Positions 1-51,259 of a stretch of 51,259 bases of DNA are shown here, piece after piece. Source of the stretch: Candidatus Nitrosopumilus sp. (GTDB lineage Archaea; Thermoproteota; Nitrososphaeria; Nitrososphaerales; Nitrosopumilaceae); contig REGJ01000005.1 in NCBI GenBank assembly GCA_003702525.1, positions 1 through 51,259 of the forward strand, written 5' to 3'. The position numbers and the translations under genes were made by a program. How positions within the stretch are numbered: position 1 is the stretch's first letter; every line of letters begins with the position of its first letter. The notes beneath the pieces were generated by a model. That model ran no database searches. It was given only the letters and a program-made list of their open reading frames with translations, and had not been told where the DNA came from.

Positions 1-802
1 CAATTATTGAGATAATTGCTACTGCTAGAATCATGGCTGCGATTGTACCAAATTCTGGGACTACAAAGGTACCGATTATTTCAATCTCTTCAGCCCCTGC
101 TGGGAATGCTATGGTGAGTGTTCTGTCTGTAGATGTGACTGTTTCATCAAAGTCTACTTCTTCTCCGTCAACTAGGACGAAAAAGTCGTCATCTGCACCA
201 TTAATTGTGGCATCTAATACTGATCTAGGGATTGTTAAAGTGATTGAACCATCATCCATGGCATCAATTGAGATGATCAGTGAATTTGCATCCACATCAG
301 GTATGATTCCAAGCAATTTTGCGCCTGTGATCTCATATCCTATCAAATCTGATGAACCTTGAATTGAAACGGTTGTGTCAGTTACTTCAGAAGTCATATT
401 TTCAGTTGGGGTTTCTACTGGAGCAGCAGAACCTCCAAATTCAAAGGATGTTGTAGATGCTCTATTCTCATTACCATATTGAACAGTAATTGTATAAGTT
501 CCCTCAGCTCTCATCAATGAACCTCCAGCAGTAATTTCTGTGCTGAATTTCTTGTCTGCACCAACTGTTAGTTGTGCAATTGAGACCATATTTCCATTAG
601 GAGCTTTTACAATGAGACTTACAGGAGTTCCTGCATAAAGATCTCTGACTTCACCTGTTACCATGATAACTTCGCCCTCTGAATAGGCTGTTTTATCAGT
701 AGTAACAACAATCGTATTTTGTATTTGTCCAAATGCTGGTGCCATACCAATACCTGCAACTAGAATTGCTGATAATGCAAACACCATCAATTGTGATTTC
801 AT
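1..802 (-). CDS. PEFG-CTERM surface protein, 3' end outside window
   Basis: The reading frame starts at 802 and stays open to the window edge. It has a signal peptide of about 25 residues ending in a PAFGQ-type cleavage region. An Ig-like domain follows (TDKTAYSEGEVIMVTGEV, then a DKKFSTEI and EGTYTITVQYG pattern). A second domain contains SIDAMDDGSITLTIP, VLVDGEEVDF and AGAEEIEIIG. The last residues seen are a VPEFG motif and the start of a hydrophobic helix. PEFG before a C-terminal helix is the thaumarchaeal sorting signal thought to be processed by an archaeosortase, so a cell-surface location is inferred. A TATA-like box about 31 bases upstream supports this start. The same Ig-like domain occurs twice in the protein at 9892, and a remnant of the second domain lies at 37436-37678. 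The specific role is unknown. Confidence 0.85.
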   Translation of the reverse strand, partial: MKSQLMVFALSAILVAGIGMAPAFGQIQNTIVVTTDKTAYSEGEVIMVTGEVRDLYAGTPVSLIVKAPNGNMVSIAQLTVGADKKFSTEITAGGSLMRAEGTYTITVQYGNENRASTTSFEFGGSAAPVETPTENMTSEVTDTTVSIQGSSDLIGYEITGAKLLGIIPDVDANSLIISIDAMDDGSITLTIPRSVLDATINGADDDFFVLVDGEEVDFDETVTSTDRTLTIAFPAGAEEIEIIGTFVVPEFGTIAAMILAVAIISII

Positions 803-825
803 TGATTTTACGCCTAAATTTATCC

Positions 826-833
826 TATTTAAG
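826..833 (-). promoter_or_regulatory. TATA-like box of the PEFG protein gene
   Basis: On the minus strand this reads CTTAAATA. Its first base is 31 bases before the ATG at 802, the same spacing seen at many leaderless genes in this window. Confidence 0.55.
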
Positions 834-895
834 GTTGTGAAAAGATTTGTTGACAAAGTAGAAAAATCACTATTTTCTTGACGAATTTCAGATTA

Positions 896-907
896 GATAT
901 ATATTAA
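896..907 (+). promoter_or_regulatory. Probable TATA box of the RNA polymerase operon
   Basis: An ATATATATTAAC run lies about 80 bases before the rpoH start. Transcription would begin near 925-930 and give a leader of about 50 nucleotides ending in a GGAGG ribosome binding site at 970-974. This operon therefore appears to have a leader, unlike most single genes here. Confidence 0.5.
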
Positions 908-982
908 CCTGAGCGTGAGATTTTGACAGTTTGTGTGTATTCATTACTGTTACATTTAATGTTCGACATGGAGGTTTTGTAA

Positions 983-1234
983 TTGGCAACTAAGAAAAAC
1001 CAAATTCTTGTACCTGATCACATCTATGTTCCAAAACATGAAATCATTTCAAAACAAGAAGCTGAAGAAGTTTTAAAAAAATACAATTGTAAACCAACTG
1101 AATTACCATTAATCTTTGTAAACGATCCTGCAATTTTGGGACTTGGTGTAAAACCTGGTGATATGATAAAGATCACAAGAAAAAGTCCAACTGCTGGTGA
1201 AAGTCTCTATTACAGATACGTGGTGGAAGTTTAG
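983..1234 (+). CDS. rpoH: DNA-directed RNA polymerase subunit H (Rpb5-like)
   Basis: The 83-residue product matches the archaeal subunit H, equivalent to the C-terminal domain of eukaryotic Rpb5. The recognisable core is VPKHEIISKQEAEEVLKKY, then LPLIFVNDPAI, then VKPGDMIKITRKSPTAGES and YRYVV. The start is TTG. The nearby ATG at 968 runs into a stop after four codons, and GGAGG at 970-974 is spaced for the TTG at 983. The stop codon directly abuts the rpoB start, so the genes form one operon. Confidence 0.95.
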   Translation: MATKKNQILVPDHIYVPKHEIISKQEAEEVLKKYNCKPTELPLIFVNDPAILGLGVKPGDMIKITRKSPTAGESLYYRYVVEV

Positions 1235-4200
1235 ATGGCAGATCCTTCAACCAAACGTTGGCCAGTAATTCAAGATATCTTGAAGAGAGAAGGTATTGCA
1301 CGTCAACACCTAAACTCATTTGATGAATTTTTAGAAAGAGGATTACAAAGTATAATCAACGAAGTCGGTCAGATTGATATTGAAAATGCTGAATACCCTT
1401 ACAAAATTCAACTAGGAAAAGTTAAACTCCAACAACCAAGAATGATGGAACTTGATGGTTCTATTACTCATATCACTCCTGCAGAAGCCAGATTGAGAAA
1501 CGTATCTTATTCTGCACCTGTTATGATGGAGGCAAGTGTTGTTGAAGATGGAAAAATACTCGAATCAAGATTTGTTCACATTGGTGATGTTCCAGTTATG
1601 GCAAAATCAAATGCATGTATCTTGCACAATTTCTCTACACAAAAATTAGTTGAACACGGTGAAGATCCAAATGATCCTGGTGGTTACTTTATCATCAATG
1701 GTTCTGAGAGAGTCATTGTTGGATTAGAGGATCTATCCTACAACAAAATCATTGTAGATAGAGAAACAGTTGGCGGAAACATTGTTCACAAAGCCAAAGT
1801 TTATTCTTCAATTGTTGGTTATCGTGCAAAACTTGAACTTGTCATGAAAAATGATGGATTAATTGTTGCCAGAATTCCTGGTTCTCCAGTTGACATCCCA
1901 GTAGTTACTTTGATGAGAGCACTTGGATTAGAGTCTGATAGAGAGATTGCAGCAGCAGTCTCTTTGGTAGATGAACTCCAAGATGAACTAGAAGCATCTT
2001 TTGAAAAAGCAGGAGATGTTCCAACTGCAAAAGATGCTATTGTTTACATCAGTAAGAGGATTGCACCTGGAATGCTTGAAGAATTCCAGATTAAACGTGC
2101 TGAGACTTTACTTGATTGGGGCCTTTTGCCTCACTTGGGTAAACATCCTGAAAACAGAAAAGAAAAAGCACAATTCTTGGGAGAAGCAGCTTGTAAATTA
2201 TTAGAACTAAAACTTGACTGGATTAAACCTGATGACAAAGACCACTATGGAAACAAAGTCATCAAATTTGCAGGACAGATGCTGGCAGACTTGTTTAGAA
2301 CTGCCTTTAGAAATCTTGTCCGTGACATGAAATATCAACTAGAACGTTCTGGACAAAAACGAGGAATTAACGCAGTAGCTGCTGCAATACGTCCTGGAAT
2401 TATTACTGACAAACTAAACAATGCAATTGCCACAGGAAACTGGGGTAGGGGTAGAGTTGGTGTTACTCAACTACTTGATAGAACAAACTATCTTTCAACA
2501 ATCAGTCACCTTAGAAGAATTCAATCTCCACTTAGTAGAACCCAACCAAACTTTGAAGCAAGAGACTTGCACGCAACACACTTTGGAAGAATCTGTCCAA
2601 GTGAAACCCCTGAAGGCTCTAACTGTGGTCTTGTAAAGAACTTGGCATTATCTGGAATCATTTCTGTAAATGTACCATCTGAAGAAATTGTAGAGAAACT
2701 CTATGATCTTGGAACCGTTCATTTCTTTGATGCAAAAGAAGATTTGAAGAAAGATGGAACCAGAATCTTTGTTGATGGTAGACTAATTGGATACTACAAA
2801 GATGGTGAACAACTTGCAGAATCCCTTAGAGACTTGAGAAGAAATTCCAAGATTCATCCACACGTTGGCGTATCATTTCATAAATCCGAAATTGAAGGCT
2901 CTACAAGAAGACTATACGTTAACTGTAATGCAGGACGTGTCTTAAGACCATTAATCATTATCAAAGATAACAAACCATTACTAACTGCTGATTTACTAGA
3001 CAAAATTTCAAAGAAACTTATCTCATGGACTGACCTTTTGAGAATGGGCGTCTTAGAGATGATTGACGCAAACGAAGAAGAGAACTGTTATGTCACACTA
3101 GATGAGAAAGACACAAAGAAACATACTCACCTAGAAGTTTTCCCACCAGCAATTCTTGGTGCAGGTGCTTCAATCATTCCATATCCTGAACACAACCAAT
3201 CTCCAAGAAACACATACGAGTCTGCAATGGCAAAACAAAGTTTAGGATTCTCTACACCTATGATGAATACCAGTACCTATGTTAGACAACACTTTATGCT
3301 ATATCCACAAGTTCCAATTGTTAACACAAAAGCAATGAAACTTTTGGGATTGGAAGACAGACCTGCAGGTCAGAACTGTGTCGTTGCAGTATTACCCTTT
3401 GATGGTTACAACATTGAGGATGCAATTGTTCTTAGCAAAGCATCAGTTGATAGAGGATTGGGAAGAACATTCTTCTTTAGAATCTATGATGCTGAGGCAA
3501 AACAGTATCCAGGTGGAATGCGTGATGCATTTGAAATCCCAAATGCTGAAGATAACATTAGAGGATACAAAGGAGAGCGTGCATACCGACTCTTAGAAGA
3601 AGATGGTGTTGTTGCAGCAGAAGCTCCAGTAAAAGGTGGAGATATTCTAATTGGAAAAACTAGTCCTCCAAGATTTATGGAAGAATATAGAGAGTTTGAA
3701 TCATCTGGTCCTTATAGAAGAGATACATCAATTGGTGTTAGACCATCAGAAACTGGTGTCGTTGATACTGTAGTTATGACTCAATCAAACGAAGGTGGAA
3801 AGATGTACAAGATTAGAGCTAGAGATATGAGAATTCCTGAAATTGGTGACAAGTTTGCATCAAGACATGGACAAAAAGGAGTTTTAGGAATTTTAGCTAA
3901 AGCAGAAGACTTGCCATATACTGCAAGTGGAATGTCTCCTGATGTTTTGATTAACCCTCATGCCTTCCCATCTAGAATGACAGTTGGTATGATGATGGAA
4001 TCTATCTGTGGAAAATCTGCAGCATTACGTGGTGCAAGATTTGATGGTTCTGCATTTGTTGGAGAAAAGATGGATGAAGTTAGACAAGTAATGGATGCAC
4101 ACGGATTTGAATATTCTGGTAAAGAAATAATGTATGATGGAAGAACTGGAAAATCATTCCCAGTTGAAGTTTTCATTGGAGTTGTATATTATCAAAAACT

Positions 4201-4582
4201 ACACCACATGGTTGCAGACAAAATCCATGCAAGAGCACGTGGACAAGTTCAGATGTTAACTAAACAACCAACAGAAGGAAGAGCAAGAGGTGGTGGTCTT
4301 AGATTTGGTGAAATGGAGAGAGATTGTTTGATTGCCTATGGTGCTTCTATGATCCTTAAAGACAGACTACTTGACGAGTCTGATAAATCTGATATCTTTG
4401 TATGTGAAAGATGTGGTCTTGTTGCTTATCATGATGTCAAACAAAGAAAGTACGTCTGCAGAGTCTGTGGTGATAAAGCCAAAGTCTCATCAGTTTCAGT
4501 TGCATATGCATTCAAACTACTCTTACAAGAGATGCAGAGCCTTAACGTCGCACCAAGATTGTTGATCAAGGAGAAGCTATAA
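1235..4582 (+). CDS. rpoB: DNA-directed RNA polymerase subunit B (unsplit)
   Basis: This 1115-residue protein is the second-largest polymerase subunit and forms half of the active-site cleft. It is a single chain, whereas many euryarchaea split it into B' and B''. Visible family signatures are the FGRICPSETPEG stretch, GYNIEDAIVLSK, IRARDMRIPEIGDKFASRHGQKG (given in part) and the C-terminal GGLRFGEMERDCLIAYGAS region. A zinc site follows at about residue 1057 (CERCG, then CRVCG). Its stop overlaps the rpoA start by one base (TAATG), which implies coupled translation. Confidence 0.97.
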   Translation: MADPSTKRWPVIQDILKREGIARQHLNSFDEFLERGLQSIINEVGQIDIENAEYPYKIQLGKVKLQQPRMMELDGSITHITPAEARLRNVSYSAPVMMEASVVEDGKILESRFVHIGDVPVMAKSNACILHNFSTQKLVEHGEDPNDPGGYFIINGSERVIVGLEDLSYNKIIVDRETVGGNIVHKAKVYSSIVGYRAKLELVMKNDGLIVARIPGSPVDIPVVTLMRALGLESDREIAAAVSLVDELQDELEASFEKAGDVPTAKDAIVYISKRIAPGMLEEFQIKRAETLLDWGLLPHLGKHPENRKEKAQFLGEAACKLLELKLDWIKPDDKDHYGNKVIKFAGQMLADLFRTAFRNLVRDMKYQLERSGQKRGINAVAAAIRPGIITDKLNNAIATGNWGRGRVGVTQLLDRTNYLSTISHLRRIQSPLSRTQPNFEARDLHATHFGRICPSETPEGSNCGLVKNLALSGIISVNVPSEEIVEKLYDLGTVHFFDAKEDLKKDGTRIFVDGRLIGYYKDGEQLAESLRDLRRNSKIHPHVGVSFHKSEIEGSTRRLYVNCNAGRVLRPLIIIKDNKPLLTADLLDKISKKLISWTDLLRMGVLEMIDANEEENCYVTLDEKDTKKHTHLEVFPPAILGAGASIIPYPEHNQSPRNTYESAMAKQSLGFSTPMMNTSTYVRQHFMLYPQVPIVNTKAMKLLGLEDRPAGQNCVVAVLPFDGYNIEDAIVLSKASVDRGLGRTFFFRIYDAEAKQYPGGMRDAFEIPNAEDNIRGYKGERAYRLLEEDGVVAAEAPVKGGDILIGKTSPPRFMEEYREFESSGPYRRDTSIGVRPSETGVVDTVVMTQSNEGGKMYKIRARDMRIPEIGDKFASRHGQKGVLGILAKAEDLPYTASGMSPDVLINPHAFPSRMTVGMMMESICGKSAALRGARFDGSAFVGEKMDEVRQVMDAHGFEYSGKEIMYDGRTGKSFPVEVFIGVVYYQKLHHMVADKIHARARGQVQMLTKQPTEGRARGGGLRFGEMERDCLIAYGASMILKDRLLDESDKSDIFVCERCGLVAYHDVKQRKYVCRVCGDKAKVSSVSVAYAFKLLLQEMQSLNVAPRLLIKEKL

Positions 4583-7500
4583 TGTCCATTCAAGCAGTAA
4601 AAGCAATTGACGGAATCAGATTCTCTGTTTGGTCTCCAACTGAAATCAGAAAATACTCTGTTGCAGAAATCACTGCACCTGAGACCTATGATGAAGATGG
4701 AATGCCTGTTCAAGGAGGTTTGATGGATGGAAGACTAGGAACCCTAGAGCCTGGACAAAAATGTCTTACTTGTGGAAACACTGCAGCAAGATGTCCTGGA
4801 CACTTTGGACACTTGGAATTGGCAGAGCCTGTATTGCACATTGCATTTATTGATAATATCTACAAACTATTACAATCAACATGTCGTTCTTGTGCAAGAC
4901 TAAAAGTTCCACAAGAAGATCTTAACGTCTTCAAAACTATCAAAGAGAAACATGCAGCTTATACTGTAATTTCTCAAAAACGTATTCCAGAACAAATCAT
5001 TGAAAAAGCAAAGAAAGCAAAAGAATGTCCTCACTGTGGTAAAACACAATACGAACTAATCTTTACAAAACCAACTATCTTTGTAGAAAAAACAGAAATC
5101 GGTGAACACAGGTTACTTCCAATTACAATTAGAGAAAGATTCTCACAAATTATTGATGAAGATTTAGAATTATTGTCCTATGATCCTGTAACTGCAAGAC
5201 CTGAATGGTTTGTGTTACAGGCATTTCCTGTTCCACCAGTAACTGTTAGACCTTCAATTATTTTAGAGACTGGAATTAGATCAGAAGATGACTTGACTCA
5301 CAAGATGGTCGATATCATCAGAGTTAATCAAAGACTAAAAGAAAGCAAAGATGCAGGAACTCCTCCATTAATCGTTCAAGACTTGGTAGACCTATTACAA
5401 TATCACACTACAACATACTTTGATAACGAAGTATCTGGAATTCCACAAGCTCATCATCGTTCTGGACGTCCTCTCAAAACCTTAACTCAAAGACTAAAAG
5501 GAAAAGAGGGAAGATTCAGAGGTTCACTATCTGGAAAGAGAGTTGACTTTTCTAGCAGAACTGTAATCTCACCTGATCCTAACTTGGACTTGAGTGAAGT
5601 TGGTGTACCTGAAGCAGTTGCAATGAAACTAACCATTCCTGAAATTGTTACAGAATGGAATATTGAAAGAATGAGAAAACTCGTAATTAATGGACCTGAG
5701 AAATTCCCAGGCGTAAACTATATCGTTAGACCAGACGGTGTAAAGATTAGACTAGACTTTGTAGAGGACCGCTCTACAATTGCTGAAACACTTGAGATTG
5801 GATATTTGGTAGAAAGACATCTTGCAGACGGTGATATTGTCATGTTCAACAGACAACCATCACTCCACCAGATGTCCATCATGGCACACTATGTACGTGT
5901 ACTTCCAGGAAAAACATTTAGACTACACCCATCAGTTTGTCCTCCATACAACGCAGACTTTGATGGTGATGAGATGAACCTTCACGTTCCTCAAAGTGAG
6001 GAAGCAAGAGCAGAAGCAATTCTCTTAATGAGAGTTCAAGATCAATTAATCTCTCCAAGATATGGTGGACCAATTATTGGTGCACTAAGAGACTTTGTAA
6101 CTGGTGCATACCTTCTAACTAAAGATGATACAACATTAACTATTCAAGAATTCTCAAATCTTGCAATGCTTGGTGGTTATACAGACCCTCTTCCAAAACC
6201 TGCAACCAAAACTAAAGACGGTCCAGCTTATACTGGAAAACAACTCTTCTCATTGTTCTTACCAAAAGATTTCAACTATGTCATTACATCAAAGTGGTCA
6301 AAGGGAACAAAAGGACAAGCAAAAGATGTTGTAATTAAAAATGGTGAACTAATTAGTGGTGTCATTGACAAATCTTCAATTGGTGCAGAAGAACCAGAAA
6401 GTGTACTTCACAGAATTGCAAAAGATTATGGCAATGCAGTAGGAAAAACTTTCCTCAACTCTATTCTCATTATGGTAAAACAATTCATCACCCATTATGG
6501 TTTCAGTTATGGTTATGGTGACCTTATTGTACCTGACAAAGATAAACAACAGATTCTTGATGATATTCAAGGAACTTATGATGTTGTAAGTGATTTGACT
6601 GATCAATACAAGAAAGGAACACTCAAGCTTACCAGAGGTATGAGACCTGAAGAAGCCTTAGAGGCATACATTGTAAATGAATTAGGTAAAGCAAGAGACA
6701 AGGCAGGCTCTTCTGCAAATGATTGTCTTCCAGCAGATAATGCAGGAAAAATCATGGCTACAACTGGTGCCAGAGGTTCATCACTTAACGTGGGTCAGAT
6801 GGCAGGAGCACTTGGACAGCAGTCAAGAAGAGGTAACAGGCTTCATGAAGGTTACAACAACAGAGCACTAACTCACTATCAAGAACATGATGATAATCCA
6901 GACGCACACGGATTTGTAAAATCCAATTACAGAGAAGGACTCTCTGCACTTGAATTCTTCTTCCACGCAATGGGTGGTCGTGAAGGACTTGTAGACACCG
7001 CAGTTAGAACACAACAAAGTGGTTACATGCAGCGTAGATTGATCAACGCATTAGAACACATTAGATTAGAATATGATGGAACAGTAAGAGATCCACATGG
7101 ACACATTGTACAATTCCTTTATGGTGAAGATGGAATTGATGTGCAAAAGAGTGACCATGGTATGGCATTCAACCCAAGTAGATTAATTGAATCTCAAAAA
7201 ATTATTGATTCTGGTAAAAAGGCAACAAAAGAAGAGATTGAGACACTTGCCAAGAAATACACAAAGACATTCAATCCAAGACTAACTACACTTGTTACTG
7301 ATACATTACTAAATTCAGAATTAAGTAAAGATGGTGTAGAAGCAGTATGTAAGAAAGGACTACTACTTTACAACAAAGCAAAAGTCGAACCAGGACAAGC
7401 AGTCGGAATTATTACTGCACAATCAATTGGTGAACCTGGTACTCAGATGACACTAAGAACATTCCACTTTGCAGGAATTAAAGAAAGAAACGTAACATTA

Positions 7501-8373
7501 GGTCTTCCGAGATTAATTGAGCTTGTTGATGCAAGAAAGAAACCGGTTACACCAACCATGGATATCTATCTTGATGAAGAATCCAAAAAATCAAGAGAAA
7601 AAGCAATTGAGGTTGCAAGAAATGTGCTACAAACCAAAGTAAGCGCATTGATTGCAGATAATGAAACTGATTATGCTACTGAAATTAAACTAATTTTGAG
7701 TGAAAATAGGCTCAAAGAAAGAGGTTGCTCTATTGCAGAAGTTGAAGCCGCATTGTCTTCTAACAAGAAATTCAAGATGGAGACAACTGGCGAACTTATC
7801 ACTCTAAAACTAGTTGAAGAATCTGATACTGCAACCGTAATTGCAATTAGAAATAAAGTTCTCAATACTACTGTCAAAGGTGTACCTGACATTGAACGTG
7901 TAACACTTGTCCAAAAAGATGATGAGTGGGTTATTCAGACAACTGGTTCTAATGTTGCCAAAGTCTTAGAAGTTAAAGGCATTGACAAAACAAATGTTAG
8001 AACAAATAACGTCTTTGAGATTGCAGGAACTCTTGGTATTGAGGCTGCAAGAAATGCATTGATCAATGAACTTAACGGTACTCTAGAAGACCAAGGACTT
8101 GAAGTAGATGATAGATACATTATGTTGGTAGCTGACTTGATGTGTTCTCGTGGTTACATGCAACAAATTGGAAGACACGGAATTGCTGGAACCAAAGACA
8201 GTGTCTTGGCAAGAGCAGCATTTGAGATTACTGTTCCAACAATTGCACATGCTGCACTTGGTGGAGAAATTGAACAACTCAAAGGTATTACTGAAAACGT
8301 AATTGTTGGTAGTAACATTCCAATTGGAAGTGGCACAGTTGACTTGTACATGCAAGTAAGCAAGAAGAAATAA
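4582..8373 (+). CDS. rpoA: DNA-directed RNA polymerase subunit A, A' and A'' in one chain
   Basis: The 1263-residue protein is the largest polymerase subunit. It contains the N-terminal zinc sites (CLTCGNTAARCPGHFGH), the catalytic magnesium loop NADFDGDEMN at residues 457-466, and the A''-type C-terminal part (GQAVGIITAQSIGEPGTQMT and the GRHGIAG region). Most other archaea encode A' and A'' as separate genes; the unsplit form is typical of Thaumarchaeota and supports the taxonomic call. It is cotranscribed with rpoB and followed after 13 bases by the Lsm gene. Confidence 0.97.
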   Translation: MSIQAVKAIDGIRFSVWSPTEIRKYSVAEITAPETYDEDGMPVQGGLMDGRLGTLEPGQKCLTCGNTAARCPGHFGHLELAEPVLHIAFIDNIYKLLQSTCRSCARLKVPQEDLNVFKTIKEKHAAYTVISQKRIPEQIIEKAKKAKECPHCGKTQYELIFTKPTIFVEKTEIGEHRLLPITIRERFSQIIDEDLELLSYDPVTARPEWFVLQAFPVPPVTVRPSIILETGIRSEDDLTHKMVDIIRVNQRLKESKDAGTPPLIVQDLVDLLQYHTTTYFDNEVSGIPQAHHRSGRPLKTLTQRLKGKEGRFRGSLSGKRVDFSSRTVISPDPNLDLSEVGVPEAVAMKLTIPEIVTEWNIERMRKLVINGPEKFPGVNYIVRPDGVKIRLDFVEDRSTIAETLEIGYLVERHLADGDIVMFNRQPSLHQMSIMAHYVRVLPGKTFRLHPSVCPPYNADFDGDEMNLHVPQSEEARAEAILLMRVQDQLISPRYGGPIIGALRDFVTGAYLLTKDDTTLTIQEFSNLAMLGGYTDPLPKPATKTKDGPAYTGKQLFSLFLPKDFNYVITSKWSKGTKGQAKDVVIKNGELISGVIDKSSIGAEEPESVLHRIAKDYGNAVGKTFLNSILIMVKQFITHYGFSYGYGDLIVPDKDKQQILDDIQGTYDVVSDLTDQYKKGTLKLTRGMRPEEALEAYIVNELGKARDKAGSSANDCLPADNAGKIMATTGARGSSLNVGQMAGALGQQSRRGNRLHEGYNNRALTHYQEHDDNPDAHGFVKSNYREGLSALEFFFHAMGGREGLVDTAVRTQQSGYMQRRLINALEHIRLEYDGTVRDPHGHIVQFLYGEDGIDVQKSDHGMAFNPSRLIESQKIIDSGKKATKEEIETLAKKYTKTFNPRLTTLVTDTLLNSELSKDGVEAVCKKGLLLYNKAKVEPGQAVGIITAQSIGEPGTQMTLRTFHFAGIKERNVTLGLPRLIELVDARKKPVTPTMDIYLDEESKKSREKAIEVARNVLQTKVSALIADNETDYATEIKLILSENRLKERGCSIAEVEAALSSNKKFKMETTGELITLKLVEESDTATVIAIRNKVLNTTVKGVPDIERVTLVQKDDEWVIQTTGSNVAKVLEVKGIDKTNVRTNNVFEIAGTLGIEAARNALINELNGTLEDQGLEVDDRYIMLVADLMCSRGYMQQIGRHGIAGTKDSVLARAAFEITVPTIAHAALGGEIEQLKGITENVIVGSNIPIGSGTVDLYMQVSKKK

Positions 8374-8386
8374 CTGGATGATAATT

Positions 8387-8620
8387 ATGGCAGATGAAAT
8401 CTCAACACTAATGACAAACGCAAAAGACAAGGTTGTATTGCTTCGATTAAGAAACAACAAAACCATCCAAGGAACTCTAAAAGATTTTGATATTCACATG
8501 AATCTTACTCTGGAAAATGCTGAGGATATTTCTGAGGATAACAAAAAACAACTAGGCAAAGTCTTACTTCGTGGAGATAATATTTTGGCAATATCTCTTC
8601 CTGAAGAAGAGTCAAACTAA
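8387..8620 (+). CDS. Sm-like (Lsm) RNA-binding protein
   Basis: The 77-residue product has both halves of the Sm fold: KDKVVLLRLRNNKTIQGTLKDFDIHMNLTLENAED (Sm1, given as landmarks KVVLLRL and GTLKDFDIHMNLTLENA) and GKVLLRGDNILAISLPE (Sm2). Archaeal Lsm proteins form heptameric rings that bind oligo-U RNA. An ATG at 8378 is in frame, but the ATG at 8387 has the SD-like GGATGAT just upstream and is preferred. It lies 13 bases after rpoA and probably belongs to that transcript. Confidence 0.88.
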   Translation: MADEISTLMTNAKDKVVLLRLRNNKTIQGTLKDFDIHMNLTLENAEDISEDNKKQLGKVLLRGDNILAISLPEEESN

Positions 8621-8657
8621 CAAACCATAAATCTGAAAACTTCTATACTCAAAGTAA

Positions 8658-9836
8658 TTGCTTGATTTTTTATTCTTAATTTTCATTTTACCATTTGCAG
8701 TAGCTCAAGAGATTCCAGATTATGACAAACCATATGCTCCGATATTTTTTGACAGACCTGTATATTCTTGGACTGATAAAATCAAAATCAAAATAATTGC
8801 CCCTAGTTGGAATACTGACAAAGATTTGATTGATTCAATTGGAGATGATAATGAAAACCCCATCAAAATCTCAACACGGAGTCATTCACTAGAACCCTAC
8901 AGACTAACTGAAACTGATGTGTCAAGTGGAATATTTACTGGTGAAATTATTCTTACTGGTTTCTTACATGATGTAGATGGTGATGGTGATTATGACACAA
9001 CTCCTAGGACTGTTGGTACTGGCCCTACAAGTGGGTTCATGGAAGTTGAAAGAGATTCAGCAGTTACTGTATCATTTGAGTTTGCTGATGGTGTGGTTTT
9101 ATCTGAATCTGTACCCATATCTTGGAATATTGGAACCATAGAATTTGAAAATGATGTTTTCTTTAGTGATGAATCTGTTTTAGTTAGAGTAATTGATCTT
9201 GACATGAATCTTAATCCTGAAGCAATTGATCAAATCCCTGTAGATGTTTTTTCAGACTCTGATGTAGGTGGAATTACTGCAAATGCAATAGAAACATCTC
9301 AAAGTTCTGGTTCTTTTATTGCCACAATATCTCTTACTCAAAACTCCGCATCAAGTGGAAATAGACTCTATGCAATTCCTGGTGATGACATTTCTGCTAG
9401 ATACGATGATCACACTCTCCCAAAACCCTATTCTGAATCTGATAATTTGGAAATTCAGGCTCAATCTAGAGTCGAATCATCAGTTCCTTCAACTCAGCTA
9501 CTAGAGAATTCTGAAATTAATATTTCTGATAGTTTTGGAAATAATCTTGGATCTTTTTCTCCTAATCAGCAAGTTCAGATTGTTGGAAGTTTATCAAACC
9601 TGCAGGAATTTGATCAAAAATTCGTTTATCTCTTTCAAGTAAAAAATTCTCAAAACTATGTTGTATCGCTTTCTTGGATACAGGGTCAGTTATCATCAGG
9701 ACAAAATCTTGATGTATCTCAGTCTTGGTTGCCAAAAAATTCTGGAGATTATGTCATTGAAACATTCGTTTGGACTTCACTAAAAGATCCAAATGCATTA
9801 TCTAATTCTATTTCAAGATCAATTTCCGTAGAATGA
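8658..9836 (+). CDS. Exported protein with two S-layer-like beta domains
   Basis: The 392-residue product starts at TTG with a hydrophobic signal sequence ending in AVAQ. A TATA-like ATAAAT about 30 bases upstream fits leaderless transcription from this start. Two related modules follow: one begins FFDRPVYSWTDKIKIKI and ends SSGIFTGEIILTG, the other begins VFFSDESVLVRVIDLDMN and ends SSGSFIATISLT. Between them is an acidic DVDGDGDYD loop that could bind calcium. This type of repeat recurs in thaumarchaeal surface proteins as I remember them. There is no PEFG motif or C-terminal helix, so it is probably secreted or held non-covalently. Function unknown. Confidence 0.75.
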   Translation: MLDFLFLIFILPFAVAQEIPDYDKPYAPIFFDRPVYSWTDKIKIKIIAPSWNTDKDLIDSIGDDNENPIKISTRSHSLEPYRLTETDVSSGIFTGEIILTGFLHDVDGDGDYDTTPRTVGTGPTSGFMEVERDSAVTVSFEFADGVVLSESVPISWNIGTIEFENDVFFSDESVLVRVIDLDMNLNPEAIDQIPVDVFSDSDVGGITANAIETSQSSGSFIATISLTQNSASSGNRLYAIPGDDISARYDDHTLPKPYSESDNLEIQAQSRVESSVPSTQLLENSEINISDSFGNNLGSFSPNQQVQIVGSLSNLQEFDQKFVYLFQVKNSQNYVVSLSWIQGQLSSGQNLDVSQSWLPKNSGDYVIETFVWTSLKDPNALSNSISRSISVE

Positions 9837-9891
9837 AAAAGTATCAATTATACGTGATTATTAAATAGAAAATTACGTGTTTTTTGGTGTG

Positions 9892-11505
9892 ATGCGATTT
9901 ATTCTAGGAATAACTCTAGTATTAACAGCTTTTGCACCATTTACATTCAATGACATCTTTGCTGATTCATTTAATGTGAGTTTTAGCAGGGACAGTTATC
10001 AAACTGGTGATACGATAGTAATTTCTGGTCAAATAATTGATTTTGGAATGCCTGTCATTGCTATGAGCATATTTGATCCTGACAAAAAAATTCTCTCTGC
10101 AAATAATTTGGAACTTTCATCTGATGGTAGTTTCTCAAAAATAATTCCATTGGAATCTCCATTTTATGAAACACCTGGAGACTATCTTATCAAATTAGAC
10201 TATGGTCAAGTAACTGAAGAACATAATTTTGTAATTGGCAGTAATGTTTCTGAACCTGAAATTACGTCTCAGGAGGAAATTATACCTGAAATTACGTCTC
10301 TTTATACTGAAAAAGACCATTACTTTGATGGTAATACAATCAAAATTTTTGGAACTGTATCTTCTTTAGATTCTCCTACTGTGCTAATTGGAGTTCATGA
10401 TCCTTTTGGTACTCCTGCTGGATTTTATTTCGGAAACATAAACAATGATTTAGAATTTTCTGCAAACTTTCTAGTCAAAGATGGCGTTAACTTTAAAGCT
10501 GAAGGAACTTATTTCATTAAAGCTCATTACTCTGAAACTAGTTTTGAACATTTCTTTGAATATTCTACAGAACCTTTTGCCGAAACACAAACAACTGAAG
10601 ACACAACACAAACAACTGAAAACACAACACAAACAACTGAAAACACAACACAAACAACTGAAAACACAACACAAACAACTGAAAACACAACACAAACAAC
10701 TGAAAACACAACACAAACAACTGAAAACACAACAACAATAGAACCTGTTAAAGAAACAATCGAAGAAAAAATAATTTCTCAAAATGAAAGCATAAATGGA
10801 AACACAGAAACCAAAATTAAAACAGAAATTATTTCAAAAGAAACTCAAACAAAAAATAATTCTGAAAATATTTTAGAAAATGAAGAATATGATAATCTTT
10901 CTGTAGAAGACATTGAACTTGGAAAATTATTAAATCAAATTAATCTTGATTGTGATTCTAGTACTTTTGTTGATACTATTTCTTACTATGATGGTATGGG
11001 TCCTGCGCTTTACAGATTATGTCAATTCGACAACTCTTTGAATTTTTTTAATGACTCTCTGATTAACGATCCTGATAATGTTGAAATTCTTGTCAACAAA
11101 GGTTCTACATTGGGAAAAGTTGGATTTGTTTCTGAAGCAATTGCCTACTATGATCATGCCATTGCTCTTGACCCTTACTACTTACCAGCAAAAAATAACA
11201 AGGCAAATGCCTTGGCAAATCTTGGAAATCTTGATGATGCTATTTTACTCTACAATGAAATTCTAGAAGAGAATCCCAATTACTATACTGCACGAACTAA
11301 TCTCAATACTGCATTATTACTAAAATCAGAAATTCCAGAAACTTCTGATGTGGTTGAAATCAATGAATCTCAAATTGAAACTTTGTTAAATGAAAAAACT
11401 TTACCTGAAAAAACAATTCAAAAAGAAAATAAAAACGAAACACAACCTGACTTTTTTGAAGAATTAACTCGTGCATTCTCATCTTTGTTTGGTTTTAATG
11501 AGTGA
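9892..11505 (+). CDS. Exported Ig-like/TPR protein with Thr/Asn-rich repeat linker
   Basis: The product of about 537 residues opens with a signal peptide (MRFILGITLVLTAFAPF). Two Ig-like domains of the kind seen in the PEFG protein at 1-802 follow (SFSRDSYQTGDTIVISG and TEKDHYFDGNTIKIFG). Next comes a seven-unit TTENTTQ repeat, an acidic linker, and C-terminal tetratricopeptide repeats (EILVNKGSTLGKVGFVSEAI, then NNKANALANLGNLDDAI). Each repeat unit from the second onward contains an N-T-T sequon. The ATG at 9892 is preferred over the GTG at 9877 because GGTG lies directly before it and the hydrophobic core is complete. It may be an extracellular scaffold; partners are unknown. Confidence 0.75.
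   Translation: MRFILGITLVLTAFAPFTFNDIFADSFNVSFSRDSYQTGDTIVISGQIIDFGMPVIAMSIFDPDKKILSANNLELSSDGSFSKIIPLESPFYETPGDYLIKLDYGQVTEEHNFVIGSNVSEPEITSQEEIIPEITSLYTEKDHYFDGNTIKIFGTVSSLDSPTVLIGVHDPFGTPAGFYFGNINNDLEFSANFLVKDGVNFKAEGTYFIKAHYSETSFEHFFEYSTEPFAETQTTEDTTQTTENTTQTTENTTQTTENTTQTTENTTQTTENTTQTTENTTTIEPVKETIEEKIISQNESINGNTETKIKTEIISKETQTKNNSENILENEEYDNLSVEDIELGKLLNQINLDCDSSTFVDTISYYDGMGPALYRLCQFDNSLNFFNDSLINDPDNVEILVNKGSTLGKVGFVSEAIAYYDHAIALDPYYLPAKNNKANALANLGNLDDAILLYNEILEENPNYYTARTNLNTALLLKSEIPETSDVVEINESQIETLLNEKTLPEKTIQKENKNETQPDFFEELTRAFSSLFGFNE
10591..10737 (+). repeat. 21-bp minisatellite inside a coding region, seven units
   Basis: Seven tandem units of 21 bases (ACAACTGAAAACACAACAC plus AA) encode TTENTTQ. 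The first unit differs by one base (Asp for Asn) and the last diverges at its 3' end. The middle units are identical at DNA level, which points to recent slippage or recombination. Unit length is a multiple of three, so copy-number change keeps the frame. Confidence 0.95.
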
Positions 11506-11541
11506 TCTTTGTTTTTTGGGTGCGTAATTTTTCCATAAACC

Positions 11542-11548
11542 TATAAAG
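11542..11548 (+). promoter_or_regulatory. TATA box of the rpl30e-nusA-rps12-rps7 operon
   Basis: TATAAAG lies 38 bases before the preferred rpl30e ATG. It would place the transcription start about 12 bases before that codon, with an AAGG element in the short leader. Confidence 0.5.
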
Positions 11549-11579
11549 CCCTGTTGCGACGATGCTCATAAGGAAAAAC

Positions 11580-11903
11580 ATGAGTAAGATACTTGAAAAA
11601 TCTTTGAAGGATGCCCGTAAAGAAGGTAAGTTAACAATGGGTACTAAACAAGTTTTGAACTCTGTAAAAAATTCCAAGCTAATTGTATTGTCTCAATCTG
11701 TAGAGAAAGAAATGATTGAGCAAATTGAAACAGACGCAAAAAAAGAAAAAATACCTTTAGTGAACTTCCAGGGAACTTCAGTCGCATTGGGTAGATTGTG
11801 TGGCTTACAATTTAGAATTTCAACAATTTCATTCACATCAATTGATGACGCAAACATCAAATCAATTTTAAAAGATACAGAAGCTGAGGAAAAAAATGAT
11901 TAG
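11580..11903 (+). CDS. rpl30e: Large-subunit ribosomal protein eL30 (L30e)
   Basis: The 107-residue protein belongs to the L30e/L7Ae fold. Recognisable stretches are KDARKEGKLTMGTKQVLNSV, KLIVLSQSVEKE, IPLVNFQGTSVALGRLCG and FRISTISF. It binds 23S rRNA. The ATG at 11580 is preferred over 11562 because AAGG sits before it and the family usually begins with a short helix. Its place before nusA, rps12 and rps7 is the classic archaeal order. Confidence 0.92.
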   Translation: MSKILEKSLKDARKEGKLTMGTKQVLNSVKNSKLIVLSQSVEKEMIEQIETDAKKEKIPLVNFQGTSVALGRLCGLQFRISTISFTSIDDANIKSILKDTEAEEKND

Positions 11904-11957
11904 AAACACTATTGAAAGTTTAAATGAGACATTTTTTGTTTGGAGGCATTAAGAATT

Positions 11958-12422
11958 ATGACACAATCAATCAAACTAACAACGGATCAAATGAGAATGA
12001 TGTCTTTGTTCCAAAACGTTACAGGTGCAACAGCACGTGATTGTGTAGAAGATGAAAAACAAGATAGAGTAATTTTTGTAGTAAACACAGGAAAGATGGG
12101 CCTTGCAATTGGCAAGGGTGGAATGCATATCAAATCATTGCAAAACATTGTAAAAAGAAATGTTGAACTCGTAGAATTTGACGAAGATCCAGCAAAATTT
12201 TTGTCCAATTTGCTTAATTCTAAACTAGTATCTGAAGTAAAAATAAATACACGAGCAGACGGGACAAAACAGGCAATTGTTATGGTGGACCCAAGAAAGA
12301 AAGGAATTGTTGTTGGAAGAGAGGGCAGAAATGCTGAGAAGGCAAGAATGCTTGCAAAACGATATTTTGATATTACTAGTGTCTTGATTAACAGTCCTGA
12401 AAGACAAACTTTGGAGATGTAG
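11958..12422 (+). CDS. nusA: NusA-like KH-domain transcription factor
   Basis: The 154-residue product consists of two KH domains and lacks the N-terminal and S1 domains of bacterial NusA, as is normal in archaea. The GxxG loops are visible as GLAIGKGGMHI and GIVVGREGRN. The role is RNA binding linked to transcription elongation or termination. A strong GGAGG at 11942-11946 precedes the ATG at 11958. An in-frame TTG at 11940 overlaps the GGAGG and is therefore unlikely. The stop is four bases before rps12. Confidence 0.9.
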   Translation: MTQSIKLTTDQMRMMSLFQNVTGATARDCVEDEKQDRVIFVVNTGKMGLAIGKGGMHIKSLQNIVKRNVELVEFDEDPAKFLSNLLNSKLVSEVKINTRADGTKQAIVMVDPRKKGIVVGREGRNAEKARMLAKRYFDITSVLINSPERQTLEM

Positions 12423-12425
12423 AGT

Positions 12426-12863
12426 ATGAGAAAATCACCACTTGGATTATTTGCAGGCAGAGTTCTAACTACTAAAAAGAAAAGACAGAGATGGGCAATC
12501 TCTACTTACAAGAGAAGAGAATTGGGTATTGATAAAAAAGCAGACCCACTTGGTGGTGCTCCCCAAGCAAGAGGTATAGTTTTGGAAAAAGTTGGTGTTG
12601 CAGCAAAACAACCAAACTCTGCAATTAGAAAATGTGTTCGTGTTCAACTAATTAAAAATGGTAAAACAGTTACAGCATTCTTGCCAAGAGACGGTGCAAT
12701 GAACTTTATTGATGAACACGATGAAGTTCACATTCAAGGAATGGGTGCAACTCAAGGTGGTGCAATGGGAGATATTCCTGGTGTTAGATTCAAAGTATTC
12801 AAAGTAAATGGTACTTCACTTCATGAATTAGTAATTGGAAAGAAGGAGAAACCAAGGAGATAG
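12426..12863 (+). CDS. rps12: Small-subunit ribosomal protein uS12
   Basis: The 145-residue protein is the archaeal/eukaryotic form of S12 (S23e). It shows [18 protein letters not shown], the highly conserved [20 protein letters not shown] and [19 protein letters not shown]12 sits at the decoding centre. It is followed two bases later by rps7. Confidence 0.97.
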
Positions 12864-12865
12864 AA

Positions 12866-13465
12866 ATGGCACAAACAAAAAACTTGTTACTATTTAGAAA
12901 ATGGGATTTGTCTGACATTGAAGTCAAAGACCCAGGTCTTAAAACTGCAATTTCTCTAAGAAAACAAATTCTACCATACACTTTTGGTCGTTCTGCACTC
13001 AAAAGATTCAACAAAGCAGATGTCAACATTGTTGAGAGACTAATCAACAAGACAATGCACTTTGGTAAAAAATATGCAAAGAACACTGGTAGAATGACTG
13101 GAAAGAAAACCAAAGTTCTCAATACCGTTAGAACAGCATTTACCATTATCGAACTAAAAACTGGCAAAAATCCAGTAGAGGTGCTAGTTAGAGCAGTTGA
13201 AAATTCAGCTCCTAATGAGGATACAACTAGAATTGTTTACGGTGGTACTGTTTATCACGTATCAGTTGATGTTGCACCAATCAGAAGAGTTGACTTAGCT
13301 TTAAGATTCATTGCTGATGCAATCAAAGAATCAACATTCTCCAATCCAAAACCAATCGAAGAACACATGGCAGAACAACTAATCTTGGCTGCAGGCAACG
13401 ATCCTAATGCTCCTTCTGTAAAGAAGAAGAATGAGCTAGAAAGAATCGCACAAGCATCCAGATAG
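12866..13465 (+). CDS. rps7: Small-subunit ribosomal protein uS7
   Basis: The 199-residue product is archaeal S7, an assembly protein of the small-subunit head. Landmarks are LNTVRTAFTIIELKTGKNPV, RAVENSAPNEDTTRIVYGG and PIRRVDLALRFIADAI. It is the last gene of the operon. Elongation-factor genes often follow S7 in archaea, but here a tRNA on the opposite strand follows. Confidence 0.96.
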   Translation: MAQTKNLLLFRKWDLSDIEVKDPGLKTAISLRKQILPYTFGRSALKRFNKADVNIVERLINKTMHFGKKYAKNTGRMTGKKTKVLNTVRTAFTIIELKTGKNPVEVLVRAVENSAPNEDTTRIVYGGTVYHVSVDVAPIRRVDLALRFIADAIKESTFSNPKPIEEHMAEQLILAAGNDPNAPSVKKKNELERIAQASR

Positions 13466-13486
13466 AACTTTTAGAAATTATTCCAG

Positions 13487-13577
13487 TAGCCCGAGGCAGA
13501 TTCGAACTGCCGTCTCCGCCTATATCCACTTTGTGAGATCCAGAGGGCAGAATCCTTGACCGCTAGACTATCGGGCT
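13487..13577 (-). tRNA. tRNA-Gln(CTG) with an 18-nt intron
   Basis: The minus strand folds into a complete tRNA. The acceptor stem is AGCCCGA with TCGGGCT and discriminator A at 13487. The anticodon stem is CTGCC with GGCGG, and the T arm is GGCAG-TTCGAAT-CTGCC. The spliced anticodon loop is CTCTGGA, giving anticodon CTG for glutamine; the AGCCCG start is typical of archaeal tRNA-Gln. An 18-base insert at 13522-13539 sits at canonical position 37/38 and forms a small hairpin (CAC-AAA-GTG), so it is read as an intron for the tRNA endonuclease. CCA is not encoded. Confidence 0.9.
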
Positions 13578-13623
13578 ACTTGAAAGAAATTTTGAATGTT
13601 TAGAATATAATCATTTGTTGTAA

Positions 13624-13953
13624 TTACTTTAGTCTAACTTCTCTAATTGCAGTTGCGTAATCACACTCTGCTCTTAATCTCATGTAAGGAATCAATTTGT
13701 AATGTATAGAGTATATTGCTCCTTCTTTGAGTATGATTCCTTTTTGTTGTAGTGATGCTAATCCTCGTGATGGAACATTAATTGAGAGATTGTATTTTTG
13801 ACAAATTTTATCGCGTTTGTCTTGGAATTGTTTTAGAGAAAACACAACATCGTTTTGTTCTAAAATTAAAGGCCAAATTATTTCTGACCAGACAAATCTT
13901 CTGTTTTCAGTAGCTGAAGCATATTTGCCTTTTTCACTCAACATTAATAACAT
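13624..13953 (-). CDS. Conserved-looking hypothetical protein (winged-helix possible)
   Basis: The product is about 109 residues from the ATG at 13953; the ATG at 13944 is an alternative. The pattern of alternating helices, a basic middle part and a short GIILKEGAIYSIHYKLIPYM strand-like end could fit a winged-helix DNA-binding fold, but no signature motif is visible, so this is only a suggestion. It is divergent from the gene at 13976, with only 22 bases between start codons, so each promoter must lie in or next to the other gene. Confidence 0.55.
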   Translation of the reverse strand: MLLMLSEKGKYASATENRRFVWSEIIWPLILEQNDVVFSLKQFQDKRDKICQKYNLSINVPSRGLASLQQKGIILKEGAIYSIHYKLIPYMRLRAECDYATAIREVRLK

Positions 13954-13975
13954 CTGCAAATGATGTTATAACTTA

Positions 13976-14680
13976 TTGTCCCAAAAGGAGATTGAAGAAT
14001 CACTAGATTTACTTCAAAAAGATTGGGACGTTGACCCAATACTTCGAAACTTTATGCTGGGAAAAATTGCTGATGTGTCTGATAGGCCAATCAAAGTAAA
14101 AGATGTCGTGTTTCATGTACCTTATTTGAATTCTGAAAAAAAATTTATTTTGTGGAAATGCTTTTGGCCTGACTGTCACAATTGTTGTGATAGACAAGGA
14201 AGACTGCCACTTACTTCTGATGACTTAATTACAATTGGCAAGGGTTTGAAATATCAAAAACCATCCGAGTTTATCAAAAATGAAACTCTTACCGTAACTT
14301 ATTCTGAACCTGGTCCATCTGGACAAATGACTACAATGACCACAATCAATCTCAAAAGAAAGATAGATGAGACTGAAGCAGATGATGGTACTCACATCTC
14401 CTGTAGGTTCCTAAATGATGAAGGCGGTTGTTCCATGCATCCAGATAGACCTGGAGTGTGTTACTTGTATCCATTTTCTAGCTGGCTTGAAAATGAGAAA
14501 GGCAAACCACGTGTTCATGCTACATACCAATTCACTGGTGACTGTCCAGGATTTTACTTGGCTGAAGACTTGGAATCTATGAAAGAAGAATTCAAAGAAT
14601 ATTCAAAGATAATTTATGATTACAACATGGCATCAAACAGAACAAACAGAGAAGGTTTTGGTTCTGTGAGTTTTAGTTAG
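13976..14680 (+). CDS. YkgJ-type cysteine-cluster (CxxxxCxxCC-like) protein
   Basis: The 234-residue protein has the cysteine pattern of the zinc/iron-chelating family once called UPF0153: CFWPDCHNCCDRQGRLPLT, then CRFLNDEGGCSMHPDRPGVC followed by YLYPF. These cysteines are thought to bind a metal or Fe-S cluster; the cellular role is not known. The start is TTG; an in-frame stop lies 15 bases upstream, so no longer form is possible. Its stop codon overlaps that of the convergent gene at 14677 by four bases. Confidence 0.75.
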   Translation: MSQKEIEESLDLLQKDWDVDPILRNFMLGKIADVSDRPIKVKDVVFHVPYLNSEKKFILWKCFWPDCHNCCDRQGRLPLTSDDLITIGKGLKYQKPSEFIKNETLTVTYSEPGPSGQMTTMTTINLKRKIDETEADDGTHISCRFLNDEGGCSMHPDRPGVCYLYPFSSWLENEKGKPRVHATYQFTGDCPGFYLAEDLESMKEEFKEYSKIIYDYNMASNRTNREGFGSVSFS

Positions 14681-15690
14681 GCTTTTGCAACTTTCATCAA
14701 GTCAGCAATCTTGATATCCATTCCAAATCTATCTTCGTTCTTTTTCATGTAACGGAAGATTGCTAAAAAGTCTGGTAGTGATTTGAAGAAATTGAAATCT
14801 TTTTTGATTTTAGCTCTAACAAAATTGAAAACTTTGGCATACACTTTGTAGTGTTCTTCAACTGCCTTTTCATATGCTTTAACATCATGCATATTCTCTA
14901 AGAATAACTCTACACATTGCATTGATGGGATGATTCCTTCGCCTAATAATGCATAGACTGTTCCAATTGATTCTCCAACTCCTACAACTTTTCCTGAATA
15001 GTATGGCTTGCATCTATCAGGAGTTGCTAATCTAATTGGTCTTCCTTTTGTCTTGAGAACTTTACCACCATGTTTTTTCAAGAAATCATCTGTTGCCTTG
15101 ATGTGTTGTTTATTGTAATCTCCTGCACCAATATGTGCCCATTTCTCACCTAGTGGGAAATACCAGAAATATCCTGACATTCCAGGAAATGGTTCAATGT
15201 AAAAGTCATCATATGGAACTCCATTTTCATATTCAACTTTGTATTCATATGTTGGCAAAAAGAAATCTTCCTTTAGCTTTGGCAGGAACACTCTATGGAA
15301 TCCAGTACAATCAACTATCATGTCGTACTCTTTTTCTAGTTCTTCAAGTGTTGGTGGTTTACCATAGATAATTTTAGAATCTTTAATGAAATCTTTGATT
15401 AATGCTAATTTGTCATATGTACAGAGACCTTTTAGACCAATGTCAAACTTTACATCATTATTCATCTTTACATGCATATTTTTTCCATCATGAATTAGAA
15501 AGTCGTTAAAATCTCTGCCTGTTTTTTTACAGTATTCGGTAAGTATTGGCTTGATTGTTCCCCAAGCGCAAATAGAGTCATGTCTTTCCTTTGGATTCAA
15601 CTCATACCCTGTTACATCATGTTCAGAGTCTTTGAGTCTAGCCATAAGGTAGGAACCTGCTACTCCCATTCCCATTACCGCAATTTTCAA
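14677..15690 (-). CDS. Geranylgeranyl reductase-family flavoprotein
   Basis: The 337-residue product begins with an FAD-binding Rossmann motif (MKIAVMGMGVAGSYLMARL). It also has YDMIVDCTGFHR and a late FAD contact region (SGKVVGVGESIGTVYALLGEGI). This layout matches the geranylgeranyl reductase / digeranylgeranylglycerophospholipid reductase family, which saturates isoprenoid chains of archaeal lipids or quinones. The exact substrate cannot be read from sequence. It is transcribed away from the structured intergenic region at 15691-15990. Confidence 0.7.
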   Translation of the reverse strand: MKIAVMGMGVAGSYLMARLKDSEHDVTGYELNPKERHDSICAWGTIKPILTEYCKKTGRDFNDFLIHDGKNMHVKMNNDVKFDIGLKGLCTYDKLALIKDFIKDSKIIYGKPPTLEELEKEYDMIVDCTGFHRVFLPKLKEDFFLPTYEYKVEYENGVPYDDFYIEPFPGMSGYFWYFPLGEKWAHIGAGDYNKQHIKATDDFLKKHGGKVLKTKGRPIRLATPDRCKPYYSGKVVGVGESIGTVYALLGEGIIPSMQCVELFLENMHDVKAYEKAVEEHYKVYAKVFNFVRAKIKKDFNFFKSLPDFLAIFRYMKKNEDRFGMDIKIADLMKVAKA

Positions 15691-15747
15691 GATATTTTGT
15701 GAATCTCGGGGGTGTAATAAATAGACTATCTGAATTTGTTCAGGTCA

Positions 15748-15766
15748 TTTACCACTAGTAGAAATT
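15748..15766 (+). repeat. Copy 1 of a shared 19-bp intergenic motif
   Basis: TTTACCACTAGTAGAAATT occurs here and identically at 21992-22010. A third site at 22242-22252 matches the first 11 bases. All three sites are outside genes. Function unknown. Confidence 0.6.
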
Positions 15767-15847
15767 GTCAGTACTGGTTAAATATCAAATTCACATAATC
15801 TGTTTAAGAAAAGACAAGTCTGTCGTCTGTAAACAATCGTTTCAGGC

Positions 15848-15896
15848 CTTAAGATGAAATCACTGTCATCAGAGGACAACCGTTTCTGATCTTAAG
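15848..15896 (+). other. Intergenic inverted-repeat structure, possible ncRNA or regulatory site
   Basis: The 300-bp gap 15691-15990 between two divergent genes has no ORF. Its most ordered part is an outer stem (CTTAAG 15848-15853 with CTTAAG 15891-15896) and a directly stacked inner stem (ATCAGA 15868-15873 with TCTGAT 15885-15890), around an 11-base loop. A 14-base bulge lies on the 5' side. Smaller inverted repeats lie on both sides (GACA-AGTC-TGTC near 15815; AAGAC/GTCTT near 15915). It could be a small RNA or a regulator site for either flanking gene. The sequence does not decide which. Confidence 0.35.
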
Positions 15897-15990
15897 TGAT
15901 TAGAGATGTCATCAAGACACTTTTGGTCTTGGTCTTAATCTCGATTGTCTTTTCGTTTAATTTATTTTAGATTAATTTTGAATTAATTCC

Positions 15991-16593
15991 ATGGATGTTT
16001 ACGAAGCAGTCTCAACACGACGTGCAATCAAAAAATTTGATCCTAATCACAAAATGAGTTCTGATGATATCAAAAAACTCATGGAGCATGTTATACTATC
16101 TCCTACAAGTTACAACCAACAAAACTGGAGATTTGTTTATGTCACTAATCAGGACGTAAAAGAGAAAATTTCAGAAGCTGCTCGTGGACAAGCTCAGCCA
16201 AGAGATGGCTCTTTGGTTGTTGTATTATGTGGTGATATGACTGCATGGAAGACTGAACCGTTACGCTACTGGAAGAATCATCCAACAGAAAAACAAGAAC
16301 TAGTAAAAGCCAGCCTTGAGAGAAAATATTCCACTGATGAGCAAGCTCAAAGAGATGAGGCAATCCGCTCTTGTGGCATGGCAGCTCAAACCATAATGCT
16401 TGCAGCTCGTGACATGGGACTTGATTCATGTCCGATGGTGGGCTTTGAGTATGATGAATTGGCCAAAGTAATCAATCTACCAGATAATCATCTAATTGTA
16501 ATGATGGTTGTAGTTGGTAAACGTGCCGAAGATGCAGCACAACGTGGTGGTCAACTACCTTTGAATGAAGTAGCATTTGAGAATAGTTTCTAG
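15991..16593 (+). CDS. Nitroreductase-family FMN oxidoreductase
   Basis: The 200-residue protein has the family start (VYEAVSTRRAIKKFDPNHKMSS) with the FMN-phosphate-binding STRRAIKKF segment. It continues with LSPTSYNQQNWRFVYV and the later AAQTIMLAARDMGLDSCPMVGF and VVVGKR segments. Such enzymes use NAD(P)H and FMN to reduce nitro-compounds, quinones or flavins. The natural substrate is unknown. An AT-rich TATA-like stretch 25-30 bases upstream (15957-15969) fits leaderless transcription. Confidence 0.88.
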   Translation: MDVYEAVSTRRAIKKFDPNHKMSSDDIKKLMEHVILSPTSYNQQNWRFVYVTNQDVKEKISEAARGQAQPRDGSLVVVLCGDMTAWKTEPLRYWKNHPTEKQELVKASLERKYSTDEQAQRDEAIRSCGMAAQTIMLAARDMGLDSCPMVGFEYDELAKVINLPDNHLIVMMVVVGKRAEDAAQRGGQLPLNEVAFENSF

Positions 16594-16625
16594 ATATTCT
16601 TAATTGAGAGAAATACGAAATAATT

Positions 16626-17753
16626 TTGTTGAAAATTGTTTTAATTGTTGTAATCGCATTTGTTTTACTAGTACCTGTTCCTATCTTTGCACCATCTCAT
16701 CCTGAATATTCTGGGCATCATGGAATGATGAATGAAATGAGGCATCACAAATCCTACATGGGAATGTGTGCTCCTGGATTTGCATCTTTAGATGGAATGT
16801 GTGTTTTAGATGATAGATGTGGCCCCGGTGCATATGCAGGGCGATTATGTATGATGGATGGGGTAATCAAAGAATATCTTCGACCACTCCATCAAAAACA
16901 TGCTGGACTTTCAGCTGATAATGTAATTTGTCTTGAGGGAAAACAGTTGATGTTCAAACATGATGCAACTCCAGCTTGTGTCAATGAGAAATCTGTTGAA
17001 AAACTAAAACAACGTGGTTGGCATTCTGAAAAACCACCAGTTGCATGTACTATGGAGTATAATCCTGTATGTGGAGTTGATGGTATAACTTATGGTAATC
17101 TTTGTGGTTTGAATGCAGAACACATGGCAATGAAGCATCGTGGTGAATGTTATGATGAGCCAAGAGTTCCTGAATTTAGAAATTTTGCAAATCCCGGTGA
17201 TTGCAAAGGATATGCTGAATGTCTATCTGGATATGTAACAAAGATAGTTGATGGTGATACAATTCATGTTGATGGAAAATCAATTAGATTTGCCTTGGCA
17301 TCTGCTCCTGAGATACATGAAGTAAATGGACCTGAAGCTCGTGCATTAATACAGACAATATGTCCTGTTGACTCTTTTGTGTTAGTTGATGAAGATGACA
17401 AACAGACTGAAGGGAGTCATGGAAGAATGCTTGGTACAATCTACTGTAATGGATTGTCTCTTAATCAGGAATTGTTAGACTCTGGATTGGGATATCTTAG
17501 TTCAGAGTTTTGTGAAAAATCAGAGTTTGAGCATTATGGTTGGGCTCAAAAACATGGATGTCAACACATTCCTGCATCTACTCCTACTCTAGAAGACAAA
17601 ACTAATTGTGATGCGTCATACCCTGACTTTTGTATTCCATCACCTCCTCCCGACTTGAATTGTGTGGATGTTGTTCACAAGAAATTTACCGTTTTGCCAC
17701 CTGATCCTCACAACTTTGATGGGGATAATGATGGAATTGGATGTGAATCCTAA
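16626..17753 (+). CDS. Secreted Kazal-like / thermonuclease-like / Excalibur-like protein
   Basis: The 375-residue modular protein has a signal peptide (1-21). A Cys-rich CGPGAYAGRLCMMDG region follows (48-79), then a DNVICLEGKQLMF module (99-132). A short Kazal-type domain sits at 141-175 (NPVCGVDGITYGNLC). A staphylococcal-nuclease-like domain follows (about 202-312: IVDGDTIHV, HGRMLGTIYC), and the end is an Excalibur-like DGDNDGIGC motif. In the nuclease domain, equivalents of Asp21, Arg35, Glu43 and Arg87 are present, but Asp40-Thr41 are Ser226-Ala227, so activity is uncertain. The Kazal domain shows four of six cysteines, missing one bonded pair (C1/C5). TTG starts at 16626 or 16629; a CTTAAT box at 16599 favours 16629. 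Confidence 0.8.
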   Translation: MLKIVLIVVIAFVLLVPVPIFAPSHPEYSGHHGMMNEMRHHKSYMGMCAPGFASLDGMCVLDDRCGPGAYAGRLCMMDGVIKEYLRPLHQKHAGLSADNVICLEGKQLMFKHDATPACVNEKSVEKLKQRGWHSEKPPVACTMEYNPVCGVDGITYGNLCGLNAEHMAMKHRGECYDEPRVPEFRNFANPGDCKGYAECLSGYVTKIVDGDTIHVDGKSIRFALASAPEIHEVNGPEARALIQTICPVDSFVLVDEDDKQTEGSHGRMLGTIYCNGLSLNQELLDSGLGYLSSEFCEKSEFEHYGWAQKHGCQHIPASTPTLEDKTNCDASYPDFCIPSPPPDLNCVDVVHKKFTVLPPDPHNFDGDNDGIGCES

Positions 17754-17785
17754 ACCCTAAATTCTGTGATATAGTAAATTATTCA

Positions 17786-17893
17786 TTGAGTTACAGAACT
17801 GCGGTTTTTTCTAAGAAAGAACTTGGAATAATTATTGGTGTGTCAACTGTAGTTTCTATAGCATTGTATGTGGCTTATATCTCAGGACGATGA
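17786..17893 (+). CDS. 35-residue single-helix membrane microprotein
   Basis: From a TTG start the product has a basic N-terminus (SYRTAVFSKKELG), one hydrophobic helix (IIIGVSTVVSIALYVAYI) and a short SGR tail. Its TGA stop overlaps the ATG of the next gene (ATGA at 17890-17893), which suggests translational coupling. A CTAAATT box lies 29 bases upstream. No family recognised. Confidence 0.55.
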   Translation: MSYRTAVFSKKELGIIIGVSTVVSIALYVAYISGR

Positions 17894-18144
17894 GACCAAT
17901 CATTCCGTTATCCATTGTAATTGTAGTTGCAGTAATTATTGGAATAATGGGAAGCTCAAACTATGATGTCTATGTTGCAGAACGTGATCAGAGAAATCTG
18001 CAGCTTGCAGTAGATGACTGTAAGAAACTATTCCAACAGGGAATGGAACAAGAAGAATGTATTACAAAATCACTTGATGTTTTTGGAACTGATTATCAAA
18101 AAGAACAATGGGATCAAAGAGACCTTTATTCTGCAAACCCTTAA
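17890..18144 (+). CDS. Small membrane-anchored protein
   Basis: The 84-residue product has an N-terminal helix (MRPIIPLSIVIVVAVIIGIM) followed by a hydrophilic, mostly helical domain with two cysteines (DDCKKLF and EECITKSLDVFG). The domain would lie outside the membrane if the helix acts as a signal anchor. It is coupled by an ATGA overlap to the one-helix gene upstream, so the two may work together. No family recognised. Confidence 0.65.
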   Translation: MRPIIPLSIVIVVAVIIGIMGSSNYDVYVAERDQRNLQLAVDDCKKLFQQGMEQEECITKSLDVFGTDYQKEQWDQRDLYSANP

Positions 18145-18171
18145 TTTGATAATTGATTCAAATTTTGTGAT

Positions 18172-18372
18172 TTGTCTTTTGAAAAGGATGTAGCATCTCT
18201 CAAAGAAGCTCTTAGTGATACTGAAGCTCGAATCAAGAAATTAGAAGAACACAAAGAATCTGAGGACAAGAAATCAAATCCTAATTCAGAAACTCTTCGT
18301 AGATTGGAGAAAAATTTGAATAGTCTACGCAAAAAACGTGACTTAATTTTATCCGAACTGAATGAATCCTAA
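18172..18372 (+). CDS. Small coiled-coil protein
   Basis: The 66-residue product is almost entirely charged heptad-like helix (VASLKEALSDTEARIKKLEE and LRRLEKNLNSLRKKRDLIL). It begins at TTG; a CTTAATTT box 32 bases upstream, overlapping the end of the previous gene, supports this start. It may dimerise. No family or function recognised. Confidence 0.55.
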   Translation: MSFEKDVASLKEALSDTEARIKKLEEHKESEDKKSNPNSETLRRLEKNLNSLRKKRDLILSELNES

Positions 18373-18416
18373 AAGAATATTTTCATACTTTAATATGAGT
18401 TAGGCCATTACAAATC

Positions 18417-18509
18417 ATGGTTAATCCTAATGGTTGGTACATCTCAATGCATTTTGATAATTTGAATAGAAAGTTACTAACTAATGATGAAGATGAAGAC
18501 GAGGATTAA
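18417..18509 (+). CDS. 30-residue microprotein with acidic tail
   Basis: The reading frame encodes MVNPNGWYISMHFDNLNRK and then a tail of alternating Glu/Asp. A TTTAATAT box about 28 bases upstream of the ATG has the local leaderless spacing. Real expression is not proven at this length. Confidence 0.4.
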   Translation: MVNPNGWYISMHFDNLNRKLLTNDEDEDED

Positions 18510-18548
18510 TCCAATACGCTTAATTTGAGAAATATTTTATCCAAAATC

Positions 18549-18782
18549 ATGCCTCTTCACTGTAAGCAATGCGAAGAAAGACGCTACCCTCAGTATAGCG
18601 CAGATGACAAAGGAACTTTGTGGCTATGCAACAAATGTCAAAACTATACTGATGCAGAAGATGTGATTATCCGTGAACAAACTCAGGAAGAAAGAGATGA
18701 GATCAAGGCAAAAGCTGAAGAGTTTGAGAGGACTAGCAACTTTTCAGGCGAAAAACTTTCTAGAAGAAAAGGTGTTAACTAG
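18549..18782 (+). CDS. Small zinc-ribbon protein
   Basis: The 77-residue product starts MPLHCKQCEERRYPQYS and has a second pair in LWLCNKCQNY, giving a C2C2 zinc ribbon, then a charged helical tail. The ATG at 18549 is preferred to the upstream TTG at 18525: a CTTAATTT box begins 30 bases before it. The partner may be a nucleic acid or protein; nothing in the sequence decides. Confidence 0.65.
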   Translation: MPLHCKQCEERRYPQYSADDKGTLWLCNKCQNYTDAEDVIIREQTQEERDEIKAKAEEFERTSNFSGEKLSRRKGVN

Positions 18783-18804
18783 AAAAAAGAAATAGGAGTT
18801 TTTC

Positions 18805-18990
18805 CTAAAATTCTATCACTGAACCTGCTGAAATGGTAAATTTTTGATTTTGTTGTTCTCCATGCACATCATACCATGCAATGTTGAGATTTACTTTGTT
18901 TCTGAGTGCAGACTCTACTGTAATGTGACTTGCTTGTCTTAGTCTGTCTTGAATTGATTTTTCTGTAATGTTTTCTTTTGTTTTTTCCAT
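18805..18990 (-). CDS. Small hypothetical protein
   Basis: The 61-residue product (MEKTKENITEKSIQDRLRQA at its start) has a helical N-terminal half and a likely beta C-terminal half (NLNIAWYDVHG, QKFTISAGSVIEF). A longer form from a TTG at 19023 is possible. It is convergent with the zinc-ribbon gene and divergent from the helicase gene. No family recognised. Confidence 0.5.
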   Translation of the reverse strand: MEKTKENITEKSIQDRLRQASHITVESALRNKVNLNIAWYDVHGEQQNQKFTISAGSVIEF

Positions 18991-19162
18991 GAGTGGTTTC
19001 TTGTAATGGTGATTTAGCAACAAGAGTGAAAATTAATTTTTGATCGCAGGATCTATTTTGACTAGTTCAAACTGCTAATGAATAATTGAATCAAATTTGA
19101 TCCCATGTTAACTCTAAACTTATCATATCTTCATTAAAGGTCTCATATCTCACAAAGCATTC

Positions 19163-21799
19163 ATGAAATTTTGTTCTAATTGTGATACAAAACTTACTCA
19201 AAACTTTGAAGATGTTGGCGGTCCTGGAATTTGTCCAAAATGTAATCCTGAGATGGTTATTCCCAAGAGGCCTACATATGGAATGAACTATTCTGGAAAA
19301 ACAAGACCTTGTTCCAAGGGATGTGGAGCTGAAATCTATTGGGATGAGGAATTTAAATCCGATAGTGGAAAGTTCATTCCAATTGATTCAAGAACTGATG
19401 AGCCACATAGATGTGATGGTCCTACAGAGTCTGAATATTTCCCTGATGAAATAAAACAAGTCAAGAAAAAAGAAGTTGCTCTAAAACCCAAAATTCCAAT
19501 CCCTCCAGAGATTCTGTATGATGTATCAAAAATCCCAAAATCACTAGTTGATGATGATTTCATAATTCGTGAAATAGTTCAGGGACACAAAGAAGAATCC
19601 TTGGCAATTGTTCACTATGAGAATATGGTGTCCCCTGAGCCTGAAAAAGTACCAGTTGAGAGTCTAAATGATGTACTGTCTGAGAAAATTCTCAAAGGAA
19701 TTGCAAAGTATGGATTTACTGGATTGTTGCCTTTCCAAGAAGAATCAGTTCGCTCCATCTTGGATGGTAAAAACTCTATAATTTCAGCTCCGACTGGTTC
19801 AGGAAAAACTGAAGCCTTTAGCATCCCAATACTCGAAAAAATCTCTCAACAAAAAGAACCTGGTGTCTTTGCACTCTTTGTATATCCACTTAATGCACTA
19901 ATTGATGATCAAGTATCAAAAATCTCAAAACTCATTGATAGTTGCGGGTTAAAAAATACAGTTGATGTTTATTCAATTCATGGTGGACAAAGCTCTGAAT
20001 ACAAAGACATGATAATTGCAGATGCTGCAAAAAAATCACTAATCATTGCAACAAACTTTGATTTTATTAATTACCATTTGATTTTACAAGACAAAAAATG
20101 GAATGAACTATTCAAGAATGCAAAAATAATTGTACTCGATGAGGCCCATTCTTACACCAGCTTTCATGGTTCTAATGTATATCATGTTTTAAAAAGAATG
20201 AAACGATACATGGAAGATGTCCAGTATGTTGGCTCTTCAGCTACATTGGATAACTCTCAGGAATTTTTCTCAAACATGTTTGATTTGCCTGCTGAATCAT
20301 TTTCATACATCAAAAGTGAAACAAGACGCAAAAGAAATATGCACATGTTCTTTATCATGCCACGAAAATTTGGACAGAGAACTACAATGGAGATGTTATC
20401 CTCAATATGCTACAAAAATCACTCCACACAACTAGTCTTTAGCAACTCTCACAATGATTCAGAATTTCTTGCATCAAATGTAGAATCCGCAAATGATGGA
20501 ATCCGAATTCAGATTCACAGGGGTGGCCTTGATCAAAATAACAGAAAACTATACGAATCCCAGATGAAGGCAGGCGAACTTGATGCATTGTCCTGTACAC
20601 CTACTTTGGAACTTGGAATCGATATTGGGCACGTAGATGTGGTAATTTCTGCCTTCAAAAACGAGTATGACTCCTTTGTACAGAGAATTGGGCGTGCAGG
20701 CAGAATGGGCCAGAAATCCTATGCCATTTGCGTCTTTGATCCTGATGATGCAGCATGTCACTATTTTGCACGTCACATTGATGAATATCTTACACAAGAC
20801 CATGTCATTTCAATTAACAAGAAAAACTCCATAATCTCAGACAAACATGAAGAATCAATTGAAGTTGAAGCAGAAGCTGCTGAAAGCTCTGACAAATCCC
20901 AGTTCTTTGACTTTGCAAACAGTGTAAATCTTCGTGGTGCATCAGGTGAGATTGCAATCTATTTGAATTCTAAAAAAATTGGAACACGTGGTGTGCCAGT
21001 TGGATATTATCAATTGCATCAAAATGCAATTTATCATTTCAACAAACAAAACTATGAGGTGATCTCTTTGAGGAAATCTCAGAATGGTGCACGTGCATAT
21101 CTGAGAAAATCCTATGAGAATCAGAAAAGAACAATCCCAATTGTTAGAACATCAATCTTGCAGACATCTGAGAGAAATGCTGCACACAGAGACATTGTTG
21201 TAAAAAAGAGAAAACTATCTTTGCGTTATGGAATAATAGAGTTGAGTAGAACCATCACTGGTTACCTTAAAGGAAACTATAATGATGCAGCCGAGAACTT
21301 TCAGACATTTAATGGTAGTACAGTTCCCTCCTGGAGGAACTTTAACTGGAAGTCAAAGCATTCTTCTGTAAGTATTGTTGTTCCACCTGAATTTGTTGTA
21401 AAATCATCTGAATCTAAAAGTCAGATTGCAAATGATTCTAGAATTCATACCATTTGTCATGTATTGGTTAATGCAGCAAAAATTATCACAAAATCTGAAT
21501 CAAATGACATTGATGTGTACTATGAGAATGGAGTGATCTATCTTTATGACAATTCTTCAGACGGATTTAATGGGTGTAGCAAGATAATCTACGAGGATTT
21601 TGAAAATATCTTGAATACTTGTTCTTCTTTGTTAAATGACTGTGACTGCCCCGTTGACTCAAAGCAGAAAAAAGTAGTTTCTGAGGGTGAAAAATGGGGT
21701 GGATGCCCAAAGTGTACTTTTACCAACAACTATTGCCAGACAAAAAACAAGGAATTATCAAAAAAAGAAGCAATAGATTTTTTTGCCCTTTTCTCTTGA
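19163..21799 (+). CDS. DEAH-box superfamily 2 helicase, MrfA/Hrq1-like, with N-terminal zinc sites
   Basis: The 878-residue protein has two N-terminal metal sites (C4, C7, C24, C27; then C50, C54, H82, C84). A two-lobe SF2 core follows with APTGSGKTEAF (Walker A, about 209-219), DEAH (326-329), GSSATL and QRIGRAGRMGQ (motif VI). The C-terminus carries clustered cysteines (NDCDCPVD, GGCPKCTF) like the zinc-binding DUF1998/MZB region of MrfA and related Hrq1 helicases. That family acts in repair of crosslinks and bulky adducts; the same role here is inference. A TTAAAG box 29 bases upstream supports this start. The zinc-ribbon gene at 21809 follows ten bases later. Confidence 0.8.
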   Translation: MKFCSNCDTKLTQNFEDVGGPGICPKCNPEMVIPKRPTYGMNYSGKTRPCSKGCGAEIYWDEEFKSDSGKFIPIDSRTDEPHRCDGPTESEYFPDEIKQVKKKEVALKPKIPIPPEILYDVSKIPKSLVDDDFIIREIVQGHKEESLAIVHYENMVSPEPEKVPVESLNDVLSEKILKGIAKYGFTGLLPFQEESVRSILDGKNSIISAPTGSGKTEAFSIPILEKISQQKEPGVFALFVYPLNALIDDQVSKISKLIDSCGLKNTVDVYSIHGGQSSEYKDMIIADAAKKSLIIATNFDFINYHLILQDKKWNELFKNAKIIVLDEAHSYTSFHGSNVYHVLKRMKRYMEDVQYVGSSATLDNSQEFFSNMFDLPAESFSYIKSETRRKRNMHMFFIMPRKFGQRTTMEMLSSICYKNHSTQLVFSNSHNDSEFLASNVESANDGIRIQIHRGGLDQNNRKLYESQMKAGELDALSCTPTLELGIDIGHVDVVISAFKNEYDSFVQRIGRAGRMGQKSYAICVFDPDDAACHYFARHIDEYLTQDHVISINKKNSIISDKHEESIEVEAEAAESSDKSQFFDFANSVNLRGASGEIAIYLNSKKIGTRGVPVGYYQLHQNAIYHFNKQNYEVISLRKSQNGARAYLRKSYENQKRTIPIVRTSILQTSERNAAHRDIVVKKRKLSLRYGIIELSRTITGYLKGNYNDAAENFQTFNGSTVPSWRNFNWKSKHSSVSIVVPPEFVVKSSESKSQIANDSRIHTICHVLVNAAKIITKSESNDIDVYYENGVIYLYDNSSDGFNGCSKIIYEDFENILNTCSSLLNDCDCPVDSKQKKVVSEGEKWGGCPKCTFTNNYCQTKNKELSKKEAIDFFALFS

Positions 21800-21808
21800 G
21801 TGATAATA

Positions 21809-21988
21809 ATGGGATTCAAGGACTTGTTTGTTGGAGGAAATGAAGGAAATGTTCCAATCAAGGTAAAATGCACTGGGTGTGAAAGAATAACTGTTGTAAA
21901 AATTCCAGCTGACAAGGACTTTGCAAAATGGAATGCAAAATCAAGCTGCGGTCAATGTGGTGCCACTAATTGTTGGCAGAAAGTTTGA
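21809..21988 (+). CDS. Small zinc-ribbon protein downstream of helicase
   Basis: The 59-residue product has CTGCERITVVKIP and CGQCGATNCW, a C2C2 zinc ribbon. It starts at the ATG at 21809, with GTGAT just upstream as a weak ribosome binding site. The ten-base gap suggests cotranscription with the helicase, so it may be an accessory factor; this is inference. The 19-bp motif and a T-run follow its stop. Confidence 0.65.
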   Translation: MGFKDLFVGGNEGNVPIKVKCTGCERITVVKIPADKDFAKWNAKSSCGQCGATNCWQKV

Positions 21989-21991
21989 GAT

Positions 21992-22010
21992 TTTACCACT
22001 AGTAGAAATT
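21992..22010 (+). repeat. Copy 2 of the shared 19-bp motif
   Basis: This copy is identical to 15748-15766. It begins four bases after the stop of the zinc-ribbon gene and is followed by a run of eight or more T, so here it could be part of a 3' end signal. A shorter match (first 11 bases) follows the next gene at 22242-22252. Confidence 0.6.
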
Positions 22011-22049
22011 ATTCTTTTTTTTAATAAACTAGTTTTACGTAATTGATTC

Positions 22050-22241
22050 ATGAATGTCACCAATGAATACGGAATGAATCATTTGTTGGCAAGCTGTCCA
22101 AACTGTCAAAGTGAGTCTCTTTTCTGCGGAAAGATACCAACTAATTTCAAAAAAATGCAAAACAAAGAGATGTTGTATTGCAAAAAATGCAAGTTTGTTA
22201 CTCCTGTTGAGGAGTTCAAAAACATGTTAGCTAGTAGGTAA
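22050..22241 (+). CDS. Small zinc-finger protein
   Basis: The 63-residue product has two CxxC pairs (LLASCPNCQSESLFCG and MLYCKKCKFVTPVEEF) forming a zinc ribbon. A TTTAATAAA box about 29 bases upstream supports the ATG at 22050. Role unknown. Confidence 0.65.
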   Translation: MNVTNEYGMNHLLASCPNCQSESLFCGKIPTNFKKMQNKEMLYCKKCKFVTPVEEFKNMLASR

Positions 22242-22300
22242 TTTACCACTAGCTACAAAACTCGCTTTCCTCTTAAATTCGATAAAGACGAAATCTATTC

Positions 22301-22441
22301 ATGCCACACAGTTGCTGTCATAGAGATTCAAAGTATCTAATAGAATATGATACTGGTTCTGTCTTTAGGGTATGTGAGAAATGCTATGCTGACAAGTATT
22401 GGTCTAGCTTTGTAGTCTCAAAGCAAGTCATTGCACAGTAA
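22301..22441 (+). CDS. 46-residue cysteine/histidine microprotein
   Basis: The product reads MPHSCCHRDSKYLIEYD, later VFRVCEKCYADKYWSSF. C5, C6, H7 and the CEKC pair could bind one zinc. The CTTAAATT box begins 29 bases before the ATG, the fixed spacing seen at neighbours. Confidence 0.55.
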   Translation: MPHSCCHRDSKYLIEYDTGSVFRVCEKCYADKYWSSFVVSKQVIAQ

Positions 22442-22480
22442 TTCCAATATCCTTAAGTTTCAAATTATTCTAGTGAATCC

Positions 22481-22621
22481 ATGGAGTGCTTTCGTTGTAA
22501 TGGCAAGGGAAAGATTCGAAACGAGTTTGGTATGTGGGAAAAGTGTGAGTCCTGCCAGAAACCTGAGATGACCTTTGAGAGTGCTAGTCCAGAACCTGAT
22601 GTAAACGAAGAGGGTCTCTAG
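22481..22621 (+). CDS. 46-residue DnaJ-type zinc-finger microprotein
   Basis: The product has MECFRCNGKGKIRNEFG and then KCESCQKPEM. The CxxCxGxG-like start resembles one half of a DnaJ zinc finger, with a second CxxC pair and an acidic tail. CTTAAGTTT starts 29 bases before the ATG. The terminator-like hairpin at 22706 lies downstream. Confidence 0.6.
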   Translation: MECFRCNGKGKIRNEFGMWEKCESCQKPEMTFESASPEPDVNEEGL

Positions 22622-22705
22622 ACGAAAAAACTGGTGTCCTATTTTAACACAAAAATTCTACTTTTACTGTGCAGGAAAGAACGTAGATACGTCATTCTGT
22701 ATTAG

Positions 22706-22733
22706 CCCTCGGTTTGTCCCTCGAGGGTTTTTT
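22706..22733 (+). terminator. GC-rich hairpin with T-run
   Basis: CCCTCG (22706-22711) can pair with CGAGGG (22722-22727), followed by six T residues. This is the form of a bacterial intrinsic terminator and stands out in AT-rich DNA. It lies between the convergent genes 22481-22621 and 22733-22906. The 85 bases before it hold no ORF; they could be a 3' UTR or a short ncRNA. Confidence 0.5.
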
Positions 22734-22906
22734 CAATTTAAAACTTGAATTCTGATATTACAATCATCTCTTGAGATCTCCATTGCATGATTTGTGCAAA
22801 ATCTCATGATCTCCTTGCAGAATGATTTACTCATACCTTCCTCAAAATGGTAGAACATTACCTGAGTAAAGGCTTCAGAATTACACCCTAGCATATTGCA
22901 AATCAT
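22733..22906 (-). CDS. 57-residue cysteine-containing protein
   Basis: The minus strand encodes a product starting MICNMLGCNSEAFTQVMFYH and ending in a beta-like DDCNIRIQVLN. Cysteines at 3, 8, 30, 37 and 49 could bind metal. On the minus strand a CTTTAATTC box lies about 29 bases before the ATG, as at neighbouring leaderless genes, which supports a real gene. No family recognised. Confidence 0.5.
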   Translation of the reverse strand: MICNMLGCNSEAFTQVMFYHFEEGMSKSFCKEIMRFCTNHAMEISRDDCNIRIQVLN

Positions 22907-22989
22907 GAGAGAATAACTAGGAACAATTTAGAATTAAAGTGGAGGTTAGAACATCATCAATTTTATTTGATTATACCTTGATATGATTT

Positions 22990-23181
22990 ATGGATAATTT
23001 AGATAATGCAAAACATGATCATCAGAAAAACAAGTCTGATATTGTAAATTTGGTAAAGCAGATGTTTTCCCAAGACAAGTGGGGTGATGAGGAATATCGT
23101 GCAGCATTAGAAGTATTGGTAAAAAAAGATGAAGAACTTGTTGCCGAAGTTACTAGAATCATAAAAGAGAGACATGGATGA
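22990..23181 (+). CDS. Small helical protein
   Basis: The 63-residue product is polar and helical (IVNLVKQMFSQDKWGDEEYR and VLVKKDEELVAEVTRIIKE). It overlaps the next gene by eight bases, so the two are likely co-translated. A TTTATTTGATTA stretch about 30 bases upstream may be its TATA element. No family recognised. Confidence 0.6.
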   Translation: MDNLDNAKHDHQKNKSDIVNLVKQMFSQDKWGDEEYRAALEVLVKKDEELVAEVTRIIKERHG

Positions 23182-23488
23182 GAAGAAACTAAAGCAAGAA
23201 GATTGCCATGAGGATAATCTAGGCCAAGGAGTCCTTACACTAACTACCAAAAGAATTGCCTTTGATAAGACAAGGTCTAGAATTATGGATCTCTCAAAGC
23301 ATATGGGTGAGACTCTACTTGATATTCCATTATCTGATGTTGCCCATACCTGGCGTGAAGGATTACTAATGAAAAAAGCATGCATATCTGCTAAAACCAC
23401 TGATGGTGAGCAGACCTACAAGTTTGGGGTGTTCAATGTAGGTGGATGGGTTGATGACATACAAGATGCAATAGATGATCTAGACTGA
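23174..23488 (+). CDS. GRAM/PH-like small protein
   Basis: The 104-residue product shows a pleckstrin-like pattern: GVLTLTTKRIAFDKT, then LLDIPLSDVAHTWREGLLMK, a strand CISAKTTDGEQTYKFGV and a closing helix WVDDIQDAIDDL. GRAM and bacterial PH domains bind lipids or proteins. The assignment is by pattern only. Confidence 0.55.
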   Translation: MDEKKLKQEDCHEDNLGQGVLTLTTKRIAFDKTRSRIMDLSKHMGETLLDIPLSDVAHTWREGLLMKKACISAKTTDGEQTYKFGVFNVGGWVDDIQDAIDDLD

Positions 23489-23531
23489 AAATCATCAATA
23501 TGCTTAAGTTTACATGATTGGGATTTTATTC

Positions 23532-23957
23532 ATGATAAATCCTGAACTCTTACGACTCCTTGAAACAAACAATACATTGGATGTCTTAAAGGATTCAGTT
23601 TCATACCAATTACAAAAACTCAGTAACGTTGAGAAGACAAGTGAAGGAAGAGACTGGTATGCAGAACTACCTCAAATTGTAAAGGAGAAATTTGACAATT
23701 ACAAAGAAGACTATGAGAAACTTTCTAGAATCTTGAACTCTGATAAGATGCAAGAGGAGATGAATAAGGGATACTATTATTGGCGTCTGTTGCGTTCTGC
23801 ATGCAACACATACCGAAATGACTTGAAAGAATATGACTTACAACTAAGTCAGGAATTTAATCTCCAAGAGACAAAGGCAATTTCTGAAAACGAATCCCTT
23901 GATGAGTGCCTTGGTGTATTAGAACACCATGTAGTAGAAAACCACGAATCCTCATAA
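23532..23957 (+). CDS. Hypothetical helical protein
   Basis: The product of about 141 residues starts MINPELLRLLETNNTLDVL and is largely helical. An in-frame ATG at 23514 would add six residues, but the CTTAAGTT box begins at 23503, 29 bases before 23532, so the later ATG fits the leaderless rule. No motif recognised. Confidence 0.65.
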   Translation: MINPELLRLLETNNTLDVLKDSVSYQLQKLSNVEKTSEGRDWYAELPQIVKEKFDNYKEDYEKLSRILNSDKMQEEMNKGYYYWRLLRSACNTYRNDLKEYDLQLSQEFNLQETKAISENESLDECLGVLEHHVVENHESS

Positions 23958-24012
23958 TCTCAAAACTGAAAATAAAGAATCTGTTAATATGTCAAAAAGT
24001 ATTTTGTAATTC

Positions 24013-24138
24013 ATGTCTGAAAACAATGAAAAAGAATGGAAGAAACTTGAACAAGAAGAGATGAAAGAAGAAGACCATCAGCTAGAACTAAAAGATGGAT
24101 ACGAGAAAGACGAAGAATTTGAAAAATCTCAAGACTAG
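24013..24138 (+). CDS. 41-residue highly charged microprotein
   Basis: The product is almost all Glu, Lys and Asp (MSENNEKEWKKLEQEEMKEE at its start), probably one helix. A GTTAATAT box about 30 bases upstream fits the local promoter spacing. Confidence 0.45.
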   Translation: MSENNEKEWKKLEQEEMKEEDHQLELKDGYEKDEEFEKSQD

Positions 24139-24170
24139 ATTTCATACATTAAAGTTGAATGCAATAGTTG

Positions 24171-24263
24171 ATGTACATATTGAAGACATTATTCAAAGGA
24201 GTAATCATAGTTGCAGGAATAATTCTAGGTGTTATGTTGATTCTAAATACAATCAACCCTTAG
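24171..24263 (+). CDS. 30-residue single-helix membrane microprotein
   Basis: The product is a basic start (MYILKTLFKG), a hydrophobic helix (VIIVAGIILGVMLIL) and a short NTINP tail. A TTAAAG element lies about 25 bases upstream. Short length makes it tentative. Confidence 0.45.
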   Translation: MYILKTLFKGVIIVAGIILGVMLILNTINP

Positions 24264-24307
24264 ATTCTGATCAATACTCTTAAGTCCATTTGAAATTTGA
24301 TAGAACC

Positions 24308-24577
24308 ATGAACCCTGAGATCGAAGAAAAAATCCAGTCCATTATTTTGGAGACATTTCAGGATGTCGAGTCTGAATGGGTTAGCTACTTTTCTCACAAG
24401 GCTGAACAAATGCACTTGGACAAGAAATCATTTTTCATTGGAATGATGTATTCAAAGATTACCGAGAGACTAGAAGAAAATAACATTCACATAAGAATAA
24501 AGTCCGATTCTTGGGGAGACCACGAAAACGAAAAGATAAACTCTATGCTTCACCAACTATATGAGAAATATGTCTGA
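24308..24577 (+). CDS. Hypothetical protein
   Basis: The 89-residue product (start MNPEIEEKIQSIILETFQDV) looks like a helical bundle with a middle FFIGMMYSKITERLEE segment. CTTAAGTC begins 29 bases before this ATG, so the TTG at 24290 is rejected as the start. The gene at 24587 follows ten bases later and may be cotranscribed. Confidence 0.65.
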   Translation: MNPEIEEKIQSIILETFQDVESEWVSYFSHKAEQMHLDKKSFFIGMMYSKITERLEENNIHIRIKSDSWGDHENEKINSMLHQLYEKYV

Positions 24578-24586
24578 GGTACTGTA

Positions 24587-25105
24587 ATGACTGATGCAAA
24601 ATTTTCTTGGTATGGCAACTTTTATGGAATTGCCTGGAGGACAAACGCTGAAAACCCAATTGCAGTTCCATTGTTTGTAAAAGAGGATGAATCTCAAAAG
24701 ATTGCAGAAATTGTAAAGGAATGGAAGCCAAAAGACATCCACCTTTCATTTATCGAAAAAGATGATGACACTTATGCTATCTGCATCTATCAAGAAGCAG
24801 ATTCAGGAGAAAATACTGGTCTTTATCGCTCTGGCATGAGTCAGACTGGAACCTATGGCAAAATCAAAAACATGATTGAGAAAAAATCCTCAATGTGGAA
24901 TCCATTGCGGGCCTATATTCAGATTGTATATGCAAAAGATCCTGCAGATTCAAGTACCTACAAAAACATGACCGATTACATCATAGTTGGTAGACTGGAG
25001 ATAATTTCTGAAGCTGCCTTGAACTCTAAAAAGTTTGCAACAGAGCGGGATGCACACACTACACTTGGTGGTTATTCTGTTAAGGATACCACTGGTGAGA
25101 ATTAG
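24587..25105 (+). CDS. Hypothetical protein
   Basis: The 172-residue soluble product mixes strands and helices (WYGNFYGIAWRTNAENPIAV, IHLSFIEKDDDTYAICIYQE, MTDYIIVGRLEII). A GAGGTAC element precedes the ATG, consistent with an internal gene in a transcript starting at 24308. No family recognised. Confidence 0.65.
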   Translation: MTDAKFSWYGNFYGIAWRTNAENPIAVPLFVKEDESQKIAEIVKEWKPKDIHLSFIEKDDDTYAICIYQEADSGENTGLYRSGMSQTGTYGKIKNMIEKKSSMWNPLRAYIQIVYAKDPADSSTYKNMTDYIIVGRLEIISEAALNSKKFATERDAHTTLGGYSVKDTTGEN

Positions 25106-25142
25106 CTCTAGTCTTTATCTTGTAAATTTTTGAACATATTTT

Positions 25143-25376
25143 ATGGCTGAAACCTGTGAGAGGTGCAACAAGGAAGTATCTGAAGTTAGTAGATATCATG
25201 ATCATGGGGTAGACAAGCTGTTGTGCTCTGCTTGTGTTTCAGAAATTGACGAGTATTATTCAGTAATTTGTGCTAAATGTAACAAACCTGCTCATATGAG
25301 GGGGAACCTGATTGAATATGAAAATCAAAAAATTTGTCCTGTTTGTATGGATGAGATTAGATTAAAGGAATCTTGA
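25143..25376 (+). CDS. Double zinc-ribbon protein
   Basis: The 77-residue product has four CxxC pairs: CERC near residue 5, LLCSAC near 28, CAKC near 43 and CPVC near 67. They form two zinc sites like a LIM or treble-clef arrangement. A CTTTATCT box about 31 bases upstream fits leaderless transcription. It is probably an adaptor for protein or nucleic acid; the target is unknown. Confidence 0.7.
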   Translation: MAETCERCNKEVSEVSRYHDHGVDKLLCSACVSEIDEYYSVICAKCNKPAHMRGNLIEYENQKICPVCMDEIRLKES

Positions 25377-25422
25377 AAAAACATACGCTTAATTTGATTC
25401 GTTGTTTGGTGCACAATGGAAG

Positions 25423-25527
25423 ATGAAGATTACTGTAAAAGAAGGTTGGAGTAAAAACAGCAAAATGGCAATTATGGCCATATGTGTGGGTGTTCTTGTA
25501 ATTGTTGCAGCAGTAATGCTTGATTAG
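25423..25527 (+). CDS. 34-residue single-helix membrane microprotein
   Basis: The product is MKITVKEGWSKNSK followed by one helix (MAIMAICVGVLVIVAAVML) and a terminal Asp. CTTAATTT starts at 25388, 35 bases upstream; the ATG at 25416 is closer to the usual spacing but opens only 12 codons in another frame. Confidence 0.5.
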   Translation: MKITVKEGWSKNSKMAIMAICVGVLVIVAAVMLD

Positions 25528-25584
25528 ATTTTGTTTGTTTTTGTTTGATTTTTTTTAACCTAAATTGTCACACTGTATCATTTC

Positions 25585-25752
25585 ATGGTTCATATTGAAT
25601 CCAATTGGCGTGTCCGCATGAACTTTTTCAAAAAGAAATCTGAAGCTCCTAGTCTTGTTTGTAGGATTTGTGATATGGAATTTACTGATCCTGAAAGAAC
25701 CATGAGACATATGGTAAAGGCCCATTCTAAACCACAAAAGGCCAAAAAATAG
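25585..25752 (+). CDS. C2H2 zinc-finger microprotein
   Basis: The 55-residue product has one classical finger (VCRICDMEFTDPERTMRHM followed by VKAH) between basic flanks (NFFKKKSE and KPQKAKK). Single C2H2 fingers with basic flanks often bind DNA. An ATG at 25618 is an alternative start (44 residues), but only 25585 has a TTTAAC box at the local spacing (about 31 bases). Confidence 0.6.
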   Translation: MVHIESNWRVRMNFFKKKSEAPSLVCRICDMEFTDPERTMRHMVKAHSKPQKAKK

Positions 25753-25789
25753 AAAAATTAGTATTATTCTTAATGGATAAATAAAAAAA

Positions 25790-26095
25790 TTAGTTTGTTG
25801 GATTCATCAGTTCTGCTCTTTCTTTGACTTTTTGATCAACTAGAGCACTGATAAAGTCACCAGGTTCTGCATTACAATTTCCAATGTTTACTGCATGACC
25901 GTCTAGTGTTTCAGCGATACAGCCACTATCAGTAATCGCAACTACTTTTACAGTCTCTAGGACTTCAGCTGGTGCAACATAGAACATTAGGTATGCTAAT
26001 AATGCAAGGCCAACTGCTGCAAGTATTCCTACAACAATGAAATGGTTTTTGTAATTTGTTGATTTTTTCATTTTTCTAAAATTTATTGCTGACAT
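25790..26095 (-). CDS. Membrane-anchored small protein
   Basis: The 101-residue product has a basic N-terminus, one helix (HFIVVGILAAVGLALLAYLM) and an outside domain with a strand-rich VKVVAITDSGCIAETLDGHA section and a second cysteine in GNCNAEP. The two cysteines could form a disulfide. An in-frame ATG at 26071 is an alternative start. Role unknown. Confidence 0.65.
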   Translation of the reverse strand: MSAINFRKMKKSTNYKNHFIVVGILAAVGLALLAYLMFYVAPAEVLETVKVVAITDSGCIAETLDGHAVNIGNCNAEPGDFISALVDQKVKERAELMNPTN

Positions 26096-26188
26096 GTATA
26101 ATGTTACGCATCTTTCTAATTTGTTTGGTTTTGTGGTTTCTTTTGGTTTGGGAATTGTCGTATTAATTTAAATTTCTGATTCACATAA

Positions 26189-26842
26189 TTATGTACACAA
26201 TTTTTTTGCTCTATTGAAAACTGCATGCCAGTCCTTCCAGAGCAATCTTCCTGTCTGTGTGTTCTGTTTTGATGGGTGATAAGATGTAATAACTCGCAGT
26301 TCATCATATTTGAACACTTGATTGTGTCCAAACTTTCCTGGTTTTACATCTAAAAGCTGACAAGTTGCATCATATGCAATTTTTCCAAGACATAGAATTG
26401 TTGTAACGTTACTTAGAATTTGAAACTCTTGTTCTAGGAATGGGTGACAATTTTGGAACTCTTCTTTAGTTGGCTTGTTTTGGGGTGGGGCACATCTTAC
26501 TGCAGCTGTAATGTATGCGTTTTTCAGAGTTAATCCATCATTACTGGTTTGACTAGTTGAAATGTTTGCAAATCCTGTCTTGTGCATTACTTTTGCAAGC
26601 CAATCCCCTGAGGAATCCCCTGTGAACATCCTTCCTGTCCTATTTCCACCATGAGCAGCAGGTGCTAGTCCTACAATGAGCAGTTTAGCTTTGATATCAC
26701 CAAATCCTGACAGTGGCCTGCCATAGTATGGTTCATCTTTGAATCGTCTGACCTTGTTTTTTGCAACATCTCTGATGTATACAGATAACCTTGGGCATTT
26801 CTGACATGATTTTATTTTTTTATTGAGATTTTCTATTTTCAT
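26189..26842 (-). CDS. Uracil-DNA glycosylase, family 5 (UdgB-like)
   Basis: The 217-residue enzyme carries the family-5 active-site stretch GLAPAAHGGNRTGRMFTGD (59-76) and the later HPS motif (189-191). Four cysteines (C13, C16, C117, C132) are placed to hold the 4Fe-4S cluster of families 4 and 5. Family-5 enzymes remove uracil and other deaminated bases and characteristically lack the polar catalytic residue of family 1, as here (Ala-rich motif). It lies 12 bases after leuS on the same strand. Confidence 0.88.
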   Translation of the reverse strand: MKIENLNKKIKSCQKCPRLSVYIRDVAKNKVRRFKDEPYYGRPLSGFGDIKAKLLIVGLAPAAHGGNRTGRMFTGDSSGDWLAKVMHKTGFANISTSQTSNDGLTLKNAYITAAVRCAPPQNKPTKEEFQNCHPFLEQEFQILSNVTTILCLGKIAYDATCQLLDVKPGKFGHNQVFKYDELRVITSYHPSKQNTQTGRLLWKDWHAVFNRAKKLCT

Positions 26843-26854
26843 TTTTTTTAAATT

Positions 26855-29722
26855 TTATTCAATTAGTATTGCAGGCTTGAAAGGTCTTGCATGTCTAGCT
26901 TTTCCTTTAGGATCATAAATGTCAGAATCACTTTCTGAATAAACTTCAATATCTACTCCGAACTCTTTCTTGCCCATACTTGCAAGTTCTGATTTTAGGA
27001 ATTCTTTCTCATCAAAGGACTCTGCTTCAAGTTTCATCTTTTTGATGTCCTCCGACTCTGAATGCAAATCCTTGATTGTTTTCTGTACAAAGTCTGGCAT
27101 CTTTTTGGCATCTGTCGTATTTGGATCTGCAATGAGTTCCTTCATCACAACTCCCATGTTATTTTGACCACCTACCATGATACTCAACATCTTGCGATAG
27201 ATTTTGGACTTTGTTTCATCTGAATTTACATAAATTACAATTTTCTTTGGAGTAATTTTTGTGACTTTGAGAATATTTGCAATATCATCCATTGTAGATT
27301 TTAGTAATTCTTCAGCTTGGATTGATGCTGCATCAACTTTGTCTGCTGAATACTCTGGCCACTGTGATTTTGAAACTAGTTCAGAGTTTCCAAGATTTTG
27401 CCACATCTCTTCAGCTACATGCGGTGCAAATGGAGATAACATTGCAACTCGTGCAGAATTGATTTGATGCAAGATTCCTGATACATCATTGCGACCTTTA
27501 GATTGTACCCTCTTTTGATACCAACTCAAGTCTGTCTCAAATGTAAAGAGAATATCATGTAGTGCTTCACGCAATCTCATTTTTTCAACTGCTTCAGTTA
27601 TTTCAGCGATTTTGCTCTGAGTTTTGGATAAAATCCACCTGTCCTCTGCTTCCAAATCCCCAATTTCGGCCTTTTTAAGGCTAGAACAGGACTCTAGAAG
27701 GGATTGAAGTTTGCTTTGAATGCCTGAAACTGATTCCATGTTAAAATCAGCATCTTGGAGTAGTTCAGCTGAAGAAATTATAGCTAATCTAATTGGGTCT
27801 GCACCATGATCTTTAATTGCAGCTCGCAATGGAATGATGTTTCCCATACTCTTTGACATTTTAGATCCATCCATCATCACACTACCATTAACAACAATTT
27901 CTTTTGGCCACAAATTCTTCTCAAAGATTGCAACATGATTCAAAACAAAAAATGACAAATGGTTCTGAACCAAATCTCGACCTGAATGTCTTGAATCTAC
28001 TGGATAAAAATATGTAAATTCTTTTTTCATTGTATTGATTGTATCTTCAGAAAGTTTTGATGTACTTGCAGCTAGAGAAATGTCTCCTTTGTCAAGCAAT
28101 ACATAATCAAAGAATTCTTTTGTAAGGTTCTCGGGTGAAACGGTTCCATCATTTACAAATCTAGACAATGTATAGTATGCCATGTAAATCACAGAATCTG
28201 ATAACGATTCTACAATCCAATCTTCATCCCATGGAAGTTTGGTTCCAAGTCCCTGTTGTCTTGCACAAGCTCGCTCATGCAACCAATCAATTACTTCAAG
28301 AAATTCTGTTTCAATATTGTTTGGAAGGATGTTCATTTCATCTAGACAATTTCTAGCTAACCCTTTCCATTCTTCATCACCATAATTTAAGAACCACTGA
28401 TTGTTCAATACTTTAACAACACATTCAGATCCACAACGACATCTAACTGGTGCATTCTCTAGTACAGGGAATTTTTCTAGATGATTATTCTCTTGCAACC
28501 AAGCTCGAATCTTGTCACGACCAAATTGTACTTTTTCTCCATTGAATTGTAAACACTTGTCATTTAGTTTTCCATCAGTGAATTCTTTGAGGTAAAGTTC
28601 CTTGGTGGCTTCTTCTAGCTTGTCATCAGACTGGTCTGACACTCCCATTTTCTCACAAAGTTCCTTGGCTGGTAATTCTCCATATCCCTCTGTATTTATG
28701 ATTGGAATGGGCTCTAATTTTGAGGCTAATTCATGATTTTTGGCCTTCAAATCCATCAATGCCTGGTAATCTTTAGGTGCGTGTGCAGGCACGGACATTA
28801 CCAATCCTGTACCCATACTAGGCTCTACAAATTCTGCAGGCAATACTGGAATTTCTCGTCCATCGTGGTTAGTTGCAGTCTTGCCGATAATCTCTGAACC
28901 CTGAATCTCTCCAGTAATCTCTACTTTTTTCTCAAAGAATGAAATTTTCTTTGCACATTCTTCAGACACAATCCACTCTTCTCCATCAACTGACACTTTT
29001 TTGTATACAGTATTTGGATTGACCCAAAGATTCGTTATACCAAAGATAGTTTCAGGTCTTAGTGTAGTAATTGGAAATATTGAATCATCTAGCTTGAATT
29101 TAATCAGGAAATTCTTGTCATCAATCTTTGGTTCAACATCACCCATTGTATCATGTTGTGATACTGGGTTTTGATCAACAGGACACCAACCAACTGGGTG
29201 ACTACCTTGAATGATTCTACCCTTTTCTTTTAATGTAGTAATTTGCCATTCAATAAATTTCTGATAACCTGGAACTATAGTAGTAAATTCACGACGCCAA
29301 TCAATGGAATAACCCATCTCAATCATTCCAGATTTTATCTCTTCATGGAAATAATCTGCAATCTTTATTGGTTCAACAAATGATTTTATTGCATCTTCAG
29401 GAACATGATAGATATTTCGTAAACCATCCAAGATTTCTTTTTCTCCAGCTTTGATTCTTCTTGCCATTCCAAGTACAGGAGTTCCTGTATAATGGAATCC
29501 CATTGGGAACAATACATTGTACCCTTTCATTCTGTAAAATCTTGCATGAACATCAGCTAGTGTGTATGTTCTTCCATGTCCAATATGTTGTGGTGAGTTT
29601 GGATAAGGATAAGCTACTGTAATGAATTTTTTTGGTTTGTCATTTGGATTTGTTTCAAAGTCTTTGTTTTCTTGCCACTTATTTCTCCACTTTGTTTCTA
29701 TCTCAGTCCAGTTTATCGTCAT
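26855..29722 (-). CDS. leuS: Leucyl-tRNA synthetase
   Basis: The 955-residue class I synthetase has the HIGH-type motif (YPNSPQHIGHGRTYTLADV), an editing-domain insertion (TTLRPETIFGITNLWVNP) and the KMSKSMGN signature. The ATG at 29722 is preferred over the TTG at 29734 because it follows a GGGTGAT ribosome binding site. It starts four bases after the alaS stop, so the two synthetase genes form an operon with the glycosylase. Confidence 0.97.
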   Translation of the reverse strand: MTINWTEIETKWRNKWQENKDFETNPNDKPKKFITVAYPYPNSPQHIGHGRTYTLADVHARFYRMKGYNVLFPMGFHYTGTPVLGMARRIKAGEKEILDGLRNIYHVPEDAIKSFVEPIKIADYFHEEIKSGMIEMGYSIDWRREFTTIVPGYQKFIEWQITTLKEKGRIIQGSHPVGWCPVDQNPVSQHDTMGDVEPKIDDKNFLIKFKLDDSIFPITTLRPETIFGITNLWVNPNTVYKKVSVDGEEWIVSEECAKKISFFEKKVEITGEIQGSEIIGKTATNHDGREIPVLPAEFVEPSMGTGLVMSVPAHAPKDYQALMDLKAKNHELASKLEPIPIINTEGYGELPAKELCEKMGVSDQSDDKLEEATKELYLKEFTDGKLNDKCLQFNGEKVQFGRDKIRAWLQENNHLEKFPVLENAPVRCRCGSECVVKVLNNQWFLNYGDEEWKGLARNCLDEMNILPNNIETEFLEVIDWLHERACARQQGLGTKLPWDEDWIVESLSDSVIYMAYYTLSRFVNDGTVSPENLTKEFFDYVLLDKGDISLAASTSKLSEDTINTMKKEFTYFYPVDSRHSGRDLVQNHLSFFVLNHVAIFEKNLWPKEIVVNGSVMMDGSKMSKSMGNIIPLRAAIKDHGADPIRLAIISSAELLQDADFNMESVSGIQSKLQSLLESCSSLKKAEIGDLEAEDRWILSKTQSKIAEITEAVEKMRLREALHDILFTFETDLSWYQKRVQSKGRNDVSGILHQINSARVAMLSPFAPHVAEEMWQNLGNSELVSKSQWPEYSADKVDAASIQAEELLKSTMDDIANILKVTKITPKKIVIYVNSDETKSKIYRKMLSIMVGGQNNMGVVMKELIADPNTTDAKKMPDFVQKTIKDLHSESEDIKKMKLEAESFDEKEFLKSELASMGKKEFGVDIEVYSESDSDIYDPKGKARHARPFKPAILIE

Positions 29723-29726
29723 TATA

Positions 29727-32396
29727 TCACCCAAGAATCATAGATTTTGCTTTGGCTATTGCCTCGTCTTTTTTAGATGTGTCTTTTCCTCCACCTTGAG
29801 CAAATTTAGCATCACCGCCACCCGAACCACCTAAAATTGAGGCTATTTCCTTTGCAATTTCTCCTGCATTTACGCCTGATTGTTCCCCTGAGAACACCAT
29901 TACTCTAATTGTAGGGCCAGCTTTGAAAACTCCACAAAATGCAGCAGTACTATCTTTTCCAACTAGTCTCTTTCCAAAGTTTTGATGGAAATAATCATCA
30001 TAATCTGAACTTGCTGTAAAACACAACTTTCCTTTAGTATTGATTCCATCTGATTCCACATCTTCTCCAGATAGAACTTTTTCTAACAGTACAGGAATCT
30101 TTTCTCTAGCTTTTGCTTTATTTTCTTCTCTTTGTTTTTCTAGTTGTTCTTTTGCAACTGCTTCTTCGGCTTTGCGTTTTGATTCTAGCTTTTGCTGTTT
30201 CTCATACTCAAATGCATTCGGACCTGATACAAACTCTAAACGAACCACTCCGTCTTGAATACGTTTAGTCTTTGTAATTTTGATTAGTTCAATGTCGCCA
30301 GTCTTTTTGACATGTGTTCCGCCACAAGCCTCTACATCTTGGTCTTCAATGGAAACAATCCTGACTGCCTTTACTGGAACAACACCGCCCTGGTAAATTC
30401 TAAATCCATATGTTTGCTCTGCAGTTCCTCTGTCATAGTAATCGATGTTAACATTGAGATTTTTCTTTACCATATCATTTGCAGCATTCTCTATCTCTTT
30501 GACTTCGTCATTAGACAATGAAGAGTGATGCGTAATGTCTAGTCTCGCATGATCATCTTCTTTGAAAGCTGAATGCTGCCAAATCCAAGAACCTAAAACT
30601 TTACGTGATGATGCATTTAGGATATGGGTACTTGTATGGTTTTTTGTAATGTTGGAACGTCTTGTCTTATCAACTTTACATGATACAATTTCTCCTTCGG
30701 TTGGAATACCGCCTTCTAATTTGTGAACGATAATGTTTGCATGTTTGTCTACATCAATTACATTGAATCCTGCTATACTGCCGTGGTCTGGTTCTTGACC
30801 TCCACCTCGTGCGTAAAATGAGGTTCTATCAAGCACAACCATATCATCAATTACTTTGAGGACTTTGGCATCAAACTCCATTGGGTCATTTTCATAAAAT
30901 AGTGTCTGAGTTTCAGGTAGTCCTTCAAGAGGCAATTCTGTTATTGCCTTTTTCTTATCTGATTGGTGTAAATCAGATAATTTGGAGTAAAATTGTGATG
31001 GAACCTCAGTTATTGCATCGACCTCTTTAAGATATTCAGGTGTGATTCCATCTGATTCGTAGTATGTGATTAGTTCATCAACTGATGGTGTACCTTTCTC
31101 TTTGATTTTATCTGCCTTTTTCTTCATATGGACTTTGGATTCTTCGTATCTTGCTGATTCTAGTTTCAAGATTGATTTTACATCATCGCGTTTCTCATCA
31201 AGTTCAGGATAAGTGTCCTTTAGATAATCAACATGCAAATCAATCAAGTCATCGATGTTGAGTTTAAGATTCAATTTGGATATGGTTGCATTGATTCTTC
31301 GCAACATCATTCTCAAGTTATATCCACCACCAACATTACTTGGCAAAGCTCCATCAGTAATTGCAAAGATTAGAGTTCTAAGATGATCTGCAATTAGATA
31401 CATTCCCTCTAGTGGTGTGATCATCTTTTGCATTTGTTCATCTGTAATTCCAGCATTTTTCACTGCAAGACGTCTTACTTGATTGAGGTCATCGTAATGA
31501 TCAATCTCTTTTGCAATTTCTGTAAAGTATCTTCTTAAAATTTCTGAATCCGAATCAATTCCTATGGTATCAAATAATTTTTCATTAATTGGACCAAAGC
31601 AGCAATCATACGCAGTAGGTGTTCCCATGGTAATCCATGCAAATCTCTCAAGACCTGCACCCATGTCAATCACTCTTTGGTCTAGTGTGGTATGTTGTCC
31701 TAACTCTCCTTGGAATTCAGTAAACACTGCGTTTCCAAGCTCTAATCCTCGCACAAAATATTCCAAAGATGGTCCAAATGAACCGCCACCTGCCCATACG
31801 TCTTCAACAAAGACTACTTCGTCTTTGTTAATTCCAAACTGTTCAGTTAGTAATCTGTAATCCAAATCAACGCATTCGTCTTTCCAATACCCTCCTAAAT
31901 CCGGAACACTGTGTTGTCCTATCATACAAAATGACGAAAAGTGCCTGCCAGTTACACCGACATTCTCCAAATCTTTGAATCTCAAACATGTCTGTGGAAC
32001 TACAAGAGGATTTGCAGGAAACTCAAAAACCACTTTGCTACCCATTACTCTTTGAAAGTCAACAACTGAAGCAATTGTAAAGTACAAGTCATCACGCCAT
32101 CTACACACTACAGGATATCTGCTAACTGAAGTGTGATTGTTTTTCACAAAAAACTCTTCGACTTGCTTCCATGATTGGGTGTAATCAAATCTCTTTGAAG
32201 TTGGTGGCTCTCCAATGAATGAATAAGTGTCCAATCCATCATCAGGACACAAGTCTCTATCTGCATTTAGAGTCCAAAAGAATCTGCCACATTTGACACA
32301 AGACTTTCTGACAAATCCTTGCTCTTGGAATAATTTGACGTTATAGTATTTGTCAGGATCTGCTGAAAATTCTTTTAGAATCTCTTTTTTGTCCAA
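29727..32396 (-). CDS. alaS: Alanyl-tRNA synthetase, archaeal type
   Basis: The 889-residue class II synthetase has an archaeal N-terminal extension with a CxxCG pair (RKSCVKCGRFFWTL), the catalytic domain (YFTIASVVDFQRVMGSKVVF), the editing domain (NHTSTHILNASSRKVLG and CGGTHVKKTGDIE) and a glycine-rich C-terminal domain (GGSGGGDAKFAQGGGKD). The start codon is TTG. It is divergent from the matrixin-like gene at 32522. Confidence 0.97.
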   Translation of the reverse strand: MDKKEILKEFSADPDKYYNVKLFQEQGFVRKSCVKCGRFFWTLNADRDLCPDDGLDTYSFIGEPPTSKRFDYTQSWKQVEEFFVKNNHTSVSRYPVVCRWRDDLYFTIASVVDFQRVMGSKVVFEFPANPLVVPQTCLRFKDLENVGVTGRHFSSFCMIGQHSVPDLGGYWKDECVDLDYRLLTEQFGINKDEVVFVEDVWAGGGSFGPSLEYFVRGLELGNAVFTEFQGELGQHTTLDQRVIDMGAGLERFAWITMGTPTAYDCCFGPINEKLFDTIGIDSDSEILRRYFTEIAKEIDHYDDLNQVRRLAVKNAGITDEQMQKMITPLEGMYLIADHLRTLIFAITDGALPSNVGGGYNLRMMLRRINATISKLNLKLNIDDLIDLHVDYLKDTYPELDEKRDDVKSILKLESARYEESKVHMKKKADKIKEKGTPSVDELITYYESDGITPEYLKEVDAITEVPSQFYSKLSDLHQSDKKKAITELPLEGLPETQTLFYENDPMEFDAKVLKVIDDMVVLDRTSFYARGGGQEPDHGSIAGFNVIDVDKHANIIVHKLEGGIPTEGEIVSCKVDKTRRSNITKNHTSTHILNASSRKVLGSWIWQHSAFKEDDHARLDITHHSSLSNDEVKEIENAANDMVKKNLNVNIDYYDRGTAEQTYGFRIYQGGVVPVKAVRIVSIEDQDVEACGGTHVKKTGDIELIKITKTKRIQDGVVRLEFVSGPNAFEYEKQQKLESKRKAEEAVAKEQLEKQREENKAKAREKIPVLLEKVLSGEDVESDGINTKGKLCFTASSDYDDYFHQNFGKRLVGKDSTAAFCGVFKAGPTIRVMVFSGEQSGVNAGEIAKEIASILGGSGGGDAKFAQGGGKDTSKKDEAIAKAKSMILG

Positions 32397-32521
32397 CGTT
32401 GTTGCCTGTCATTTGCCGATATTAAGAATTAGCGATATTAGAGTAATTTTGAGGCTAGATTTACTGTCTGTAACTATGATTACATATTCCTCGTTTTAAT
32501 CAAAATTTCCCATATTTTTTT

Positions 32522-33109
32522 ATGAATATTGTATTTTTGGGAATGCTTTCTGTATTGATCTTATTTCCAATAAGTGCAGCATATGGTTCTGAATGGAATT
32601 ATCTGATGCCATGGGATGATGCTGATTCCATTAATGTGGTAATAGAATCAGATTTTGATGTTGATGATAGTACAATTGATGTTGTAAAATCTGTAATTGA
32701 TTCTCCTGTACAACAAGAAAATCAATTCTTTGGATGGAATACTGCTATATCATTTATCTCAGAACAAACCAGTGCTGATATTCCACAACTATCCATTGTA
32801 GATGACAGAGCAGAATCTCAAATTATGATATTTCTAACACAAAATACCGGACCTCGAAATACTGATGGATTCACAAAGTACAAAATTACAAATGACAAGA
32901 TAGAAAGTGTCTTTGTAATTTTGTATGATGCAGATTCCGTGGAATCCAACGAACTTGAGATGGTTACAAGACATGAGCTAGGACATGCAATTGGATTAGG
33001 GCACACTACAAACCCATTTGATCTGATGTATCCTGTAATTGATGAGCAGTTTAGTTTGATTTCGATGTTTGATTTACAAGCATTGTCTCAAATCTATTTG
33101 AAACATTAA
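32522..33109 (+). CDS. Secreted matrixin-like zinc metalloprotease
   Basis: The 195-residue protein has a signal peptide (1-22) and a catalytic zinc motif HELGHAIGLGH (151-161) followed by a Met-turn in DLMYP (167-171), as in family M10 matrixins. No propeptide cysteine switch or C-terminal domain is visible, so it is a minimal form. A TTTTAAT element lies about 27 bases upstream. It presumably acts outside the cell; the substrate is unknown. Confidence 0.82.
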   Translation: MNIVFLGMLSVLILFPISAAYGSEWNYLMPWDDADSINVVIESDFDVDDSTIDVVKSVIDSPVQQENQFFGWNTAISFISEQTSADIPQLSIVDDRAESQIMIFLTQNTGPRNTDGFTKYKITNDKIESVFVILYDADSVESNELEMVTRHELGHAIGLGHTTNPFDLMYPVIDEQFSLISMFDLQALSQIYLKH

Positions 33110-33146
33110 TCCATATTTTAAAATGGAATAGATTCCAAATCATTTC

Positions 33147-34097
33147 ATGAAAGCTACATCATTTGATGGAAAACAAATGACGTATAATGAAAATTATCGA
33201 GACCCAAAACCTGGCGAATCTCTAGTTCGAGTCAGTCTTGCTGGAATCTGTGGAACTGATTTAGAGATTCTTGATGGATATATGGCATACAATGGTGTTT
33301 TGGGTCATGAGTTTGTTGGAGTTGTGGAGAAATCACAAAATCCTGACTTGATTGGAAAAAGAGTTGTAGGTGAGATTAATGCTGGATGCAACAAGTGTGA
33401 TTCCTGCAAAAAGGGAATGCAAAGACACTGTCCTAACAGAACCGTACTTGGAATCTTGAAAAGAGATGGAGCATTTGCAGAATTCTTGTCTCTACCTGAA
33501 GAGAATCTACACGTAATTCCTGACTCTGTTACTGATGAGCAGGCAGTATTTGTTGAACCATTGGCAGCAGCATTTGAAATCAAGGAGCAAATATCACTAA
33601 ACTCTGACTGGAAAGTTGCAGTAGTGGGTGATGGCAGACTGGCACAGATGATATGTCAAGTCCTAAAGTTATCTTGTCCTGATGTTACATGCTTTGGAAG
33701 ACACCAAAACAAATTAACAAATCTTGAAAAATTTGAGATTCCAACTAAAATTGGAATTGATGACTCTGATTATCAATCATATGACTTGGTAGTAGAAGCT
33801 ACTGGAAGCAACTCTGGATTTGCAGACACTATGAAACTGATAAAACCACGTGGAACTGTGATACTAAAATCAACAATTGCATCACGAGAAAACCTTGACT
33901 TGACTCCAACTGTAGTAAACGAGATTACTTTGGTTGGTTCACGTTGCGGATTGTTCAAACCAGCAATTGATGCGCTTGCAACTGGAATCATTTCAGTTGA
34001 TTCCATGATAGATTCAACTTTTCCTTTGGAGAAATTCTCTGAGGCTATAGAACATGCAAAAAAACCTGATACACTCAAGGTGTTTCTAAAACCATAG
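33147..34097 (+). CDS. Zinc-dependent alcohol dehydrogenase-family (MDR) protein
   Basis: The 316-residue product has the medium-chain dehydrogenase layout: the catalytic zinc region (AGICGTDLEILDG and GVLGHEFVGVVE), a four-cysteine structural zinc site (CNKCDSCKKGMQRHC) and a Rossmann part (WKVAVVGDGRLAQMICQVL). It resembles threonine or sorbitol dehydrogenases, but the substrate cannot be deduced. It is somewhat shorter than the usual 340-350 residues. Confidence 0.85.
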   Translation: MKATSFDGKQMTYNENYRDPKPGESLVRVSLAGICGTDLEILDGYMAYNGVLGHEFVGVVEKSQNPDLIGKRVVGEINAGCNKCDSCKKGMQRHCPNRTVLGILKRDGAFAEFLSLPEENLHVIPDSVTDEQAVFVEPLAAAFEIKEQISLNSDWKVAVVGDGRLAQMICQVLKLSCPDVTCFGRHQNKLTNLEKFEIPTKIGIDDSDYQSYDLVVEATGSNSGFADTMKLIKPRGTVILKSTIASRENLDLTPTVVNEITLVGSRCGLFKPAIDALATGIISVDSMIDSTFPLEKFSEAIEHAKKPDTLKVFLKP

Positions 34098-34145
34098 ATG
34101 AAATTTGGGGATTCATTAAATACAGAAAATTGTTTATTATCATTT

Positions 34146-34538
34146 ATGGCAGAAGAGTTTCCACTTGAAGACATTAAAAAGAAAATAGATGACATTCTCT
34201 TAGATCCTGAGATTAGATTCTGTGGATTAATTGATTCTAAAGGCGAACTAGTTGCAGGCGGTTTTGATGAAAAAGCAGTTCCGATGCTCAATGTTGCTCA
34301 AAGAAGACAAATGTTCCAAGAACTAGCTCATAGAGTTGCAAACAGACAAGGCTTTGATGCAAATCTTGGCCGAGTAAAGTATTCTTCTTCAAGACGAGAA
34401 AATGCAGTAATGATGAGCTTTCCATTTGGAACTCATGTTGTTCTAGTAATTACTAGTCCTGGTGTAAACATTGACAGGTTTGCATGGGATATCCTAAACA
34501 AACTGGGTCGAGATTGGTCCGACTTTGATAGTCTCTAG
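34146..34538 (+). CDS. Hypothetical protein, possibly profilin/roadblock-like
   Basis: The product of about 130 residues (start MAEEFPLEDIKKKIDDILLD) has a strand-helix-strand order (IRFCGLIDSKGELVAGGFDE, then AVMMSFPFGTHVVLVITSPG) resembling small roadblock or profilin-like sensor domains; this is a pattern guess. An ATG at 34098 extends the frame, but a TTAAAT box at 34115 sits 31 bases before 34146. Its TAG stop shares CTAG with the convergent gene's TAG. Confidence 0.6.
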   Translation: MAEEFPLEDIKKKIDDILLDPEIRFCGLIDSKGELVAGGFDEKAVPMLNVAQRRQMFQELAHRVANRQGFDANLGRVKYSSSRRENAVMMSFPFGTHVVLVITSPGVNIDRFAWDILNKLGRDWSDFDSL

Positions 34539-35743
34539 TTTTGGGAAATGGTTCCCCTTTCTATCAGATAGGAATGAGCATCAAGTGATTCCTGCTTTGT
34601 AATTTGTCCCTTCATATACCATTCAGAGATATTTTGTACCCATGCAGGACTATCTTCATAATTGTACAGTGGTGATATCCTCAGGATTTTATCATCATGC
34701 AAATTTGGATTGCCACGTCCATCTTGATTGCTTGTCATAAAGTACAATCCATCTGGACCTTGCGTTACATCTCTAATTCTTCCAAACTCTCCGGATAACA
34801 ACTCTCCGTGATATGAGACTCCATAGTTCTCATCAAATTCTATCATGTGAATATGCTGTCCTCTAAGTGCTGATGAAAAATATTTTCCATCAAACATTGG
34901 TATTTCTTTTCCATAGTAAAATGTAGAACCTGATGGGGCCCAAATGTCATCTCCGGAATGAAGTATTGGATTTGTCAATCCGTCCTGTGTTTGGTCGCCA
35001 AACACATGAGGCCATCCATAGTTTGCTCCAGGGACTATCAAATTGATTTCATCATGTGCAACACCTATCCATCCAGACGGTCCGTGTTCTGTTGCAATCA
35101 AATTACCTGATTCATCCCATGCGATTCCCTGTGGATTGCGATGTCCCATGGAATAAACTGCAGAATCAAATGGATTGTCATCTGGAATTGTACCATCTGA
35201 ATTGATTCTCAAGATTTTTCCTGCAACTGAATTCACATCTTGTGACAAGTCTGGTTCTACTGCATCTCCTGTTGTAACATACAGCATTCCATCTGGTCCA
35301 AACTTTATTCTGCCACCATCATGGTATGGTGCACCAGGAATTCCTTCAATCAAAATTTTCTCCTCAGTTAGTATATTGTTTGATTCAGAATATTGCACCA
35401 GTTTGTTCTTGATTCCAAGAAACTCGTTGTAAGTATAGTAAACGTAGATGTAATGATTCTCATCAAAGTTTGGATCAAGTGCAATTCCTAGCATTCCTCC
35501 CTCACCGCCACCAACTCCTAGTGACATGATTTGGTTTACCTCTCCATTTTGAATTACATTGACATTGCCAACTCTTTCAGTAAAGAACACTCTGCCATCT
35601 GATGCAAAATCAATTGCCCATGGAACTTTGAGATTATCTACAACTACATCAATCTTGATTCCCATCTCCGGATAACTCTCTCCAAAGGCTAGTGGAATCA
35701 TTCCAAAAACAACTAGAGTGAAGATAATGACTGGAACTTTCAT
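34535..35743 (-). CDS. Exported glucose/sorbosone dehydrogenase-type beta-propeller (PQQ family)
   Basis: The product of about 402 residues has a signal peptide (MKVPVIIFTLVVFGMIPLAFG). The soluble aldose dehydrogenase propeller follows, with landmarks VPWAIDFASDGRVFFTERVG, YHDGGRIKFGPDGMLYVTTG, NPQGIAWDESGNLIATEHGP and GRIRDVTQGPDGLYFMTSN. Family members oxidise aldoses with PQQ and calcium; whether this organism makes PQQ cannot be seen here. Other in-frame starts at 35752 and 35800 exist; 35743 gives the cleanest signal peptide and the best TATA spacing. Confidence 0.8.
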   Translation of the reverse strand: MKVPVIIFTLVVFGMIPLAFGESYPEMGIKIDVVVDNLKVPWAIDFASDGRVFFTERVGNVNVIQNGEVNQIMSLGVGGGEGGMLGIALDPNFDENHYIYVYYTYNEFLGIKNKLVQYSESNNILTEEKILIEGIPGAPYHDGGRIKFGPDGMLYVTTGDAVEPDLSQDVNSVAGKILRINSDGTIPDDNPFDSAVYSMGHRNPQGIAWDESGNLIATEHGPSGWIGVAHDEINLIVPGANYGWPHVFGDQTQDGLTNPILHSGDDIWAPSGSTFYYGKEIPMFDGKYFSSALRGQHIHMIEFDENYGVSYHGELLSGEFGRIRDVTQGPDGLYFMTSNQDGRGNPNLHDDKILRISPLYNYEDSPAWVQNISEWYMKGQITKQESLDAHSYLIERGTISQN

Positions 35744-35765
35744 TTTTACCATAAATAATTGATAA

Positions 35766-35778
35766 TACATTAAATACA
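35766..35778. promoter_or_regulatory. Symmetrical TATA element shared by divergent genes
   Basis: ACATTAAATAC contains TTAA at 35770-35773. Reading rightward, the box lies about 30 bases before the ATG at 35799; reading leftward, about 31 bases before the ATG at 35743. One element could thus serve both leaderless genes. Confidence 0.45.
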
Positions 35779-35798
35779 CTATCATATTCAGTTTATCC

Positions 35799-36308
35799 AT
35801 GTTTGGAAGAAAACCTCAACTCAAAGAAGGAGTTCATGTCTTTTCTGTAAAAGAGAATGGTGATTACAAGGACTTTATCTTTGCCACAGTTACTGGAGTT
35901 GAGGGAAGAAAGGTTGGAGTAAGTGGAGTTATTGTAAATCCAGTTGGTTTGAAAAACAAAATAGAACAAGGAAAGACTGGTGAACGTTCCCTAGAGATTC
36001 TACAAAATCCAAATCCAGACAATGTTGTTTTGGCTCTAGTGTATAGAATCGAACATGAAAACTTTGCAGATGTGCTAGATCTTGACCAAGACAAATGTGA
36101 TCTCATTCCGCCCAAAGTCTACAATATGCTAGATGGATGGATTCGCGAATCCCTCCCAGAATTTATCAACACAGTGCTATCTCTTCCACCCGGTGCAGAA
36201 CGTGATGAGGCAAAACGTGTCCTCAAAAACAGAATGGACACTCTGATTGACAAGAATCTCAAACGAACACTTTACTCTGTATGCCGAAGTCTCAAGATTC
36301 TAAACTGA
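35799..36308 (+). CDS. Hypothetical protein
   Basis: The 169-residue product has a beta-rich N-terminal half (EGVHVFSVKENGDYKDFIFA, VEGRKVGVSGVIVNPVGL) and a helical C-terminal half (VYNMLDGWIRESLPEFINTV). No signature motif recognised. It is divergent from the sugar dehydrogenase gene and upstream of rpl12 on the same strand, which has its own promoter. Confidence 0.65.
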   Translation: MFGRKPQLKEGVHVFSVKENGDYKDFIFATVTGVEGRKVGVSGVIVNPVGLKNKIEQGKTGERSLEILQNPNPDNVVLALVYRIEHENFADVLDLDQDKCDLIPPKVYNMLDGWIRESLPEFINTVLSLPPGAERDEAKRVLKNRMDTLIDKNLKRTLYSVCRSLKILN

Positions 36309-36330
36309 TTCTAGACACAAGTTCACAGTA

Positions 36331-36341
36331 GTTTTATATTA
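36331..36341 (+). promoter_or_regulatory. TATA box of rpl12
   Basis: GTTTTATATTA lies about 30 bases before the rpl12 ATG at 36365, so the stalk protein gene has its own promoter. Confidence 0.5.
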
Positions 36342-36364
36342 TCGACTCTGAAAATCTCGGTACA

Positions 36365-36679
36365 ATGGAATATGTTTACGCTGCTTTACTTCTTCACAAG
36401 CTAGAAAAAGAAGTTAACGAGGCAAACGTCAGCTCAGTTGTCAAAGCATCTGGCGCTGAAGTTAATGAAGCCCAAGTTAAAGCACTAGTTGCAGCCTTAG
36501 CCGATGTTAACATCGATGAGGCAGTTAAAGCCGCACCTGTCGCAGTTGCAGCAGCAGCCGCACCAGCAGCAGGCGGAGATGCACCAGCTGGTGGTGAAGC
36601 AAAGGCCGAGGAAAAACCTAAAGAAGAAGGTAAAACCGAAGAAGCAGCCATGGAAGGATTATCTTCACTATTTGGCTAA
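36365..36679 (+). CDS. rpl12: Ribosomal stalk protein P1 (L12e)
   Basis: The 104-residue protein has the P1 dimerisation domain ([20 protein letters not shown]), an Ala-rich hinge, a charged Lys/Glu segment and the conserved tail EGLSSLFG that recruits translation factors. In most archaea this gene follows rpl10 in one operon; here it is on the opposite strand about 2.4 kb away. Confidence 0.95.
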
Positions 36680-36760
36680 ACGAGTTTACTTTTCTCAAAT
36701 CTATTTTTGATCTCTATTTTTATCAATTCTTAATTACCAATATCTCGATGTCTGCATTGA

Positions 36761-37393
36761 ATGGTAGATTTTTCTTTTGAACTTGGATCGTTTATCACCA
36801 TTTTAGATTACTTGGGTACAATTGCATTTGCAGTTACTGGTGCTTCAAAGGCAATTGCACACAGAGCTGACATTTTTGGAATTATTGTTTTGGCAACAGT
36901 TGTTGGTGTTGCAGGTGGAATAACCCGTGATGTGACATTTGGAATATTTCCAAATGCATTTTCTGATCCAATATACATTGGATTGACTGTCACAGTTGGA
37001 ATTGTAATGTTCTTTTTGTACACAAAACTCAAAAAACGAATGGAGACTTGGTTAGTCTTTGATGCAGTTGGACTAGGTGTATTTTCAATCATTGGTGCAT
37101 CTATTGCACACCAAGTAGTTGGACTGGAATTTCTTCCAATGCTGTTAGCAGGAGTGATTACTGCAATTGGTGGTGGAATATTGCGTGATGTATTTGTTCG
37201 AGAGATTCCAATTGTCTTTGTAAAAGAAGTCTATGCAGTAGCTAGTGTAATTGGAATTGTAGTATTTTATGCAATACTCTCATCTGGTGTAGATATTCAG
37301 ATTGCATCAATTGTTGGAATATCTATTATAACTGCAATCAGGTTACTTGCAATGAAATACAACTGGAATCTGCCAAAAGTAAAGGAATTTTGA
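36761..37393 (+). CDS. UPF0126/TRIC-type membrane protein
   Basis: The 210-residue protein has about seven membrane helices and the duplicated family signature: AVTGASKAIAHRADIFGI with GGITRDVTFG in the first half, and GVITAIGGGILRDVFV in the second. Prokaryotic relatives are trimeric cation channels. The ion passed is unknown. A CTTAATTA box lies 32 bases upstream. Confidence 0.85.
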   Translation: MVDFSFELGSFITILDYLGTIAFAVTGASKAIAHRADIFGIIVLATVVGVAGGITRDVTFGIFPNAFSDPIYIGLTVTVGIVMFFLYTKLKKRMETWLVFDAVGLGVFSIIGASIAHQVVGLEFLPMLLAGVITAIGGGILRDVFVREIPIVFVKEVYAVASVIGIVVFYAILSSGVDIQIASIVGISIITAIRLLAMKYNWNLPKVKEF

Positions 37394-37435
37394 ATCAAAA
37401 AATTCTCTAAAATAGGCTCAATTTTTATATAAAAT

Positions 37436-37678
37436 ATGAAATTCGGAAATTAATAGTGCTATATTGCAAAGCAACATTTTTGATAGAACATCTGACACAG
37501 TTACAGTTGTAATTGATGCATTTGATGATGGAAGTATCAAGATAAGCGTTCCACAATTCAGTACTGTTGACATGGTATTAGTTGATGGTGAAGATGGGAT
37601 GATGCATATATTCATGGCAGTATGGTCAAAGTTTACTTTCTAACTGGCGCAGAAAAAATTGAAATTATTGGAAACTAG
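37436..37678 (+). pseudogene. Remnant of a PEFG-type surface protein gene
   Basis: Three reading-frame pieces match the domain next to the PEFG motif in the protein at 1-802. They are a YEI start, TVTVVIDAFDDGSIKISVP followed by MVLVDGEDG (frame of 37464-37643), and, after a frameshift, FLTGAEKIEIIGN ending at 37676-37678. The intact gene has SIDAMDDGSITLTIP, VLVDGEEVDF and AGAEEIEIIG. The signal peptide, Ig-like domain and PEFG anchor are missing. A TATA-like TTTTTATATAAA precedes it. Confidence 0.6.
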
Positions 37679-37713
37679 TATTTTCAAATTTTTTATTTTT
37701 TTAATTGAATTTT

Positions 37714-37929
37714 TTATATCTTGAGTTTGCCTGATTCTAATCCTTTCTGTACAATGCCAATTAACTCCTCAACTGTACAAGTACGTAATGACTCAGGTAG
37801 TGACTCTGCATTAAATGATTGGAACTTGCCAATCTTTTTTCGAACCAACATCTTTACAATTCCTGGTACGTCATCTTCAAACTTTTGACTAATATGATCT
37901 AGAATTTCATCAACTTCTTTTTTCTTCAC
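37714..37929 (-). CDS. Small hypothetical protein
   Basis: The 71-residue helical product (KKKEVDEILDHISQKFEDD, later SLRTCTVEELIGIVQKGLES) starts at GTG one base after the stop of the membrane protein gene and is surely cotranscribed with it. No family recognised. Confidence 0.6.
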   Translation of the reverse strand: MKKKEVDEILDHISQKFEDDVPGIVKMLVRKKIGKFQSFNAESLPESLRTCTVEELIGIVQKGLESGKLKI

Positions 37930-37930
37930 A

Positions 37931-39004
37931 CTAGTTTGAAGAGAATCTTAGTATTTTAGGTGCAAGGATCATTCCTACTATTCCTGAAACAATTCCTCCT
38001 GGGATGGTCATCATCCAGTCCTTGAATACAACATCTGATGATGTTGGTAATACATCATATGGAAATATGTCATTGTGTAGATACACTTCTAGAAATGTCA
38101 TTGATAGCATTGGAAAACTAAATGCAAAAAACATCGAACCTAGTATTGCACCTGCAACTTTTGCTGAATGTTTTTGCATAACTTTTGATTTCCATTTTTT
38201 GTTAAAGACATAGTCTGCTGCAATCGCACTAATCATTGGTGCTGCAAATAATGGGAGATAAAATATGATGCCTTCAGATGTAAAGATGTTAGATGATATA
38301 TTCATCACAATAAACGTCAGTGCCGCAGTGCTAGTTGCACCAAATCGATTCTGGGCCTTTGATGATGTCCAAAATACTAGGGAATATGCAAATGGAATCA
38401 GAACAAAACTTAGCACAATTGCAACATTAGGATCTGGATTGAAATTGTGGGTTTCTCCTTCTGATATTGGCAGTACGAAAAAAAAGATTAACCACATTAT
38501 GCTAAACCAAAAAATTCCATAAGTTATTGGTAAGATTGCTCTAAAGAAGATATTCTTTTCTTGTAAGTGGAAATTAATTCGTGAAAACCCAATAACAGAA
38601 CCCACTAATGTAGTTAGAATTCCTAACGCAAGTGTTATGTGAGTTGGACTAAGCAGTCCATCTAATCCAAACAATTCGTGCCAGTAAAAATCTCCAGGAC
38701 CTGCTGCAACCTGAATCATTGTACCAATAACTATGAGTTTGAGTCCCATTGCAAATGATTCTGTTCTAACTTCTTTTCTTCTAAGATACATCACAGAACT
38801 CATTATTGCACTAATTACACTAATTCCAACACCAAGATACAAAATTCCATGTGATGGTGTAAAGAATGTCTCAGGTTCTCTTAACAAATGTGATGTAATG
38901 TCCCAACTTGCCCCCCACATTGCCAATGTAGTTCCAGACAATGCTGCAAGAAATACAATTGTAGGAAGTCTCACTTGAGATTTTTGTAAATATTCAGTTG
39001 CCAA
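37931..39004 (-). CDS. Multi-pass membrane protein with duplicated D-x3-H-x10-P-x-H motif
   Basis: The 357-residue product has roughly nine or ten hydrophobic helices. Two segments share exact spacing: D35-x3-H39-x10-P50-x-H52 and D105-x3-H109-x10-P120-x-H122, each followed by a hydrophobic helix with a Leu-Gly step. Paired Asp/His at membrane edges suggests a metal or heme site, but this is inference. I do not recognise the family. It is followed one base later by the 71-residue gene and lies downstream of rpl1-rpl10 on the same strand, after 79 bases. Confidence 0.75.
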   Translation of the reverse strand: MATEYLQKSQVRLPTIVFLAALSGTTLAMWGASWDITSHLLREPETFFTPSHGILYLGVGISVISAIMSSVMYLRRKEVRTESFAMGLKLIVIGTMIQVAAGPGDFYWHELFGLDGLLSPTHITLALGILTTLVGSVIGFSRINFHLQEKNIFFRAILPITYGIFWFSIMWLIFFFVLPISEGETHNFNPDPNVAIVLSFVLIPFAYSLVFWTSSKAQNRFGATSTAALTFIVMNISSNIFTSEGIIFYLPLFAAPMISAIAADYVFNKKWKSKVMQKHSAKVAGAILGSMFFAFSFPMLSMTFLEVYLHNDIFPYDVLPTSSDVVFKDWMMTIPGGIVSGIVGMILAPKILRFSSN

Positions 39005-39083
39005 TATTTCAAACCTGTATTATTATGTTCATAAATGATTCTACTTTTTTTGTGAATTACCACTTGGAAGAATTATCTTTGGT

Positions 39084-39950
39084 TTATGCTGGAGTGTAAT
39101 CTTTTGCTTGACCTACAACTGCTCTTGCTTGAGCATCTGCCTTTTGCAAGATTTGCTCTTTTGTTTCATCAGTCATGTAACCTGATTCAACAGATACAGA
39201 ACGTGCTGATTGTGCTGCTTTTGCCAAGATTTGCTCGATGTTGTCTGGTGTGACATATGCTGCCTCGATAGATAATGAAATTGCTTCTTGGTGTGCTTGT
39301 GCAAATTCATCTCTTACCTTCTCAACATCAATTATCATCTCCTCTTCAGCATACTTGAGTCCATCCTCGAGTGCTGTGAATAATGTGATTCCAGCCTCAA
39401 CTGGTTTGATATCTAATTTACCTAAAATTGCTGCAAGTTTTTCATTGATTGCTTCACCTTTGAGTACTGGTGTTGAGTCTTTTGCAATCCATATTGTACC
39501 TTGGTCAATCTTAGTTGGGATTCCTGCTTCTTTGAATTCTGTAAGCATTGGTCCTGGTGCAATTCCTGTGTTCTTTGCTGGAACGACAATATCGATACTT
39601 GCAATATCTCCGCCTCTGGCCATCATCATGATTTTGTTCTTTGCCAAAAGTACGTTAAGCTTGAATGGTGACATGTCTGTAAACATGAGCATGATTTGTC
39701 CTTTGAATTCTCCAATCATGTCTTTGATTCCTGGAATATCCGAATTCTCTAGTGCTTTTTGTGCAACTTTATCTTTGATGCTGAAAAATTCTACATCATC
39801 TTTGAGAGTTTTTCTTAAAGGTAGTATCTGAGTAGAACGTACCTTGTTCATTTTGATAACTGCCATTACTTTGTATTTTTTTGGTAACTCTTGTAATTGC
39901 TGATACATCTGAGCTTTTCTTTTAGGATATGTGGTTCTATTCTCATGCAT
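39084..39950 (-). CDS. rpl10: Ribosomal stalk base protein P0 (uL10)
   Basis: The 288-residue protein matches archaeal P0: YPKRKAQMYQQLQELPKKYK, a middle GQIMLMFTDMSPFKLNVLLA segment, PAKNTGIAPGPMLTEFKEAG and helical stalk-binding segments (ITLFTALEDGLKYAEEEMII). It anchors P1 dimers on 23S rRNA. The usual acidic tail with a final GLGALFG-like motif is absent; the chain ends VVGQAKDYTPA. It overlaps the rpl1 end by eight bases. Confidence 0.93.
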   Translation of the reverse strand: MHENRTTYPKRKAQMYQQLQELPKKYKVMAVIKMNKVRSTQILPLRKTLKDDVEFFSIKDKVAQKALENSDIPGIKDMIGEFKGQIMLMFTDMSPFKLNVLLAKNKIMMMARGGDIASIDIVVPAKNTGIAPGPMLTEFKEAGIPTKIDQGTIWIAKDSTPVLKGEAINEKLAAILGKLDIKPVEAGITLFTALEDGLKYAEEEMIIDVEKVRDEFAQAHQEAISLSIEAAYVTPDNIEQILAKAAQSARSVSVESGYMTDETKEQILQKADAQARAVVGQAKDYTPA

Positions 39951-40605
39951 GTTTCTTCTTGACCTCTTGGATTTGTTTAATTGGTTTTCCCATTGTGGTT
40001 TTGATCATGACTTTTTTCATATTCTTCTCACCGTTTGGTAATTTCTTTTCAATTGCACTTAGCACTGCATGTGCATTGATTGCCAAGTCTCCATCTTCCA
40101 TTGATTCATCTCCGATTTTACATGAAACAGAAAGTGATGCTCTTGTTCTAACTTTAATTGATGATCTAAATCTTGCTAAAAATGATTCAATAGGTGCATT
40201 AAATGGAACTGGTGTTGGCATCTTTCCTCTAGGACCTAATAGTTGACCTAAAGTTTTACCGACTGTTGGCATTATTTGTGTATCTGCCAAAAAGAAATCA
40301 TATTTGTTGATGAATTTTCTAGACTCTCTTTTGTTTGCTCCAAATTTGTCTAGTTCTTCATTTCCTATAACAGAGTCTGCTTTTGCTGCTTTTGCTTTTG
40401 TTCCCATGTCCCCTGTTGCAATAACACATACTGTTGCAGGTGAACTAGTCTTTGGAAGCTGAACGACTTCGTTGAGTGCAAATCCTTTCTTGACATCAAT
40501 ATCTTTGAAATTGACAATCAACTCTACTGACTGCTTGAATTTTTTTGCTTTAGTTGCAGTCTTTGCCTCTTTTACCATATCAGCTAGTTGAGCCTCTGTA
40601 ATCAT
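39943..40605 (-). CDS. rpl1: Ribosomal protein uL1
   Basis: The product of about 220 residues shows the L1 core: FKQSVELIVNFKDIDVKKGF, YDFFLADTQIMPTVGKTLGQ, LLGPRGKMPTPVPFN and VMIKTTMGKPIKQI. The ATG at 40605 is preferred over the TTG at 40614. It overlaps rpl10 by eight bases. It is separated from rpl11 by a block of unrelated genes on the other strand. Confidence 0.95.
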   Translation of the reverse strand: MITEAQLADMVKEAKTATKAKKFKQSVELIVNFKDIDVKKGFALNEVVQLPKTSSPATVCVIATGDMGTKAKAAKADSVIGNEELDKFGANKRESRKFINKYDFFLADTQIMPTVGKTLGQLLGPRGKMPTPVPFNAPIESFLARFRSSIKVRTRASLSVSCKIGDESMEDGDLAINAHAVLSAIEKKLPNGEKNMKKVMIKTTMGKPIKQIQEVKKKHA

Positions 40606-40742
40606 TACGAACAATTTCGAGAAAGCCTACTTAAAATCGTTTAGAGGCAGGAATTTAGTTGGTGCTGATAATTTTAAAAAATTTCATTTTTTGTCCAAAA
40701 TAATTGAAAATCAACATCAAATTCCTCACAAAACCTACATAT

Positions 40743-40750
40743 ATTAAATC
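40743..40750 (+). promoter_or_regulatory. TATA box that sets the Lrp-type gene start
   Basis: ATTAAATC lies 30 bases before the TTG at 40773 but downstream of the TTG at 40704, so the shorter protein is favoured. Confidence 0.55.
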
Positions 40751-40772
40751 ACAACGAGAATTTTCGAATACC

Positions 40773-41234
40773 TTGCATAGATTTGATGAATTAGATATGA
40801 AATTGCTCTTTGAATTAACAAAAGACGGCTCGATCTCAGTTCCTATACTCTCAAAGAAACTAGGAATCAATGCATCTGTGCTTTACAGCCGAATCAAGAG
40901 GCTAGTCAAAAAGAAACTGATAAAGAAATTCACAGTCGAAATTGACGACTCTTTGTTAGGAATAGGTGTAAAGGCAAACGTTGGAATCAACAGAGATCCA
41001 AAGTTCAAAGACGCAATTCACAAAAAATTCATGGAAACCCCTGAAGTCGTGTCAATTTCAGAGGTCACTGGAAGATTTGACATCATGATTCAAGTGTACT
41101 CAAAGAACCTTGAATCCCTCCATGCAGTAGTTATCGAGAAGATTGGAAAAATCGAAGGAATCCAAAATACTGAGACCTTTGTAGAATTACAAAAGACTGA
41201 CAAAGATCCAGTATATCTTGATGAATTGACATAA
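40773..41234 (+). CDS. Lrp/AsnC-family transcriptional regulator
   Basis: The product of about 153 residues begins with the winged-helix domain (FDELDMKLLFELTKDGSIS and SKKLGINASVLYSRIKRLVK) and ends with the RAM-like sensor domain (VSISEVTGRFDIMIQVYSKN). Regulators of this family bind DNA as dimers or octamers and respond to amino acids. A longer frame from 40704 would add 23 residues before the usual family start; promoter spacing argues for the TTG at 40773. The regulated genes are unknown. Confidence 0.85.
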   Translation: MHRFDELDMKLLFELTKDGSISVPILSKKLGINASVLYSRIKRLVKKKLIKKFTVEIDDSLLGIGVKANVGINRDPKFKDAIHKKFMETPEVVSISEVTGRFDIMIQVYSKNLESLHAVVIEKIGKIEGIQNTETFVELQKTDKDPVYLDELT

Positions 41235-41277
41235 TTCATACATCATCTATTAATAATCAAATAAACTAGGAATCCTA

Positions 41278-41382
41278 ATGTCTGAAGATCAACAAATTTT
41301 CTATTGTGAGCTATCAAACAAGAAAAGAAAAGAACAATACGGAATTGATACTGCACAAGAAAAGTCTGAAAAAGCACGATAA
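41278..41382 (+). CDS. 34-residue charged microprotein
   Basis: The product reads MSEDQQIFYCELSNKKRKEQ and then a charged helix. An ATTAATAA box lies about 30 bases upstream. It begins a run of five small genes ending at 42077. Confidence 0.45.
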   Translation: MSEDQQIFYCELSNKKRKEQYGIDTAQEKSEKAR

Positions 41383-41429
41383 ATGCGAAATTATCAATGC
41401 TTAAGTCTTTAACATGTGGTTATAGATTC

Positions 41430-41555
41430 ATGGGCGAGACCAAACTTTACACTTGTAAAAACTGTGGTGCTGAATTTCCTTCCAGTGAAGTTCGACTGTA
41501 TTGCAAGGTATGCAAATCAAATCTAGATAAAACCGGTCAACTTCCAAAACTCTAA
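41430..41555 (+). CDS. 41-residue zinc-ribbon microprotein
   Basis: The product has YTCKNCGAEF and LYCKVCKSNL, a minimal C2C2 zinc ribbon. CTTAAGTC begins 30 bases before the ATG. Confidence 0.6.
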   Translation: MGETKLYTCKNCGAEFPSSEVRLYCKVCKSNLDKTGQLPKL

Positions 41556-41588
41556 ATTCATAAGTTGCAATTCTTTGAATTATTCTAA

Positions 41589-41699
41589 ATGGACAAACGC
41601 GATGCTGCATTTTTAATAGGAATTCTTGGTGGAACCGGAACTGCTGTAGGAATTGTAGTACTTTTGGCAAACGGTTTTATCAAAAATCCATTTATCTAG
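41589..41699 (+). CDS. 36-residue single-helix membrane microprotein
   Basis: The product has a short charged start (MDKRD) and one helix with small residues (AAFLIGILGGTGTAVGIVVL); a GxxxG-like pattern may allow helix packing. A CATAAGTT box lies about 29 bases upstream. Confidence 0.5.
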   Translation: MDKRDAAFLIGILGGTGTAVGIVVLLANGFIKNPFI

Positions 41700-41718
41700 A
41701 TGCATCTTTACCAATTTC

Positions 41719-41859
41719 ATGAAAACAGAAAACGAAGTTGCAGAATACCGAAAAGTTATCGAACAAAGATTGGTAAATGCAGAATCAATGGATGCAATGA
41801 AGTACTATCAAGGAGTTCTTAGAGCACTTGAATGGGTAGTTACAGGAAATGATGTTTAG
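41719..41859 (+). CDS. 46-residue helical microprotein
   Basis: The product (MKTENEVAEYRKVIEQRLVN, later YYQGVLRALEWVVTG) looks like two amphipathic helices. An ATTTATC box lies about 29 bases upstream, overlapping the end of the preceding small gene. Confidence 0.5.
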   Translation: MKTENEVAEYRKVIEQRLVNAESMDAMKYYQGVLRALEWVVTGNDV

Positions 41860-41888
41860 ATTTTATACACAAACCCTGTAACTGTATC

Positions 41889-42077
41889 ATGAACTGTGTT
41901 GTGTGCTCAAAGAAAAAAGAAGATTATGCGGTATGGAGCAACAAGATAGTAATTTCAGCAACCTATAACTCTAAAGTTCAGGATCATAATGTGATTAGAA
42001 AATTATCCGAACATGATGTCCTTTGTCATGATTGTATGCAGAAAATTTTAGATGATGTAGATAAAACTCGAGTCTAA
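41889..42077 (+). CDS. Small zinc-finger protein
   Basis: The 62-residue product has MNCVVCSKKKEDYAVWSNK at its start and DVLCHDCMQKILDDV near its end, giving a C2C2 site around a strand-rich middle. Its stop codon abuts that of convergent rpl11 with no gap. Confidence 0.65.
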   Translation: MNCVVCSKKKEDYAVWSNKIVISATYNSKVQDHNVIRKLSEHDVLCHDCMQKILDDVDKTRV

Positions 42078-42557
42078 TTACTGGAATTTCTCATCCCATT
42101 TACCTTCGTTGATTTCTGCTGTAATTTCTTTTGGAGTCTTTCCTTCTACTTTGACTCCTAAAGCAAGGCATGTACCAACAATAGTTTTTGCAACTGACTT
42201 TAGTGATGATGCATAAGAGTTCTCTAGTTTTGTGTTTGCAACTTTAACAACTGCATCCATCGTAACATCTCCTGCCCATTCAGTTCCAGAAGCACCAGAA
42301 CCTTTTTGGATTCCTGCTTCTTTCATGATGAGTGCAGCTGCTGATGGGATACCGATTTCAATCTCATACTTTTTTGTATCACTATCAACAATAACGGTAA
42401 CTGGAACTTTCATTCCCTCAAAGTCTTTTGTTTTATCGTTAATTGCATTGATAACTTCCATGATGTTGACGCCGAGTGGACCTAGTGCTGGACCCAAAGG
42501 TGGACCTGCAGATGCTCCTCCTCCTGTTACAAGTGATGAAATTTTTTGTTCTCCCAT
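42078..42557 (-). CDS. rpl11: Ribosomal protein uL11
   Basis: The 159-residue protein has ASAGPPLGPALGPLGVNIME, the rRNA-binding lower half (IQKGSGASGTEWAGDVTMDA) and the LKSVAKTIVGTCLALGVKV helix. L11 forms the GTPase-associated centre. It lies 34 bases after nusG on the same strand. Confidence 0.95.
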   Translation of the reverse strand: MGEQKISSLVTGGGASAGPPLGPALGPLGVNIMEVINAINDKTKDFEGMKVPVTVIVDSDTKKYEIEIGIPSAAALIMKEAGIQKGSGASGTEWAGDVTMDAVVKVANTKLENSYASSLKSVAKTIVGTCLALGVKVEGKTPKEITAEINEGKWDEKFQ

Positions 42558-42591
42558 ATTTTATCGCCTTAAAATGAAAATTTAATCCTTC

Positions 42592-43050
42592 CTAACCCTC
42601 GGTTGATAGTTTTAGATAGTTTGCGTCTACTGTGACTGGTAGTTGGTATGATGCATCCAGCAAAACAACTGTAGCTTCTTCCTTGTCTGGATCGATTCTG
42701 GTGATTGTTGCCTTCATTCCCTTGAATGGACCGCCAGTGATTTCTACGACATTGTCTACTGCTAGTGTAGATACTGTTGATTTCTTTACCAAATATCCCT
42801 CGATATCTTTGAATTCTAATTCTCCTCTTAATTGACCGCGGATGTGTCTGACACCTTCTACTGCCATGTATGCATCACTTGGATTGACTGCTTCAATGAC
42901 GACATATCCTTTTAGATCATTTACCCAAAATACTGATTGAATGTTGATTTGATTAGCATTAGCTTTTGCTTCTAATAATCTCATTACCACTTTTTCTTGT
43001 CCACCAGTGGTTCTAATTGCAAACAAATGTGATTTTACTTCCTCAGACAA
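42592..43050 (-). CDS. spt5: Transcription elongation factor Spt5 (NusG)
   Basis: The 152-residue product has an NGN domain (FAIRTTGGQEKVVMRLLEAK and GYVVIEAVNPSDAYMAVEGV) and a C-terminal KOW domain (VVEITGGPFKGMKATITRID). With Spt4 it clamps RNA polymerase on DNA. The start is TTG two bases after the secE stop. Confidence 0.93.
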   Translation of the reverse strand: MSEEVKSHLFAIRTTGGQEKVVMRLLEAKANANQINIQSVFWVNDLKGYVVIEAVNPSDAYMAVEGVRHIRGQLRGELEFKDIEGYLVKKSTVSTLAVDNVVEITGGPFKGMKATITRIDPDKEEATVVLLDASYQLPVTVDANYLKLSTEG

Positions 43051-43052
43051 TT

Positions 43053-43226
43053 TTACCTACCAAATGTGATCACCGAAAAGACGAATTGAATGATAAATCC
43101 AATGATGCCAACTCCGCCAATACCTAATAGTACCAATCTAAGATGCTGTTTATACTCATCTTTGTCTGGCTTTTTTGCCATTTTCAAGGTATTTGCCATA
43201 TCCTTCAACTTCTGCTTCGGGTTCAT
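43053..43226 (-). CDS. secE: Preprotein translocase subunit SecE (Sec61 gamma)
   Basis: The 57-residue product has an amphipathic N-terminal helix (MNPKQKLKDMANTLKMAKKP), a KDEYKQHLRLVLLGIGGVG stretch and one membrane helix (IIGFIIQFVFSVITF), the layout of Sec61 gamma. The position directly before nusG is the conserved archaeal order. A TATAAG-like box on the minus strand near 43250 lies about 29 bases upstream. Confidence 0.85.
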   Translation of the reverse strand: MNPKQKLKDMANTLKMAKKPDKDEYKQHLRLVLLGIGGVGIIGFIIQFVFSVITFGR

Positions 43227-43265
43227 TGGTGGAAATTAATAGGGTCTCCTTATATCTCTTATTTC

Positions 43266-44042
43266 ATGGAGCTGCTAGTTGCATATGCTGATGATCCTGC
43301 TGGTCACAATATGGCAAAATTTCTTTGTAAGGCTATGACTCAAGATGGAGATATTTTTCGTGGAGAGTATTATGATTTAGTGATTATTCCAACACCTTCA
43401 ATTTCTGCAGATTGGCTAGAAGAAAAATATGATTATGATGGGTTTGTCTTTTTATCCAAACACGCTGCAGAATCTGGAGTTTTAGCTCTTACTTGTCATA
43501 GTACTGGAAATTTCTCAGAGGCAAAATTTGGTGGAAAAGACAAACAAGTAGCAATTCCTCATCCCGACTTGCAAAAAAAATATCTTCAAACACTTAAAGA
43601 TCATCAATCTGATTTCATAGAATTTGATATTACAATAGAGGCAACCCATCATGGACCAACTGATCTCAAAAAACCTGCAATATTCATTGAGATAGGAACC
43701 ACTGAAAAACAATGGACTGACGAAAATCTATGTCATAGAGTCGCAAAACTAGTTCATGAAGTGCTGTCAAATAATATTCCAAAAAACCCCGTAGCCCTGT
43801 GTTTTGGTGGTACACATTATCCTACAAAGTTTACCCGACAACTACTTGAAGGCAAATATGCTCTTGGAACAGTTATCCCAAAACATGCACTTGATAATCT
43901 TGATGATGAGTTGTTCTCTCACATTATCAAGCAAAATAACATGGCAACATTTGCACTACTAGATTGGAATGGATTGGGACATAACAAACAAAAAGTTCTC
44001 GACCTTCTAGAGTCTACAGAACTTGAGGTAGTCAAACTTTGA
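43266..44042 (+). CDS. dtdA: D-aminoacyl-tRNA deacylase, archaeal DtdA type
   Basis: The 258-residue enzyme removes D-amino acids mischarged on tRNA. Family stretches are YADDPAGHNMAKFLCKAM, GFVFLSKHAAESGVLALTCH, EATHHGPTDLKKPAIFIEIG and ALCFGGTHYPTKFT. The frame is open back to 43143, but that part is antisense to secE; the ATG at 43266 has an ATTAAT box about 31 bases upstream. It overlaps the next gene by four bases. Confidence 0.9.
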   Translation: MELLVAYADDPAGHNMAKFLCKAMTQDGDIFRGEYYDLVIIPTPSISADWLEEKYDYDGFVFLSKHAAESGVLALTCHSTGNFSEAKFGGKDKQVAIPHPDLQKKYLQTLKDHQSDFIEFDITIEATHHGPTDLKKPAIFIEIGTTEKQWTDENLCHRVAKLVHEVLSNNIPKNPVALCFGGTHYPTKFTRQLLEGKYALGTVIPKHALDNLDDELFSHIIKQNNMATFALLDWNGLGHNKQKVLDLLESTELEVVKL

Positions 44043-44338
44043 ATATTGAAAAAAAGATTTACAAAAAATTACTAGAAGTTCCTAAAGGTCAAATCACAAC
44101 TTATGGTGAACTTGCAAAGGCAATTGGTCTAAAGAATGGACAACGGGTAGTTGGAAGAATAATGAACAAAAATCCATACCCTGTAATCATCCCTTGTCAT
44201 AGAGTTGTAATGTCTAATCGTAAGGTTGGTGGATATGCATATGGTGAGCATATCAAAACAAAGATGCTAAATGATGAAGGTATCCACATTGAAAATGGTA
44301 AAATTCTAGATTGGGAAAAAACTGTTTACCGATTCTAG
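44039..44338 (+). CDS. MGMT-type DNA-binding domain protein (Ogt-like)
   Basis: The 99-residue product is the C-terminal domain of O6-alkylguanine-DNA alkyltransferases, with VPKGQITTYGELAKAIG, the Arg-finger region GQRVVGRIMNKNPYP and the active-site PCHRV. The cysteine is present, so it is not an alkyltransferase-like protein with a lost cysteine. The short N-terminal domain of full enzymes is absent. TTG start overlaps the dtdA stop. The TAG stop shares CTAG with that of convergent rpl19e. Confidence 0.82.
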   Translation: MNIEKKIYKKLLEVPKGQITTYGELAKAIGLKNGQRVVGRIMNKNPYPVIIPCHRVVMSNRKVGGYAYGEHIKTKMLNDEGIHIENGKILDWEKTVYRF

Positions 44339-44796
44339 TTCTTTCTTTTTGCGACAATCTCTTCCATTAATTGTCTCAAGTGTGCCTTATTTCTGACTGT
44401 GTTTCCACCTACTTTTTTGTAGAGTGCCCAAAATTCAGGATTGGTCAATTCCTTTCTGTCTTTTGCGATTTTTAGGAGTCTTCTCAATGAACGTACTTTT
44501 GCAACATAGATTTCTTTCTTACCAACACGTGCACCTTTACGTCCTTGTTTTGAACCCTGTTTGGTGCCTCTCTTGTTTCTCTGATCTTTCTTTGTTTGTG
44601 CTCTCCCTCTGGAAGTTCCGGTAAATGAATCAATTCTGATTGTGTTAGCTGTGATTAGACTGCGGATGTTTTCTCTTGTAATGGCATCAGCTACGTCAGT
44701 AAGATGGTCTGCATCAAATTTTATTCTGTGAACACCAACACCAGTAACTCTGGCTGCTAGTCTTTTCTTAGCTTTAAGATTTACTACCACTTGCAC
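44335..44796 (-). CDS. rpl19e: Ribosomal protein eL19
   Basis: The 153-residue basic protein shows LKAKKRLAARVTGVGVHRIK, IRIDSFTGTSRGRAQTKKDQ and YKKVGGNTVRNKAHLRQLME. The start is GTG (44796, or 44790), inside the end of rpl32e. In archaea L32e-L19e normally sit in the spc ribosomal operon; here the pair stands alone. Confidence 0.95.
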   Translation of the reverse strand: MQVVVNLKAKKRLAARVTGVGVHRIKFDADHLTDVADAITRENIRSLITANTIRIDSFTGTSRGRAQTKKDQRNKRGTKQGSKQGRKGARVGKKEIYVAKVRSLRRLLKIAKDRKELTNPEFWALYKKVGGNTVRNKAHLRQLMEEIVAKRKN

Positions 44797-45178
44797 TCAC
44801 TCTCGCATTAAAAATTTTGAATTTCTGTTCGACTGCTTTTGTAACAATCTCTTTTCTCTTTCTTGTACCTACACTGTGACCTAATCTGACGCCATCTTTC
44901 TTTGGGTCAAGTTTTGCCAAGTCATCTAAATTGTAAACTAAGTTATCTGTAAATCCTGAAGGGTGTAATCCTCTTGCATCTTTTGGTCCACCAAATCCAA
45001 CTTTAACTAGACCTGGACGACCTCTACTCCATTGTTTTCTCTGATGATGATCAATACCTTTTGGTTTTCTCCAACCAGTTTGAAGTCTAACATAACGCCA
45101 GCTCTCTGGTCTTTCAAAATCAGGATTGTGTTCTTTGATCTCCTGTCTCTTTGCAATCTTGTCTTTATTGATCGGCAT
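44774..45178 (-). CDS. rpl32e: Ribosomal protein eL32
   Basis: The 134-residue protein has WRYVRLQTGWRKPKGIDHHQ, GRPGLVKVGFGGPKDARGLH and PSGFTDNLVYNLDDL. It overlaps rpl19e by 23 bases and is divergent from the short ORF before pckA. Confidence 0.95.
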   Translation of the reverse strand: MPINKDKIAKRQEIKEHNPDFERPESWRYVRLQTGWRKPKGIDHHQRKQWSRGRPGLVKVGFGGPKDARGLHPSGFTDNLVYNLDDLAKLDPKKDGVRLGHSVGTRKRKEIVTKAVEQKFKIFNARVSASGSKS

Positions 45179-45236
45179 CAGATTGACTCTTGAATTTTGG
45201 AATAAATACGTTCCTAGACGCTGAAAATAATTTCAG

Positions 45237-45332
45237 ATGGCAAGAGATAATAAGGAAATGGAAGGCGGATCGAAATATCTCATGAACAAGCCTGGGATTA
45301 ATGACATTATTTTTGGAGGCGTAACACTCTGA
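45237..45332 (+). CDS. 31-residue upstream ORF coupled to pckA
   Basis: The frame encodes MARDNKEMEGGSKYLMNKPG and ends in FGGVTL. A GGAGG sequence inside its end (45315-45319) and its TGA stop (45330-45332) overlap the apparent pckA start. It may be a leader peptide or an independent microprotein. An alternative is that it is joined to pckA by a frameshift. Confidence 0.45.
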   Translation: MARDNKEMEGGSKYLMNKPGINDIIFGGVTL

Positions 45333-46936
45333 CACAAGTAGTAGGTACTGCCACAACTGACAAGTTTTCAGCTCAACTCAAGGACTTTGGCATAAATCCA
45401 TCCAAAGTACACCGAAATCTCACCACAGATGAGATGGTAAATCTTGCAGTTGAGCGAAAAGAGGGTGTAGTAAACTCTACAGGCTCTCTTTCAGTAAATA
45501 CTGGCAAATATACCGGACGTTCGCCTGATGATCGATTTATCGTATATGATGATAAAACACATGAAACAATTGATTGGGGTAAAATCAACCACCAGTTCCC
45601 AAGTGGTAAATTTGAAAAATTATTAGAAAAAATGAAAAACTTTGTTGATAACAAGGAACTCTTTGTCTTTGACGGATTTGTCGGAGCTGATCCTGGAACT
45701 CGTTTACCAATTAGAGTAATCAATGATCATGTTTGGCAAAACATGTTCTCAAGTAATTTGTTCATTCGTCCAACAAGTGAAGAGTTAGAAAATCACGAAC
45801 CAGAATTTACCATTCTTTGTATTAATGACTTTAAGGCAGACCCAGAGATTGATGGAACTAGAACTGACATATTCATTCTCATTGACTTGACAAGAAAGAT
45901 TGTTCTAATTGGTGGAACAGAATATGCAGGTGAAATGAAAAAGTCAATGTTTGGTGTAATGAACTTCCTCTTGCCTGACAAAGGAATCTTCCCTATGCAC
46001 TGTTCTGCAAACATTGGTGAAAAAGGTGATACTGCTTTATTCTTTGGTTTATCTGGTACTGGAAAGACCACGCTTTCAGCAGACCCTAATAGAAAATTAA
46101 TTGGTGATGATGAACATGGTTGGTCTGACAATGGAACTTTCAACTTTGAAGGGGGATGTTATGCAAAATGTATCAATCTTAGTCAAGAAGCAGAACCAGA
46201 AATTTGGAATGCAATCAAACCTGGTGCCCTTTTAGAAAATGTAGTTCTAAATGACAACATTCCTGATTATGATGATAACACTTTAACTGAAAACACTCGT
46301 GTTGGCTATCCTTTGGATTTCATTCCAGGTGCTGTAATTCCAAGTGTTGGCGGAAATCCTAAAGTGATTATATTTTTGACAGCAGATGCATTGGGAGTTT
46401 TACCTCCTGTTTCCAGATTAACAAAAGAAGCTGCAATGTACCACTTTATGTCCGGATACACCAGCAAGCTTGCAGGAACTGAAAGAGGAATCAAAGAGCC
46501 AAAATCCGTATTCTCTCAATGCTTTGGAGCACCATTCATGCCTAGACCTGCCTCTGTTTACGCTAAATTGCTTGGAGAGAAAATCAACGAGCACAACACT
46601 GTAGTCTATCTCATCAATACTGGCTGGTCTGGTGGCCCATATGGAGTTGGAGATAGAGTCAAGATAAAGTACAGTCGTGCAATGGTTACTGCTGCACTTT
46701 CTGGTGGTCTCAATATTGTAAAGTATACTCACAACGATTTGTTTAATCTAGATGTTCCAACAGAAGTTGAAGGAGTACCATCAGAAATTTTAGATCCTAG
46801 AAACACATGGATTGACAAAGATGCTTATGATTTGTCTGCAAAGAAACTAGCTCAAATGTTTGTTGAGAACTTTAAGAAGTTTGATGGAGTTGCACAAGAA
46901 GTTATTGCTGCTGGTCCAAAACCACCACAACAATAG
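45329..46936 (+). CDS. pckA: ATP-type phosphoenolpyruvate carboxykinase, probable CTG start
   Basis: The enzyme converts oxaloacetate and ATP to phosphoenolpyruvate, a gluconeogenic step. It has GKYTGRSPDDRFIVYDD, the Walker A FGLSGTGKTTLSADPNRKLI and GDDEHGWSDNGTFNFEGGCY. The first ATG is at 45434, but conserved N-terminal family sequence (LKDFGINPSKVHRNLTTDE) is encoded before it in the same frame. Back to the upstream in-frame stop there is no ATG, GTG or TTG. The only near-cognate codon with good spacing is CTG at 45329, nine bases after GGAGG, overlapping the upstream stop as CTGA. From there the product has about 535 residues. Confidence 0.85.
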   Translation: MTQVVGTATTDKFSAQLKDFGINPSKVHRNLTTDEMVNLAVERKEGVVNSTGSLSVNTGKYTGRSPDDRFIVYDDKTHETIDWGKINHQFPSGKFEKLLEKMKNFVDNKELFVFDGFVGADPGTRLPIRVINDHVWQNMFSSNLFIRPTSEELENHEPEFTILCINDFKADPEIDGTRTDIFILIDLTRKIVLIGGTEYAGEMKKSMFGVMNFLLPDKGIFPMHCSANIGEKGDTALFFGLSGTGKTTLSADPNRKLIGDDEHGWSDNGTFNFEGGCYAKCINLSQEAEPEIWNAIKPGALLENVVLNDNIPDYDDNTLTENTRVGYPLDFIPGAVIPSVGGNPKVIIFLTADALGVLPPVSRLTKEAAMYHFMSGYTSKLAGTERGIKEPKSVFSQCFGAPFMPRPASVYAKLLGEKINEHNTVVYLINTGWSGGPYGVGDRVKIKYSRAMVTAALSGGLNIVKYTHNDLFNLDVPTEVEGVPSEILDPRNTWIDKDAYDLSAKKLAQMFVENFKKFDGVAQEVIAAGPKPPQQ

Positions 46937-46937
46937 A

Positions 46938-48962
46938 CTATCTTCTTGTTAGAACAATACCTATTATTCCAATTATAATTACAGCACTTACAATTATTGA
47001 CATCTGTCTTTCTGGAATGTCAAAGTCTAACCTTTCCCTTTCTTCAAGTGTTTTGATGTCTATGGTATTATATGCACTTGATGTATTTCCATTAACTCTA
47101 ATTTTTGCATCAACCCAATATTCTGTATTTTCATAAACATCAATTGATGCATCTTTGTCTGGTGTTACAGTTGTTGTATCAACTCTACCATCTTCACTGT
47201 TTGTAATTGAAATTTTTGCAAAACTCCATTCTTCTGGATGGTAAATATCAAAGAACAGTTTTTCGTTTTGTTGAATTATTGAAATTGAACCCTGTGTATA
47301 ATACAACACAAATGGAACGACATACTCTGTACCTTCATGACTTATCCTTATCTTTCCTTCATGTTCTCCAAAGTTGTCTTCTAATACATTCATCCTTACA
47401 TTCAAAATATTATCATCAATTAATTCTCCACTAAACCCTATGAATTCTGGCCCATCAAATTTAACATCAAACCCTTCCCATGTACCATCAAGTGATTTTA
47501 ATTGGAATTGTTTCTCAAAGACTTTGTCATCTGATGATGTTAGTGCAACAAAGTTTGGTGGTTCTATGATCAGTTTTGCATCAAATGCCTTTGCAATGTT
47601 TAGTCTTCCTGCGCCTGTTTCTTGTATGGAGAATTCATTACCATAGGCATCAGATACGGGCTCAACTGTGGTTAGCAATAGTGACTTTATCTCATGATGG
47701 TGCAATTCTGGGTTTTTTTGCAGTAATAGGGCTGCTGCACCACTTACGTGAGGAGCAGCATAACTGGTTCCACTGGTAAAGTTGTATCCTGCATTGCTTT
47801 GTGTGGTGTTGATGTATGCGCCAGGTGCTACAATTTCTGGTTTGATGTAAAATGGGGATACTGGTCCTCTTGAACTAAAATGTGCAAGATAATCTGGATT
47901 AAAAAATAGATTCAATGTGGCTTGACCTCCATTAATTGACTCAACAATCTCTAATCCCTCTTCTCTGTCAATTGACACTACTGGAATTCTAGGTGAATAA
48001 TCTGGTTCAATAAACTCGTGAATTAATTCTCCAAAGAAAATCCCTGGGATGTTGTTGTAAACAATCATTGCTTTTGCTCCTGCATTTGCAGCATTAGTTT
48101 CCTTTATTGAAAAATACAACAATTCTCCTTCAACATCACTACCTCTCTCAACAATTAGTATGGAATCTTTTACATCAAGATCCTTTAACTCATCTGCTTT
48201 TCCGTATCCTCCAAACACTAGTTTTCCAGAAACTGAATCTTCTGTCTTTTTGTTTCCTGCCATTGGAATTACAGTGTATGGCTTGTCATCAACTTCAAGT
48301 GTTGCAATCAAACTAGATGTGAGGTTGTTGTAAGTTGCACCAACTGTAACTGAACCAAAGTTTTGTCCAGGACTTCCAATCGTTCCTAATCCTGGACCAT
48401 CGTTTCCAGCTGCGGCAACTACAAAGATTTCTTTTTCTAGTGCTTGGTTCACTGCTCTCTCAATCTTTGTGTTTGTCTTGTTTACTCCTAAACTGATATT
48501 GATAATGTCTGCATCATCTTCAATTGCTTTTTCAATTGCGCTGATGATCAAATCTGATGACACGCCTTCTCCGTCTTCAGATACTTTGTAGGCAAGGATT
48601 TTTGCCTTGGGTGCTATACCTGCTGCTTGTCCATCTGCGGCTATTACTCCTGCAACTTGTGTACCGTGTCCGTTGTTATCCATTGGAGGTTGACCTTCTT
48701 GTATGAAGTTGTATCCTCCAACAACTTTTCCATCAGGACCCCATCCAAACAGGTCTGGATGATTAAAGTCCACACCAGTATCGATAATTGCAATCTTGAT
48801 TCCTGTTCCGTCTATCCCATCCATCCTTGGAATGTCTGTACCTACAAATGGAACACTTCTTTCCAAGTATATGTTAATTTGATTTTCAGAATCCATAGCT
48901 TGAGTAAAAACAAATCCCATCAAAATTACAACAATTAAAGAAAAAATCGCTAGAAATTTCAC
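46938..48962 (-). CDS. Membrane-anchored subtilisin-like serine protease with PA insert
   Basis: The 674-residue protein has an N-terminal signal or anchor (1-22), S8 catalytic motifs with Asp61 (IAIIDTGVDFNHPD), His99 (NNGHGTQVAGV) and Ser400 (SGTSYAAPHVSG), and the oxyanion Asn187 (AAAGNDGP). A protease-associated domain is inserted between them (about 215-350). Beta domains follow, and the end is a helix (MSIIVSAVIIIGIIGIVL) plus Arg-Arg. The catalytic part would be outside the cell. Its stop is one base from the convergent pckA stop. Confidence 0.9.
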   Translation of the reverse strand: MKFLAIFSLIVVILMGFVFTQAMDSENQINIYLERSVPFVGTDIPRMDGIDGTGIKIAIIDTGVDFNHPDLFGWGPDGKVVGGYNFIQEGQPPMDNNGHGTQVAGVIAADGQAAGIAPKAKILAYKVSEDGEGVSSDLIISAIEKAIEDDADIINISLGVNKTNTKIERAVNQALEKEIFVVAAAGNDGPGLGTIGSPGQNFGSVTVGATYNNLTSSLIATLEVDDKPYTVIPMAGNKKTEDSVSGKLVFGGYGKADELKDLDVKDSILIVERGSDVEGELLYFSIKETNAANAGAKAMIVYNNIPGIFFGELIHEFIEPDYSPRIPVVSIDREEGLEIVESINGGQATLNLFFNPDYLAHFSSRGPVSPFYIKPEIVAPGAYINTTQSNAGYNFTSGTSYAAPHVSGAAALLLQKNPELHHHEIKSLLLTTVEPVSDAYGNEFSIQETGAGRLNIAKAFDAKLIIEPPNFVALTSSDDKVFEKQFQLKSLDGTWEGFDVKFDGPEFIGFSGELIDDNILNVRMNVLEDNFGEHEGKIRISHEGTEYVVPFVLYYTQGSISIIQQNEKLFFDIYHPEEWSFAKISITNSEDGRVDTTTVTPDKDASIDVYENTEYWVDAKIRVNGNTSSAYNTIDIKTLEERERLDFDIPERQMSIIVSAVIIIGIIGIVLTRR

Positions 48963-49038
48963 AAATCTTCTAACAATTTTAACAAGTAAAAATGATTACC
49001 TGTAAACCAATAAATGGAATAAATTCTCAAATGCACTC

Positions 49039-49659
49039 ATGGGAAAATACACACTTCCTGAAATGCCATATGCTTATGATGCATTAGAACCTCACATTGA
49101 CGCAAGAACAATGGAGATTCACCATACAAAGCATCACCAAACATACACTGACAAACTAAATGCAGCTCTTGAAACATGTCCAGCTGAAATTCAAGACAAA
49201 GATATTCTTGATATCTTGTCTGATATCAATTCAGTACCAGAAGACAAAAGAGGTGCAATTAATTTCAACGGTGGTGGTTATGACAACCATAGGCTATTTT
49301 GGAATAACATGAAACCAAATGGAGGCGGAGAACCTGGAGGATCTATTGCTGATGCAATCAACGATTCCTTTGGAAGTTTTGCCGACTTCAAGGAGAAATT
49401 TTCATCCACTACAGCAGTAATTCAAGGCAGTGGTTGGGGATGGTTAGTATACAATCCTTCTTCTGGAAAGGTTGAGTACAAATCAATGCCAAACCAAACA
49501 AGTCCTAGAACTGAAGGATTAGTACCATTGTTAGGCTGTGATGTTTGGGAACACGCATACTATCTCAACTACCAAAACAAGAGACCTGCTTACATTGAAG
49601 CATGGTGGAATGTAGTTAACTGGGATGAGGTAGAGAGCAGATTCTCTAAAGCAAAATAA
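49039..49659 (+). CDS. sod: Superoxide dismutase, Fe/Mn family
   Basis: The 206-residue enzyme shows the four metal ligands: H28 ([17 protein letters not shown]), H84 ([13 protein letters not shown]), D168 and H172 ([15 protein letters not shown]). It protects an aerobic ammonia oxidiser from superoxide. An AATAAAT element about 30 bases upstream suggests leaderless transcription. The metal cannot be decided from sequence. Confidence 0.95.
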
Positions 49660-49741
49660 AGTTCATTCTTTATTTTTTATTCATTTTTTGATTCACTATC
49701 TATGAATGAATTTATAACCATAAGAGAGAGCCATGTTGTAA

Positions 49742-50179
49742 ATGAGTCAAGAACAAGCAGAGCAATTAATGCAGCAAATGCAAATGCTTGAAACATATTT
49801 TGCAGATTTATCTCAAAGAGAAAACACATTCCTTGGTGTATTTAGAGAAGCAACTGCAGCTATTGAATCAATAAAATCTCTTAGTAAAAACCCTGAATCT
49901 GACACTCTTGTTCCAATTGGACTCGGAACATATGTTCCAACAAAAATTTCCTCTGACAGCAAAATAATTCTAAACATTGGCGCAGGAGTGGCAGTGGAAA
50001 AAGACTTTGCTTCTGCAATTAATTATCTTGAAGAGAGAATCAAAGAAATTGAAATTGCAATACAAGACACTGCAGCAAAAAAACAAGATGCTGCCCAAAG
50101 ATTAGAGCAAGGTAAAGCACAAGTCAATCAAATGATGCAAGCCATGCAGCAACCTGGTCAACCTCCACAATCGGGATAA
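49742..50179 (+). CDS. pfdA: Prefoldin alpha subunit
   Basis: The 145-residue protein has two long coiled coils (EQAEQLMQQMQMLETYFADL and LEERIKEIEIAIQDTAAKKQ) around a beta hairpin (LVPIGLGTYVPTKI, IILNIGAGVAVEKD), the alpha-prefoldin plan. It passes unfolded proteins to the thermosome. TTTATAACC lies about 30 bases upstream. ftsY starts three bases after its stop. Confidence 0.92.
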   Translation: MSQEQAEQLMQQMQMLETYFADLSQRENTFLGVFREATAAIESIKSLSKNPESDTLVPIGLGTYVPTKISSDSKIILNIGAGVAVEKDFASAINYLEERIKEIEIAIQDTAAKKQDAAQRLEQGKAQVNQMMQAMQQPGQPPQSG

Positions 50180-50182
50180 ACC

Positions 50183-51259
50183 ATGTTTGATAAACTTCGT
50201 AGCGCGTTTTCTACTGCAGCGAAAAGTTTTGGTGAAAAAGAACTCAATGAAAAAGACATTGAAGACATTCTTTTTGAATTAGAAATTTCTCTTTTAGAAT
50301 CTGATGTTGCAACTGAAGTTATTGATTCAATCAAAGATGATCTAAAAGAGAAACTGATTGGCTCCAAAGTTGACAAAAAAGAAATTGAAAAATTTGTAAA
50401 AGACAGTTTGATTTCTAGTATCTCTGCACACTTTGATGCTGCAGGAGAGATTGATCTTTTTGGAAAAATTAAAGAAAAAAAGGAACAAGGACAACCATTT
50501 CTGATTTTGTTCCTTGGAATTAATGGAACCGGAAAGACAACATCCCTTGCCAAAGTTGCACACATGTTGCAACAAGAAAAATTCTCTGTTGTTGTTGCAG
50601 CTGCTGACACCTTTAGAGCTGGTGCAATTGAACAGTTGCGGGAACACACTAATCGACTTAACCTAAAACTTGTTGCTCAAAACTACAATTCTGATCCTGC
50701 AGCTGTTGCACGTGATGCAGTTCTGTATGCAAAATCTCACAAAACAGATGTAGTTTTGATTGATACTGCTGGAAGAATGCAAACAAGTGAAAACTTGATG
50801 CAACAAATTGAAAAAATTACCAAAGTTGTAAATCCTGATATGAAAATTTTTGTTGGTGACTCTTTGGCAGGAAATGATACTGTCAATCAAGCCCGTGAAT
50901 TCCATGCCCACACAAACTTCCATGGCTCAATTCTTACCAAGAGCGATGCTGATGCAAGAGGAGGCGCTGCTCTATCTATTGTTAAAGTAACATCAACTCC
51001 TGTGATGTATGTTGGAGTTGGACAAGAATATCCTGATCTAAAACCTTTTGATAAGAAAACTTTCCTTGAGACTGTCTTTGGAAGTCTTGACGATGTTGAC
51101 ATAAAGAAAGAACCAGAACCAACACCAGAACCAACACCAGAACCAACACCAGAACCAACACCAGAACCAACACCAGAACCAACACCAGAACCAACACCAG
51201 AACCAACACCAGAACCAACACCAACCAACAGAAACAGGTATCAACACTCACTGCTGCCT
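50183..51259 (+). CDS. ftsY: SRP receptor FtsY, cut by window end
   Basis: At least 359 residues are seen: an N domain (MFDKLRSAFSTAAKSFGEKE), the GTPase domain with FLGINGTGKTTSLAKVA, AAADTFRAGAIEQL, LIDTAGRMQT and LTKSDADARGGAAL, and the final FGSLDDVD helix region. It docks ribosome-SRP complexes at the membrane. The GTPase domain is then followed by an unusual tail of nine PEPT repeats and PTNRNRYQHSLLP, still open at the window edge. It is in an operon with pfdA. Confidence 0.92.
   Translation, partial: MFDKLRSAFSTAAKSFGEKELNEKDIEDILFELEISLLESDVATEVIDSIKDDLKEKLIGSKVDKKEIEKFVKDSLISSISAHFDAAGEIDLFGKIKEKKEQGQPFLILFLGINGTGKTTSLAKVAHMLQQEKFSVVVAAADTFRAGAIEQLREHTNRLNLKLVAQNYNSDPAAVARDAVLYAKSHKTDVVLIDTAGRMQTSENLMQQIEKITKVVNPDMKIFVGDSLAGNDTVNQAREFHAHTNFHGSILTKSDADARGGAALSIVKVTSTPVMYVGVGQEYPDLKPFDKKTFLETVFGSLDDVDIKKEPEPTPEPTPEPTPEPTPEPTPEPTPEPTPEPTPEPTPTNRNRYQHSLLP
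51113..51220 (+). repeat. 12-bp tandem repeat in ftsY, nine units
   Basis: Nine identical units of CCAGAACCAACA encode Pro-Glu-Pro-Thr repeats. Perfect identity indicates recent copy-number change; a change by whole units keeps the frame. Confidence 0.95.

Follow-up and report, generated by a model that had tools for sequence, protein, structure and literature searches.

A stand-alone membrane protein of Candidatus Nitrosopumilus with a duplicated Asp-His-His motif and its relation to AmoC/PmoC

The copper ligands of the methane monooxygenase subunit PmoC have been assigned to two sites, CuC (D156/H160/H173) and CuD (N227/H231/H245), which lie ~6 A apart. Copper is found in one or the other of these sites, and both are never occupied together (PMC12576850). 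Bacterial AmoC and PmoC sequences carry the motifs D-x3-H-x12-H and N-x3-H-x13-H, and archaeal AmoC sequences from relatives of the organism studied here carry D41-x3-H-x10-P-x-H and N113-x3-H-x10-P-x-H. Which site is the active copper site, and how the methane and ammonia monooxygenases originated, are debated questions on which the protein described here bears. In a published CuMMO phylogeny, the outgroup is the archaeal AMO (PMC6215863). We analyzed a stretch of 51,259 nucleotides from a Candidatus Nitrosopumilus contig (REGJ01000005.1; hereafter the window) that encodes a membrane protein with a double motif of this kind. No description of a stand-alone AmoC-like family was found in the open-access literature.

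A double motif within an internal duplication

The gene (37931..39004, minus strand) is an open reading frame of 357 codons plus a stop codon, begins with TTG, and is single-copy in its own draft genome. It codes for a 357-aa polytopic membrane protein whose homologs align from start to end, and the AlphaFold2 model has a pLDDT of 90.7 for the whole chain and 91.4 for the N-terminal domain. As the earlier note on this DNA had described, D-x3-H-x10-P-x-H occurs twice with identical spacing. The motif is exact at residues 35–52 (motif 1, DITSHLLREPETFFTPSH; 38849..38902, minus strand) and at residues 105–122 (motif 2, DFYWHELFGLDGLLSPTH; 38639..38692, minus strand). The composition of the protein predicts 0.0002 copies per chain, and among 200,000 shuffles one copy appeared in 31 and two copies in none. 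The protein is devoid of Cys and contains eight His, four of which lie inside the motifs; these four are the only His conserved in at least 80% of homologs. W34, D35, H39, H52, D105, W108, H109, P120, and H122 were invariant in 50 of 50 archaeal homologs, down to 28% identity; none of the six Asp and His residues showed the free variation that the earlier note had named as grounds for refutation.

When the N-terminal domain was split between residues 78 and 79 and compared profile against profile, repeat 1 (residues 10–78; 38771..38977, minus strand) and repeat 2 (residues 79–150; 38555..38770, minus strand) aligned without gaps over 64 columns (probability 96%, P = 5e-9). The same comparison with bacterial and distant members alone gave P = 4e-10. 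The repeat score was 44.6; no reversed half, none of 60 column shuffles, and no other pair of helices from this chain scored above 18.5. Masking the four motif columns left the register unchanged (P = 1e-3). At the level of the full-length protein, the N-terminal half showed no similarity to the C-terminal half. The two halves of the N-terminal domain are an internal duplication that reaches beyond the motifs, and the duplication proposed from the sequence earlier is thereby borne out. The accompanying remark that the regions otherwise differ holds for plain identity but not for profiles, in which the 64 columns align. AmoC/PmoC yielded P = 0.14 in its own repeat comparison, from a smaller alignment, versus 5e-9 here. 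The duplication is no longer visible in the sequence of AmoC/PmoC, and the stand-alone family therefore keeps it more clearly.

The model predicts helices at residues 2–40 and 50–75 and at residues 85–112 and 120–146, with each motif running from a helix end into the beginning of the following helix. By helix parity, this would place both motifs on one side of the membrane. Placement on opposite membrane faces, which the earlier note had considered damaging to a joint site, is thus not indicated as far as secondary structure allows. The loop between the repeats (residues 76–84) is rich in Lys and Arg and lies on the opposite membrane side, so the motif side probably faces outward.

Relation to AmoC and PmoC

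Residues 10–150 (38555..38977, minus strand) form a four-helix domain that is AmoC/PmoC-like in sequence. Alignment of this domain to AmoC/PmoC with hhalign gave a probability of 97.3% and an E value of 1.9e-11 over 114 columns, and the alignment brings both motifs, together with conserved Gly, Tyr, and Arg positions, into register. A profile restricted to bacterial and distant members matched archaeal AmoC with an E value of 7e-8. In a test in which the real pair scored 59.8, shuffled AmoC/PmoC profiles reached 26.7 (column shuffles) and 36.7 (block shuffles), and reversed profiles also failed to reproduce the match. All PDB matches were to AmoC/PmoC. A 16-member profile produced two matches among 177,635 sequences, both to ammonia monooxygenase subunit C (9cl6, E = 0.005; 9leg, E = 0.015), in which D35/H39/H52 align with the D-x3-H-x12-H of subunit C. 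A profile that included bacterial members produced five matches, all to PmoC or AmoC and all weak (E = 0.2–2). When archaeal AmoC was searched against the family loci with tblastn, 15 family genes were matched and nothing else.

The two motifs of the window protein correspond to the two copper sites in turn. D35/H39/H52 equate to the CuC ligands, and the CuC motif D-x3-H-x12-H at a helix end and the next helix start is present. The CuD motif N-x3-H-x12/13-H has its counterpart in D105/H109/H122, which have the same positions and spacing but Asp in place of Asn in all members seen; the chemistry of this second site is similar, not identical, to that of CuD. Archaeal AmoC has the double motif in the same order as the window protein, with a spacing of 72 residues compared to 70.

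The window protein is not AmoC. It was not matched by the Pfam AmoC model (PF04896) at the curated cut-off, and its best ortholog (L043) scored 17 bits, below the required 26.7. No AmoA, AmoB, or AmoX was found near 80 family loci. Members are present in bacteria and in nine Nitrososphaeria genomes without a real AmoC match (G044, G051, G052, G195, G298, G299, G303, G307, and G309), and for three of these (G307, G298, and G195) the weak best matches to the AmoC profile fall in frames that carry the family motifs. Two other genomes (G037 and G053) have AmoC and no family member. The window organism is itself an ammonia oxidizer. A contig edge truncates its amoA (G000:C21:3-374) and probably accounts for the absence of amoC from the draft genome. 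We conclude that the protein belongs to a previously undescribed family of stand-alone AmoC/PmoC homologs that are not CuMMO subunits.

Two members have a first motif that is intermediate between that of AmoC (HQTSIRDSAFTPAH) and that of the stand-alone family. One is from genome G307 (L125:2253-3302), with the motif HQTVGRDSFWIPPH, and the other is from Rubrobacter (L134, ~5997-6330), with the motif HATIGRESFWIPPH. These are possible bridges for a tree of subunit C.

The C-terminal polytopic half (residues 151–357; 37934..38554, minus strand) has a weak AmoA/PmoA-like signal (hhalign E = 4e-4, probability 33–37%) that is above most column shuffles. A search of the PDB with the C-terminal profile returned no match. 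The Pfam AMO model (PF02461) is uninformative for AmoA-like proteins, since it misses the archaeal AmoA known in G013.

Distribution and gene neighborhoods

A scan of 84,980 species genomes identified 149 relatives, of which 80 were kept, all in thaumarchaeal records. Among ammonia-oxidizing archaea, both long homologs and a short form of ~197 aa occur widely; the short form corresponds to the first ~180 residues. Searches of plasmids with tblastn identified members in Arthrobacter, Rhodococcus, Nonomuraea, Rubrobacter, Deinococcus, Paenibacillus, and one Chloroflexota. In bacterial members whose full sequence was read, D-x3-H-x12 to x14-H and D-x3-H-x16-H are retained, with the exception of the Chloroflexota sequence. 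Searches of viral contigs and phages found no family member. The window protein reached no family in Pfam or NCBIfam, nor did its homologs in Pfam, and weak DUF matches were rejected as scattered and differing between members. The Chloroflexota sequence, from Candidatus Chlorohelix (L143:5899-10017), carries the AmoC-like domain N-terminally in a histidine kinase of 1373 aa that also has beta-propeller and GAF regions. This copy has lost the His ligands, and a reading of it as a copper sensor was dropped for that reason.

A TTTATGAACAT element (39025..39035, minus strand) lies ~20–30 nt ahead of the membrane gene start and is a probable TATA-like promoter element. It recurs before orthologs at unlinked loci (L053, L055, L062, and others), which suggests that the membrane gene probably has its own promoter. 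The window gene has a ribosomal neighborhood (uL10). A gene for a 71-aa protein (37714..37929, minus strand) begins 1 nt past the membrane gene stop, and the two had been linked earlier through a fused transcript. The spacing is real, but the linkage is not conserved. The syntenic locus of genome G002 (L158, compared to 37714–39950 in the window) has the genes for uL1, uL10, the 71-aa protein, and a glycine transporter in this order and no membrane gene, which was therefore either gained in the window organism or lost in G002. The uL10 and 71-aa neighbors occur there without the membrane gene, so their linkage is silent on its function. The 71-aa gene, which lies elsewhere in other genomes, was rejected as a partner because it follows uL10 whether or not the membrane gene is present, and we regard it as an incidental neighbor.

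Other members of the family have different neighbors. In clade IV, a membrane-anchored protein of ~193 aa is coded directly upstream of the paralog in a tight operon at 20 of 20 loci (L102, L104-L107, L109, L110, and L112-L124). It has a conserved PH and HYPxxGxxDxQ, belongs to no Pfam family, and is probably a beta-sandwich; AmoB was considered as its identity and rejected (profile E = 0.07 over 20 columns). At 14 loci of the Nitrososphaera-type clade, the family gene is followed by a gene for a TetR-like regulator, judged by sequence. At two loci (L072 and L073) a palindrome-like TGACTGACTGGTCAGTTA occurs upstream of the family gene and is a probable operator. Several members of clade I (L054, L055, and others) have a gene for a secreted 411-aa DUF7482 protein ~0.5 kb downstream, in a genomic place unlike that of the window gene.

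Gene context in bacteria comes from about eight loci. Two Rhodococcus plasmids have a member beside a multicopper oxidase and a two-component kinase/regulator pair. The Arthrobacter member is beside a DUF305 protein and a DUF6153-like protein, the Nonomuraea member is beside a YtkA-like protein and a secreted HxHP protein, and the Paenibacillus member is beside an HxHP protein. The DUF305 protein CopM binds copper (PMC4335983), and in Bacillus, YtkA/CtaK has a supporting role in copper use (PMC13344008). In Deinococcus aetherius, a heavy-metal P-type ATPase is coded a few genes from the member; no copper genes were found at two other Deinococcus loci.

Possible roles and comparison with known systems

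The reading we favor, with a probability of about 0.57, is that of an undescribed stand-alone family that has common ancestry with AmoC/PmoC and serves in membrane copper handling outside the monooxygenase. Duplication of a two-helix unit would have produced two sites of three residues each, D35/H39/H52 and D105/H109/H122, which share one, probably outward-facing, end of a four-helix bundle, where they would be equivalent to CuC and CuD. We infer copper as the metal, with one ion held in, or passing between, the two D-H-H sites, as proposed for PmoC. The protein might then take up copper at the membrane, deliver it to other copper proteins, or sense it. The copper genes that adjoin several bacterial members and the separation of the family from amo genes speak for this reading. 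The core of the earlier note, that a duplication built a two-part metal site for which a copper role was attractive, is supported at the level of sequence comparison by the invariant ligands, the duplication, the predicted same-side topology, and the homology to the CuC/CuD domain. Several observations count against copper handling: Foldseek searches of the PDB with the full model and with the N-terminal domain did not place PmoC among the best 50 matches (all E > 0.08; small helical bundles are hard for the method), two Deinococcus loci are without copper genes, and the window context is ribosomal. The TetR-like neighbor at 14 loci would also fit an organic effector.

The chief rival is a copper oxidoreductase acting on a small substrate, with an AmoC-like active site, the C-terminal half standing in for AmoA, and a separate beta-sandwich protein standing in for AmoB. 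For pMMO, the active site has been proposed to lie in the CuC/CuD region (PMC12576850), and the probable beta-sandwich protein directly upstream at all 20 clade IV loci has conserved His. The AmoA-like signal of the C-terminal half, weak as it is (E = 4e-4) and above column shuffles, leaves room for such an enzyme and does not establish it. This explanation is unlikely given that the C-terminal profile has no PDB match, that short members of ~197 aa are without any C-terminal half, and that the clade IV partner is not detectably AmoB (E = 0.07) and has no counterpart beside the window gene. A site for another metal such as zinc or iron, or the use of the Asp and His residues as a proton or quinone site after drift from the AmoC role, we hold to be rather improbable. 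Metal identity is not fixed by sequence, and with Asp in place of the CuD Asn the two D-H-H triads would also suit zinc or iron; however, the identity and spacing of the ligands match the copper sites of AmoC/PmoC, and copper genes adjoin several bacterial members.

It is about as improbable that the protein is accessory to ammonia monooxygenase, helps in its assembly, or joins the complex as a divergent alternative form of AmoC. The family is widespread in ammonia oxidizers, and alternative AmoC copies are known in ammonia-oxidizing archaea (PMC10030591). Yet bacteria have members, as do families in which AmoC was not detected, the AMO-bearing genomes G037 and G053 have none, and family genes never adjoin amo genes at the 80 loci. 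Convergence on a similar metal motif by unrelated helical bundles would agree with the Foldseek result and with an overall identity to AmoC of only ~20–29%, but is barely credible beside a 114-column match (E = 1.9e-11) in register with the motifs and the conserved Gly, Tyr, and Arg, on which independent subsets agree and which shuffled and reversed profiles do not reproduce.

Returning to the stand-alone copper-handling family, a more tentative proposal concerns the origin of the enzyme. The copper subunit of the monooxygenase may descend from this family, with CuC and CuD as the halves of the duplication and Asn replacing Asp in one of them. In that case the enzyme would have taken shape at a later stage around a membrane copper protein that already existed, and the C-terminal half may have been a forerunner of AmoA. 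The family could serve as an outside relative for subunit C and offers an explanation for the paired arrangement of CuC and CuD. Both sites are present as full D-H-H triads in a single chain, in which copper binding would be open to study apart from the complex, which is difficult to handle. It is also a candidate copper-handling protein for a group that ranks among the most abundant marine archaea and has a copper-dependent metabolism.

Among known systems, PmoD of methane and ammonia oxidizers (PMC6189053) is comparable in function alone, as a copper protein that acts around and not inside the monooxygenase. It is periplasmic, with a soluble or anchored domain and a different copper center, and we claim no sequence relation. 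Bacterial proteins of the CopD/YcnJ type are likewise comparable in how they work, being polytopic with outward copper ligands and having YtkA-like and secreted copper proteins as neighbors; the window protein has no Pfam CopD match. The ~197-aa paralogs of Nitrosopumilaceae share the N-terminal domain and the six ligands with the window protein at ~37% identity, but are without the C-terminal half and have W for P in motif 2 (SWSH). AmoC, PmoC, and HmoC (PF04896), from the ammonia, methane, and hydrocarbon monooxygenases, differ from the window protein, which stands alone without amoA/B, has Asp for the CuD Asn, and in its long form has a conserved C-terminal polytopic half. In motif order, helix positions, and near-equal spacing, these subunits and the window protein are alike.
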